42,677 bases of DNA from Motiliproteus sp. GTDB lineage: Bacteria; Pseudomonadota; Gammaproteobacteria; Pseudomonadales; Balneatricaceae. The position numbers were made by a program, and so were the translations under genes. Positions 1 to 42,677 of the stretch are shown piece by piece. Under the pieces are notes generated by a model. That model had not been told where the DNA came from. It worked only from the letters and a program-made list of their open reading frames with translations, and ran no database searches. Where the stretch lies: the NCBI GenBank assembly GCA_026196225.1, contig JAPHRD010000019.1:1-42677 (forward strand), read 5' to 3'. The stretch's first letter is position 1. Each line of letters starts with the position of its first letter.

Positions 1-2
1 AA

Positions 3-482
3 AACACATTGGAGCGCATCCTCAAGTGGCGCAAGCAGGTACCCGATCTGGCCCTGCGTTCAACCTTTGTGGTGGGCTTCCCTGGTGAGACCGAACAGGA
101 TTTTCAACTACTGCTGGACTGGCTAGATGAAGCCGAGCTGGATCGCGTGGGCTGTTTTAAATACAGCCCCGTAGAAGGCGCCAAAGCCAACGACTTACCC
201 AACCATATCGCCCCCGAGTTACAACAGGAACGCTGGGAACGCTTCATGGCTAAGCAGCAGGAGATCAGCACCCGTAAACTGCAGCGTCGTATCGGCACCA
301 TCCAACCAATCCTGATCGACGAAGTAGATGAAGAAGGCGCCATCGGCCGCACTTACGCCGACGCACCGCAGATCGACGGCATGGTCTATCTCAATGGCTT
401 CCACGACTGCGCACCCGGTGATTTTGTCGAAGTAAAGATCGAACACTCTGACGAATACGATCTCTGGGGCACGCCAATCTAA
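3..482 (+). CDS. rimO: Ribosomal protein uS12 methylthiotransferase RimO (3' part only)
   Basis: RimO is a radical-SAM enzyme that methylthiolates the conserved aspartate of ribosomal protein S12. Only the last ~159 residues are present; the gene begins upstream of the window, so the iron-sulfur cysteine motif is not visible. What is visible matches the end of the radical-SAM barrel ([17 protein letters not shown], then [15 protein letters not shown]) followed by the C-terminal TRAM domain ([28 protein letters not shown], ending [10 protein letters not shown]). These segments follow E. coli RimO almost residue for residue, which separates it from the related MiaB. The reading frame is open to the first base, and the TTG at position 9 is an internal leucine codon, not a start. 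The next gene follows 36 nt downstream on the same strand. Confidence 0.95.
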
Positions 483-518
483 AGCGGCCCCTTCGATCCA
501 GCCACTTCAGGAGCCGTT

Positions 519-878
519 ATGGATATCGAAGCACTGCAGCAGAAGATCCAAAAGTTCGCCGATGAGCGGGATTGGGACCAGTTCCACAATCCCAAGAACC
601 TGGTGATGGCTCTTTCCGTGGAAGCCTCAGAGTTACTGGAAGAGTTTCAGTGGCTGACGCCAGAACAATCCGCCCAGCTCAAGAGTGAAGACCCGGAACG
701 CCACCAGCGCGTAGAGGATGAAATAGCCGACGTCGCCGTCTACCTTCTGCGCCTGGCGGACAAATTGGATATCGATCTGGAATCCGCTATCGCTCAAAAG
801 ATGGCAAAAAATGACACCAAATACCCCGCTGATAAAGTGCGGGGATCGGCGAAAAAGTACTACGAGTACAAAGACTAA
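519..878 (+). CDS. MazG-like nucleotide pyrophosphohydrolase
   Basis: A 119-residue all-alpha NTP pyrophosphohydrolase of the MazG/RS21-C6 (dCTP pyrophosphatase-like) type, expected to hydrolyse (d)NTPs to the monophosphate and pyrophosphate in the cytoplasm, as a house-cleaning enzyme. The Mg-binding signature is visible: EASELLEEFQW (acidic residues at about 38, 41 and 42) and EDEIADVAVYLL (E68 and D71). The length fits the single-domain members rather than the double-domain MazG of E. coli. ATG is preceded by an AGGAG element (tcaggagccgttatg). It lies 36 nt after rimO on the same strand and may be co-transcribed. The exact substrate cannot be told from sequence. Confidence 0.85.
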   Translation: MDIEALQQKIQKFADERDWDQFHNPKNLVMALSVEASELLEEFQWLTPEQSAQLKSEDPERHQRVEDEIADVAVYLLRLADKLDIDLESAIAQKMAKNDTKYPADKVRGSAKKYYEYKD

Positions 879-917
879 TTTTTGAGCCTAGATATTGTGA
901 CTCTGAGGATCAGGGGA

Positions 918-1190
918 TCAAGAGTCTGTCTCGATCATCATCAACACTTCCCCTTCATCAACCAGATCACCGGGGTTGATAAAAACACCCAGCACAGTCC
1001 CAGCCTGATCAGCACTAATCTCCCAGTCAATCTTGGCTAATTCCAACACAGCCAAAGGAGCGTATAGCTCCACCCGATCTCCCACACTCACCAGCACCTC
1101 CGCCACCTCGATATCATCACTGGCACAGGTCCCGCAAGTCTCCCAGCATTCGGGGAACTGAGAGAGTTTTATCTCGACGATTTCTCCCAT
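918..1190 (-). CDS. Stand-alone biotin/lipoyl-attachment-type domain protein
   Basis: A small protein (90 residues from the ATG) made of a single biotinyl/lipoyl-type fold. The pattern VSVGDRVELYAPLAVLELAK-IDWEI followed by ADQAGTVLGVFINPGDLVDEGEVL matches the E2 lipoyl domain of 2-oxoacid dehydrogenases. The lysine of LELAK sits where the modified lysine of ETDKA normally is. No catalytic E2 domain follows, and no dehydrogenase or carboxylase genes are adjacent. A CxxC (CGTC) lies near the N-terminus. It may be a carrier domain acting in trans or an unmodified relic. The start is uncertain: an in-frame TTG at 1205 adds five residues; I chose ATG because MGEIVEIKL matches the usual start of such domains. 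Neither start has a strong ribosome binding site. Confidence 0.7.
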   Translation of the reverse strand: MGEIVEIKLSQFPECWETCGTCASDDIEVAEVLVSVGDRVELYAPLAVLELAKIDWEISADQAGTVLGVFINPGDLVDEGEVLMMIETDS

Positions 1191-1319
1191 CAGCAAAGCA
1201 CTCAAAAAAGCAGAAAAGTTGACCGATTGTCATCGTTGAACAAGATTGTGGATGATAGGCTAGCCACTGAAAAACGCACTTGTATTATATCAACACAGCG
1301 ACCTAAAAAGGATTTAACC

Positions 1320-1793
1320 ATGCAGCACAGAATCGCTGTGGCAGCCCTAATCGGCGGCCTCACCCTCACTACTTCCCTCTTTGCAGGCCGCTTCGATCCT
1401 GCCGAATCACTGGCCAACTATACTCCGGAACTAACCAAAGAGTTCAAACAGCTACTGCGGGATGCCGATGTAGAAGCCGGTGCCGCTTACTTCGACCGCA
1501 AGTGCATCAATTGCCACGATGCAGTCAAAGAGGGAAAGCACGGCAAAGGGCCTCTACTTTGGAATCTGTTTGGAAACAAAGCAGGCAGCAAAGAAGGGTT
1601 TGAGTATTCGGATGCGATGAAGGGATCAGGTCACACCTGGGATTACGCCACCCTCAACTACTACCTAACCCGCACCGACCGCGCCGTGCCGGGGCGGATC
1701 ATGAACTTCAGGGGGATTCGCAAAGATAAGCAGCGTGCAGATCTGTTGGCTTATCTAAGACAGTTTAACGAGCAGCCGCCTAAGCTGCCGTGA
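1320..1793 (+). CDS. Periplasmic c-type cytochrome (class I, monohaem)
   Basis: A 157-residue exported monohaem cytochrome c. Residues 1-22 form a signal peptide (hydrophobic IAVAALIGGLTLTTSLFAG). The haem-binding motif CINCH is at 62-66, and a methionine in RIMNFRG (M128) is the likely sixth haem ligand. The region GPLLWNLFGNKAGS followed by YSDAMKGSG resembles mitochondrial-type and related class I cytochromes, so it is presumably a soluble periplasmic electron carrier. The frame is open upstream to 1227, but the ATG at 1320 is preferred because AAAGGA lies just ahead and the signal peptide begins there. It stands alone between a minus-strand lipoyl-domain gene and the DHH gene; no oxidase or reductase partner is adjacent. 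Confidence 0.85.
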   Translation: MQHRIAVAALIGGLTLTTSLFAGRFDPAESLANYTPELTKEFKQLLRDADVEAGAAYFDRKCINCHDAVKEGKHGKGPLLWNLFGNKAGSKEGFEYSDAMKGSGHTWDYATLNYYLTRTDRAVPGRIMNFRGIRKDKQRADLLAYLRQFNEQPPKLP

Positions 1794-1975
1794 TTTACTG
1801 ACAAAAAAGCTGCCAATAGACGGCCTTTACCTCATGCAAAAACGAAAAATGTGATCTTCGTCATATGAATCGAAAACCACACTCTGCAGGAGCACTTAGT
1901 ATCGGTTGAGCGCTTTAGACTCCTGAAAAGCTGTGCTACTTTTTCCTGACTGCTCACACTCAAGGATACGCTCAA

Positions 1976-2905
1976 ATGGCTGCTGAAAAATATCGACTGG
2001 TGACACGAAGTGATTTTGATGGATTGGTCTGTGCGGTGTTGCTCAAACATCTAGACCTGATTGAGGACATTAAATTCGTCCACCCCAAGGATATGCAGGA
2101 TCGTAAGATCGATATTAATAATCGCGATATCACCACCAACCTGCCCTACGTACCCGGTGTCAACCTCGCCTTCGATCACCACCTCTCAGAAACCATTCGC
2201 AACGAGAAAGTCGACAACCATATCATCGATCCAGACGCCCCCTCAGCAGCTCGCGTCGTCTGGAAACATTATGGTGGTCACGATGCCTTCCCGGCAGCTT
2301 GGGACGAAATGATGGATGCAGTGGATAAAGGTGACTCCGCCCAGTTTAATCAACAAGAAGTGCTCCACGCCGATGGCTGGGTGCTGCTCAACTTCTTGAT
2401 GGACGCCCGTACCGGCTTGGGCCGTTTCCGCGAGTTCCGTATCTCAAATTATGCGCTAATGATGGATTTGATCGATTACTGCAAGGACCATTCGATCGAA
2501 CAAATATTGGCGCTACCCGACGTCAAAGAGCGAGTCGACCTCTATTTTGAACAGGAAGAAAAGTTCAAAGAACAGATCCAACGTTGCGCTACCGAGCACC
2601 GCAACTTGGTCGTACTGGACCTACGCAACGAAGAAACCATCTGGGCTGGCAACCGCTTTATGATCTACGCCCTCTACCCCAAGTGCAATATTTCCATACA
2701 CATACTTTGGGGCCTGAAGCAACAAAACACCGTTTTTGCTACCGGTAAATCCATCTTCGACCGTGGCTCCAAAACCAACGTCGGCGAACTTATGCTGAAA
2801 TATAACGGCGGCGGCCATCAAGCGGCAGGGACCTGCCAAGTGGACAACGAAAAATCTGCAGCAGTGCTACAAGAATTAGTTGAGCAGATAACAGCCGATG
2901 GTTGA
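1976..2905 (+). CDS. DHH/DHHA1-family phosphoesterase (exopolyphosphatase-like)
   Basis: A 309-residue protein of the DHH superfamily (RecJ, PPX1, NrnA, pApA/oligonucleotide phosphodiesterases). Metal-binding motifs are visible: RSDFDGLVC (D13, D15) near the N-terminus and the DHH signature FDHHLSET (67-69). The C-terminal DHHA1 substrate-binding motif NGGGHQAAGTCQV is close to residue 285. Such proteins are often named exopolyphosphatase-related, but the substrate could equally be a short oligonucleotide or a cyclic-dinucleotide product. It is a single gene, followed at once by a bidirectional terminator shared with ssrA. It has no signal peptide or membrane segment, so it is cytoplasmic. 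Confidence 0.8.
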   Translation: MAAEKYRLVTRSDFDGLVCAVLLKHLDLIEDIKFVHPKDMQDRKIDINNRDITTNLPYVPGVNLAFDHHLSETIRNEKVDNHIIDPDAPSAARVVWKHYGGHDAFPAAWDEMMDAVDKGDSAQFNQQEVLHADGWVLLNFLMDARTGLGRFREFRISNYALMMDLIDYCKDHSIEQILALPDVKERVDLYFEQEEKFKEQIQRCATEHRNLVVLDLRNEETIWAGNRFMIYALYPKCNISIHILWGLKQQNTVFATGKSIFDRGSKTNVGELMLKYNGGGHQAAGTCQVDNEKSAAVLQELVEQITADG

Positions 2906-2921
2906 TAGTCCATATTGAAAT

Positions 2922-2951
2922 AAAAAAGGCTGCCATTAAGGCAGCCTTTTT
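2922..2951. terminator. Bidirectional rho-independent terminator between the DHH gene and ssrA
   Basis: A perfect stem (AAAGGCTGCC / GGCAGCCTTT) with loop ATTAA is flanked by A-tracts and T-tracts, so it can terminate the plus-strand DHH transcript and the minus-strand tmRNA transcript. It begins 16 nt after the DHH stop codon and ends 6 nt before the tmRNA 3' CCA. Confidence 0.9.
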
Positions 2952-2957
2952 CTGAAT

Positions 2958-3322
2958 TGGTGGAGCTGGCGGGACTTGAACCCGCGTCCACGATGTTTCC
3001 GAACCAATGATACTACATGCTTAGTCTATCTATTAGTTAACTCAGAAAGGCTCCGACAGACAGGATTCTTGTGAGCGAGCCAGATTAGTTTTAGCGCTTC
3101 AGCCCCTGGCGAGGCATCCATCGCGATCCTATATGGGATGACCTTCCGAACCCCGACCTATAGGCAAATACGGGTGGAAGGGCACTAAACAGGTTATTAA
3201 GCTGCTAGAGCGTAGTTTTCGTCGTTTGCAATTAAGCAGTGGCAAGGTTTATTTACGTGATCACTTACCGCTCACGACATGCACACAGGACATACGCACC
3301 ATGTCGAAACCAAATCAGCCCC
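2958..3322 (-). ncRNA. ssrA: Transfer-messenger RNA (tmRNA)
   Basis: A one-piece tmRNA of 365 nt that rescues stalled ribosomes together with SmpB. The 5' end (minus strand) reads GGGGCTGATTTGGTTTCGAC and the 3' end reads GTTCAAGTCCCGCCAGCTCC-ACCA. The first seven bases pair with CAGCTCC to form the acceptor stem. The tag-coding segment at 3229-3197 reads GCA AAC GAC GAA AAC TAC GCT CTA GCA GCT TAA, i.e. ANDENYALAA-stop, identical to the E. coli encoded tag. CCA is encoded. A sigma-70-like promoter lies upstream and a strong terminator downstream. Confidence 0.98.
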
Positions 3323-3343
3323 GGAGTGGTAGTCAGGTAGGCC

Positions 3344-3371
3344 ACTATAAGGATCGGTGGCCAATTTTCAA
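3344..3371 (-). promoter_or_regulatory. Sigma-70 promoter of ssrA
   Basis: On the minus strand, TTGAAA (3371-3366) and TATAGT (3349-3344) are separated by 16 nt. Initiation would fall near 3337, giving a short 5' leader before the mature tmRNA end at 3322 that RNase P would remove. Confidence 0.7.
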
Positions 3372-3433
3372 GATTATAAAGCAAATATCGACTTAGTGAC
3401 GCAGTTATTACCGCATCTTAAGATTGGACCCCG

Positions 3434-4966
3434 TTATTCGACTAGGGTTTCCTCACAAACCTCAACTAGATCGCCATACACAGTAAAGCGATTACGCCCA
3501 GTTTTTTTCGAGGAATACATGGCATTGTCGGCATGGTTCAGCAGCACTTCGGGCTCTTCACCGTGATCGGGGAACAGGCTGATGCCCATACTGATTCCCA
3601 CGGGGCAATCACAGCCGCCATAAATAAAGGGATCACGAAAACGTTCGATTATCTTTTCTGCCACCACTTCAACCGCCCGGCGGCACCGTATCTCCGGGAC
3701 AATCACGATAAACTCGTCACCGCCCAGACGTACCAGCTTGTCGGTCTCTCGCAAACATTCTCGAATACGCTCTGCAGCGCGGATCAGTACTAAATCACCA
3801 CAATCGTGACCAAAGCTGTCGTTGGTTTGCTTAAAGCCATCCAGATCCAAGAACATAACTGCTAACTGCTGCTGATTGCGCTTGGCTCGCTTAATGTCCT
3901 CTTGCAGATGCTCAGAGAACCAGCGTCGGTTGGGCAGCCCGGTAAGCGGGTCGTGGCGAACCATATGTTGGAGTTTTTTCTGGGTTTTGCGGTGTTCGTT
4001 AATTTCGTTAAGCAGCTGTTGGTTTTTCTCATAGAGTTCCGCAGTACGCTTGGCAACGCGACTTTCCAGTTGATCGTGAGCTTCTTGAAGCTTGGACGTG
4101 CGCTCGCTGACCTGCTGTCGCAACACCAGCACACCGCCAAACAGCATCGCCAAAACTGAAAGCGTTCCCCCCAGGGTCCAGATTAGCCACTCGGGGATTT
4201 CAAGCTCCCGTTGATCGCCATACCAGCGATCCAGCGCTTTGAAATAGTAGGAATTATTGTCATCTTTTAGAGTCCGCAATTGGCGGTTGAGCGCTTCCAA
4301 ATAGTCTCCGCCCATTCCCTCTTTTACGGCGTAATGGACCTCTTTCGAGCAACAGACAATGGGGCTGCGATAAACCTTGTGATTGGCAGCAAGTGTGTTG
4401 CCATTGGAACGGGAGGTAATACCCGCATCGGCGAAACCGTTCTCTACCTGGCGTAATATCTGCGCATAGCTATCCACCTCGATAAAGGTCACCGGCAGGT
4501 CAAAACGTTCAAGCAGGGATTTAAAACTGAGGGTATAGATATCTTCTTTCAGACCAACAACACGTCGCTGGCGGAGATCGAGAATCGATTGGATATCCTT
4601 GTCGCGCACATAGACCTGCCCCCAGTTAATAAATAAGGGCTCGCTGGTAAAGTCATAGATTTTGTCGCGCTCTTCGTTATAGGCCATGCCGGCGATCATA
4701 TCGATGCTACCGGTATTCAGCTGTTTAATTAGCCCAGGCCAGGTATCTTTAACGTATTGCAGCTGCCAGCCTTCGGCTTTAGCGATGTGCTCAAGGATCT
4801 CAATATAAAAGCCACGAACTTTGCCGTTATCATCGTAGAAAACGCTGGGATTATTTTGGTAGACGCCCACCCGGATAGTTTCCGCCCCGAAAGCCGAAGC
4901 AGAAAACAGCATCGCCGTGAGACAAAGCGATAGGAGTTTACATCTGATGTTATTAAGCGAGTCCAT
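3434..4966 (-). CDS. Membrane diguanylate cyclase with periplasmic substrate-binding sensor (SBP_bac_3-TM-GGDEF)
   Basis: A 510-residue sensor cyclase making c-di-GMP from GTP. In order: a signal peptide (1-27, ending SAFGAE); an amino-acid-type periplasmic binding domain (about 30-250, starting IRVGVYQNNPSVFYDDNGK-VRGFYIE); one membrane helix (about 260-283); a coiled coil (about 285-345); and a GGDEF domain opening with HDPLTGLPNRRWF. The active site GGDEF is at 415-419. An intact inhibitory RxxD site (RETD, 406-409) lies five residues ahead, so the enzyme is predicted active and feedback-inhibited. The ligand is probably a small polar solute such as an amino acid (inference from the domain family). 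It is monocistronic; the neighbours are ssrA and a LysE-type exporter. Confidence 0.92.
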   Translation of the reverse strand: MDSLNNIRCKLLSLCLTAMLFSASAFGAETIRVGVYQNNPSVFYDDNGKVRGFYIEILEHIAKAEGWQLQYVKDTWPGLIKQLNTGSIDMIAGMAYNEERDKIYDFTSEPLFINWGQVYVRDKDIQSILDLRQRRVVGLKEDIYTLSFKSLLERFDLPVTFIEVDSYAQILRQVENGFADAGITSRSNGNTLAANHKVYRSPIVCCSKEVHYAVKEGMGGDYLEALNRQLRTLKDDNNSYYFKALDRWYGDQRELEIPEWLIWTLGGTLSVLAMLFGGVLVLRQQVSERTSKLQEAHDQLESRVAKRTAELYEKNQQLLNEINEHRKTQKKLQHMVRHDPLTGLPNRRWFSEHLQEDIKRAKRNQQQLAVMFLDLDGFKQTNDSFGHDCGDLVLIRAAERIRECLRETDKLVRLGGDEFIVIVPEIRCRRAVEVVAEKIIERFRDPFIYGGCDCPVGISMGISLFPDHGEEPEVLLNHADNAMYSSKKTGRNRFTVYGDLVEVCEETLVE

Positions 4967-5207
4967 CCGAGCCTACTACTACCTGACATTTCCATGACAA
5001 GACTTTAATTCAAAAATCAAAATAGACTAAAGATAATTATAATTGAATTTTGATATTCAAATTTGAATTAGAGATTAATTTACGCACGAAGGAATAATAA
5101 TAGACTACTGGTTAAAATACGTCCCCAAAATATGGTTATATACTACTCATTACCAAGGCTTTTTGGTTATATCCGCCCCGTGCGGCCATTCCACTAAGCA
5201 ACCAGCC

Positions 5208-5813
5208 CTACATCAAAACTTGCAACAGCGCCCAAGCCCCAAAACAGATCAGCACTGACGCAGAGAGCCTGTTAATCCAACCCAAGCTTTCCTGGCTAAG
5301 GCAATGTTTCAAGCTTCCTGCAGCCAATGCCAACACCAACCACCATATCGCCGAACCTAAAAACACGCCTAACACCATCCACCAGGGGCTGCTTTGATCG
5401 CTGAGCCCCCCAATGCTGGAAAAGATTGCCAAAAAAGCCAGGATGGTCAGAGGGTTCGCCAGGGTCAGTAAGAACGTAGTAAAGAACTCTCGCCAATAGC
5501 CCTTACCGCAGTCCACGCCCTTCCCTATAACAGAACTAGGCTGCCAGCCGGTCCGCCACCCCAGAAAACAAAGAAAAATCCCTCCTGTCAGTTTGATCAG
5601 ATCGATATGGGGTTGCAGCCACTGCAATACAATCACCACTCCTACAGCAGCCATAGCGCCGTAAACGCCATCAGCCACAGCCGCCCCCATGCCAGCCACA
5701 GCCCCGTGCCGCCACCCCTTAGTTAGAGAACGTTGCAGGCAAAGCACCCCGATGGGCCCTACTGGAGCTGCTATCGAGACCCCAACCACCAAACCTTTAA
5801 TAAATACTTCCAT
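5208..5813 (-). CDS. LysE/RhtB-family amino acid exporter
   Basis: A 201-residue inner-membrane protein with about six hydrophobic helices. The family N-terminus is clear: FIKGLVVGVSIAAPVGPIG with an RSLTKGWRHG loop, then a C-terminal LVLALAAGSLK segment. LysE/RhtB proteins export amino acids (lysine, arginine, threonine, homoserine and others) by proton antiport. It is divergent from an Lrp/AsnC regulator 131 nt away, the usual arrangement for an exporter induced by its substrate. The precise amino acid cannot be read from sequence. Confidence 0.88.
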   Translation of the reverse strand: MEVFIKGLVVGVSIAAPVGPIGVLCLQRSLTKGWRHGAVAGMGAAVADGVYGAMAAVGVVIVLQWLQPHIDLIKLTGGIFLCFLGWRTGWQPSSVIGKGVDCGKGYWREFFTTFLLTLANPLTILAFLAIFSSIGGLSDQSSPWWMVLGVFLGSAIWWLVLALAAGSLKHCLSQESLGWINRLSASVLICFGAWALLQVLM

Positions 5814-5944
5814 CGACGATGACTCTTAGAACACAAAAACAACATTGTTATTTTAAGAATCAGAAATCAGAATAGGCATAGATAAAAGCAAACAATAACG
5901 CCTATAAACCTTATGATTACCTATCAATCTTTAGGATTTATCGC
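5814..5944. promoter_or_regulatory. Shared divergent promoter region, LysE-type exporter / Lrp regulator
   Basis: A 131-nt AT-rich intergenic region between two divergent starts, expected to hold both promoters and the Lrp-family operator. Short imperfect dyads such as ACAACATTGT are present near 5840, but no clear consensus operator stands out. Confidence 0.4.
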
Positions 5945-6391
5945 ATGATTAGCAAAGTAGACTCTGTTGGCTGGAAAATACTCTCAGCCCTGCAACGGGA
6001 TGGCCGCGCCAGTTATGCCGCTATCGCCAGAGAAGTGGGAATGTCGTTACCGACCGTTACCGAACGGATCAAACGCATGGAGGCAGAAGAGTTAATAGAA
6101 GGCTATCGCGCCATCATCGACGAAACCAAACTAGGACGCACTCTGACGGTATTTATCCAGCTAAAAATACCAGCCAGCCTTTACAAGAAGTTCTTAGAGA
6201 AAGCGGAAAAACTGGAAGCGATTCGAGAGTGCCATCATGTCACTGGAGACGGTGCATTTATTATCAAAGCATTGATGTCTGAGATACGTGAACTGGAGCC
6301 GCTGATCGCCACTCTGAGCGAATTTGGTGAAACCAAGACCTCGATCGTCATGTCTTCACCGATCGTCAAAAATGGCGTCCCAGCACCTTAA
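5945..6391 (+). CDS. Lrp/AsnC-family transcriptional regulator
   Basis: A 148-residue regulator: an N-terminal AsnC-type helix-turn-helix (about 5-55; DGRASYAAIAREVGMSLPTV followed by TERIKRME) and a C-terminal RAM ligand-binding domain (about 70-145; IRECHHVTGDGAFIIKALM). Length and domain order are normal for the family. The divergent LysE-type exporter is the likely target, with an amino acid as effector. It is different from the second Lrp-type gene at 25370, which carries the TPCWKR signature missing here. Confidence 0.9.
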   Translation: MISKVDSVGWKILSALQRDGRASYAAIAREVGMSLPTVTERIKRMEAEELIEGYRAIIDETKLGRTLTVFIQLKIPASLYKKFLEKAEKLEAIRECHHVTGDGAFIIKALMSEIRELEPLIATLSEFGETKTSIVMSSPIVKNGVPAP

Positions 6392-6574
6392 AAGTGTAAA
6401 ACCTGGCTTAGATCATCCCCAAAAATTGATATATGTGTAAAAATTGAGCAAAGACAAGTGCACACAGGTAGACTAAAGTATAAAATGCCGACAGCAGTAA
6501 AGTAGCATCTTAGTCTGTCGATAACCCGAGTATCAGAACCGGCTTCGGCAGACCTTAACGAGGGTATCCAGGTA

Positions 6575-7372
6575 ATGGCGATTGATAGCGCTGTCGAATA
6601 CACCATAGAGCAGGCGGTAGCCCTGCTGGCGGGTAAAATTTCCTTACAGGCATTGAACAATAAGTCGAAGCCTGTACAGAAATATTGCCGCGATATGTTC
6701 GATTCCAAAGACTTTTGGGCCGGCGCGGCTGTAAATCGTTTTTACCAACAGATCGTCAACGATATCTGGCAAGGCGAGCTTCGCACCGTCGATAGCCAGG
6801 TTTTGGTTAAGGTTCCTGACTCCGATGGAAAATATCGCATCAAGGCGATCCATCAGAGCGAAATCACCGACGAATACGAAATATCCCCACAAACCCGTTT
6901 TAATCGGGCAGAACTGCGCCATTGGGCAGCCAGCCACCGTGAAGCTCACTCATTCCTGATGAACCGACATGAACTCGGTGTCGCACGCGGCGAAAGCTGG
7001 GAAGCCGGCAAGCAAGAGTTTCTGGAAGCCGAAGGTTACGGCGAACCCGTTGCCGCTACGGCGACGGCAGAAAATGCCAACGATCAAGCAGCCAACCAAC
7101 AGAATTCGCTGGATCCCGCTATTGCCGAGCAGATTGCTGCGTTGTTGCAAGGCGATCACCAATACCAAGCCGAAGAGTTGCGCGTTGCTATACAGGCTTG
7201 GTTGGACACCACCGCGAAATTTAACAAAGGCGAGCTGAATGGCGATCCGTCATCGGCGCTAAAAGTGTGGGTTTCCGAAAATCTAGACAATGCCAACGAC
7301 TATCAAATTAGCCGCGTCAGCAGCATGGCTAACTGGAACAGCAAGCATCCCAAATTACGCTTGGTACAGTAA
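6575..7372 (+). CDS. Protein of unknown function (265 aa)
   Basis: I do not recognise this protein. It is cytoplasmic by appearance, with no signal peptide or membrane helix. Residues 1-155 look globular and mixed alpha/beta, with aromatic runs such as SKDFWAGAAVNRFYQQIV. An Ala/Gln/Asn-rich linker at about 158-178 separates a second, helical acidic part of about 85 residues. The two-part build suggests two domains joined by a flexible linker. It is alone between an Lrp-type regulator and the giant sensor kinase gene. The ATG at 6575 is preceded by GAGGG at some distance. A GC-rich hairpin follows the stop, so it is probably transcribed separately from the kinase. Confidence 0.6.
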   Translation: MAIDSAVEYTIEQAVALLAGKISLQALNNKSKPVQKYCRDMFDSKDFWAGAAVNRFYQQIVNDIWQGELRTVDSQVLVKVPDSDGKYRIKAIHQSEITDEYEISPQTRFNRAELRHWAASHREAHSFLMNRHELGVARGESWEAGKQEFLEAEGYGEPVAATATAENANDQAANQQNSLDPAIAEQIAALLQGDHQYQAEELRVAIQAWLDTTAKFNKGELNGDPSSALKVWVSENLDNANDYQISRVSSMANWNSKHPKLRLVQ

Positions 7373-7403
7373 CCCTTAACGACTTCCGCTCAATCACATT
7401 ACC

Positions 7404-7425
7404 GAGTCCGATTCTAATCGGGCTC
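7404..7425 (+). terminator. Possible terminator hairpin after the unknown gene
   Basis: GAGTCCGAT and ATCGGGCTC form a nine-pair stem (one G-U) around a TCTA loop, 31 nt after the stop at 7372. There is no continuous T-tract directly after it, so termination is only suggested. Confidence 0.4.
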
Positions 7426-7557
7426 TGGTTCCACTTTGTAATTTTTATCCCCTGTCCGCTTTAACTCTTAGGTTATCCCTATAAATTTAGTTGATCCTAA
7501 AGCCAAATTCCCCTAGTTTTCTTAGTGTTAAAAGGTACGTTTTAGCTATCCAGTTTC

Positions 7558-10500
7558 ATGTCGGGGATGACGCAAATGCTGGAGCAAAAGGATTTACAGG
7601 CAGTAGCTACACACTCAGACTTAGCGACCACAGGCACGCTGGCCAAATGCGCCACCACCTCATGGCCGGCTCTATTGTTTTTCACCTATCTGATACTTTC
7701 GCTGGCCTCCCTGGCTTCAGCAGCCGAGCTGCATTTAACCGACAGCGAAAAAGCCTGGTTGCAGCAACACCCAAAAATTCGCATCGGCGTTGATTCCAGC
7801 TATGCCCCCTACAGCTTTGTTGATGACCAACAAAAGTATCAAGGCATCGCTATGGATTTTGTGGAGGTGCTGTCGAAACAGCTCAATATTGAGATGGAGG
7901 TGGTGCCCGGATTGTCCTGGCCTGAAATTATTGAGGGTGCCAAGAGCCAAGACCTGGATCTGATTCTTACCGCCAGCCACAACAAGCAGAGGGAAGACTT
8001 TCTAAACTTTACCGAAATCTATCTGCCCACCCCCTTGGTTATCATGACTGCCCGTGACAATCAGAGCATTCGCAACGAAGAAGACCTGTCTGGCAAACAT
8101 GTTGCTCTGGTCAAAGGTTACAACGCCTCCAAACGTGTGCTGGAGAAACATCCCGATATCACTCCCGTAGAGGTAGATACTGCATTAGATGGCCTCTGGG
8201 CTGTAGCTACCGGCAAGGCTGATACCTATATCGGCGTTCTGGGAATCAACACCTATCTGGCCAATAAGCAGGGCATCTCAAATCTGAAGGTAGCGGCGAA
8301 ATATGGCAAGGGGCTGAATGGTCAGCGTATCGCCACTCGTAAGGACTGGCCGGAGCTGGCTGCCATTATCGACAAAGCACTGAAAGCCATACCTGGACCT
8401 CAGATAAGGCAGATCTTCGCCAACTGGTTACCGATAACCATCGAAGCGCCGAAGCCCCCCACTGCAAATAAGCCAAAAGCCATCAACCTCACTGAAGCCG
8501 AGAAACAATGGATCGCTGACCACCCTACAATCATGCTTGGCATCGATCCGCAATTTGCCCCCTTTGAATTCATCAACGACCAGGGCCAATATCGGGGCAT
8601 GTGTGCAGACTATGTGGAGCTGCTCAATCGCCGCCTCAACCTGAATATGAAGATCGTACCCAACCAGAGCTGGGCAATGGCGGTATCCCAGGCACGCAGT
8701 GGCGAACTGGATGTCCTTCCTTGCGTTGGCATGACGGAAGGCCGGCAAGCCTATCTGAATTACTCCGATCCCCATTTGGCCTTCCCCCGGGTTATCATCG
8801 GGCGTATCGATGGCCCCAAGGCCACCTCTCTGGAAAAGATTGATAAACTTCGTGTAGCGGTACAGGCCAATAGTTCACATCACGGCTATCTCAGCGACCA
8901 CACCCAGCTCAATCCCCGTCTATATCCCACTGCAGGAGCCGCTTTAGAAGCCGTGTCGCTGGGTGACGCCGACCTCTTTGTCGGTAACGAAGCCGCCTCG
9001 GTTTACTTAATGCAACGGCAGCATCTGAACAACCTGGAAATCCTGGCGCCGGTCTCAAGCGAGAAGCAACGACTGCATTTCGCCATTCGTAAGGACTGGC
9101 CGGAATTGGTGTCGATTATCAACAAGGGTTTGTCATCCCTGTCCAAGAACGAACATGAAGCGATCGAGCAACGCTGGGTCAACATCCACTTCTCCACAAC
9201 GACCGACACAGCTTCCAAAGAGACCGGAAACCTTTATCTTCAGATTGGCCTGCTCACCATTACTTTGGCCTTTATTGCGCTAGTGATATTTCAACTCTGG
9301 AAGCGCACCAGCCAGGATCCCAGCCGCTTTGAGTTTGGTTCGTCCCGGGTACGCTGGATTACCCTGCTAACGGTGGCCTTTTCCATCACCATGGTTGGGA
9401 CTATTGCCGCAGTCATCTTAGAACGGGTTAAAACGCGGATTCTTAGCGATACAGTCGTGACCTTGCAAACCGTTCTCAACGGTACCCAGGAATCGATCAG
9501 CAGTTGGTCCAGACTGCACAAACAATCCTTGCATCACCTCGCCACACGCTCACCGATGATCGCCTTTAGCCAACGTTTACTCGATGACCAGAGCAGTTCG
9601 CCTCTATTAATCCAACAACTACAGGATTACCTTAGCGACGAACTCGCCAACCAATTCCACAAGGGCTATTTTCTGATCGATCTTAACGGCAAGGTACTGA
9701 TCAGTGATCAGCCAGAATCGATCAACAAACCCATTAGCTTTGCCACTCAACGTTATACCATCCAGGAGCTGCAGGCGGGCAAGGACCTGTTTGTCCCTCC
9801 AATTCAGACAACCGCTGAAGGTATCAATTCGCTGCTCTACTTCGCCAGCCCGATTCAAAACTCCCGCGGTGAAACCATCGCCGCGATCGCTCTGGCATTC
9901 AGTCCATCTGGCGAGTTCTCCCGACTCACCCAAACCGGACAGATTGGCCGCAGTGGTGAAACTTATGCCTTCAACCAACAGGGACAGTTACTCAGCCACA
10001 GTCGCTTCCGCCACCACCTGATAGAAACAGGCATAATCCAGCAGGAACAAAGCGACATTCTTCGGGTAACCATAAGAGATCCTGGCCAAAGCCTACTAAC
10101 CGCTCCAACGCCAGTATCGGAGCAATGGCAACTAACCCGTATGGCAAAAAATGCCACGGCAGGATTGAGCGGCCACGACACCGACGGTTACCGTGATTAC
10201 CGCGGTGTTGAGGTCATTGGCGCCTGGCTTTGGAACAGCGCCCTGCATATAGGCTTGGCGACCGAGATCGACATCGAAGAAGCACTGGACTCCTACTATG
10301 CGGCCCGCCAAACCACCTACGCGATACTGGCGCTAACCATCGCCGTATCCCTGTTCGGATCACTCTTTGTACTGTTGATCGGAGAGCGAGCCAATATTGC
10401 CCTCAAACGTGCCCGTGATGAGCTGGAGGAGCGAGTACATTCACGAACCATCGCCCTGTCTGAAAGTGAACGCCGGCTCGGTCTTGCCCTGAAAGGCGGA

Positions 10501-13404
10501 AACCTTGCCTCTTGGGATGAAGACCTAAGCAGTAGTCTGGTCACCGTCAACCAGCGGATGGCGGAGATTCTGGGCCAAGATATTAAGAGCCTGGAAAACC
10601 CGTTGCAAAGCTGGAAGCAGCGACTGCATCCACAGGATCGGGAACGGGTTCTGGCAGCACGTCAACGGTTAATGGAGGATGTCGATCTTACTCAGGAACT
10701 GGAATACCGAATCGTCTCCAAGCAGGGGCGGACCCGATGGATTCTATCGAAACTGGCTGCAGTAGAGTGGGACGATCAACATCGACCAATTCGAATCTCG
10801 GGCACGCTGATGGATATCACCACCCGCAAAGTGATGGAAGAGAAGCTCCGCCAGCTTAACCGCGCCGTGGACCAGAGTCCGGCGACAGTCGTAATTACCG
10901 ATAGCGATGGCCGTATCGAGTACGTTAATCGCAAATTCTCCGAAGTGACCGGTTACAGCGAAGACGAGGTACTGGGCCGTAATCCCAGAATATTCCAGTC
11001 CGGCCAGACTCCCAAAGAGGTCTATAAAGACCTGTGGGATACCATCAAAGCGGGAGGCGAATGGAGTGGCGAACTGCTCAACCGGCGTAAAGACGGCGAA
11101 CTTTATTGGGAGTCGATGCTGATCTCCCCGCTGACCGAAGCTAATGACGAAATCTCTCACTTCGTCGCGATCAAAGAGGACAGTAGCGAACGCCGTGATC
11201 TACTCAACACGGTTCAGGCTGCCAAGGAGCAAGCCGAGCAAGCCAACCGGGCCAAAGGTGATTTCCTGGCTAACATGAGCCACGAGATCCGCACCCCCAT
11301 GAACGCCATTACCGGACTCGCCCATCTGTGTCTGCAAACCGATCTGGAACCTAAACAGCGGGACTACCTGAACAAGCTCAGTCTATCTTCAAAGTCGTTG
11401 CTCGGCATCATTAACGACATTCTCGATTTCTCCAAGATCGAAGCAGGTAAGCTGGAATTGGAGCGAGTCAGTTTTGATCTTGAAGATGTATTTGCCAATG
11501 TCTCTACCATGGTGGCCTACCAAGCCCAGGAGAAGGGCCTTGAGATGGTCTTTTCCCGTCCACCAGAAGTCACCCGCGACCTGGTGGGAGACCCGCTTCG
11601 ACTGGGCCAAATTCTTATCAATCTGGTCAACAACGCGGTCAAGTTTACTGAAAGCGGCGAGATCAATGTCACGGTAGAGGAACTGCAACAACAGGGTAAA
11701 CACACTCAGCTGAGGTTCAGTGTCAGAGATACCGGAATCGGCATGGATCAGGCCCATCAGCAGCAGCTGTTTAAATCGTTCAGCCAGGCGGACTCTTCCA
11801 CCAGTCGGCGCTATGGTGGCACCGGTTTAGGTCTGGCGATCTGCAAACGTCTGGTGAAACTGATGGAGGGCGACATCAGCGTCCAAAGTGCCCAGGGGGA
11901 AGGCAGCACTTTTACCTTTACCCTACCCTTCGCAATTGCAGAAAGTATCCACCCTCAATTATTGCCAGAGAAGAAACTACAGGGACTGCATATTCTGGTG
12001 GTGGACGACAACGCTATGGTTCGACAGTCGCTTTCCGAAATTCTCAAATCATTAACCTTCGAGGTTGATACCGCCTCCAGCGGCGAGGAAGCGATCCAGC
12101 AAATTGCCGAGACCAAGACCCATTTTGACCTAGTGCTGATGGATTGGAATATGCCGGGTATTAATGGCATCGACGCCGCGCGTAAAATTCGCGAACACCC
12201 CGACCTTCCACACCCTCCTACGGTGGTGATGATCACCTCTTACGGTCGCGAAGAACTGATGCAGGAAGCACGCGCCGTTGGCATCAAAGACTTTTTGGTA
12301 AAACCGGTCACCCCCTCGCTATTGTTTGATTCCATCATGAACGTTTTCGGGGCGGACGTTAGCCAAAGCGGCGAGCAGCAAGCCACTATTGCAATCGATC
12401 AAGGGCTCAAGAAGCGTCATGTCTTGTTGGTGGAGGACAACGAATTTAACCAACTGGTCGCCGAAGAGTTACTGGGCAAAGCGGGGATAGCAGTAACCGT
12501 CGTTGGCAATGGCCAGTTGGCTTTGGACTTCCTGGCTCAGAATCAAGTCGACGCGGTACTCATGGACGTGCAGATGCCGGTGATGGATGGTTACGAGGCC
12601 ACCCGACGGATACGGGAACGCCCGCTATTGAAGGAATTACCGATCATCGCCATGACCGCCAGCGCCATGTCTGGAGACCGCGACCGCTGCCTGGAATCCG
12701 GTATGGACGACTACCTGACCAAACCAATTGACCCAGAGATACTTTACCAAACGCTGGCCAATTGGATTGGCGAGCGGCCCACATTAAAACGCCAGCCCAG
12801 CCATCAAATTCCTCAATTGGAGGGGATCGATATCCGTGAAGGATTGCGGCTTACCGGCGGCAACGAATCGGTGTACCGCTCTTTGTTGGGGGTATTCGCC
12901 GACAAGGAGATCGATCGAATCCCTCACCTTCGCCAAGCCCTCAAGCAGGATGATCTAAGTGAGGCTAGACGACACGCTCACAATCTAAAGGGTACCGCCG
13001 GAACCATAGGGGCCAAACAAATACAGCAACAAGCCGACAGCTTGGAGACTATGCTAGTAAATACGGAAGAGGCTGACGCTATCAACGATCAGGTGGACCG
13101 CCTCGAGCTCTTGTTGACTCCGGTTCTTCGCGGGCTACAACGACTTGAGGGTCAACCGACACTACCGGTAGCTACCGAAGCTATCGAAGCTATCGACGTC
13201 AGATCCGAGCTGACAACGCTGCTGGCATTGGTGGCTAAAAGTGATTACGCCTCCCTGGATCAATGCGACACCTTACTGGCAGGAGCCGAGACCAACTTTC
13301 AACCAGCCATCGAAAAGATACGCGCTTTGCTGCAGCACTTTAATTTTGAACAAGCACGACACGAAGTAGAGACGCTAATCGAACACATTAATGAGGGATC
13401 ATAA
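7558..13404 (+). CDS. Giant hybrid histidine kinase with two tandem periplasmic binding domains, a second sensor segment, PAS, kinase, two REC and HPt
   Basis: A 1948-residue BvgS/EvgS-like phosphorelay kinase. In order: signal segment (~35-55); SBP_bac_3 domain 1 (~60-290; HPKIRIGVDSSYAPYSFVDD) and domain 2 (~312-545; HPTIMLGIDPQFAPFEFIND); TM1 (~559-581); a short positively charged loop; TM2 (~600-623); a large periplasmic segment that looks like a double-Cache sensor (~625-918); TM3 (~920-943); two PAS domains (~970-1215); HisKA with SHEIRTP (His1242); HATPase with DTGIGM and GGTGLGLAI; REC1 (Asp1529); REC2 (Asp1670); HPt with AHNLKG (His1808). The chain His-Asp-His is complete. The two binding domains share the phrase RKDWPEL, supporting internal duplication. 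The REC-HD-GYP gene starts 2 nt downstream and is the probable output. In-frame ATGs at 7567 and 7576 are alternative starts. Confidence 0.93.
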   Translation: MSGMTQMLEQKDLQAVATHSDLATTGTLAKCATTSWPALLFFTYLILSLASLASAAELHLTDSEKAWLQQHPKIRIGVDSSYAPYSFVDDQQKYQGIAMDFVEVLSKQLNIEMEVVPGLSWPEIIEGAKSQDLDLILTASHNKQREDFLNFTEIYLPTPLVIMTARDNQSIRNEEDLSGKHVALVKGYNASKRVLEKHPDITPVEVDTALDGLWAVATGKADTYIGVLGINTYLANKQGISNLKVAAKYGKGLNGQRIATRKDWPELAAIIDKALKAIPGPQIRQIFANWLPITIEAPKPPTANKPKAINLTEAEKQWIADHPTIMLGIDPQFAPFEFINDQGQYRGMCADYVELLNRRLNLNMKIVPNQSWAMAVSQARSGELDVLPCVGMTEGRQAYLNYSDPHLAFPRVIIGRIDGPKATSLEKIDKLRVAVQANSSHHGYLSDHTQLNPRLYPTAGAALEAVSLGDADLFVGNEAASVYLMQRQHLNNLEILAPVSSEKQRLHFAIRKDWPELVSIINKGLSSLSKNEHEAIEQRWVNIHFSTTTDTASKETGNLYLQIGLLTITLAFIALVIFQLWKRTSQDPSRFEFGSSRVRWITLLTVAFSITMVGTIAAVILERVKTRILSDTVVTLQTVLNGTQESISSWSRLHKQSLHHLATRSPMIAFSQRLLDDQSSSPLLIQQLQDYLSDELANQFHKGYFLIDLNGKVLISDQPESINKPISFATQRYTIQELQAGKDLFVPPIQTTAEGINSLLYFASPIQNSRGETIAAIALAFSPSGEFSRLTQTGQIGRSGETYAFNQQGQLLSHSRFRHHLIETGIIQQEQSDILRVTIRDPGQSLLTAPTPVSEQWQLTRMAKNATAGLSGHDTDGYRDYRGVEVIGAWLWNSALHIGLATEIDIEEALDSYYAARQTTYAILALTIAVSLFGSLFVLLIGERANIALKRARDELEERVHSRTIALSESERRLGLALKGGNLASWDEDLSSSLVTVNQRMAEILGQDIKSLENPLQSWKQRLHPQDRERVLAARQRLMEDVDLTQELEYRIVSKQGRTRWILSKLAAVEWDDQHRPIRISGTLMDITTRKVMEEKLRQLNRAVDQSPATVVITDSDGRIEYVNRKFSEVTGYSEDEVLGRNPRIFQSGQTPKEVYKDLWDTIKAGGEWSGELLNRRKDGELYWESMLISPLTEANDEISHFVAIKEDSSERRDLLNTVQAAKEQAEQANRAKGDFLANMSHEIRTPMNAITGLAHLCLQTDLEPKQRDYLNKLSLSSKSLLGIINDILDFSKIEAGKLELERVSFDLEDVFANVSTMVAYQAQEKGLEMVFSRPPEVTRDLVGDPLRLGQILINLVNNAVKFTESGEINVTVEELQQQGKHTQLRFSVRDTGIGMDQAHQQQLFKSFSQADSSTSRRYGGTGLGLAICKRLVKLMEGDISVQSAQGEGSTFTFTLPFAIAESIHPQLLPEKKLQGLHILVVDDNAMVRQSLSEILKSLTFEVDTASSGEEAIQQIAETKTHFDLVLMDWNMPGINGIDAARKIREHPDLPHPPTVVMITSYGREELMQEARAVGIKDFLVKPVTPSLLFDSIMNVFGADVSQSGEQQATIAIDQGLKKRHVLLVEDNEFNQLVAEELLGKAGIAVTVVGNGQLALDFLAQNQVDAVLMDVQMPVMDGYEATRRIRERPLLKELPIIAMTASAMSGDRDRCLESGMDDYLTKPIDPEILYQTLANWIGERPTLKRQPSHQIPQLEGIDIREGLRLTGGNESVYRSLLGVFADKEIDRIPHLRQALKQDDLSEARRHAHNLKGTAGTIGAKQIQQQADSLETMLVNTEEADAINDQVDRLELLLTPVLRGLQRLEGQPTLPVATEAIEAIDVRSELTTLLALVAKSDYASLDQCDTLLAGAETNFQPAIEKIRALLQHFNFEQARHEVETLIEHINEGS

Positions 13405-13406
13405 CC

Positions 13407-14450
13407 ATGACTGACAAACCCACCCTTTTGGTTGTTGATGATGAACCGGAAGTCATACAGGCGCTGGCGGGCATTCTTAGCGATGAGTTCAACATCACCA
13501 TTGCAATGGACGGTGCCAAAGCACTCGAGATGGCCTCTAAAGCCCCTCACCCTGACCTCATTTTATTGGATATTCTTCTGCCAGGTCTGGGGGGATTTGA
13601 AGTCTGCCGCCAGCTCAAGGAAAAGCCGGAAACCGGATCGATACCGATCATCTTTATCAGCGTCCTGGATGCCGTAGAAGATGAGAGCTATGGCTTCGAG
13701 ATGGGGGCTGCGGACTATATCACCAAGCCCTTTTCGGCACCGATTGTCCAGGCCCGGGTAAAAACCCACCTGGCGCTCTATGATCAACGCCGGGATCTGG
13801 AAGGCCTGGTCCAGGCTCGAACCTCACAGTTGCGGGACTCCCGCCTGGAGATTATTCGACAGCTGGGGCGGGCTGCAGAATATAAGGACAATGAAACCGG
13901 CTACCACGTCATCCGTATGAGTTTCTACGCTCGTTTGCTGGCACTGAAAGCGGGGCTCAGTGAAGAACAGGCTGAACTGCTATTCAATGCTGCGCCCATG
14001 CATGACGTCGGCAAGATCGGTATTCCCGACTACATTTTGCAAAAACCCGGAAAGCTCAATGCCGAAGAGTGGGCCATTATGCGCCGACATTGCGAGTACG
14101 GTGCCAATATTATTGGTAATAGTGACTCCGACCTGATGCAGCTAGCGCGGGAAGTTGCCATGACCCACCATGAGCGCTGGGACGGCAAAGGCTATCCGAA
14201 GGGCTTGAAGGGTGAAGAGATTCCTATAGTCGGCAGGATCGTAGCGATTTCAGACGTGTTCGACGCTCTGGTAAGCACCCGCCCCTACAAGTCGCCCTGG
14301 CCGGTGGACCAAGCACTGGAATATATCCTGGAACAGAGCGGTAGCCAGTTCGATCCAGAGCTGGGCCCCATACTGGGTGATATTCTACCGGAGGTATTGG
14401 GTATCGCATCTTGCTACCGCGATGACGCCAATGACGGAACCTGTCATTAG
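13407..14450 (+). CDS. Response regulator with HD-GYP c-di-GMP phosphodiesterase domain
   Basis: A 347-residue two-domain protein. The REC domain (1-125) has the acidic pair VVDDEPE, phospho-acceptor D55 (LILLDILLPG) and the conserved lysine in ITKPF. A coiled linker (about 128-150) leads to an HD-GYP domain with HDVGKIGIPDYIL (H199, D200), THHERWDGKGYPKGL (HH 254-255, GYP 262-264) and the tail AISDVFDALVSTRPYK. All key metal-binding residues appear present, so hydrolysis of c-di-GMP is expected, controlled by phosphorylation of D55. It starts 2 nt after the kinase stop, with its SD (GAGGG) inside the kinase gene end, so the pair is one operon and very likely one pathway. Confidence 0.95.
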   Translation: MTDKPTLLVVDDEPEVIQALAGILSDEFNITIAMDGAKALEMASKAPHPDLILLDILLPGLGGFEVCRQLKEKPETGSIPIIFISVLDAVEDESYGFEMGAADYITKPFSAPIVQARVKTHLALYDQRRDLEGLVQARTSQLRDSRLEIIRQLGRAAEYKDNETGYHVIRMSFYARLLALKAGLSEEQAELLFNAAPMHDVGKIGIPDYILQKPGKLNAEEWAIMRRHCEYGANIIGNSDSDLMQLAREVAMTHHERWDGKGYPKGLKGEEIPIVGRIVAISDVFDALVSTRPYKSPWPVDQALEYILEQSGSQFDPELGPILGDILPEVLGIASCYRDDANDGTCH

Positions 14451-14574
14451 TCTAACTGAGGGCTTCAAACACTGATCAGAACACTATCTGAGTATATTTC
14501 CTGCAACTTTGGAAAATACGCCTATACTTATCCGTCACCTCAATCTGTATTCATTTTAACCAGAGGTGAACTCC

Positions 14575-14760
14575 GTGAAAGCAATGCGTCGTCGCACCCT
14601 ACCGAAGCCACCCCCGGCTCGGGAAACCCACGACTCGATCCGTCAACAAACTGAAGACTATCTCCGCCACGGTGGCAGTATAACCATCGTGCCTCAGGGG
14701 CAAACAGGGGTACCGAAGATCGCAGGCCCCTGCCAGCAGATACGAAAACTACGACACTGA
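14575..14760 (+). CDS. Small basic protein with a SutA-like motif
   Basis: A 61-residue protein from a GTG start with CAGAGG seven bases ahead; an in-frame GTG at 14566 would add three residues but overlaps that SD. The N-terminus is basic and proline-rich (MRRRTLPKPPPA). The rest carries a pattern of charged helix, aromatic, then RHGGSITIVPQG. This R-x-x-TEDYL-x-x-GG-x-I pattern resembles the C-terminal part of SutA, the RNA-polymerase-binding regulator of slow-growing Pseudomonas, and other small gammaproteobacterial proteins of the same kind. The likeness is by eye and covers a short stretch, so RNA-polymerase binding is only a suggestion. It is a single gene with no neighbour within 200 nt downstream. 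Confidence 0.6.
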   Translation: MKAMRRRTLPKPPPARETHDSIRQQTEDYLRHGGSITIVPQGQTGVPKIAGPCQQIRKLRH

Positions 14761-14977
14761 ACGTCAGTCATCTCACGAGCGGCTGTAACTATCAGATCGT
14801 CCTTCGGTCCATCACGCACCCTTGCTCGCAATGATACAGTGCTTGGTGGGTTAGGCTTATCTGTACATTTTTGCACCCTAATGACCAGCAAGCTGTCATA
14901 TGGATTTAACAGCCTCGTCATCCCAACTTCATGATCGCGGCAGATCATAAATAAAATGGTCAGCCTGCAGGTCATGA

Positions 14978-15520
14978 ATGATGATACATGCAAAACCAGA
15001 GGGATTTTTTCAGCGTGTCAGCCACTATGAGCTAGGCATCTGTGAAAAATTCAACAACGCTTGCCAACAACGTTTGACGGTGCGTTTCTTCGCCATCATT
15101 AGCCGCTTAGGTGATGGCATCCTATGGTACCTGTTAATGGTACTTCTACCCTTTGTTTACGGCACAGAAGCGCTGCCCGTATCCTTGGCTATGGGGGTAA
15201 CAGCACTGTTCGGCGTGCTGTTCTACAAACTGCTTAAAACCGGTACTAGCCGTCCACGCCCCTACAAGGTTAATCATCGGATTCGTCTAGGCACAGCACC
15301 TTTGGACCAATTCAGTTTTCCCTCCGGGCATACCCTCCATGCCGTGGCATTCTCGATGATTGCGATTAGCCAATACCCCGAACTGACCTGGCTGCTGACT
15401 CCTTTTGTGGTACTGGTTGCACTGTCCCGTATTGTACTCGGACTGCACTACCCTACGGATGTTTTAGCGGGGGGTTCCCTCGGGGCTATATTGGCGACTG
15501 CTGCTATTCCGCTGATCTAA
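14978..15520 (+). CDS. PAP2-family membrane phosphatase
   Basis: A 180-residue inner-membrane phosphatase of the PAP2 superfamily. The three-part catalytic signature is complete: K87-x6-R94P95 (KTGTSRPRP), PSGH (115-118) and S150R151-x5-H157-x3-D161 (SRIVLGLHYPTD). Hydrophobic helices surround the motifs. Such enzymes dephosphorylate lipid phosphates, e.g. phosphatidate, phosphatidylglycerol phosphate or undecaprenyl diphosphate. A GT4 glycosyltransferase follows 47 nt downstream, so a joint role in glycolipid formation (diacylglycerol released, then glycosylated) is plausible but unproven. The start could also be the next codon (MM). Confidence 0.9.
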   Translation: MMIHAKPEGFFQRVSHYELGICEKFNNACQQRLTVRFFAIISRLGDGILWYLLMVLLPFVYGTEALPVSLAMGVTALFGVLFYKLLKTGTSRPRPYKVNHRIRLGTAPLDQFSFPSGHTLHAVAFSMIAISQYPELTWLLTPFVVLVALSRIVLGLHYPTDVLAGGSLGAILATAAIPLI

Positions 15521-15567
15521 ATAAACCAATTAATTACAATTATCCTAACTCGGCGGGAGCCTCGTTC

Positions 15568-16773
15568 GTGCGCATTTTGATGATCTCCGACGTCTACTTT
15601 CCCCGTATCAACGGCGTATCCACGTCGATTCAAACTTTCCGTAGTGAGCTTCACAATCAGGGCCACGAGGTCACTTTGGTCGTGCCGGCCTACCCTACTG
15701 CAACCAATGATGAATCGGGGATCATCCGCATCCCATCACGGGGCCTGATCAATGATCCCGAAGATCGAATGATGAAGATAGGTGAGGTCTATAAACGGAC
15801 GGATGCGCTTAAAGCAGGAGGCTACGATCTCATTCACATCCAAACCCCATTCGTCGCCCACTATGCAGGGATGAAGCTATCAAAACTGTTAGGAATTCCC
15901 ACCGTAGAGTCCTACCACACCTTTTTTGAAGAGTATCTTTACCACTACGTTCCACTTTTACCCAAATCCTGGATGCGCTACGCCGCTCGCAGTTTCACCC
16001 GCTCCCAATGCAATGACGTCGATGCGGTGGTGGTTCCCTCCATCGCGATGTTAGAAGTATTGCGTGCCTACGGAGTCGATTGCCCTGCCGAGGTAATCCC
16101 TACGGGTATCGATCAATCCTGTTTTACTGAAGGCTGTGGAGACCGCTTCCGCAAGCAGCACGACATCGATTCTCAACGCCCGACCCTGGTGCATGTGGGG
16201 CGGATTGCTCATGAAAAGAATATCGATTTTCTGCTGCAAGTGATCTGCCGACTGAAACAATCACTGCCAAAGATCCTGTTAATCGTCGCGGGCGAAGGAC
16301 CAGCTCTGAAGCATTTAAAACAACTGGGTAGAAAACTCGATATTGAAAAAAACTTGCTTTTTGTCGGCTATCTCGAGCGAAAAAGCGAACTGCCGGATTG
16401 CTACCGTGCCGGCGACGCCTTTGTCTTCGCCTCCCGTACTGAAACCCAGGGACTGGTATTGTTGGAAGCCATGGCGCTGGGGGTTCCGGTAATATCCACT
16501 GCGGTGATGGGGACTCGGGATATCGTCGAACCTCAACGGGGAGCGGTGCATGCCGAGGAGGATGTGGAACAGTTCAGCCAGCAAACCCTGAAACTGCTGG
16601 CCGACCCTCAAAGACGCAAACAGGTAGCATCAGATGCAAAACAATTCGCCGACACCTGGTCGGTCCCCAACCTGACCCGAAAGCTGGCTAATCTTTACAG
16701 CTCACTGTCCCAAAAACATTCGAAACCGTCGCAAAGCAGATTGGACAACTCAGCCGCCGTATCGGAAAAATGA
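15568..16773 (+). CDS. Family 4 glycosyltransferase (GT-B fold)
   Basis: A 401-residue GT4 enzyme. The N-terminal acceptor domain has the typical beginning RILMISDVYFPRINGVSTSI. The C-terminal nucleotide-sugar domain has VHVGRIAHEKNIDFLL, VAGEGPALKHL and the E-x7-E signature in TETQGLVLLEAMALGVPVI. It resembles the subgroup holding alpha-mannosyltransferases and diacylglycerol glucosyltransferases. GTG start with GGGAG ahead. It is a probable operon partner of the PAP2 phosphatase; together they suggest membrane glycolipid synthesis. No lipopolysaccharide or capsule genes are nearby, which argues against a cluster-type surface polysaccharide role. Confidence 0.9.
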   Translation: MRILMISDVYFPRINGVSTSIQTFRSELHNQGHEVTLVVPAYPTATNDESGIIRIPSRGLINDPEDRMMKIGEVYKRTDALKAGGYDLIHIQTPFVAHYAGMKLSKLLGIPTVESYHTFFEEYLYHYVPLLPKSWMRYAARSFTRSQCNDVDAVVVPSIAMLEVLRAYGVDCPAEVIPTGIDQSCFTEGCGDRFRKQHDIDSQRPTLVHVGRIAHEKNIDFLLQVICRLKQSLPKILLIVAGEGPALKHLKQLGRKLDIEKNLLFVGYLERKSELPDCYRAGDAFVFASRTETQGLVLLEAMALGVPVISTAVMGTRDIVEPQRGAVHAEEDVEQFSQQTLKLLADPQRRKQVASDAKQFADTWSVPNLTRKLANLYSSLSQKHSKPSQSRLDNSAAVSEK

Positions 16774-16823
16774 CCATCAACTGATCTAAGGCACATATAT
16801 CGATCCTTCCCCATGCAGACAGC

Positions 16824-16880
16824 TATCCCTTGGTTTATCCTGTCAATGTTGTAAGCGTTAACCATAAAACCTAAGGGATA
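16824..16880 (+). promoter_or_regulatory. Inverted repeat that covers the ribosome binding site of the next gene
   Basis: TATCCCTTGGTTTAT (16824-16838) is nearly complementary to ATAAAACCTAAGGGATA (16864-16880), with two one-base bulges and a 25-nt loop. The right arm contains the AAGGGA Shine-Dalgarno of the ArsC-like gene, whose ATG is at 16884. In RNA this would be a hairpin masking the SD. Confidence 0.5.
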
Positions 16881-16883
16881 AAG

Positions 16884-17294
16884 ATGCCTGATAACAAACC
16901 TTTGGAATTACTGTTTGTCTGCCGCCACAATTCTGTTCGCTCCCAAATCGCCGAAATTCTCGCCAACAAGCTCGGCGGAAACAAGGTACAGGCAATCAGT
17001 GCTGGCCCAGAACCTATGGAAGTACCCGGCTATATCAATCACTGGGCACAGCAGGTCAGTGGCGAAGACAAGGCGTTAACCAGCCGCTCCCTGGACAGTC
17101 AGAGTGACCGACACTTCGATATGATCATCACTCTGTGCGACAAGTCCCATTCGGCTTTGCCGGAGCTGCCCTCTGATCAAACTCATATCCGCTGGGATTT
17201 TCACCATGCAGACAGCCTGGATGAGCTTAAGCATCTGGAGATTGAGATCGCCGAGCGGTTACGTTTAATGTTTATGACCAAGGGAATTATCTAA
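16884..17294 (+). CDS. Low-molecular-weight phosphatase / arsenate reductase-like protein
   Basis: A 136-residue protein of the LMW protein tyrosine phosphatase/thioredoxin-coupled ArsC fold. The phosphate-binding loop C-x5-R is LLFVCRHNSVRSQIAE (C13, R19). A second cysteine in IITLCDKS (C85) matches the middle redox cysteine of S. aureus-type ArsC. The third, resolving cysteine expected about seven residues later is missing: the segment reads SHSALPELP, with alanine or leucine there. It also lacks the usual G-N of CTGN. It may be an arsenate reductase using another thiol, or a phosphatase. No arsR, arsB or acr3 is adjacent, which weakens the arsenic reading. Confidence 0.75.
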   Translation: MPDNKPLELLFVCRHNSVRSQIAEILANKLGGNKVQAISAGPEPMEVPGYINHWAQQVSGEDKALTSRSLDSQSDRHFDMIITLCDKSHSALPELPSDQTHIRWDFHHADSLDELKHLEIEIAERLRLMFMTKGII

Positions 17295-17455
17295 AACCGG
17301 ATAACCTCGGCTAGGCAGACATAACTCGTTGAATCCTGACGGACAGCTTTAAATTCAGATCGTCCGCTGAACACCCCTCAGTTTTTACTGGCTACTAAGC
17401 GTCATCAACTGCTAAATTAGACCTCTTGAAATCAAGGATTCTGAGGCTCAGCTGG

Positions 17456-19228
17456 ATGGCGCTATTTAACTGGAACACCTCTTTCGAAACCGGACACCAG
17501 CTCATCGATGAGCAGCATCAGAATCTGGTCAGATTGATCAATGAGCTGGATCGAGAGGTGGCGGTTGAACTACACAGCAAAGCCAGCTCAGCCCTGTTAA
17601 AGGAATTAATGGATTACACTGTCTACCACTTCTCCTGCGAAGAGGAGTTGATGGCCAATCAGCCATCAGTGTCGGCAGAGCACATCGAACTCCATCAAGC
17701 CGCCCACCAAAAATTTATCGCCGAAGTAACCAACTTGGCAGAAACAGGACTGGATGAGGAAAACACTCCCGTATTGTTCCGCTTTTTAGTGGAATGGCTG
17801 ATCCACCATATCCTTAAAACCGATAAACAACTGGTAGACGCCATCAACCAGCGCCCCCGCGGTGTAGCGGCCGAGAACCAACTACTCGATGCCTTGCACG
17901 AGAGTGAAAATCGTTTTCGTGCTCTGGCCGATTCGACCCCCGCTATGCTGTGGCTCTGCGACCCCGAAGGCAAACGAAGCTTCTTCAACGAATCCTGGTT
18001 AAAGTACACCGGTGCAACCCTCAACGATGTCAGTGAATATCGCTGGCAGACCTATATCCACCCGGAAGATCTTGATGATTATCTGGCGCTTTATCAGCGA
18101 GCCGTTGACGAGGGTATCGCCTACGAGACCGAGTTCCGGGTCAAAAACCACAGCGGCGAATTCCATTGGATCCACGAAAAAGCAACGCCACGTATGACCG
18201 GAGACGAGAATCCCATGGGGCTCAACGGCTCCTGCATGGACATCTCTGCGCTTAAGGAAGCGGAGGAGCTACAACGCTCTCTCAATGAAGAACTTCAGCG
18301 CAAAGTGGAAGAACGGACCATTGACCTCAAGCGCAAGAATAATCAACTTCACAGCTATCAAGATCAGCTGGAAAAAGAGAAAGCAGAACAGGCGCAGTTA
18401 ATTCGACAGCTTCAAGATGCCCAGCAACAGCTGGTGCAATCTGAAAAGCTGGCAGCCATCGGCCACTTGGCAGCCGGTGTTGCCCATGAGATCAACAACC
18501 CCATTGGCTATGTTAAATCGAACATCAGTACGCTGGAAAACTATGCCAGCGATATCACCCAATTGCTCCAGCAATATATGGCTATGAACTCCGCTCTATC
18601 AGCCGAAGCAGGCTATGAGAAGCTGCAAGCACAGCTAAAATCGGTGGAACCCGAGTATATTCTGGAAGACCTCCAGGACCTGCTTTCGGAAACCCATGAG
18701 GGGCTAAACCGAGTCCAACAAATCGTTAAGGATCTGAAAGATTTCTCCCGGATCGACAACAACGACTGGCAACTGGCAGATGTCCATGAATGCCTGGATA
18801 CCACCCTTAACGTTGCCCGTAACGAATTAAAGTACAAGGCAGAGATCCGCAAAGAGTATGGCGACCTTCCACAGATCGAGTGCCTGCCCATGCAATTGGC
18901 CCAGGTGTTTATGAATCTGCTGGTCAACGCAGGCCAAGCTATCAAAGAAAAGGGCACCATCACCCTGCGCACTCACTCATCTGATGATCAGGTAACCATC
19001 GAGATCGAAGATAGCGGCGTGGGCATTCCCGAATCGATGATTAAGGATATATTTGATCCTTTCTTCACCACCAAACCCGTGGGCAAAGGTACTGGTCTGG
19101 GCTTATCGATCTCCTACAGCATCATTCAGAAACACGGCGGTACAATCGATGTCGAGAGCACCCCCGATGTCGGCACCTGCTTTAAGATCACACTGCCCAA
19201 GGACCCCAAGACCGTCATCAATGACTGA
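17456..19228 (+). CDS. Soluble histidine kinase with bacteriohaemerythrin and PAS sensor domains
   Basis: A 590-residue cytoplasmic kinase. The N-terminal haemerythrin domain (1-130) keeps the di-iron ligand set: [11 protein letters not shown] (H21), [10 protein letters not shown] (H58, E62), HIELH (H76, H80) and [11 protein letters not shown] (H118, D123). This implies binding of O2 or possibly NO. A PAS domain follows (~148-270; [19 protein letters not shown]), then a long coiled coil (~270-330), a HisKA-type domain with [15 protein letters not shown] (H344), and a HATPase with VGIPESM and GTGLGLSIS. No membrane helix is seen. The start at 17456 is chosen over an upstream TTG (17426) because GAGG lies nine bases before it and MALFNWN is the classic haemerythrin beginning. 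No response regulator is adjacent. Confidence 0.92.
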
Positions 19229-19391
19229 GCTCTGAGACCACGCTGAAAAACCGGGTGACTCAACGGCTAACCAATACGCTGTCATAAAAGTGTCGTCATT
19301 TCTTTCCAATTACTGTGTTTTATTGACCGAATCGGCGGTGCTACAGGACTCTCCTGTCACCTTCCACGATCATTATCAGTCTGGAATTGTT

Positions 19392-19658
19392 ATGGCGACC
19401 TTTAAATTTCTGGCAAAGTCCAAACGCACACAAGAGCAGCTACCCATCGAAGTTTTTCTGGCGGGCCAGTCCCTGGGATTCGCGCCAACCGAAAAAGGGC
19501 AATATCTAGAAGTCGTAGTAAATGACTGTTCCGCTCCCCTACCCTGGTACGCGATGATTTGGAATATTCGTATCGCCAAGGGTGAATCCATGGGGGGCAC
19601 TTTCGAACTGGAAGTCGACGAAAAGCTGGCCAGTGCCGAGCTCAATGAAATGGATTAG
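19392..19658 (+). CDS. Small protein of unknown function (88 aa)
   Basis: I do not recognise this protein. It is acidic at the C-terminus, with predicted beta-strand character (EVFLAGQSLGFAP, WYAMIWNIRI, FELEVDEKL) and no signal peptide or membrane helix. The upstream frame is open to 19290, but the ATG at 19392 gives a more typical start (MATFKFLAKSKR). A terminator follows 7 nt after the stop, supporting a real 3' end. Confidence 0.55.
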   Translation: MATFKFLAKSKRTQEQLPIEVFLAGQSLGFAPTEKGQYLEVVVNDCSAPLPWYAMIWNIRIAKGESMGGTFELEVDEKLASAELNEMD

Positions 19659-19664
19659 TGCTAT

Positions 19665-19693
19665 TAAGGGGCCTGTGTAACAGAGCCCTTTTT
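19665..19693 (+). terminator. Rho-independent terminator
   Basis: AAGGGGCCTGT and ACAGAGCCCTT form a stem (one bulged A) around a GTA-containing loop, followed by TTT. It lies immediately after the 88-residue unknown gene. Confidence 0.75.
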
Positions 19694-19728
19694 ACATTGA
19701 TGCTGTTTTGCCCATCAGAAAACTTCCG

Positions 19729-19760
19729 GTAGTTCACAGGTCAGGTAGTTCACAGGTCAG
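19729..19760. repeat. Perfect 16-bp tandem duplication
   Basis: GTAGTTCACAGGTCAG occurs twice head to tail with no mismatch (19729-19744 and 19745-19760), across the 3' end of the minus-strand gene at 19734. Sixteen is not a multiple of three, so the second copy changes the frame and creates the present stop. Confidence 0.9.
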
Positions 19761-19937
19761 ATAGTTGATGCTGACCCGATGCACACCAGCCAGATGCTCT
19801 GCCGCCTCATCGACAAGATAGATCGGATCATCCTGCTGTGGGTCAGCCCAAACTACCAGATCATCATTCACGAATAACGCCTTGGTATTGCGCGTGGGAA
19901 TCTCTATCACTGTGATTTCTGGTGTCATGTCCTGCAT
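19734..19937 (-). CDS. Small protein of unknown function (67 aa) with altered C-terminus
   Basis: I do not recognise this protein. It reads as a small acidic beta-rich domain (TPEITVIEIPTRNTKALFVN, DDLVVWADPQQDDPIYLVDE) with a helix AAEHLAGVHR. The C-terminus ends TCELPDL-stop; that stop lies in a 16-bp tandem duplication. Without the duplication the frame would run TCELPEVF-stop, ending near 19712, so the natural protein may be only slightly different. An ATG three codons downstream (19928) is an alternative start. Intergenic sequence with two hairpins lies upstream. Confidence 0.5.
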   Translation of the reverse strand: MQDMTPEITVIEIPTRNTKALFVNDDLVVWADPQQDDPIYLVDEAAEHLAGVHRVSINYLTCELPDL

Positions 19938-19970
19938 ACCCTGATTAAATCCCTGTTAAACATAAGCACT

Positions 19971-20108
19971 CGGTCTCGTATGGCAGGAGAGACCGAACTC
20001 AGCGAGAGTCGGCGGGCATTAGAACAGGGCTGTGTGACAAAGGTATTTCAACTTCGCGGGTAATTCACAGTAATCATTCAGGGTGAGGGTGATCTATTCA
20101 CCCTCACC
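19971..20108. other. Intergenic stretch with two strong hairpins
   Basis: CGGTCTC/GAGACCG (19971-19995, 11-nt loop) and a perfect eleven-pair stem GGTGAGGGTGA/TCACCCTCACC (20082-20108, 5-nt loop) lie between two genes. Neither has a T-tract, so they are not standard terminators. They could belong to a small RNA or to processing sites. Confidence 0.5.
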
Positions 20109-20173
20109 ACACGTATTGAATAAAAGTGGTCAAATGAGATAGGTGCGAGCAATCCGATCAAGTGGCTTTCACC

Positions 20174-20179
20174 TATAAT
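20174..20179 (+). promoter_or_regulatory. -10 element ahead of the 27-residue peptide
   Basis: A perfect TATAAT lies 34 nt before the ATG at 20214. The -35 position 17 nt further upstream (AATCCG) is poor, so the promoter would need activation or be weak. Confidence 0.45.
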
Positions 20180-20213
20180 TAACTAAGCATAAATTGTTTG
20201 TTTCGAGGTCCCC

Positions 20214-20297
20214 ATGAATCTTTCTTCAATCTGGGAAGCCCTATTGGTGTGCGGCCTGCTCTTCAGCGCTGGTATGGCACATATTGCCCTCTCCTGA
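20214..20297 (+). CDS. Candidate 27-residue membrane peptide
   Basis: An ATG preceded by GAGGT (spacing 5) opens a 27-codon frame: MNLSSIWEALLVCGLLFSAG followed by MAHIALS and TGA. The middle is a single hydrophobic helix of about 17 residues, typical of small bacterial membrane proteins. A TATAAT element lies upstream. It ends 25 nt before the convergent stop of the parA-like gene. It is too short to assign a function, and I do not recognise it. Confidence 0.5.
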   Translation: MNLSSIWEALLVCGLLFSAGMAHIALS

Positions 20298-20322
20298 TAC
20301 TCACACACCCAGGTCGCAACAG

Positions 20323-21066
20323 TCAGAGCACCCGCTTCTTTAGCTCGCCATAGAGACTCTGGTAAGACTTGCTAGCCACCCGACTGCTGGCAAAGGCAGA
20401 CACAGGCGCACGATGGATACCCATCTTTTCAATATCGGTGGAAAAGGGAATCGTTGTTTTGCAGAACTCTTTGTACTCTTTTCTCAGCTTGTCCATGGTG
20501 AAATTATGCAGCTTCTTACTGCGCTGGACCATGGAGAAAAACGGCAAGATTTTTTTACGGTTAAATCCCTGCTCCTCAAAGAACCCATTCAGTTGTTGAA
20601 AAGTGCGCTCTGACAGGGTGGTAGGGATCACTGGCACCAGTACATGATCCGCCGCTTTGAACACCGATTCCGACAATCGCGACAGATTGGGCGGGCAATC
20701 CAGCACCACCACATCGTACTCCCCTTTCACTGTTTTCAACGCCTTGCGCAATCGGGATTGAGAGTTTTTCATCCGGTCGAGAAAGACATCAAAATCCCTG
20801 AAAGTCATGTTGGCGGGTACCAGATCAAGATTATCGAAATCACTGCCCCGGATACTTTTCAGAAACCGTCCGGAATCCTGAAAGAAGGCATCGTCCACCA
20901 GCTTTTTAGAAGGCTTAACACGAAAATAAAAGCCCGATGCGCCCTGGGGGTCCAAATCACACAACAGCGTCCGATAGCCATTATTGGCAAAGGCGTGGGC
21001 AATGTTGACCGAAGAAGCGGTTTTGCCAACGCCCCCCTTGTTGCTGTAACAGGCTAGTATCTTCAT
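20323..21066 (-). CDS. Orphan ParA/MinD-family ATPase, coupled to a CHAD protein
   Basis: A 247-residue ParA-type ATPase. The deviant Walker A motif is SNKGGVGKTASS (signature K10, catalytic K15). Other motifs are CDLDPQG (switch I', 36-42), VVVLDCPPN (Walker B) and PTTLSERTFQQL. There is no N-terminal helix-turn-helix, as in small cargo-positioning ParA and McdA-like proteins. Basic residues in the C-terminal half could bind DNA non-specifically. No ParB and no parS-like repeats are nearby, so plasmid-type partition is unlikely. Its ATG overlaps the stop of the upstream CHAD gene (ATGA) and has AGAGGA as SD, implying translational coupling. Positioning of a CHAD-marked cargo is inferred. Confidence 0.9.
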   Translation of the reverse strand: MKILACYSNKGGVGKTASSVNIAHAFANNGYRTLLCDLDPQGASGFYFRVKPSKKLVDDAFFQDSGRFLKSIRGSDFDNLDLVPANMTFRDFDVFLDRMKNSQSRLRKALKTVKGEYDVVVLDCPPNLSRLSESVFKAADHVLVPVIPTTLSERTFQQLNGFFEEQGFNRKKILPFFSMVQRSKKLHNFTMDKLRKEYKEFCKTTIPFSTDIEKMGIHRAPVSAFASSRVASKSYQSLYGELKKRVL

Positions 21067-22652
21067 GCATTCCTCTTGTGGTCAAAACATGTTTCGAAAG
21101 ACTGATGTATCTCGGGGCTGTGGAATCTGGCAAAACAAGCCATCACCCGATCCCGCTCCTGCCGCTGCTGTTGATTGAGCACTAACCGCAAGGCACCGAT
21201 AGAATCAGCCACATCCAGATCAAGATTTCCGCGCTCCATCTTGCGCTTGAGGTAGTCGTGCAATGATTCCTGCTGAACCGAGAAATCGTTAAATCGGCCA
21301 AGGTTATCTTGTAGCCCCTTCAACGCCCGGATCTGTTTTTTAATCACTTTTTTGGGAAATAGCGGTGAAAAGAACTCCATCAGGTAACGCAACTTCTTAC
21401 ACTGGATTCTCAGGTCATGAACCTGCTCGTCCGGCGTCTCTGGTGTAATCTCCTTGGCAATTGCACAAACCTTACGGTATCGCTTCCAGATCGATGATTT
21501 CGCTAGCCCCAGCGCTGGTGTAGCAGCGTTCGGAGCATTTGAAAGCGGTTGCTGACTAAAGAATTTCTCTACCGAAAGGATTGCCTGCTTATAATCGTCG
21601 GACGCCAGCCATTTGGCCGTTTTACGCTGCTGATTACCTCGCTCGCGAGTGAAGTCCCGGAACATTTTTTCGAGGCCGCTATGAAGGTGCTTGGGCAGCA
21701 GTTTGAAATAACTCTCTTTTTCCAAGAGGTAGACATCCAGATCCCGCAACCGATTGGTTCGCCGCATCAGGTCTGCCAACTCAGCTTTCATTCGCTGGCT
21801 ATCTTGCTCGTTAAACACTTTGCTAAACAACGCAACTACCGACCGAACTCGCCGTAAGCTGACCCGATAGTCGTGGAGGAATTCACTATCAAGATCCTTA
21901 ATCGTCCCGGGCTCATTCAAGCGGGCAATGCTCAACATGCCACTGCATAGGCGACGCGCCAAATGCTGTGCTGGTTCATTATCGGCGATTTTAAAATCTG
22001 GCTTAGCACTGTAGAGACTGACCTTTAACCGCAGGCTTGGCAGCAATCGTTCAGGCATAGTCGCGTTAGATTGCAATCCGATAGCCGCCAGCGCCTCCTG
22101 CAAGCGAGCAAACGACTTCACATATCCACGTACTGGCGAGGCTTCGACCCAATGCAGTGTTTTGTCGTTGCCACTGAGTTGCCAGTGATTGATCCTTGCC
22201 ACAGTCTTCTTCTGGTCATCCAATAGCGCCATCTTCCGGCAGCCGATCTTAGCCGGATGCTGAGGCAAAAGGGCTCGGATCTCATCCGCTTGCAGCTGTG
22301 CCGACAAGCTATCGGGCAGCTCCATAATCAGTCCCGGTAACGCTATTTTGTCGTCACCCTGCAGCTTCAATCTGCCTTTTTCAAAAAGCCAGAACTGTTC
22401 ACCGGATTCGGCAACAAATAGCTCCTGCCCTGATTTCAACAGTTGATTATCAAAAGTATCTGCAGACTGGACTTTTTCGGCCGAAAGGTCGGGGATTTGC
22501 AACTGCAACTTGGGGGATAGCTTGCGGGCGAGCACTTGAGGATCAAATGAGCCAGTAATGAAATAGCGGCGGGGGGAATCGGATTCAGTGGAAATGTCTG
22601 TACTCAATTTGGTAGCTACCTTTATCGGCAACATGGCCGATCCATTCGACAT
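21063..22652 (-). CDS. CHAD-domain protein with divergent CYTH-like N-terminus
   Basis: A 529-residue protein. The C-terminal CHAD domain (about 228-515) shows the family's histidine/arginine helices: LHDYRVSLRRVRSVVALF, MRRTNRLRDLDVYL, VHDLRIQCKKLRYLMEFF and LKGLQDNLGRFNDF. CHAD domains bind polyphosphate and localise proteins to polyphosphate granules. The N-terminal ~200 residues look like a degraded CYTH (triphosphate tunnel) domain (DTFDNQLLKSGQELFV, then RKMALLDDQKKTVARI); most of its basic/acidic tunnel residues are not evident, so catalysis is doubtful. The ATG at 22652 follows an in-frame TTG. It is the first gene of a two-gene operon with the ParA ATPase. Confidence 0.88.
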   Translation of the reverse strand: MSNGSAMLPIKVATKLSTDISTESDSPRRYFITGSFDPQVLARKLSPKLQLQIPDLSAEKVQSADTFDNQLLKSGQELFVAESGEQFWLFEKGRLKLQGDDKIALPGLIMELPDSLSAQLQADEIRALLPQHPAKIGCRKMALLDDQKKTVARINHWQLSGNDKTLHWVEASPVRGYVKSFARLQEALAAIGLQSNATMPERLLPSLRLKVSLYSAKPDFKIADNEPAQHLARRLCSGMLSIARLNEPGTIKDLDSEFLHDYRVSLRRVRSVVALFSKVFNEQDSQRMKAELADLMRRTNRLRDLDVYLLEKESYFKLLPKHLHSGLEKMFRDFTRERGNQQRKTAKWLASDDYKQAILSVEKFFSQQPLSNAPNAATPALGLAKSSIWKRYRKVCAIAKEITPETPDEQVHDLRIQCKKLRYLMEFFSPLFPKKVIKKQIRALKGLQDNLGRFNDFSVQQESLHDYLKRKMERGNLDLDVADSIGALRLVLNQQQRQERDRVMACFARFHSPEIHQSFETCFDHKRNA

Positions 22653-22966
22653 CAAATTTACAGCACATCTTGATCACACAAATGATAGCCAATGTATATA
22701 CAAAACTCTAGCCCTTCAGATGAACTTTCTGTGAAATTATGTACCGCCATCTATCCACTAAAGCGCTTCCGAATAGCCTTAGGCACTCCCTATTCGACAC
22801 TCCCTAGATAGCACCTCAATAACCCAGCAGAATGATTCCTATCGCTGAGTATCATTATTAACCCGACCCATCTTTCGGTCCAATAGCAGCTGTCACCACC
22901 GAGGCGGTAAATCCCCTCACAGCCAGATAGCTTAGTTCAACAGCGGACAACGGGGAGAAATAAACA
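22653..22966. other. Intergenic region between the CHAD gene and gltS
   Basis: A 314-nt stretch between divergent genes, so it must hold both promoters. I see a short direct repeat CACTCCCTA (around 22785-22805) and an imperfect dyad AATGAT...ATCATT near 22832-22857. I see no convincing promoter, RNA gene or open frame. The gltS SD (GGGGAG) is at about 22951. Confidence 0.4.
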
Positions 22967-24187
22967 ATGGAATTCAATGACGGGGCACTGCAACTCAGTT
23001 CATTCTTTGCAGTTACTTTAGGCATCATCGTGCTTTTTGTCGGCAAGCGTATCAATGACGCGGTTCAACCACTCAAGGAGTTCAGCATCCCCGATCCGGT
23101 CACCGGGGGACTCATCATTTCTATCCTGATAGCAGCAATCTATCTGGTCTCTGGAATTGAAATCAGTTTTGACTTGGCCGCCCGCGATGTCCTCCTGGTC
23201 TATTTCTTCACCACCATCGGCATCAACGCCAGCCTTAGAGATTTAGTAAAGGGCGGTAAGCCGCTGATGATTCTGCTCGCGGTCACCGTGGCCTATATGG
23301 TGATCCAGAATCTGACCGGCATAACCATCGCATCGCTATTTGATCTGGACACACCGGTCGGACTCTTGGGCGGCAGTGTTTCACTAATCGGCGGCCATGG
23401 CACTGCTATCGCTTGGGCACCCCGTATCTCAGAGCAGTTTGGTATCTCCAACGCCATGGAGATCGGAATCGCCTGCGCCACCTTCGGGCTTATTCTGGCC
23501 AGCCTGATGGGCGGCCCCATCGCCAAATTTCTTATCAATAAACACAACCTTAAACCCAACTCCTCAGAGCCGATGGATGTCGGTGTAGCAGAGTTTAAGA
23601 AAACCACCCCTATTGGTCATCTTGAGCTGCTGGATGCCATCCTGGCCATCCACGTCAGCGCGATCCTGGGTTTTTTGATCAACGAGGGATTGCAGCAACT
23701 GGGTCTGCAATTACCTCTGTTCGTCACCTGTCTGTTTGCCGGTATCTTGATCACCAATGGCCTGCCTAAATCATTTCCCCGATTTATCGGTACCGCCTGG
23801 CCTTCGCACCAACCAGCCATCGCACTGATCGCCGATGTTTCTTTGGGGACTTTCCTCGCCATGTCGCTGATGAGCATGCAGCTATGGGCTCTGGTGGATC
23901 TGGCCGGACCGATCCTCAGTATCCTGACCGTACAGTTCGTTGTTGCCCTGGCGGTAACCGTTTTCGTGGTCTTCCCCGCTATGGGACGCAACTACGATGC
24001 AGCGGTGATCTGCGCAGGATTCGGAGGAATTTCCCTGGGATCCACTCCCACTGCGATGGCCAACATGTCTGCGGTATCCCAGCGCTACGGTAACTCGCAC
24101 CTGGCTTTTATCGTGGTGCCGTTAGTCTGCGCTTTCTTTATTGATTTGATTAACGCGCTGCTGATTCCATTTTTCCTAGGAGGATAA
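22967..24187 (+). CDS. gltS: Sodium/glutamate symporter
   Basis: A 406-residue GltS-family secondary transporter importing glutamate with Na+. It has about ten or more hydrophobic helices. The two inverted-repeat signatures of the family are visible: LLGGSVSLIGGHGTAIAWAP in the first half and CAGFGGISLGSTPTAMANM in the second, forming the two re-entrant loops. Its length matches E. coli GltS (about 400). ATG is preceded by GGGGAGAA. Its stop overlaps the convergent stop region of the cysteine desulfhydrase gene by 12 nt. Confidence 0.95.
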   Translation: MEFNDGALQLSSFFAVTLGIIVLFVGKRINDAVQPLKEFSIPDPVTGGLIISILIAAIYLVSGIEISFDLAARDVLLVYFFTTIGINASLRDLVKGGKPLMILLAVTVAYMVIQNLTGITIASLFDLDTPVGLLGGSVSLIGGHGTAIAWAPRISEQFGISNAMEIGIACATFGLILASLMGGPIAKFLINKHNLKPNSSEPMDVGVAEFKKTTPIGHLELLDAILAIHVSAILGFLINEGLQQLGLQLPLFVTCLFAGILITNGLPKSFPRFIGTAWPSHQPAIALIADVSLGTFLAMSLMSMQLWALVDLAGPILSILTVQFVVALAVTVFVVFPAMGRNYDAAVICAGFGGISLGSTPTAMANMSAVSQRYGNSHLAFIVVPLVCAFFIDLINALLIPFFLGG

Positions 24188-25228
24188 CCAATCCTGCAAC
24201 TGCTTAGTAAAGGGAGAAATGTTGCCAATATGGTCTGCAACCCAGGCCTGGTGGTAATAGGTATCCAGATAGCGCTCACCGCCATCGCACATTAACGTCA
24301 CGATAGATCCCTGCTGATCGCTGTCGATCATCCTCTGGGCCACCTGCAAAGCCCCCCAGAGGTTGGTTCCGGTTGAGGCACCGGCTTTGCGACCGATCAG
24401 TTTTTCCAGCCAGTGAATAGTCGCGATACTGGCGGCATCGGGTACCTGCAACATCTGGTCGATCACATCAGGCTGAAACGACGCCTCTACCTGCGGACGG
24501 CCAATACCTTCGATACGACTGGAGCGGTTCAAGGTCAGCTCAGAATCTCTGCGCTGATAGGCATCGAAAAACACCGAGTTCTCAGGATCCACCACCAACA
24601 ATTGGGTATCGTAACCTTGATATCGAATATAGCGTCCAAGAGTTGCTGAAGTACCACCGGTTCCGGCACTCATTACCACTGCACTGGGTACCGAATAGGG
24701 TTCGTGCTCCATCTGCTTGAAGATACTCTCGGCAATGTTGTTATTGCCCCGCCAGTCGGTGGCGCGCTCAGCGTAAGTAAACTGATCCATAAAGTAGCCA
24801 CCTACTTCTTCAGCCAGCTTCAGCGATTCTGCGTGCATCTGGGTTGCACAATCGACAAAGTGGCAGCGGCCACCAAACAGCTCAATCTGCCGGATCTTAC
24901 TTTGGGCCGTACTACGGGGCATCACGGCAATAAAAGGCACCCCGATCATTCGGGCAAAATAGGCTTCCGAAACTGCGGTGCTACCTGAGGATGCCTCAAC
25001 AACGGTGGTGCCCTGATGAATCTTGCCGTTGCACAACGCATACAGAAAAAGCGACCGCGCCAATCGATGTTTCAGGCTACCGGTGGGATGGGTGCTCTCA
25101 TCTTTCAGGTAGAGATCGATCCCTCGCCCCATTAGCTTAGGCACCTCCAATTTGATCAGGTGAGTGTCTGCAGATCGATGATAATCCGCCGAGATCCGCT
25201 GAATAGATTCTGCTACCCAATTGCCCAT
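24176..25228 (-). CDS. cds1: PLP-dependent L-cysteine desulfhydrase (Cds1-like)
   Basis: A 350-residue fold-type II PLP enzyme of the cysteine synthase superfamily. The stretch SADTHLIK, LYLKDESTHPTGSLKHRLAR, SLFLYALCNGKI and VVEASSGSTAVSEAYFAR is very close to mycobacterial Cds1. Cds1 degrades cysteine to pyruvate, ammonia and sulfide. K53 in TGSLKHR is the PLP lysine; SAGTGGTSAT is the phosphate-binding glycine loop. It is divergent from a DecR-like regulator, matching cysteine-induced detoxification. O-acetylserine sulfhydrylase activity is the alternative, but the STHPTGSLKHRLA signature favours desulfhydrase. Confidence 0.85.
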   Translation of the reverse strand: MGNWVAESIQRISADYHRSADTHLIKLEVPKLMGRGIDLYLKDESTHPTGSLKHRLARSLFLYALCNGKIHQGTTVVEASSGSTAVSEAYFARMIGVPFIAVMPRSTAQSKIRQIELFGGRCHFVDCATQMHAESLKLAEEVGGYFMDQFTYAERATDWRGNNNIAESIFKQMEHEPYSVPSAVVMSAGTGGTSATLGRYIRYQGYDTQLLVVDPENSVFFDAYQRRDSELTLNRSSRIEGIGRPQVEASFQPDVIDQMLQVPDAASIATIHWLEKLIGRKAGASTGTNLWGALQVAQRMIDSDQQGSIVTLMCDGGERYLDTYYHQAWVADHIGNISPFTKQLQDWLSS

Positions 25229-25334
25229 AAAACTGTTCCATCACTAAGTTCACAACCAATAGAAACAGTGTATGCCAGTCCCAGGAGACAAACTTTCCAA
25301 AACAACCACTGATTTAGGGCTATAGTAGTAAATA

Positions 25335-25361
25335 ATTCTATCAATAGAGCAAAATTAGAAT
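25335..25361. promoter_or_regulatory. Inverted repeat in the cds1/decR-like divergent region
   Basis: ATTCTA (25335-25340) and TAGAAT (25356-25361) form a perfect dyad with a 15-nt spacer in an AT-rich stretch just before the Lrp-type start at 25370. It may be an operator for the adjacent Lrp-type protein. Six-base arms can occur by chance. Confidence 0.35.
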
Positions 25362-25369
25362 AGATACCC

Positions 25370-25822
25370 ATGGATAGCACAGACAAGAATATACTTAACC
25401 TACTCCAGTGTGACTCAACAATCTCTGTAAGTGAGATCGCAGAACAGGTCAATCTATCCAGTACGCCCTGCTGGAAGCGAATTAAACGGCTGGAACAAGA
25501 AGGGATTATCAAGGCCCGGGTAGCCCTTTTGGACGGCGCTAAAGTCGAGCGCAGCGTCTCGGTCTTCGTACACATCAAAACCCAACATCATGACAGTGAC
25601 TGGCTGGAACACTTCGCCAACGTAGTCGGTGAGTTTGATGAGGTCATGGAGTGCTACCGCATGGCGGGCGAGTGGGATTACCTACTGCGGGTGGTGGCCA
25701 AGGATATCGCCTCATTCGACCAGTTCTATAAAAAACTAGTCAACAAAGTCGGCGGCCTATCTGATGTAACCTCCAGCTTTTCCATGGAGGAGATTAAGTA
25801 CACTACTAAACTACCTCTATGA
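25370..25822 (+). CDS. decR: DecR-like Lrp/AsnC-family regulator (cysteine-responsive)
   Basis: A 150-residue Lrp-family regulator. The helix-turn-helix reads VSEIAEQVNLSSTPCWKRIK; the RAM domain has VHIKTQHHDSDWLEHF, YRMAGEWDYLLRVV, LVNKVGGLSDVTSSFSMEE and IKYTTKLPL. These match E. coli DecR (YbaO), which senses cysteine and activates its degradation, far better than generic Lrp. The divergent gene is a cysteine desulfhydrase, which fits. The gene symbol is an assignment by similarity; true orthology was not tested. It overlaps the next gene by 4 nt (ATGA). Confidence 0.85.
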   Translation: MDSTDKNILNLLQCDSTISVSEIAEQVNLSSTPCWKRIKRLEQEGIIKARVALLDGAKVERSVSVFVHIKTQHHDSDWLEHFANVVGEFDEVMECYRMAGEWDYLLRVVAKDIASFDQFYKKLVNKVGGLSDVTSSFSMEEIKYTTKLPL

Positions 25823-26214
25823 TCTATCGACTGCTAGCCGACCTAACCGTTTGCCTGCACCTGCTGTTTATCCTCTTCGTGGTATTCGGTGGCCTACTGG
25901 TATTTCACTGGCCGAAGCTGGCCTGGCTGCATATTCCAGCCTTTTTGTGGGGGGGTGGTATCGAGATCGGCGGTTGGATCTGCCCGCTTACCTACCTGGA
26001 GAATGATCTTCGCTCTCTGGGAGCCACTGCAGGCTACGACACTAGTTTTGTCGAGCAATACATTCTGCCGCTGATTTATCCGCAAATCCTGTTTGGCGAT
26101 AGTTTTCCACCTCAAGGGTTTCTGCTAATTGGCATCGCCGTTCTACTCATCAACGGATTCATTTATATTTTTATCTGGAAGAAAGTTAGTCGTAAATCAA
26201 AGCCATCTCATTGA
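25819..26214 (+). CDS. DUF2784-type small membrane protein
   Basis: A 131-residue inner-membrane protein of the DUF2784 type, with four hydrophobic segments (LTVCLHLLFILFVVFGGLLV; LAWLHIPAFLWGGGIEIGGW; a segment around ILPLIYPQILF; LLIGIAVLLINGFIYIFIW). The signatures IEIGGWICPLTYLEN and a histidine in the first helix are typical. Function is unknown in the family. Its start overlaps the stop of the DecR-like gene, so the two are co-translated. Confidence 0.8.
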   Translation: MIYRLLADLTVCLHLLFILFVVFGGLLVFHWPKLAWLHIPAFLWGGGIEIGGWICPLTYLENDLRSLGATAGYDTSFVEQYILPLIYPQILFGDSFPPQGFLLIGIAVLLINGFIYIFIWKKVSRKSKPSH

Positions 26215-26397
26215 TCTCGATTTCCGGCACATTAGTCTGATGAACAGCCTGTTCGCTTCCAATGGGAGACTTGACTAAATCTTAATCAAACCTTATACAG
26301 ATATTGATTTTTTATCACACGACTTCGATGTCTGCTGTAGGCCGTTAAAAAGGTAAATCACAATAGTTCTCCGCTAATCTCAAACGGGATACAACCC

Positions 26398-27540
26398 ATG
26401 TCCAATCAAAGATTGTTAAGTCTGCTTGCCACTGGCTTATTACTTTTGTCCACCAGCTTTGTACATGCTTTTGGCCTCGGTGACTTGGTCGATAAGGTGG
26501 CCGAAGGTGTTGAGAAAACTAAAGACGCTGTAGTAGATACCGTTTCGGGGCCTGACGACCAGCCTGCAGAGAAGAGCAACCAGCCTGCCCAGGCCTCTCG
26601 AGTGGGAGAGAACGAGGGGGCTTTCGACACACCTGTTGTGCCTAATAAATATATGAAAGGGCGATTCGTCAAAAGCCCCTACCCTGACATGCGAGGAGAC
26701 AGCCGCAAGTGGCAAGGGGTTACCAAAGTTAGTATCCCCAGATATTTCGTCTTCTTCGATAAAAAAGCAGGTCAAAGCGCTTCTGCTTCAGCAGGTTGGA
26801 CCGGCCCCACCGCGAATACACATGTCCACGCAGTGCTTCAAGGCGTTGACCAGGAAACACTGCAGGAGATTACCAACAAAGGTTACCAGGATTCCAAGAC
26901 CAAACTGGCCGCAACTGGATATCAGGTTTGGGGGGTTGAGGAGCTGAAAAACACCAACGAATACCAAACATGGGATACCGGTTCTTACCCTGACATAGAT
27001 AGTGCTAGCGCAAAATTTGTCGCAAAAGGAATGCGTGATTTCAGCATGTTCAAGCAGTATTTTCGACACGGCAATCTGATGAATGAAACTCAAGCGGCTC
27101 TGGTAGAGCCCAAGATCATGGTGAACTTTGCCGCCTTCGGCAAGCAAACCTCCAGCCACGTGGGCTTCCAGCAAAGCACCGCCTCCGCCGAAGTATCCAT
27201 GGGTCCATCCGTACACGCCAACGCATCACTATTTGGATCGACTCTCAAAACCTGCGACAAACACGGCCAGTGTTTCGGTGATGTGATCAATATCCAAACT
27301 GGCCAACCGGTCTACAGCGTCAAACCCTTTGGAACCATCAGGGACACGACGTCCAGTGCAGTCAAAGTTGTTCAGGGGGTAACTAACGCCCTGGCAATGG
27401 TAAGCGGAACAAGTACACGCAGCGATTCAGAAAAAACCGTTTATGCTGACTCCAAGGCATTCAAGGAAGCAGCCTTGGAAGTCATCTATGAAACGAACAC
27501 CCGGCTGATCAACAAGTTGCTAGAAGGAACTGATAGTTGA
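26398..27540 (+). CDS. Secreted protein of unknown function (380 aa)
   Basis: I do not recognise this protein. A signal peptide is clear (hydrophobic LLSLLATGLLLLSTSFVHA, cleavage after about residue 24), with no lipobox cysteine. Next is an amphipathic stretch (GLGDLVDKVAEGVEKTKDAV), a low-complexity linker (about 50-70) rich in Q, P and E, and then a globular domain to the end. Its central part repeats short AFGK/QTSS/VGFQQS-type segments of beta character. It is a single gene and a terminator-like hairpin follows. It may be periplasmic or outer-membrane associated. Confidence 0.6.
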   Translation: MSNQRLLSLLATGLLLLSTSFVHAFGLGDLVDKVAEGVEKTKDAVVDTVSGPDDQPAEKSNQPAQASRVGENEGAFDTPVVPNKYMKGRFVKSPYPDMRGDSRKWQGVTKVSIPRYFVFFDKKAGQSASASAGWTGPTANTHVHAVLQGVDQETLQEITNKGYQDSKTKLAATGYQVWGVEELKNTNEYQTWDTGSYPDIDSASAKFVAKGMRDFSMFKQYFRHGNLMNETQAALVEPKIMVNFAAFGKQTSSHVGFQQSTASAEVSMGPSVHANASLFGSTLKTCDKHGQCFGDVINIQTGQPVYSVKPFGTIRDTTSSAVKVVQGVTNALAMVSGTSTRSDSEKTVYADSKAFKEAALEVIYETNTRLINKLLEGTDS

Positions 27541-27549
27541 TAGATGTAC

Positions 27550-27583
27550 GGCCCGAAGAAGTAACTGATAGATCTTTCGGGCC
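27550..27583 (+). terminator. Likely terminator after the secreted unknown
   Basis: GGCCCGAAG (27550-27558) pairs with CTTTCGGGCC (27574-27583) with one bulged T and a 15-nt loop. It is followed within 6 nt by a short T-run (CCTTTTCC). Confidence 0.6.
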
Positions 27584-27691
27584 CTGACCTTTTCCATTCT
27601 CTGCTACCAAATTAAAACTCTCGGGCAATTCGGGTTAATATCCCTCAAAGAACGAAGCTTCGAAATTAATTTAGCAGGGATGTACCGATCA

Positions 27692-28561
27692 ATGGCCAAA
27701 AAACTATCCACCTCTGCACTTGCGAAAAAGCGCGAACTAACCAGCAAAGAACTTTTTACACAGCTGGAGTCAGCATCCTTTATCAAGCGAGAGAATGATA
27801 GCTGGACCCTGCTGGAATCCGGCGAGAAGGCCGGCGGCGAATACGCCACACATGCAAAATATGGCCAGTACATTACCTGGCCGGAAGACCTGACCATCGA
27901 AAAGTCGGAGCAACAGCCGTTGGTCACGGCTACAGCCATTGGCAAACTGTTTGAGCTGTCCGCCAACCGAATCAATTCCATATTTTCCGAGCTTGGCTGG
28001 ATCGAGAAAGCCCTGAAAGGCTGGACTGTCACTCAATCGGGAAAATCCGTTGGCGGCGTTCAGAAAGAAGACTCTCGCTCAGGCGTTCCTTACGTTTCCT
28101 GGCCAGAATCCATTGCCAGGAACAAATCCCTCAGAGCTACCATTAAAGAACTTCAGGGCGAGAGTTCATCCAAAATCACCGCTATTCCCGCCGAAGCTAA
28201 TCAGAATTTTCGGGAAAAGTTTGAAGCCAAGCTCAGAACCACAGACGGCCACTATGTGCGCTCAAAATCTGAAATGCTGATCGACAACTGGCTGTATATG
28301 GCAGAGATTGTTCACGCCTATGAACGAAAACTACCTATCGAAGAGGAGGTTTACTGCGACTTCTACATCCCCACCGGCAAGGTCTATATCGAGTACTGGA
28401 GTTCTGAAAACGATGACGAATATCTTGCCCGCAAAGCCGAAAAGCAGCAGATCTACAAAAAATACGGTTTTAAGTTGATCGAGTTGAAGGATACCGACGT
28501 TCAGATTCTCGATGATGTGTTACCGCGGCTACTGCTGAAACACGGAATTGAGTCTTACTAG
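27692..28561 (+). CDS. Nuclease-like protein: duplicated N-terminal module plus PD-(D/E)XK-type domain
   Basis: A 289-residue protein in three parts. Two copies of a ~60-residue module occupy about 8-67 and 80-141. They align through WTLLESGEKAGG / WTVTQSGKSVGG and end QYITWPEDL / PYVSWPESI, and each looks like a small winged-helix-like unit. The C-terminal part (about 188-285) reads YVRSKSEMLIDNWLYMA (E194), YCDFYIPTGKVYIEYW (D223, E234) and KYGFKLIELKDTDV. This is the pattern of PD-(D/E)XK nuclease domains found near DNA-repair and helicase proteins. The start at 27692 is chosen because AGGGA is 11 nt upstream; an ATG at 27680 sits directly on that SD. It stands alone; its role (repair, restriction or other) is unknown. 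Confidence 0.65.
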   Translation: MAKKLSTSALAKKRELTSKELFTQLESASFIKRENDSWTLLESGEKAGGEYATHAKYGQYITWPEDLTIEKSEQQPLVTATAIGKLFELSANRINSIFSELGWIEKALKGWTVTQSGKSVGGVQKEDSRSGVPYVSWPESIARNKSLRATIKELQGESSSKITAIPAEANQNFREKFEAKLRTTDGHYVRSKSEMLIDNWLYMAEIVHAYERKLPIEEEVYCDFYIPTGKVYIEYWSSENDDEYLARKAEKQQIYKKYGFKLIELKDTDVQILDDVLPRLLLKHGIESY

Positions 28562-28600
28562 ACGGGTGATGCTTCACAGGGAGCTTGCAAGTCAACAAAG

Positions 28601-29569
28601 TCAGGCAAACCTACTTTTAAACTCTTTTGGCGTCTGCCCGGTTATTTTGGTGAAGGTTTTTCGAAAGGCGCTGATATCCTCATAACCAACCTCCCCGGCA
28701 ATTTTTTCAAAAGATCCGTTGCTGGATTCAATCAGCTCGCATGCTTTCTGTATCCGCAGTCGCTGTAGGTATTGGGTGGGTTTCAGGCCGGTGGCTTTAA
28801 CAAAACGGCGTAGAAACGTCCGCTCGGTCAGATGACTCAATGCTGCCAGCTGTTTGATCACAACGGTCTGCTGAAATTGACGCTGCAATTTGTGTTGAAC
28901 CTTTACGATAGCCGCATCGCCATGATCCAGCTTCGGTGAAAATGTCTGATAATAGCGCTGCTCTCGAGGCGCAGTATCAACAATCAAGAACTTCCCCAAC
29001 TGTCGCATGATTTGCAGATTGGTAAACTGTGCGACCAACTCAAGACCCAGGTCGATCCAGCTCATCAAACCACCGGCGGTGATGATATCGGTGTCGTTGA
29101 TCAACAGCTTATTGCTATCAACCTGCACATAAGAATAGCGCTTGGAAAACTCATCGGATAAGGCCCAGTGAGTGGTGACCTTTCTGCCATCCAGCAACCC
29201 CGTCTCGGCCAAAATAAAAGCGCCAGCGCAGACAGAACAGATGATTGCCCCCTGCTTATGTTGCTGCTTTAGCCAATCGATCAGCGCCTCTTGTGGAGCC
29301 AAGTAAAAACTATCATCCAAACAAGGTGGCAGGACAATAATCTGCAGGGGGGCAGCCCCGCCATCCTGACCGCTGTCTCGCTCAGAACCACAGGACTCAG
29401 CACTATCCAGCTGCAAGCTATCGCAGATATGGGTTTTAAAGACATCCCCCAGATCGTTCTGCCGACAAATCATATTTGCCAGATAAAACTGTTCCGCCAT
29501 GCCCTGCACCGCCGACAGCAGCGCGCCCGGATAATGTACGATACCGATGTTGATCTGACTTTTTGTCAC
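28601..29569 (-). CDS. GlxA-type AraC-family regulator (DJ-1/PfpI domain + AraC HTH)
   Basis: A 322-residue regulator. The N-terminal DJ-1/PfpI-like domain (about 5-190) has GAIICSVCAGAFILAETGLL and a TTHWALSDEF segment. The C-terminal AraC-type double helix-turn-helix (about 220-320) has LSHLTERTFLRRFVKATGLK and EKIAGEVGYEDISAFRKTF, ending TGQTPKEFKSRF. Such GlxA-type proteins control catabolic or nitrogen-metabolism genes. It starts with GTG (GAGG six bases upstream) and is divergent from an isochorismatase-family hydrolase, its likely target. Confidence 0.9.
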   Translation of the reverse strand: MTKSQINIGIVHYPGALLSAVQGMAEQFYLANMICRQNDLGDVFKTHICDSLQLDSAESCGSERDSGQDGGAAPLQIIVLPPCLDDSFYLAPQEALIDWLKQQHKQGAIICSVCAGAFILAETGLLDGRKVTTHWALSDEFSKRYSYVQVDSNKLLINDTDIITAGGLMSWIDLGLELVAQFTNLQIMRQLGKFLIVDTAPREQRYYQTFSPKLDHGDAAIVKVQHKLQRQFQQTVVIKQLAALSHLTERTFLRRFVKATGLKPTQYLQRLRIQKACELIESSNGSFEKIAGEVGYEDISAFRKTFTKITGQTPKEFKSRFA

Positions 29570-29706
29570 TTTCAGCCTCTTTTATGCCAATTCAGCCTAG
29601 AGTATGAAACTTCATTTCGTCGAATAATACAAACCTGACATTGATAACAGCGTTCCTACATAACAGCAGGGACTCTATCCATACTCGACGCGATAAAGGA
29701 ATAGCC

Positions 29707-30309
29707 ATGAGCGAACTAGTGACCATTCGTGATCTTGCCGGCCTAGGCCATGAATCCAGTGCTGTTAGTGATTCTGCACTGGTGATTATTGATGCCCAGA
29801 ACACCTACTGCGAAGGCGTCATGAAACTTGAAGGCGTGGAAGCAGCGCTGGAAGAATGTAAAAAACTGCTTGATCGATTCAGACAGGCGGGGCGCCCTAT
29901 CTTTCATATCCGACATGACGCCGGAGCGGGCACTCCCTACGATGTAAATGAGCCCCTGGGACAGATAGCTGATATTGTTGCACCCATCGAGGGCGAGGTG
30001 GTTATCACCAAGAACCTTCCCAACTCCTTCGCTCAAACCGAACTAGACGGGCTGTTGAGGCAAGCAGGCGTGAACAACCTCATTCTGGTTGGTTTTATGT
30101 CCCACATGTGTGTGAATTCAACGGCCCGAGGCGCATTCAGTTTGGGCTACAACCCCACCGTCGTTGCCTCCGCCACTGCCACTCGCGCGCTACCTTCGAA
30201 AGCAACGGGTAAGACCGTTCCGGCAGAGCAGCTTCACGAAGCCTCTCTCGCAGCGCTCTCAGACCTACCCTCTGCGGTGGTTGCTAACATTGCAGACGTT
30301 CCCGATTAG
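29707..30309 (+). CDS. Isochorismatase-family cysteine hydrolase
   Basis: A 200-residue cytoplasmic hydrolase. The catalytic triad is visible: D29 (ALVIIDAQNTY), K102 (VVITKNLPNSF) and C135 (GFMSHMCVNSTARGA). Family members include nicotinamidase, N-carbamoylsarcosine amidase and isochorismatase; the substrate cannot be chosen here. The ATG at 29707 is preceded by AAAGGA; the open frame extends further upstream to a TTG at 29641 without a good SD. It is divergent from a GlxA-type regulator. Confidence 0.9.
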   Translation: MSELVTIRDLAGLGHESSAVSDSALVIIDAQNTYCEGVMKLEGVEAALEECKKLLDRFRQAGRPIFHIRHDAGAGTPYDVNEPLGQIADIVAPIEGEVVITKNLPNSFAQTELDGLLRQAGVNNLILVGFMSHMCVNSTARGAFSLGYNPTVVASATATRALPSKATGKTVPAEQLHEASLAALSDLPSAVVANIADVPD

Positions 30310-30340
30310 GATCGGGCCAGCAGCTAAAAACAGGGCCTGT

Positions 30341-30367
30341 ATTGGGGGCTTGAGAACAGCCCCCGAT
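30341..30367. terminator. Strong hairpin between convergent gene ends
   Basis: ATTGGGGGCT and AGCCCCCGAT form a ten-pair stem (one G-U) with a 7-nt loop between the isochorismatase-like gene and the convergent BCCT remnant. No T-tract follows on either strand, so it may be a termination or RNA-stability element. Confidence 0.5.
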
Positions 30368-30846
30368 TAAATGCCACTAGCGCCCGAAACCTGAATATCC
30401 TGGCGTTTCTGTTCGCAGCCCTTGTAGAGGCTGACACACATCAAGATCAGTACCAGGGTAAAAGGAAGGCCGGTGGTAACAGCACCCGCTTGCAGTACAC
30501 CCAAGGCCTGAGAGCCGCCGCCAAACAACAGAGTGCCAGCAATAACACCTTCCAGAGATGCCCAGAAAATAGGTTGCGGGACCGGCGCATCGACTTTACC
30601 GCCAGCGGTAATACTATCTATAACCAGCGATCCGGAATCCGACGAGGTGACAAAAAACACCAGCACCAGCATGATTCCTATCGCCGAGGTAATTCCTGAC
30701 AGAGGTAGATTTTCCAGCATCTGGAACATGGCCAGGGAAACTTCACCAATCCCGTTCGACAACTCTCCCACGCCATTTTTGGCCTGATCCAAGGCGGTAC
30801 CGCCAAACGCTGTCATCCACAGTCGGCACCAGAAAATACCTGCATA
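30367..30846 (-). pseudogene. BCCT transporter, C-terminal remnant
   Basis: This minus-strand frame encodes only the last ~150 residues of a betaine/choline/carnitine transporter: LWMTAFGGTALD, VFFVTSSDSGSLVIDSITAG, PIFWASLEGVIAGTLLFGGG and a final hydrophobic helix. Full BCCT proteins have over 480 residues and twelve helices; here the first eight or so are missing. The frame is closed by a stop just beyond 30846. In the neighbouring frame at about 30826-30840 the bases read FLVPT, which would fit before LWMT and hints at a frameshift at the break. The remaining upstream part is not found in the window. Confidence 0.8.
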
Positions 30847-30910
30847 TCAGGTCCAAGCAGTCGACGGCATCGATGCTATTCAACTAGTCGAATTAGCTTT
30901 TAAAAAAATC

Positions 30911-31375
30911 TTAGCTTATGAAATGCTTTAACTGCTCGATGAGCTCATTGGGAAATTGTCGATAGTCCGGGTAGGGTGTAAGAAACACATTACCCTTTTT
31001 CCATACTCGCTGCTGATCATCAAGGGAATCAAAATCTAACTGATCGAGCCCTAGACGCCCCCAACTAGCCTTACCCGCGACTATGTGCCGCGCGTTGACA
31101 GGGATTAACGAATCGCCAAAGCTAATCGCTTCCTTTTGCTTCAACAAATCATGATCTCGATACTGCTTCCAGCTAGCCGCAGGGCCGCACAGCTTCGCAA
31201 GAATCGTAAAGATCTTTCGCCAATGGTTGCCGTTTAAGGCAATCAACTCTGGGACGTCTACTGGCTGTTCAATTGACTCCCGTAATGGCGGATTTGGCAG
31301 GTAGAGGATCAAGCTTGGATTTGGACTTCCGATGTAGTGCGGAGACATAACGCTTCCCGGTAAGGATCTATTCAT
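30911..31375 (-). CDS. Protein of unknown function (154 aa)
   Basis: I do not recognise this protein. It is cytoplasmic in appearance, with a proline-rich beginning (SPHYIGSPNPSLILYLPNPP), a central helix-rich stretch (WRKIFTILAKLCGPAASW) and a conserved-looking end (VFLTPYPDYRQFPNELIEQL). The motif ARHIVAGKASWGRLGL in the middle looks like a binding loop. ATG at 31375; M10 (MSPHYIG) is an alternative start. It lies between a BCCT remnant and an orphan pilin gene. Confidence 0.55.
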   Translation of the reverse strand: MNRSLPGSVMSPHYIGSPNPSLILYLPNPPLRESIEQPVDVPELIALNGNHWRKIFTILAKLCGPAASWKQYRDHDLLKQKEAISFGDSLIPVNARHIVAGKASWGRLGLDQLDFDSLDDQQRVWKKGNVFLTPYPDYRQFPNELIEQLKHFIS

Positions 31376-31493
31376 TGACAGGGCTCAAACCCGTGACCAA
31401 CAGGAGCAAAAAACAGAACAAAGACGCTACTAAAACCCATCTGAAAAACTATTTGGCGACCGGTTTCCTGACTGTGGTTTTTGAGCCGGAGAA

Positions 31494-31994
31494 TTAATCC
31501 AGATTGAATTCCGCACCCGTCCCGGTTGTAGGAAAATAGGAGAAAAAGGGCACTACTGTATTGTCCCAATCAGCACCGTTTTGATTGATATAAACGCACG
31601 CAGTGAAAAATCTGAGAGCTGACCATTCGTCAACTGGGTTGCCGGTAAATACTTCAATCTTGGATGTGGTTTGAAGAAGCCCATTCCAGATTTCAATACA
31701 GCCTGCCGAATCATTCGTTGGAAGATCTGGCCATCCGTCTGTATTCATTAAAACCGTATTGCCATCAAATTCGATGGAAGATGGTTCACCCTTTACTCTC
31801 CACTGACCATTGGCAAGGGTAGTGGCCGTTCTAAAACTAGCCATGGTTGAGCGAGTGCTTTCGACCCATGCCGTTCGGTTTACGTCTATAAATCTAGGAA
31901 GAGCCACCGCCGATAAGATCCCTAGCAATGCGATAACTACAATCAGCTCGATAATCGTAAAACCGCGAGAATCAATCTTGAAAATCAAAGCCAT
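31494..31994 (-). CDS. Type IV pilin-like protein (MSHA-type), orphan
   Basis: A 166-residue prepilin. The leader (MALIFKIDSRG) is cleaved by prepilin peptidase at G^F, followed by FTIIELIVVIALLGILSAVA and LPRF, with the conserved Glu at position 5 of the mature chain. The globular C-terminal part has two cysteines (GCIEIW and TACVYIN) that could form the pilin disulfide loop. ATG at 31994 has AGGGA upstream; an ATG four codons earlier is possible. No pilus assembly genes are nearby, so it would depend on machinery elsewhere, or it is a leftover of a moved cluster. Confidence 0.85.
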   Translation of the reverse strand: MALIFKIDSRGFTIIELIVVIALLGILSAVALPRFIDVNRTAWVESTRSTMASFRTATTLANGQWRVKGEPSSIEFDGNTVLMNTDGWPDLPTNDSAGCIEIWNGLLQTTSKIEVFTGNPVDEWSALRFFTACVYINQNGADWDNTVVPFFSYFPTTGTGAEFNLD

Positions 31995-32128
31995 ACATCC
32001 CTGCATCTATATAGAAGATGGATATTAAGGGCCAATACTACTCGAAATGTTTACAGATTATTAACCTAGTGCGAGACCAGCATGATTAAGTTCTATTGTC
32101 GCGATCTAAAATTTCCGTTATCCGGCTC

Positions 32129-32160
32129 AGTGACCAATGGGTGACCAAACTACGTCACCC
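32129..32160. repeat. GTGACCAA direct repeats and hairpin near tRNA-Arg
   Basis: GTGACCAA occurs twice eleven bases apart (32130-32137 and 32141-32148). The second copy joins a seven-pair stem GGGTGAC/GTCACCC (32139-32160, loop 8). Such repeats can be integrase arm sites, but no integrase gene is present. Confidence 0.35.
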
Positions 32161-32260
32161 TGATCACAGCCGCCTGCTTCGCGCCTATCGCTCCGGCAAA
32201 TCGATTAGCTAATTCCAATGTGGAAACAAGTACTTGAAGAATAGAGACGATTGCTAGGAA

Positions 32261-32393
32261 GTGGCGCCTGGAGGGATTCGTGAGCGCTCACCCTACGGGC
32301 TATTGCCTGCGGCAATGTGTTCTCGCTGCGCTCGGATCGAACCCACGGGACTTCTCACCCTACAGACGTAAGAGCATCTATCCACTTGGCACG
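32261..32393 (-). pseudogene. Broken tRNA-like copy with an inserted palindromic segment
   Basis: GTGGCGCCTGGAGGGATTCG (32261-32280) copies the 3' end of the intact tRNA-Arg at 32421 with two bases missing. It is interrupted by a ~53-nt segment rich in palindromes (GTGAGCGCTCAC at 32280-32291; ATTGCC-TGC-GGCAAT). Then TCGAACCC resumes the T-arm, and a degenerate anticodon/D-arm-like part (GAGCATCTATCCACTTGGC) follows. The acceptor and anticodon stems no longer form, so it cannot be a working tRNA. Confidence 0.5.
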
Positions 32394-32420
32394 AAATCTG
32401 AAAGGTACTTTTCAAAAAAG

Positions 32421-32497
32421 TGGCGCGCCTGGAGGGATTCGAACCCCCGACCAACAGGATCGGAACCTGCTACTCTATCCAGCTGAGCTACAGGCGC
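32421..32497 (-). tRNA. tRNA-Arg (anticodon CCG)
   Basis: A complete 77-nt cloverleaf on the minus strand. Acceptor GCGCCTG pairs with CAGGCGC, discriminator G, and CCA is encoded. The D-arm has AGCTCAGCTGGATAGAGT. The anticodon arm is GCAGG-TTCCGAT-CCTGT, placing CCG in positions 34-36 and reading codon CGG. The T-arm holds GGTTCGAATCC. Confidence 0.96.
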
Positions 32498-32763
32498 GTA
32501 AAGATATTCAGAGAGGGGCGTATTCTACTTAGCTGCATTCGCGGCGGCAAGCCCTTATCCGTAGCTTCTGGATCTAATCTATACTTATCCCCTCATCTTC
32601 TAAAACCCTTGAAGATTTAAAACAATCGTTTAATTGCTTGTTATTGCAGGAAAAGGACTGTGACGCAGATCAAGTGATCATTAGGTAACCAACACCGATA
32701 CTAGGAAGCGGCCATATGCCCATGCTTAACTATAGATGTAACGATTTTTAGTAGGTGTAAGCC

Positions 32764-33063
32764 ATGAAATTCCAGAAGAAGACCGTATTTATTTACGAGA
32801 TCAACGGCAAGGAGAAAATTACCGTCACAACGGCTGCTGAAGCCAAAAAGTGGGACGATATTTTTGCCGTTGCTGACAAGCTCGATACAGTGATGCAAAA
32901 GAATTCACCCGATTTCAAAATGGGTGATGCCGATCGAAACGATCTATGCATTTACTTGGCTAGAAACAAAGCCGCTCTGATGGATGCCTTGAAAGGTGGA
33001 ACTGACGTAATTGATGTTCCCGAGCCTGCAATTCCATCGTCTAAGGATGGCTTCAGTTTGTAA
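32764..33063 (+). CDS. yebG: YebG-family protein
   Basis: A 99-residue small acidic protein of the YebG family. In E. coli, yebG is LexA/SOS-induced and its biochemical role is unknown. Similarity covers most of the length: VFIYEINGKEKITVTTAAEA, then DDIFAVADKLDTVMQKNSP, then an ARNKAALMDALKGG segment. No CTGT-N8-ACAG LexA site is visible upstream, so SOS control is not supported here. The SYLF gene follows 20 nt later and may be co-transcribed. Confidence 0.85.
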   Translation: MKFQKKTVFIYEINGKEKITVTTAAEAKKWDDIFAVADKLDTVMQKNSPDFKMGDADRNDLCIYLARNKAALMDALKGGTDVIDVPEPAIPSSKDGFSL

Positions 33064-33083
33064 CCTCCTGAGCAAATATTGTG

Positions 33084-33665
33084 ATGGCGAACGCTCGTAA
33101 CTTTTTGTCTCTGCTGGCCTTGCTGGTCAGTTGCAGTCTGGTCGCTGACGTACAGGCCGGCTGGAACCCCTTTGATTCGGAAAAATCCGAAAACCAGGGA
33201 ATGAGCGACTCGAAGGTTGCCAAAACCATTGCTCGCTTTAAGAACAAAGACCCCAACCTTAAGCTGTTTTTTAGCAAGGCCTACGGATACGCCGTTTTCC
33301 CCACGGTAGGAAAAGGCGGTATTGGTATCGGCGGCGCCTATGGTGAAGGCAAACTTTATCAACAAGCCGAGTATGCGGGTGATACCACACTGACTCAGTT
33401 GACCATCGGTTTACAGCTGGGTGGGCAGGCCTACAGCGAGATTATTTTCTTTAAGGACAAAGCGGCGATCGAACGCTTCAAGCAAGGTAGTTTTGAACTC
33501 AACGCACAAGCCTCTGCAGTGGCTGTAACTGCAGGAGCATCAACAGATGCCGACTATTCTGACGGCGTGGCGATTTTTACCATGGCCAAAGGTGGTTTAA
33601 TGTACGAGGCCTCGGTAGGCGGGCAAAAATTTTCCTATACTCCGGCGCCCAAAAAATCCAAATAA
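33084..33665 (+). CDS. Exported SYLF/Ysc84-domain lipid-binding protein
   Basis: A 193-residue protein with a signal peptide (about 1-25, LLALLVSCSLVADVQAG) and a SYLF (Ysc84 actin-binding/lipid-binding) domain. The signatures are FFSKAYGYAVFPTVGKGGIG, GGAYGEGKLYQQ and IFTMAKGGLMYEASVGGQKF. Bacterial SYLF proteins are secreted or envelope-associated and bind phosphoinositide-like lipids; their function is poorly known. ATG at 33084 immediately follows an in-frame GTG; neither start has a strong SD. Confidence 0.88.
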   Translation: MANARNFLSLLALLVSCSLVADVQAGWNPFDSEKSENQGMSDSKVAKTIARFKNKDPNLKLFFSKAYGYAVFPTVGKGGIGIGGAYGEGKLYQQAEYAGDTTLTQLTIGLQLGGQAYSEIIFFKDKAAIERFKQGSFELNAQASAVAVTAGASTDADYSDGVAIFTMAKGGLMYEASVGGQKFSYTPAPKKSK

Positions 33666-33691
33666 TTTTAACTTCCTTTTTATTCCGCACC

Positions 33692-34666
33692 TCATTCAAC
33701 TTCGACGCGACCTTTACCTTTGGCTTTGGCCCGATACATAACACGGTCCGCTCGCTGGATCAGATCTTCAATATTGCTATCTAATTCGGTCGCAACCGCC
33801 ACTCCAATACTGCAGGAGATAGGTACCCAGTCTTGGCCTACTGGCAGAGGCTTTGCCAATTGCATCAACGCACTTTCACCAAACCGCCTCACATCCCACT
33901 CAGGGTCTTTGCTGATGGTCAGAACGATAAACTCATCTCCGCCAAAACGGCAGATGACGTCGGTCATGCGAAAGGTCTTCTCAAGTCGGCGGGATACGGT
34001 CACTAAGACCTCATCGCCGATGTCGTGACCGTAATAGTCGTTCGTCTGTTTGAGATTATCCAAGTCGATAAAAAACAGACAGAATTGGTGCTTGAGGCGA
34101 CGACTCAGCGCCATCAATTCCACCCCCACCTCTTCCAGCATGTGCCTGTTAGCGAGACCGGTCAATTGGTCGTGGGTAGCTAGATGTTGTATCTGGTGCT
34201 CATGCCTTTTACGGTGGGTGATGTCTCGACTGATACCAACCAGGCCGCAAATCCTACCAGTATCATCATGAATTGGCCGTTTATAGGAGGAAACCCAGCG
34301 AAGCTCACCATCATCGCCATAGTAAGGTTCCTCTAAATCTTCCAAATGCTCGCCGGCATCGATCACGGCTTTCTCACAGTTAAAGTAACGATGAGCGTGT
34401 TCTGCTGGGAAGATATCAAAGTCGGTCTTGCCCACCAATTGCTGCCAACAATCGTGTCCCGTTAGCCGCGCAAATGCGTCACTGGTACTGGTGAACTGGT
34501 GTTTGTGATTTTTGATATAGATAAAATCAGGGGTGTGGGCGAGCAGCGCCATATAATCGTGATACAGCGGCTCTATTGCAGATAGTCGGTCTCGCAACCC
34601 TGCAATGGTTTGTTCCTGTTCCTTTAATTTATGCTGCAAACTAAGCAACTTGGAATCAGTAACCAT
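33692..34666 (-). CDS. PAS-GGDEF diguanylate cyclase
   Basis: A 324-residue soluble cyclase. It has an N-terminal coiled coil (1-35), a PAS domain (about 40-150; YIKNHKHQFTSTSDAFARLT, WVSSYKRPIHDDTGRICGLV) and a GGDEF domain (from HDQLTGLANRHM at 165). The active-site GGDEF is at 242-246, with the inhibitory site RMTD (233-236) five residues ahead, so the protein is predicted active and feedback-controlled. The ligand or cofactor of the PAS domain is unknown. It is monocistronic. Confidence 0.92.
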   Translation of the reverse strand: MVTDSKLLSLQHKLKEQEQTIAGLRDRLSAIEPLYHDYMALLAHTPDFIYIKNHKHQFTSTSDAFARLTGHDCWQQLVGKTDFDIFPAEHAHRYFNCEKAVIDAGEHLEDLEEPYYGDDGELRWVSSYKRPIHDDTGRICGLVGISRDITHRKRHEHQIQHLATHDQLTGLANRHMLEEVGVELMALSRRLKHQFCLFFIDLDNLKQTNDYYGHDIGDEVLVTVSRRLEKTFRMTDVICRFGGDEFIVLTISKDPEWDVRRFGESALMQLAKPLPVGQDWVPISCSIGVAVATELDSNIEDLIQRADRVMYRAKAKGKGRVEVE

Positions 34667-34895
34667 CTTCGCCCCCTCATACTACAGAGAGCAACAGCGA
34701 AAAAATCGTGCTATTGCAATTAAATGATACGCCCATCCATTAACATATCAACTAATTACCCTTATAAATCATGCAGATAAAACCAAGCAAATTAGTAAGA
34801 GATTAATTAACAAACGCTAAAAAATAGCGACAAAACAGCGACATAGGGAGTACAGTAGAGCTCAACAAACACCGACGAAAAAGTATTTTTTAATC

Positions 34896-35798
34896 ATGAA
34901 GGCAATCGAATTTAGAGACCTATTTCTACTGGCAGCCCTTTGGGGGGCTTCCTTTTTGTTTATGCGGATGGGAGCCGCTGATTTTGGTCCAATTCCCCTG
35001 ATTGAACTTAGAGTACTGATTGCCGGACTGTTCCTATTACCCTGGCTGATTCGCTCCCCCGACCAAGGTCAGCTTTGGCAGCACAAAACCCCACTGTTTA
35101 TCTTGGGGGCGGCAGGCTCAGCAATTCCGTTTACGCTGATCGCTTACTCAACGCTTTTTCTATCCTCCGGTTTTGCCTCGATACTCAATGCCACTACTCC
35201 CCTGTTTGGCGCCCTGGTGGGAGTACTGTTTTATCAGTATCGGTTCACTGCTGTTCAGTTATTGGGGCTATTGGTAGGGTTATCTGGCGTTGCACTACTG
35301 GTCTGGGATAACGCTGCATTTCCCGAAGAAGGCGGGTTTCTGGCGGTCATGGCGGGACTAGGGGCTTCTTTCTCTTACGGCATAGCAGCCAACTACTCGA
35401 AATCAAAGATGAGCCTGGTTAACCCATTGGTTAACACCTGCGGCAGCCAGATGGCCGCAGCTATTCTATTGCTGCCTTTTGCCATCGTAACCTGGCCTTC
35501 TCAAATGCCACCACTAGAAAGCTGGATTGCAGTAACCATTCTGGGTGTACTCTGTACCGGCTTTGCTTTCCTGCTCTATTTTCGCTTAATCACCCGAATT
35601 GGCCCCCACAAGACCATCACCGTGACCTATCTGATACCGGCCTTTGCCATGGTTTGGGGAGCAATATTTTTGGATGAGACGGTCACTATCAATATGATCA
35701 CAGCCTGTCTGGTTATCCTTTTAGGAACCGCGTTATCGACAGACCTTTTATCGGGAACAATTAAGGCGATACGCCTGAAGCTATCTACAACCCGCTGA
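34896..35798 (+). CDS. EamA/DMT-family transporter
   Basis: A 300-residue inner-membrane protein with about ten hydrophobic helices in two EamA repeats (LAALWGASFLFMRMGAADFG at the start; ITVTYLIPAFAMVWGAIFLD in the second). This is the drug/metabolite transporter superfamily, usually exporters of amino acids or other metabolites. The substrate cannot be told. It is convergent with rep downstream. Confidence 0.9.
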   Translation: MKAIEFRDLFLLAALWGASFLFMRMGAADFGPIPLIELRVLIAGLFLLPWLIRSPDQGQLWQHKTPLFILGAAGSAIPFTLIAYSTLFLSSGFASILNATTPLFGALVGVLFYQYRFTAVQLLGLLVGLSGVALLVWDNAAFPEEGGFLAVMAGLGASFSYGIAANYSKSKMSLVNPLVNTCGSQMAAAILLLPFAIVTWPSQMPPLESWIAVTILGVLCTGFAFLLYFRLITRIGPHKTITVTYLIPAFAMVWGAIFLDETVTINMITACLVILLGTALSTDLLSGTIKAIRLKLSTTR

Positions 35799-35854
35799 AC
35801 TGGCTGTCAAAAGTAGAGCGCGCGCAAACAATTTAGGGATCAGTGCTGATTGGG

Positions 35855-37873
35855 CTAGCAGTCGCTTAGCAGATTTTTCAGCCCGCTGAGGGTAGCCCGG
35901 CCCCGTGCCGCATTGGCCTCTGGGCAGGCGTCTTCACGGCCTTCCCACTCCAGGTCATCACTGGGTAATTCATCAAGGAAACGACTGGGCGAAGTATCCA
36001 TCACCTCACCAAATTGCTTACGCTGGCGTGCTAATGTCATGGTCAGCACCTTGCGGGCTCGAGTAATGCCCACATAGGCTAGACGACGCTCTTCATCGAC
36101 AAAGTCATCTTCGATACTGTTGCGGTGTGGGAGCAGCTCTTCCTCCATCCCCATCAGGAAAACATGGGGGAATTCCAGGCCCTTGGAAGCATGCAGGGTC
36201 ATCAACTGAACCCGGTCATCTTCCTCCTCCTCTTGCTGTTGCTCCAGCATATCGATCAACAGCATTCGCGCTACTGCATCATCAATTCCGGCACCTTCAT
36301 CATCTTCTCGCAGACGTTCGAGGGTGCGCTCTAGGGATTCCACCAGGAACCAGACATTAGCCATCCGGCGTTCTGCCTGACCATCACTGGAGCTGTGCTG
36401 ATACAACCAGCCTTCGTAATCGATATCGCGGATCATCTGCTTGACCGTATCGATGGGATTACCGCGATAACAGCTCTCGTAGGTACGCCCCATCCAATCA
36501 CCAAACTCTCGCAACTTACCTACGCTGCGTTCGGATAGTAACTGGCTCAGCCCCATTTCGGTGCTGGCAGCAAACAGGCTGACATCCCGTTCGCCAGCAT
36601 AGTGGCTGAGTTTTTCCAGGGTTCCGGGACCAATCTCACGACGGGGTAGATTCACAATCCGTAGAAACGCATTGTCGTCGTCTGGATTAATCAGCACTTT
36701 CAGGTAAGACATGATGTCCTTCACCTCGGCGCGAGAGAAGAACGATGTACCACCACTCATCTTGTAGGGGATCTGGTACTGCTGCAGTTTGATCTCCAGC
36801 AGACGGGACTGGTGATTACCCCGATACAGTACCGCGTAATCGCGAAAATGATTGTTGCGACGAATACGCTGATCGATGATCTCGGTAGCAATCCGCTCGG
36901 CCTCAGCATCTTCATTGCGGCACATGATCACCCGTAGCGGTTCGCCAAAACCCATCTCACTCCAAAGCTTCTTCTCAAACTCGTGAGGATTGTGAGCGAT
37001 CAATTCGTTGGCTGCTTTGAGGATGCGACTGGTAGAACGGTAGTTCTGCTCCAGCATAACCACTTTCAGCGAAGGGAAATCCTGTTTTAACTGGTTCAGG
37101 TTCTCTGGACGAGCTCCGCGCCAAGCATAGATCGACTGGTCGTCATCACCCACTACCGTCAGGCCCGAGCGTATACCCACTAGCTGCTTCACCAACATAT
37201 ATTGGCTGATGTTGGTGTCCTGATACTCATCCACCAGCAGGTAGCGAATCTTCCGCTGCCAGCGTTCCAGCACGTCGGGATTGGATTTGAACAACAGTGT
37301 CGGAATTAAAATCAGATCGTCAAAATCAACGCCATTGTAGGCCCGAAGCTGACGGTTGTAATTCCCGTACACCCGCGCAGCCAGCACTTCGTTGGGATTG
37401 GTGGCGATCTCAAGCGCCCGCTTGGGCCCTACCAGATCATTCTTCCAATTAGAGATGGTGTGCTGAATATAATCCACCAGATCGGTCTCATCCAGAGAAT
37501 CGCGCATCATCAAATCCTTGATCATGGCGGCAGCATCCTGAGCGTCAAAGATCGAGAAACCAGGCTTGAACCCCAGTAACTTATGCTCGCGACGGATGAT
37601 ATTCATACCCAGGTTGTGAAAGGTGGAGACGGTTAGCCCCCGAGAGGCAGGCCCCTTGACCAACTTGCCCACGCGCTCCTTCATCTCCCGCGCCGCCTTA
37701 TTGGTAAAGGTAACAGCGGCGATATGACAGGCCTTGATACCACACTGCTCGATCAGAAAAGCGATTTTGCGGGTAATAACGCTGGTTTTTCCACTACCGG
37801 CGCCAGCAAGTACCAATAGCGGACCATCCACATAATGGACCGCTTCACTCTGCCTGGGATTTAACTGACTCAC
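35855..37873 (-). CDS. rep: ATP-dependent DNA helicase Rep
   Basis: A 672-residue superfamily 1A 3'-5' helicase that clears proteins ahead of the replication fork. Walker A is LVLAGAGSGKTSVITRKI, Walker B YLLVDEYQDTN, motif III VVGDDDQSIYAWRGA, and motif V/VI LMTLHASKGLEFPHVF and RRLAYVGITRARK. Sequence and length follow E. coli Rep (673) closely, including ISNWKNDL and NPDDDNAFLRIVN, which separates it from UvrD and PcrA. It starts with GTG (AGG about six to eight bases upstream). Confidence 0.96.
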   Translation of the reverse strand: MSQLNPRQSEAVHYVDGPLLVLAGAGSGKTSVITRKIAFLIEQCGIKACHIAAVTFTNKAAREMKERVGKLVKGPASRGLTVSTFHNLGMNIIRREHKLLGFKPGFSIFDAQDAAAMIKDLMMRDSLDETDLVDYIQHTISNWKNDLVGPKRALEIATNPNEVLAARVYGNYNRQLRAYNGVDFDDLILIPTLLFKSNPDVLERWQRKIRYLLVDEYQDTNISQYMLVKQLVGIRSGLTVVGDDDQSIYAWRGARPENLNQLKQDFPSLKVVMLEQNYRSTSRILKAANELIAHNPHEFEKKLWSEMGFGEPLRVIMCRNEDAEAERIATEIIDQRIRRNNHFRDYAVLYRGNHQSRLLEIKLQQYQIPYKMSGGTSFFSRAEVKDIMSYLKVLINPDDDNAFLRIVNLPRREIGPGTLEKLSHYAGERDVSLFAASTEMGLSQLLSERSVGKLREFGDWMGRTYESCYRGNPIDTVKQMIRDIDYEGWLYQHSSSDGQAERRMANVWFLVESLERTLERLREDDEGAGIDDAVARMLLIDMLEQQQEEEEDDRVQLMTLHASKGLEFPHVFLMGMEEELLPHRNSIEDDFVDEERRLAYVGITRARKVLTMTLARQRKQFGEVMDTSPSRFLDELPSDDLEWEGREDACPEANAARGRATLSGLKNLLSDC

Positions 37874-38185
37874 AAAAAACCTAATTAAAAGAAAATACTA
37901 AACATCTAGCGCGATGGGCCGATAGTTATCGAGTGTGGCATTGTATCAAGCTATCTGCGCCTGGAGAATGAGCTGGGGAGCCTTATTTCCATGTACCTTT
38001 GTCATCATTTCGAAACAGAGCAGAATAACAATATTTCAGCCACTTGAAATAGAAACCTAAAGTGATACTCTAACTTTGTACTAAAACGGACTGAGTACAA
38101 AGAAGAGTTCCAATGTAGTTTTGTGCGTTAGCAGTTAAATAGTTGCAACGGGACTTGCAGTAGGCGAAATTGGGTCATTGTCTCT
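37874..38185. other. Intergenic region between rep and the GGDEF-EAL gene
   Basis: A 312-nt region between divergent genes. It contains the inverted repeat at 38074-38102, described separately, and a weak TTGAAA-N16-TACTCT promoter-like pair (38044-38071). No coding frame or RNA gene is seen in it. Confidence 0.4.
38074..38102. promoter_or_regulatory. Nine-base perfect inverted repeat, possible operator
   Basis: CTTTGTACT (38074-38082) and AGTACAAAG (38094-38102) form a perfect dyad with an 11-nt spacer, 84 nt ahead of the REC-GGDEF-EAL start. Dimeric regulators bind sites of this form (two half-sites two helical turns apart). The regulator is unknown. Confidence 0.5.
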
Positions 38186-39937
38186 ATGTCATCGAATGAA
38201 AACAGTCTAAAAAGCTGCTGCGCCGAAATGAGCGCTATTTCGATTCTGGTAGTTGATCCCAGCCCAGTCACTTCACACTTTATTCACGAATTGCTGCATT
38301 GCGAAGATCCTAGCCTTTACCAGATCAACTGGTGCTCCAGCATTAAAGACGCCCTCAACGAGCCCCGCGATAATCCTACTGACCTGATCTTTCTCGACCA
38401 TAATCTGAGCCAAACCAGCAACAAGAACTATCTTGGAAAAGCACGCCAAAACCGCTTCCCGATACCCATCGTGCTGTTAGGAAACAGTGTCCCCTGCGAT
38501 GAAGAGCGCTCTCTGATAGAAGCAGGCGCTTCAGACTACCTGGCCCGCGAACAGCTCAATCTTTACAACCTTAAACGCTCGATCCGCTACGCCCGCGACA
38601 TGAAGGAGCGGGAGCAACGGATTACCGAGTTATTGGATTATGACGAGTTGACAGGGGCCCCCACTCGCCAGAATTTCTATCGCCGCCTGATCCGCCGGAT
38701 GGACAACGCCAAATCCAGCAGCCAGCAGGTGGGGTTGATGGTTTTGAATATTGACGGTTTCAAACGAGTCAACAACTCCCTGGGTCACCGCGTCGGTGAC
38801 ATGACCGTGCAGGAGGTTGCCACTCGCCTGCAAAAAGCGCTAAAACCCGGACAACAACTGGCTCGTATGAGCGAAGACCAATTCACCATCAGCCTGGTAA
38901 GCCATAACGCTCAAAATGACATGGAAACCCTGGTGGATCGTATTCGCCAGCTGCATCGCATGCCCTACAACCAGCTGGAACGCAAAGTGATGCTCGGCTG
39001 CAGTATGGGTTGTGCTATCTATCCAGAAACCGGCCGTGATCTGGATGAACTGCTGCGCCATGCTGGAACCGCCATGCATCAGGCCAAGAAGGAACGAGGC
39101 TGTACGTTCCGTTTCTACAGCGAGGGGCTAGATACCGATATTGCCAACCAGATCGCTCTGGAACCGGAACTGCTCACCGCCCTGCGACGGCAACAATTTG
39201 TGCTTCACTACCAGCCCAGAATTGATCTCGACAGCGAGCGTATTGTCGGTGCAGAAGCGCTGATTCGATGGAAACACCCCACCCGCGGCCTACTCTACCC
39301 TGGTGAATTTATCCCTCTGGCAGAAAAGACCGGACTGATCGTCCCCATGGGCTACTGGGTGGTTTATAAAGCCTGTAAAGATCTGGAGGCTATGTTAGAG
39401 CAGGGGCTGGATATCAACCGTATCGGCATTAACCTGTCCTTCCGTCAGTTCCAGGATGAAACCCTGCTACCGACGATTCAGCGCCTGATCAGCCACACCA
39501 ATGTTGACCCCCGCTGCCTCGAATTCGAGCTGACCGAAACGGCCGTTGCCCTCAATGAACAGCATGTGGGGCATTGCATTCGCGAGCTCAGCCGGCTAGG
39601 ACTGACCTTCTCGCTGGATGACTTCGGTACGGGCTACTCTTCCTTTGCCCACCTACAAAAGCTGCCTATCGACACGCTAAAAATCGACCGCTCCTTTATC
39701 CGCGGCGTCACTGACAATGCTGATGATGCCGAGATCGTACGGGCGATTATCAACCTCGCACATAACCTGCGTAAAGATGTCATCGCCGAAGGCGCTGAGA
39801 CCGCCGAACAAATTGCTTTCTTACGTGAAAATCAGTGTGACCAGGTACAAGGCTACTACTACAGCCCGCCGGTCAGCTTCGAAGATTTCTGCAATATGGC
39901 ATCCCCCGAGCAAGCCCAATCCGCTGATATTGCTTGA
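38186..39937 (+). CDS. REC-GGDEF-EAL protein, likely c-di-GMP phosphodiesterase
   Basis: A 583-residue protein. A degenerate receiver (about 17-135) has one N-terminal acid (LVVDPSP), candidate phospho-acceptor D71 (LIFLDHNL) and no clear conserved lysine (YLARE). The GGDEF domain (~150-310) has lost its active site: MSEDQF stands at 228-233 in place of GGDEF, and no RxxD site is seen, so cyclase activity is unlikely. The EAL domain (~325-570) keeps EALIRWKHP (357-359 is EAL), ELTETA, DDFGTGYSS and LKIDRSFI, as needed for hydrolysis. Thus a phosphodiesterase, perhaps with the GGDEF-like domain sensing GTP. Convergent with comM, 13 nt apart. Confidence 0.9.
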   Translation: MSSNENSLKSCCAEMSAISILVVDPSPVTSHFIHELLHCEDPSLYQINWCSSIKDALNEPRDNPTDLIFLDHNLSQTSNKNYLGKARQNRFPIPIVLLGNSVPCDEERSLIEAGASDYLAREQLNLYNLKRSIRYARDMKEREQRITELLDYDELTGAPTRQNFYRRLIRRMDNAKSSSQQVGLMVLNIDGFKRVNNSLGHRVGDMTVQEVATRLQKALKPGQQLARMSEDQFTISLVSHNAQNDMETLVDRIRQLHRMPYNQLERKVMLGCSMGCAIYPETGRDLDELLRHAGTAMHQAKKERGCTFRFYSEGLDTDIANQIALEPELLTALRRQQFVLHYQPRIDLDSERIVGAEALIRWKHPTRGLLYPGEFIPLAEKTGLIVPMGYWVVYKACKDLEAMLEQGLDINRIGINLSFRQFQDETLLPTIQRLISHTNVDPRCLEFELTETAVALNEQHVGHCIRELSRLGLTFSLDDFGTGYSSFAHLQKLPIDTLKIDRSFIRGVTDNADDAEIVRAIINLAHNLRKDVIAEGAETAEQIAFLRENQCDQVQGYYYSPPVSFEDFCNMASPEQAQSADIA

Positions 39938-39950
39938 TCAAACCAAGCGC

Positions 39951-41462
39951 CTAGTTCACCCACATCCTGTCCAATTTTCGATAACTCAAAGATTCCAGTA
40001 GATGGTGACGCTGAACCTGCTCCTCAGCTTCCAGATCCGCCAGCGTACGGGCAACCCTCAACACCCGGTGATAGGCTCGCGCAGACAATCGCAGCGACTC
40101 CATAGCCCTTTCCATTAGGCGAAGATTATCTCCGTCGATTGGGCAATCCTGCTGCAGCTGCTGATGGCTCAACTGACTATTTACCCTCCCCCGACGCTGT
40201 AATTGCAGCTGACGGGCAGCAACCACCCGCTTCCGCACCCGGTCTGAATTCTCCTCAGCACCACCTGACTCCGTCAGCTCGGAGAAAGCCAAGGGCTGGA
40301 ACTCCACATGAAGATCAAGCCGATCCAGAACCGGCCCAGATATACGACTTTGATAACGTTTTATCTGCTCCTGGGAACAACGACAGCGGCCGCTGGAATC
40401 CCCATAGTAGCCGCAGGGGCAGGGATTCATCGCCCCGACCAGCTGGAAACGTGCCGGAAAGACTACTTGCTGTGCAGCGCGAGAAATACAGATGGAACCC
40501 GATTCCAGCGGCTCCCGCAGCACCTCTAGGACCCGGCGATCAAACTCTGGCAGCTCGTCCAGAAACAGCACGCCTTGATGGGCCAGAGAGATCTCGCCAG
40601 GCTTGGGCGAACTCCCTCCACCAACCAACGCCACGCCTGAAGCGGTGTGATGGGGACTACGAAACGGTGGTTGTCGCTGCTGGTCTATCGCCGCAGCAGA
40701 ATTACAAATGGATCGAATCGCTGCCACCTGTAGCCATTGATCCGACGATAATGACGGCAGGATGCCCGGCAGTCGGCTGGCCAACATGGTCTTGCCACTC
40801 CCTGGAGGACCAATCAGCAACATCGAATGCTGTCCAGCGGCAGCCACCTCCAACGCCCGTTTGGCATACCCCTGTCCGCGAACTTCAGCGAGATCTGGCC
40901 CGCTGATATTCTTCTGGGCTTCTGAACTGGGTTGCTGCAATTGCAGAGGCTGTTGCCCGCTCAAGTGAGCACAAAGCGCCAACAGGTGGTCAACGGCAAT
41001 AATATTCGCACCCTTAACCTGTGCCGCCTCTGGAGCGTTAGCTGCAGGCAATATCAAGGTCCGCTCTCCACCCCGCAGTTTCAGTGCCGCAGGGATCGAT
41101 CCGCTGATTGCACGAACTTCTCCGGTTAACGCCAATTCACCGAGGATCTCGTAACGCTCCAACTCAGAGTCAGGCAGCTGACCGGAGGCGCAAAGAATTC
41201 CAATGGCGATAGCCAAATCATAGCGACCACCGGCCTTGGGCAGATCAGCAGGGGCAAGATTGACGGTAATTCGCCGCATGGGATAATCGAAGTTGGCGTT
41301 AATGATCGCACTGCGAACACGATCTTTAGATTCTCTAACCCCTACTTCAGGCAACCCAACGATAGAAAATCCGGGTAGACCGTTAGTCAGGTGAACTTCG
41401 ACGGTAACTTCAGGTGCGTCGATACCCAGCTGGGCACGACTGCGAACTATGGCAAGAGACAT
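39951..41462 (-). CDS. comM: YifB/ComM-family AAA+ helicase for natural transformation
   Basis: A 503-residue Mg-chelatase-like AAA+ ATPase. In Vibrio and relatives, ComM is a hexameric branch-migration helicase that aids integration of transforming DNA; many non-transformable bacteria keep it. An N-terminal Lon-like domain (about 1-170; LAIVRSRAQLGIDAPEVTVE) precedes Walker A (LLIGPPGSGKTMLASRLPG), Walker B (GVLFLDELPEF), MNPCPCGYYGD and the Mg-chelatase C-terminal domain. Length matches E. coli ComM (506). The start is at 41462 because GGGAAGG lies just upstream and MSLAIVRSRA is the family beginning; an upstream open stretch to 41513 is basic and unlikely to be coding. Confidence 0.95.
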   Translation of the reverse strand: MSLAIVRSRAQLGIDAPEVTVEVHLTNGLPGFSIVGLPEVGVRESKDRVRSAIINANFDYPMRRITVNLAPADLPKAGGRYDLAIAIGILCASGQLPDSELERYEILGELALTGEVRAISGSIPAALKLRGGERTLILPAANAPEAAQVKGANIIAVDHLLALCAHLSGQQPLQLQQPSSEAQKNISGPDLAEVRGQGYAKRALEVAAAGQHSMLLIGPPGSGKTMLASRLPGILPSLSSDQWLQVAAIRSICNSAAAIDQQRQPPFRSPHHTASGVALVGGGSSPKPGEISLAHQGVLFLDELPEFDRRVLEVLREPLESGSICISRAAQQVVFPARFQLVGAMNPCPCGYYGDSSGRCRCSQEQIKRYQSRISGPVLDRLDLHVEFQPLAFSELTESGGAEENSDRVRKRVVAARQLQLQRRGRVNSQLSHQQLQQDCPIDGDNLRLMERAMESLRLSARAYHRVLRVARTLADLEAEEQVQRHHLLESLSYRKLDRMWVN

Positions 41463-41599
41463 AAAAAAACCTTCCCTGGTTCTTGATAAGCGGCGACGAT
41501 GTAGCCGCCGCATTTAAGCCTGCACGGGGAACTCCTTTCCCCAAAGCTCATTTTGGTGCAACCGGCCTCTGAATGCTAAAAACCGGCTGTTGAGTTATC

Positions 41600-41866
41600 T
41601 TACTCCGCTGAATCTGATTCGGCGGACGGCTTCGCTTCCAGCTCTGCAACTCGCTTTTCCAATGCGTCCACCAATGAACGAGTGCGCATCAAAACTTCCT
41701 GCTGAGTGTCAAACTCCTCCCGAGTCACCAAATCCAGTCGGGAAAACGCGCTCTGTAGAATCTGGTTGGCACCGCGCTTTAACTCATCCTGGGTCTTTTG
41801 TGGACCTTCTCCGAACAGTTGCAGCAACTGTTCATTGAGACCCTCTATCAACTTGGGGGCGATCAT
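41600..41866 (-). CDS. ubiK: Ubiquinone biosynthesis accessory factor UbiK
   Basis: An 88-residue BMFP/YqiC-family protein that interacts with the Ubi complex and is needed for full ubiquinone synthesis. It shows the amphipathic N-terminal helix (APKLIEGLNEQLLQLF), REEFDTQQEVLMRTR, and a C-terminal coiled coil (VDALEKRVAELEAK) with an acidic tail. AGGA precedes the ATG. It is on the same strand as comM, 137 nt apart. Confidence 0.93.
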   Translation of the reverse strand: MIAPKLIEGLNEQLLQLFGEGPQKTQDELKRGANQILQSAFSRLDLVTREEFDTQQEVLMRTRSLVDALEKRVAELEAKPSAESDSAE

Positions 41867-41954
41867 AGCTATCTATTCCTGGCTAGTTTAGGTGCCGGCA
41901 TTTTAGCACGATTCTTGGCCATCAAGCGCGACTCAACCACTGCACACTTTTTAA

Positions 41955-41999
41955 GCACCTTTTTGGTGCGCTGAGAATTTCGCCGCCTCTTTTTTGTGC
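41955..41999 (+). promoter_or_regulatory. Tandem NtrC-type enhancer sites upstream of glnK
   Basis: GCACCTTTTTGGTGC (41955-41969) matches the NtrC dyad GCACC-N5-GGTGC exactly. A weaker copy GCCTCTTTTTTGTGC is at 41985-41999. Their centres are 30 bp apart, about three helical turns, and lie roughly 120-150 nt before the predicted start of transcription. Confidence 0.7.
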
Positions 42000-42084
42000 T
42001 TACAGGCTAAAAGTCACATCACAAACACTTTGGAAAAACCAAAAAATAAAACATATCTATTTGTTTTTATAGGAATTAACAACC

Positions 42085-42101
42085 TTGGCACAGGTGATGC
42101 A
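42085..42101 (+). promoter_or_regulatory. Sigma-54 promoter of glnK
   Basis: TTGGCACAGGTGATGCA has GG and GC exactly ten bases apart, the invariant RpoN spacing, and a full TGGCAC -24 element. It lies 83 nt before the glnK start codon. Confidence 0.85.
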
Positions 42102-42129
42102 ATAAGGCAGTGCAAAGGGTGCCGGTTAG

Positions 42130-42522
<393 letters not shown>

Positions 42523-42604
42523 TCCCAAGCCATCAAATTTTAATCTGTGCTGAGAACTTTCAACGAGGCTTCTTAACGTTTTAGAAGCTATCGGAGGAGA
42601 AACA

Positions 42605-42677
42605 ATGGAAAACCAAATTTTTGAATTGCAGTATGCAATGGACACCTTCTACTTTCTGGTGTGCGGTGCATTAGTTA
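42605..42677 (+). CDS. amt: Ammonium transporter, 5' end only
   Basis: The frame opens with MENQIFELQYAMDTFYFLVC and GALV, and runs off the window. It is 82 nt after glnK with GGAGGAG directly upstream. The linked glnK-amt order is nearly universal in proteobacteria, and the FYFLVCGALV beginning fits the first membrane helix of Amt. The rest of the gene is not in the window. Confidence 0.85.
   Translation, partial: MENQIFELQYAMDTFYFLVCGALV

Follow-up and report, generated by a model that had tools for sequence, protein, structure and literature searches.

A conserved CHAD–ParA gene pair in Motiliproteus sp.: a candidate system for positioning polyphosphate granules

The CHAD–ParA locus of Motiliproteus sp.

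The window analysed here is the whole 42,677-nucleotide stretch of Motiliproteus sp. contig JAPHRD010000019.1 (assembly GCA_026196225.1, positions 1 to 42,677). It carries, on the reverse strand, a gene for a CHAD protein followed by one for a ParA-type ATPase, with a sodium/glutamate symporter gene lying divergently upstream of the pair. The features are as follows.

20323–21066, reverse strand: ParA-type ATPase gene (247 aa, deviant Walker A motif KGGVGKT, Soj fold, pI 9.7)
21063–22652, reverse strand: CHAD protein gene (529 aa from the ATG; 530 aa from a TTG at 22655)
21063–21066, reverse strand: ATGA, the four-base overlap of the CHAD stop and ParA start
21987–22652, reverse strand: N-domain of the CHAD protein, residues 1–222 (predicted model; candidate ParA-docking part)
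21261–21926, reverse strand: CHAD domain with the polyphosphate-binding residues H260, R263, R267, R303, R422 and Y423 (numbered from the ATG at 22652)

Pfam assigned the two products to AAA_31 (ParA, E value 1.6e-36) and CHAD (PF05235, E value 1.3e-60). The four-base overlap described in an earlier, sequence-only reading is present, and a ribosome-site-like AGAGGA was noted by eye shortly 5′ of the ParA start. The same reading took the ATPase to be an orphan, and this held: no helix-turn-helix or ParB family was found in ParA at E≤0.1, no ParB family was found in the six locus proteins scanned, and one parS consensus had no match in the whole window with up to three mismatches allowed. Between 19650 and 23000, there were no inverted repeats of at least 14 bases and three direct repeats of that length, with two copies each. 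Promoter and terminator scans were uninformative (6 hits versus 3.4, sd 1.9, in shuffles and 1 versus 3.0, sd 1.6, respectively). Genome-wide, Motiliproteus encodes seven AAA_31 matches, one of them beside a frame judged by eye to be ParB-like, together with one CHAD and one PPK1.

Elsewhere in the window, we observed a protein with hemerythrin, PAS and histidine kinase domains (17426–19228), a tandem pair of 16-base repeats that are 94 % alike (19725–19756) and a 380-aa protein (26398–27540) that has a signal-like start on inspection by eye and matched no Pfam family at E≤1e-5.

Conservation and gene context of the pair

ParA–CHAD adjacency extends well beyond this genome. In a scan of named genomes, a CHAD gene lay directly upstream on the same strand at 28 of the best 80 of 578 ParA relatives, and these loci span seven phyla, assigned by record title or NCBI rank: Pseudomonadota (alpha, beta, gamma and Mariprofundales), Thermodesulfobacteriota with Dadabacteria, Lentisphaerota, Chlorobiota, Actinomycetota, Acidobacteriota and Planctomycetota. 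Many of the linked hosts are metagenome bins; others carry no such label, among them the records of Nitrosomonas europaea, Donghicola and Prauserella and complete ones of Lentisphaerota. Six Paracoccus plasmid records have adjoining ParA and CHAD matches (annotation examined for three). In the Chlorobiaceae group, where 59 of the 61 genomes searched had a match, the pair is linked at 19 of 20 fetched loci, including L150, in which a gene 100 % identical over 292 residues to the crystallized CHAD protein CtCHAD is directly followed by a ParA of the window's family; Chlorobaculum tepidum is named as a host of the pair through this identity.

Within the host's own order, ParA was detected at E≤1e-35 in 73 of 390 genomes, and CHAD was present in 52 of these versus 84 of the other 317. 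Among the 30 best fetched ParA loci of the order, the top 14, the window among them, have CHAD directly upstream, and the next 16 have no CHAD within the approximately 1.5 kb fetched per side. In a fifteenth case (G057), the gene downstream of CHAD is a ParA whose match is split over two overlapping frames.

A sample of 369 gammaproteobacterial genomes was then searched with profiles of ParA and of the N-domain of its CHAD partner, and here ParA–CHAD adjacency is far above chance. The N-domain reached at least 70 bits in 41 genomes, 37 of which have ParA, and ParA lies directly downstream at 37 of the 42 N-domain places. Conversely, the N-domain was found in 36 of the 37 genomes with a strong ParA (at least 326 bits) and in 1 of the 20 with a weaker one, or in 37 of 57 ParA genomes if the 326-bit cut is dropped. 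The Fisher p value for co-occurrence (2e-43) uses cuts chosen after the scores were seen and profiles trained on linked pairs, and, like the other co-occurrence statistics, ignores phylogeny. Of the 48 genomes matching at E≤0.001, 41 survive the N-domain cut; ParA at E≤1e-50 is missing from the seven that do not (G553, G668, G689, G697, G754, G803 and G848), and ParA therefore occurs in 37 of 48 when all are counted. Weak second N-domain matches in G607 and G730 were also dropped. The exceptions comprise four genomes that encode an N-domain but gave no ParA match at E≤1e-50 (G864, G696, G604 and G728), of which G864 has a PhoU-like gene after the CHAD gene in place of ParA, and one with a strong ParA and no N-domain match (G602).

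The overlap is exactly four bases in 36 of 63 linked pairs, with gaps from −29 to 57, when the ParA start is placed nine residues before KGG wherever a start codon lies there. CHAD and ParA distances are correlated (r=0.80; largest of 2000 Mantel permutations, 0.28) over 43 of the 63 pairs, the 19 Chlorobiaceae-group pairs and L086 being left out. In both proteins, the closest relatives of the window's copies, from Nitrosomonas, Candidimonas, Donghicola and Paracoccus, cut across bacterial classes, suggesting that the pair may be transferred as a unit.

The notion that every ParA relative is linked to CHAD proved wrong: fetched relatives from Halomonadaceae, Alcanivoracaceae, sphingomonads and Chitinophagales have no CHAD directly upstream. 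Of 25 genomes examined from the 52 with an unlinked ParA, 16 encode CHAD somewhere, in one case (L078) approximately 4 kb downstream of ParA, and 9 returned no CHAD match. The unlinked CHADs of five Methylococcales and two Acidobacteria are of the long form with the N-domain. In Halomonas almeriensis (L071, 6001–7979), ParA is convergent with a short CHAD gene without the N-domain.

Genes of polyphosphate metabolism recur beside the pair. Up to three genes per side were scanned at the 28 linked loci of the best 80 (142 genes; 12 of the 154 listed, at L040 and L041, were already annotated and left out), returning six CYTH, five histidine phosphatase, four PPK1 and two PhoU matches. None of these families is among the 25 commonest of the 124 neighbours at 23 of the 52 unlinked loci, where one CYTH was seen, at L078. 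PPK1 lies within 6 kb at at least five of the 28 linked loci (L052, L057, L070 and L072 by Pfam, L056 by coordinates) and is encoded in 23 of the 28 host genomes; several of the five in which it was not found are metagenome bins. Plasmid pCP157_03 of Paracoccus marcusii carries pstC-pstA-pstB-phoU-phoB, next three small genes, of which the second is reversed, and then CHAD-ParA-CYTH-NUDIX-CYTH.

Three further arrangements of ParA relatives were also observed. At L195 (171–3186, genome G683), which has no CHAD, a ParA relative with a GTG start begins 7 bases after the PPK1 stop, giving another type of link to polyphosphate. On Marinobacter plasmid pMAQU02 (L044, 1673–6747), a sister ParA lies near an acetoacetyl-CoA reductase gene, phbB, and a pyruvate kinase gene, a possible link to PHB. 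Downstream of the Chitinophagales-type ParA, there is a 243-aa gene (L064, L075, L079, L081 and L082), which in L075 encodes a putative esterase. Esterase is also the Pfam match of 5 of the 124 unlinked neighbours.

The ATPase and its CHAD partner

The predicted model of ParA (pLDDT 90.8) is Soj-like, with Soj entries scoring TMq 0.87–0.90 in Foldseek. Its closest neighbours in both fold and sequence are Soj/ParA proteins; McdA appears in the fold and profile lists, with chains 17–19 % identical, and BcsQ is present at a lower rank. The highest NCBIfam scores belong to partition families and fall far below cut-off. All 29 aligned ParA rows keep both Walker lysines, K10 and K15, and the pI is at least 8.3 in 28 of them. 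The columns of HpSoj K227 and K230, which we take to be DNA contacts, are F208 and D211 in the window and hold lysine or arginine in none of the 29 rows (F, Y, A, N or Q in the former, mostly D or E in the latter); hence, nucleoid binding, if any, must use other residues.

A quick IQ-TREE run on 60 rows (52 chosen from a 121-row set plus eight references) separated a 49-row group of orphan ParAs, linked and unlinked, from the other ParAs (SH-aLRT 99), with warnings of long reference branches and of an outgroup that was not one side of a branch. Outside the group fell the host's own ParA beside the ParB-like frame, other ParAs from its genome and plasmid ParAs of Photobacterium, which adjoins a replication gene, and Azospirillum. 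Plasmid-borne ParAs of Sphingomonas (L199) and Marinobacter (L044) fell inside the group and outside the CHAD set. The window ParA belongs to an all-CHAD set of 19 (support 96); FastTree on all 121 rows, with one (L125) in a wrong frame that was corrected for IQ-TREE, gave an all-CHAD set of 28 (support 96) and 8 changes of the CHAD-linkage label versus 35.7 in shuffles. The CHAD-linked ParAs do not form a single clade in either tree.

For the partner, the nearest solved structure is CtCHAD of Chlorobium (C. tepidum), available with and without polyphosphate. Lorenzo-Orts et al. report weaker polyphosphate binding when H253/R256/R260 are mutated, as well as for changes at R296 and at R418/Y419 (PMC6537752). 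Counted along the alignment, these correspond to H260, R263, R267, R303, R422 and Y423 in the window, and every one of the 28 aligned CHAD partners (L086 left out) keeps all six. This conservation supports polyphosphate binding by the CHAD domain, and the protein would be expected to sit on granules in this host.

The sequence-only reading had also described a worn-down CYTH-like N-terminus. Pfam did not bear this out as a family assignment, since nothing before the CHAD domain, CYTH included, matched at E≤0.1. The resemblance survives in the predicted model (pLDDT 88.7), in which residues 1–22 are disordered and are followed by a strand-rich fold matching triphosphate tunnel (TTM) enzymes, and so does the wear: the first 60 residues of the window protein hold no ExExK motif, nor do those of 27 of the 28 aligned partners. 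The TTM-CHAD tripolyphosphatase ygiF shares the two-domain order; however, the window N-domain lacks ExExK, and full-length ygiF matches the model only loosely (11 % identity, rmsd 22).

Among the seven ParA-adjacent CHADs shown (six linked loci taken as examples, plus L183), a profile of this N-domain scored 82–180 bits in all but L103 (23 bits), which was omitted from the profile. Scores were in the same range for the unlinked CHADs of the five Methylococcales and two Acidobacteria. CHADs from genomes of the order without ParA (E≤1e-35) and from genomes with a weaker, unlinked ParA gave no match apart from one of 16 bits. The tracking is in part orthology by construction. We recognize a new feature, a predicted, divergent triphosphate-tunnel N-domain that tracks largely with ParA and is a candidate for the part on which the ATPase docks. 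It is not required everywhere, as the ParA gene at L194 overlaps a CHAD gene without it. The CHAD partners at L190 (2318–4999) and L191 (346–2412) are N-terminally extended, with the N-domain match starting approximately 370 and 280 residues in, respectively, and the extensions gave no Pfam match.

A short basic N-terminal segment that could stimulate ParA had been anticipated; it is not conserved, with at most eight residues preceding the first strand in 20 of 28 partners; six of the 28 rows of the CHAD alignment (L055, L058, L062, L074, L084 and L094) begin at our cut rather than at a called start. Over their last 16 residues, 19 partners carry a net positive charge, 3 are neutral and 6, the window's own included, are net negative. 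A basic activator peptide was therefore rejected at both ends, being conserved at neither in the 28 partners.

Proposed granule positioning and alternative explanations

The genomic premises of the sequence-only reading were right, and stronger than one sequence allowed. An overlapping pair that recurs in distant bacteria, often by polyphosphate genes, makes a strong candidate for granule positioning, and we regard a two-gene, ParA-driven positioning system for polyphosphate granules as the best explanation and, on balance, probably the correct one. This reading rests on the gene pair, its conservation, the predicted folds, the polyphosphate-binding residues and the polyphosphate gene context; contact between the N-domain and ParA, stimulation and movement are the three steps that we infer.

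The ParA dimer and the nucleoid cycle assumed for it are those of the ParA family in general. In the proposed mechanism, the CHAD domain would coat the granule, while the decayed triphosphate-tunnel N-domain, perhaps with the tails, would recruit and switch the ATPase. ATP-bound ParA dimers would hold the nucleoid and be cleared near the granule, so that granules would climb the ParA gradient, keep apart and be shared out at division, as carboxysomes are by McdAB. The available text of a 2025 review likewise presents McdAB as a ParA-type ATPase with a cargo-bound adaptor (PMC13052382); the adaptor there is McdB, whereas here it would be a folded polyphosphate-binding CHAD protein. More tentatively, with the balance somewhat against it, ATP-driven segregation of polyphosphate granules may be widespread, a dead triphosphatase domain having been turned into a ParA-docking and activating module that links motor to polymer.

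Several observations count against positioning: the many ParA relatives without CHAD alongside, the five exceptional gammaproteobacterial genomes, the CHAD without N-domain at L194, the five linked hosts in which PPK1 was not found, the two non-basic Soj lysine positions of the ATPase and the termini of the partners. A positively charged disordered N-terminus is 'shown, or suggested' for ParA/MinD partners in the Discussion of PMC10241942, and it is not conserved among the 28 CHAD partners.

The alternative that fares best is that ParA, like BcsQ, uses ATP to switch the assembly or activity of its enzymes, here those of polyphosphate (PPK1, CHAD or CYTH), and does not move granules. PPK1 near the linked loci, the PPK1–ParA arrangement at L195, the presence of BcsQ, a protein of cellulose synthesis, among the fold neighbours and the non-basic positions of the two Soj lysines all suit such a switch. 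However, BcsQ ranks below Soj/ParA, the ParA proteins remain basic and CHAD is a commoner partner than PPK1, which leaves the switch unlikely, though worth keeping in mind. Less probable again is a static tether, in which CHAD–ParA would fix granules in place on the nucleoid or the polyphosphate synthase without dynamic gradients, in the manner of PhaM or AlgP. The review, in the text available, describes PHB and polyphosphate spacing proteins as DNA-binding tethers (PMC13052382), but the invariant Walker lysines would be superfluous for a passive tether. That a plasmid or chromosome partition ParA stands beside CHAD by chance is very improbable: despite the Paracoccus plasmid copies, the NCBIfam scores and the two plasmid-borne ParAs in the wider group, it is disfavoured by the tree, which sets the ParA apart from the one beside a ParB-like frame and from that of the Photobacterium plasmid, and by gene context, with no ParB family or parS match in the proteins and window scanned and a conserved CHAD partner.

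Parts of the positioning system have been described before. AlgP of Pseudomonas aeruginosa shares the cargo, and its loss gives fewer, enlarged polyphosphate granules in the available text of two sources (PMC13052382, PMC9239181); it differs in being a histone-H1-like DNA-binding protein with no ParA. CtCHAD and the phosins share the CHAD domain and the six residues, and the CtCHAD-identical gene has a ParA beside it, yet CtCHAD was published as a polyphosphate binder and no ParA partner is named in the portion available (PMC6537752). The Acidithiobacillus folD-ppk-parA-CHAD cluster, with parA similarly placed by ppk and CHAD, had already been noted; in the available parts of the two reports, its ParA is read as a plasmid/chromosome partition protein and in terms of cAMP signalling, with no idea of positioning (PMC10892726, PMC6416229). 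A word search of the main text of the H. neapolitanus study found neither polyphosphate nor CHAD. No published proposal of ParA–CHAD positioning was found in the partly available literature searched, a scope that excludes bioRxiv and most subscription journals.

In the text available, the 2025 review states that the proteins positioning polyphosphate in Caulobacter have not been identified, takes AlgP as its polyphosphate example and leaves energy use to be seen (PMC13052382). The CHAD–ParA pair supplies a testable ATPase and adaptor in Nitrosomonas europaea, Paracoccus marcusii and, by sequence identity, Chlorobaculum tepidum, and one partner is already solved as a polyphosphate-bound crystal structure. 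If the positioning reading is true, a polymer granule would join the cargos of ParA-type ATPases.
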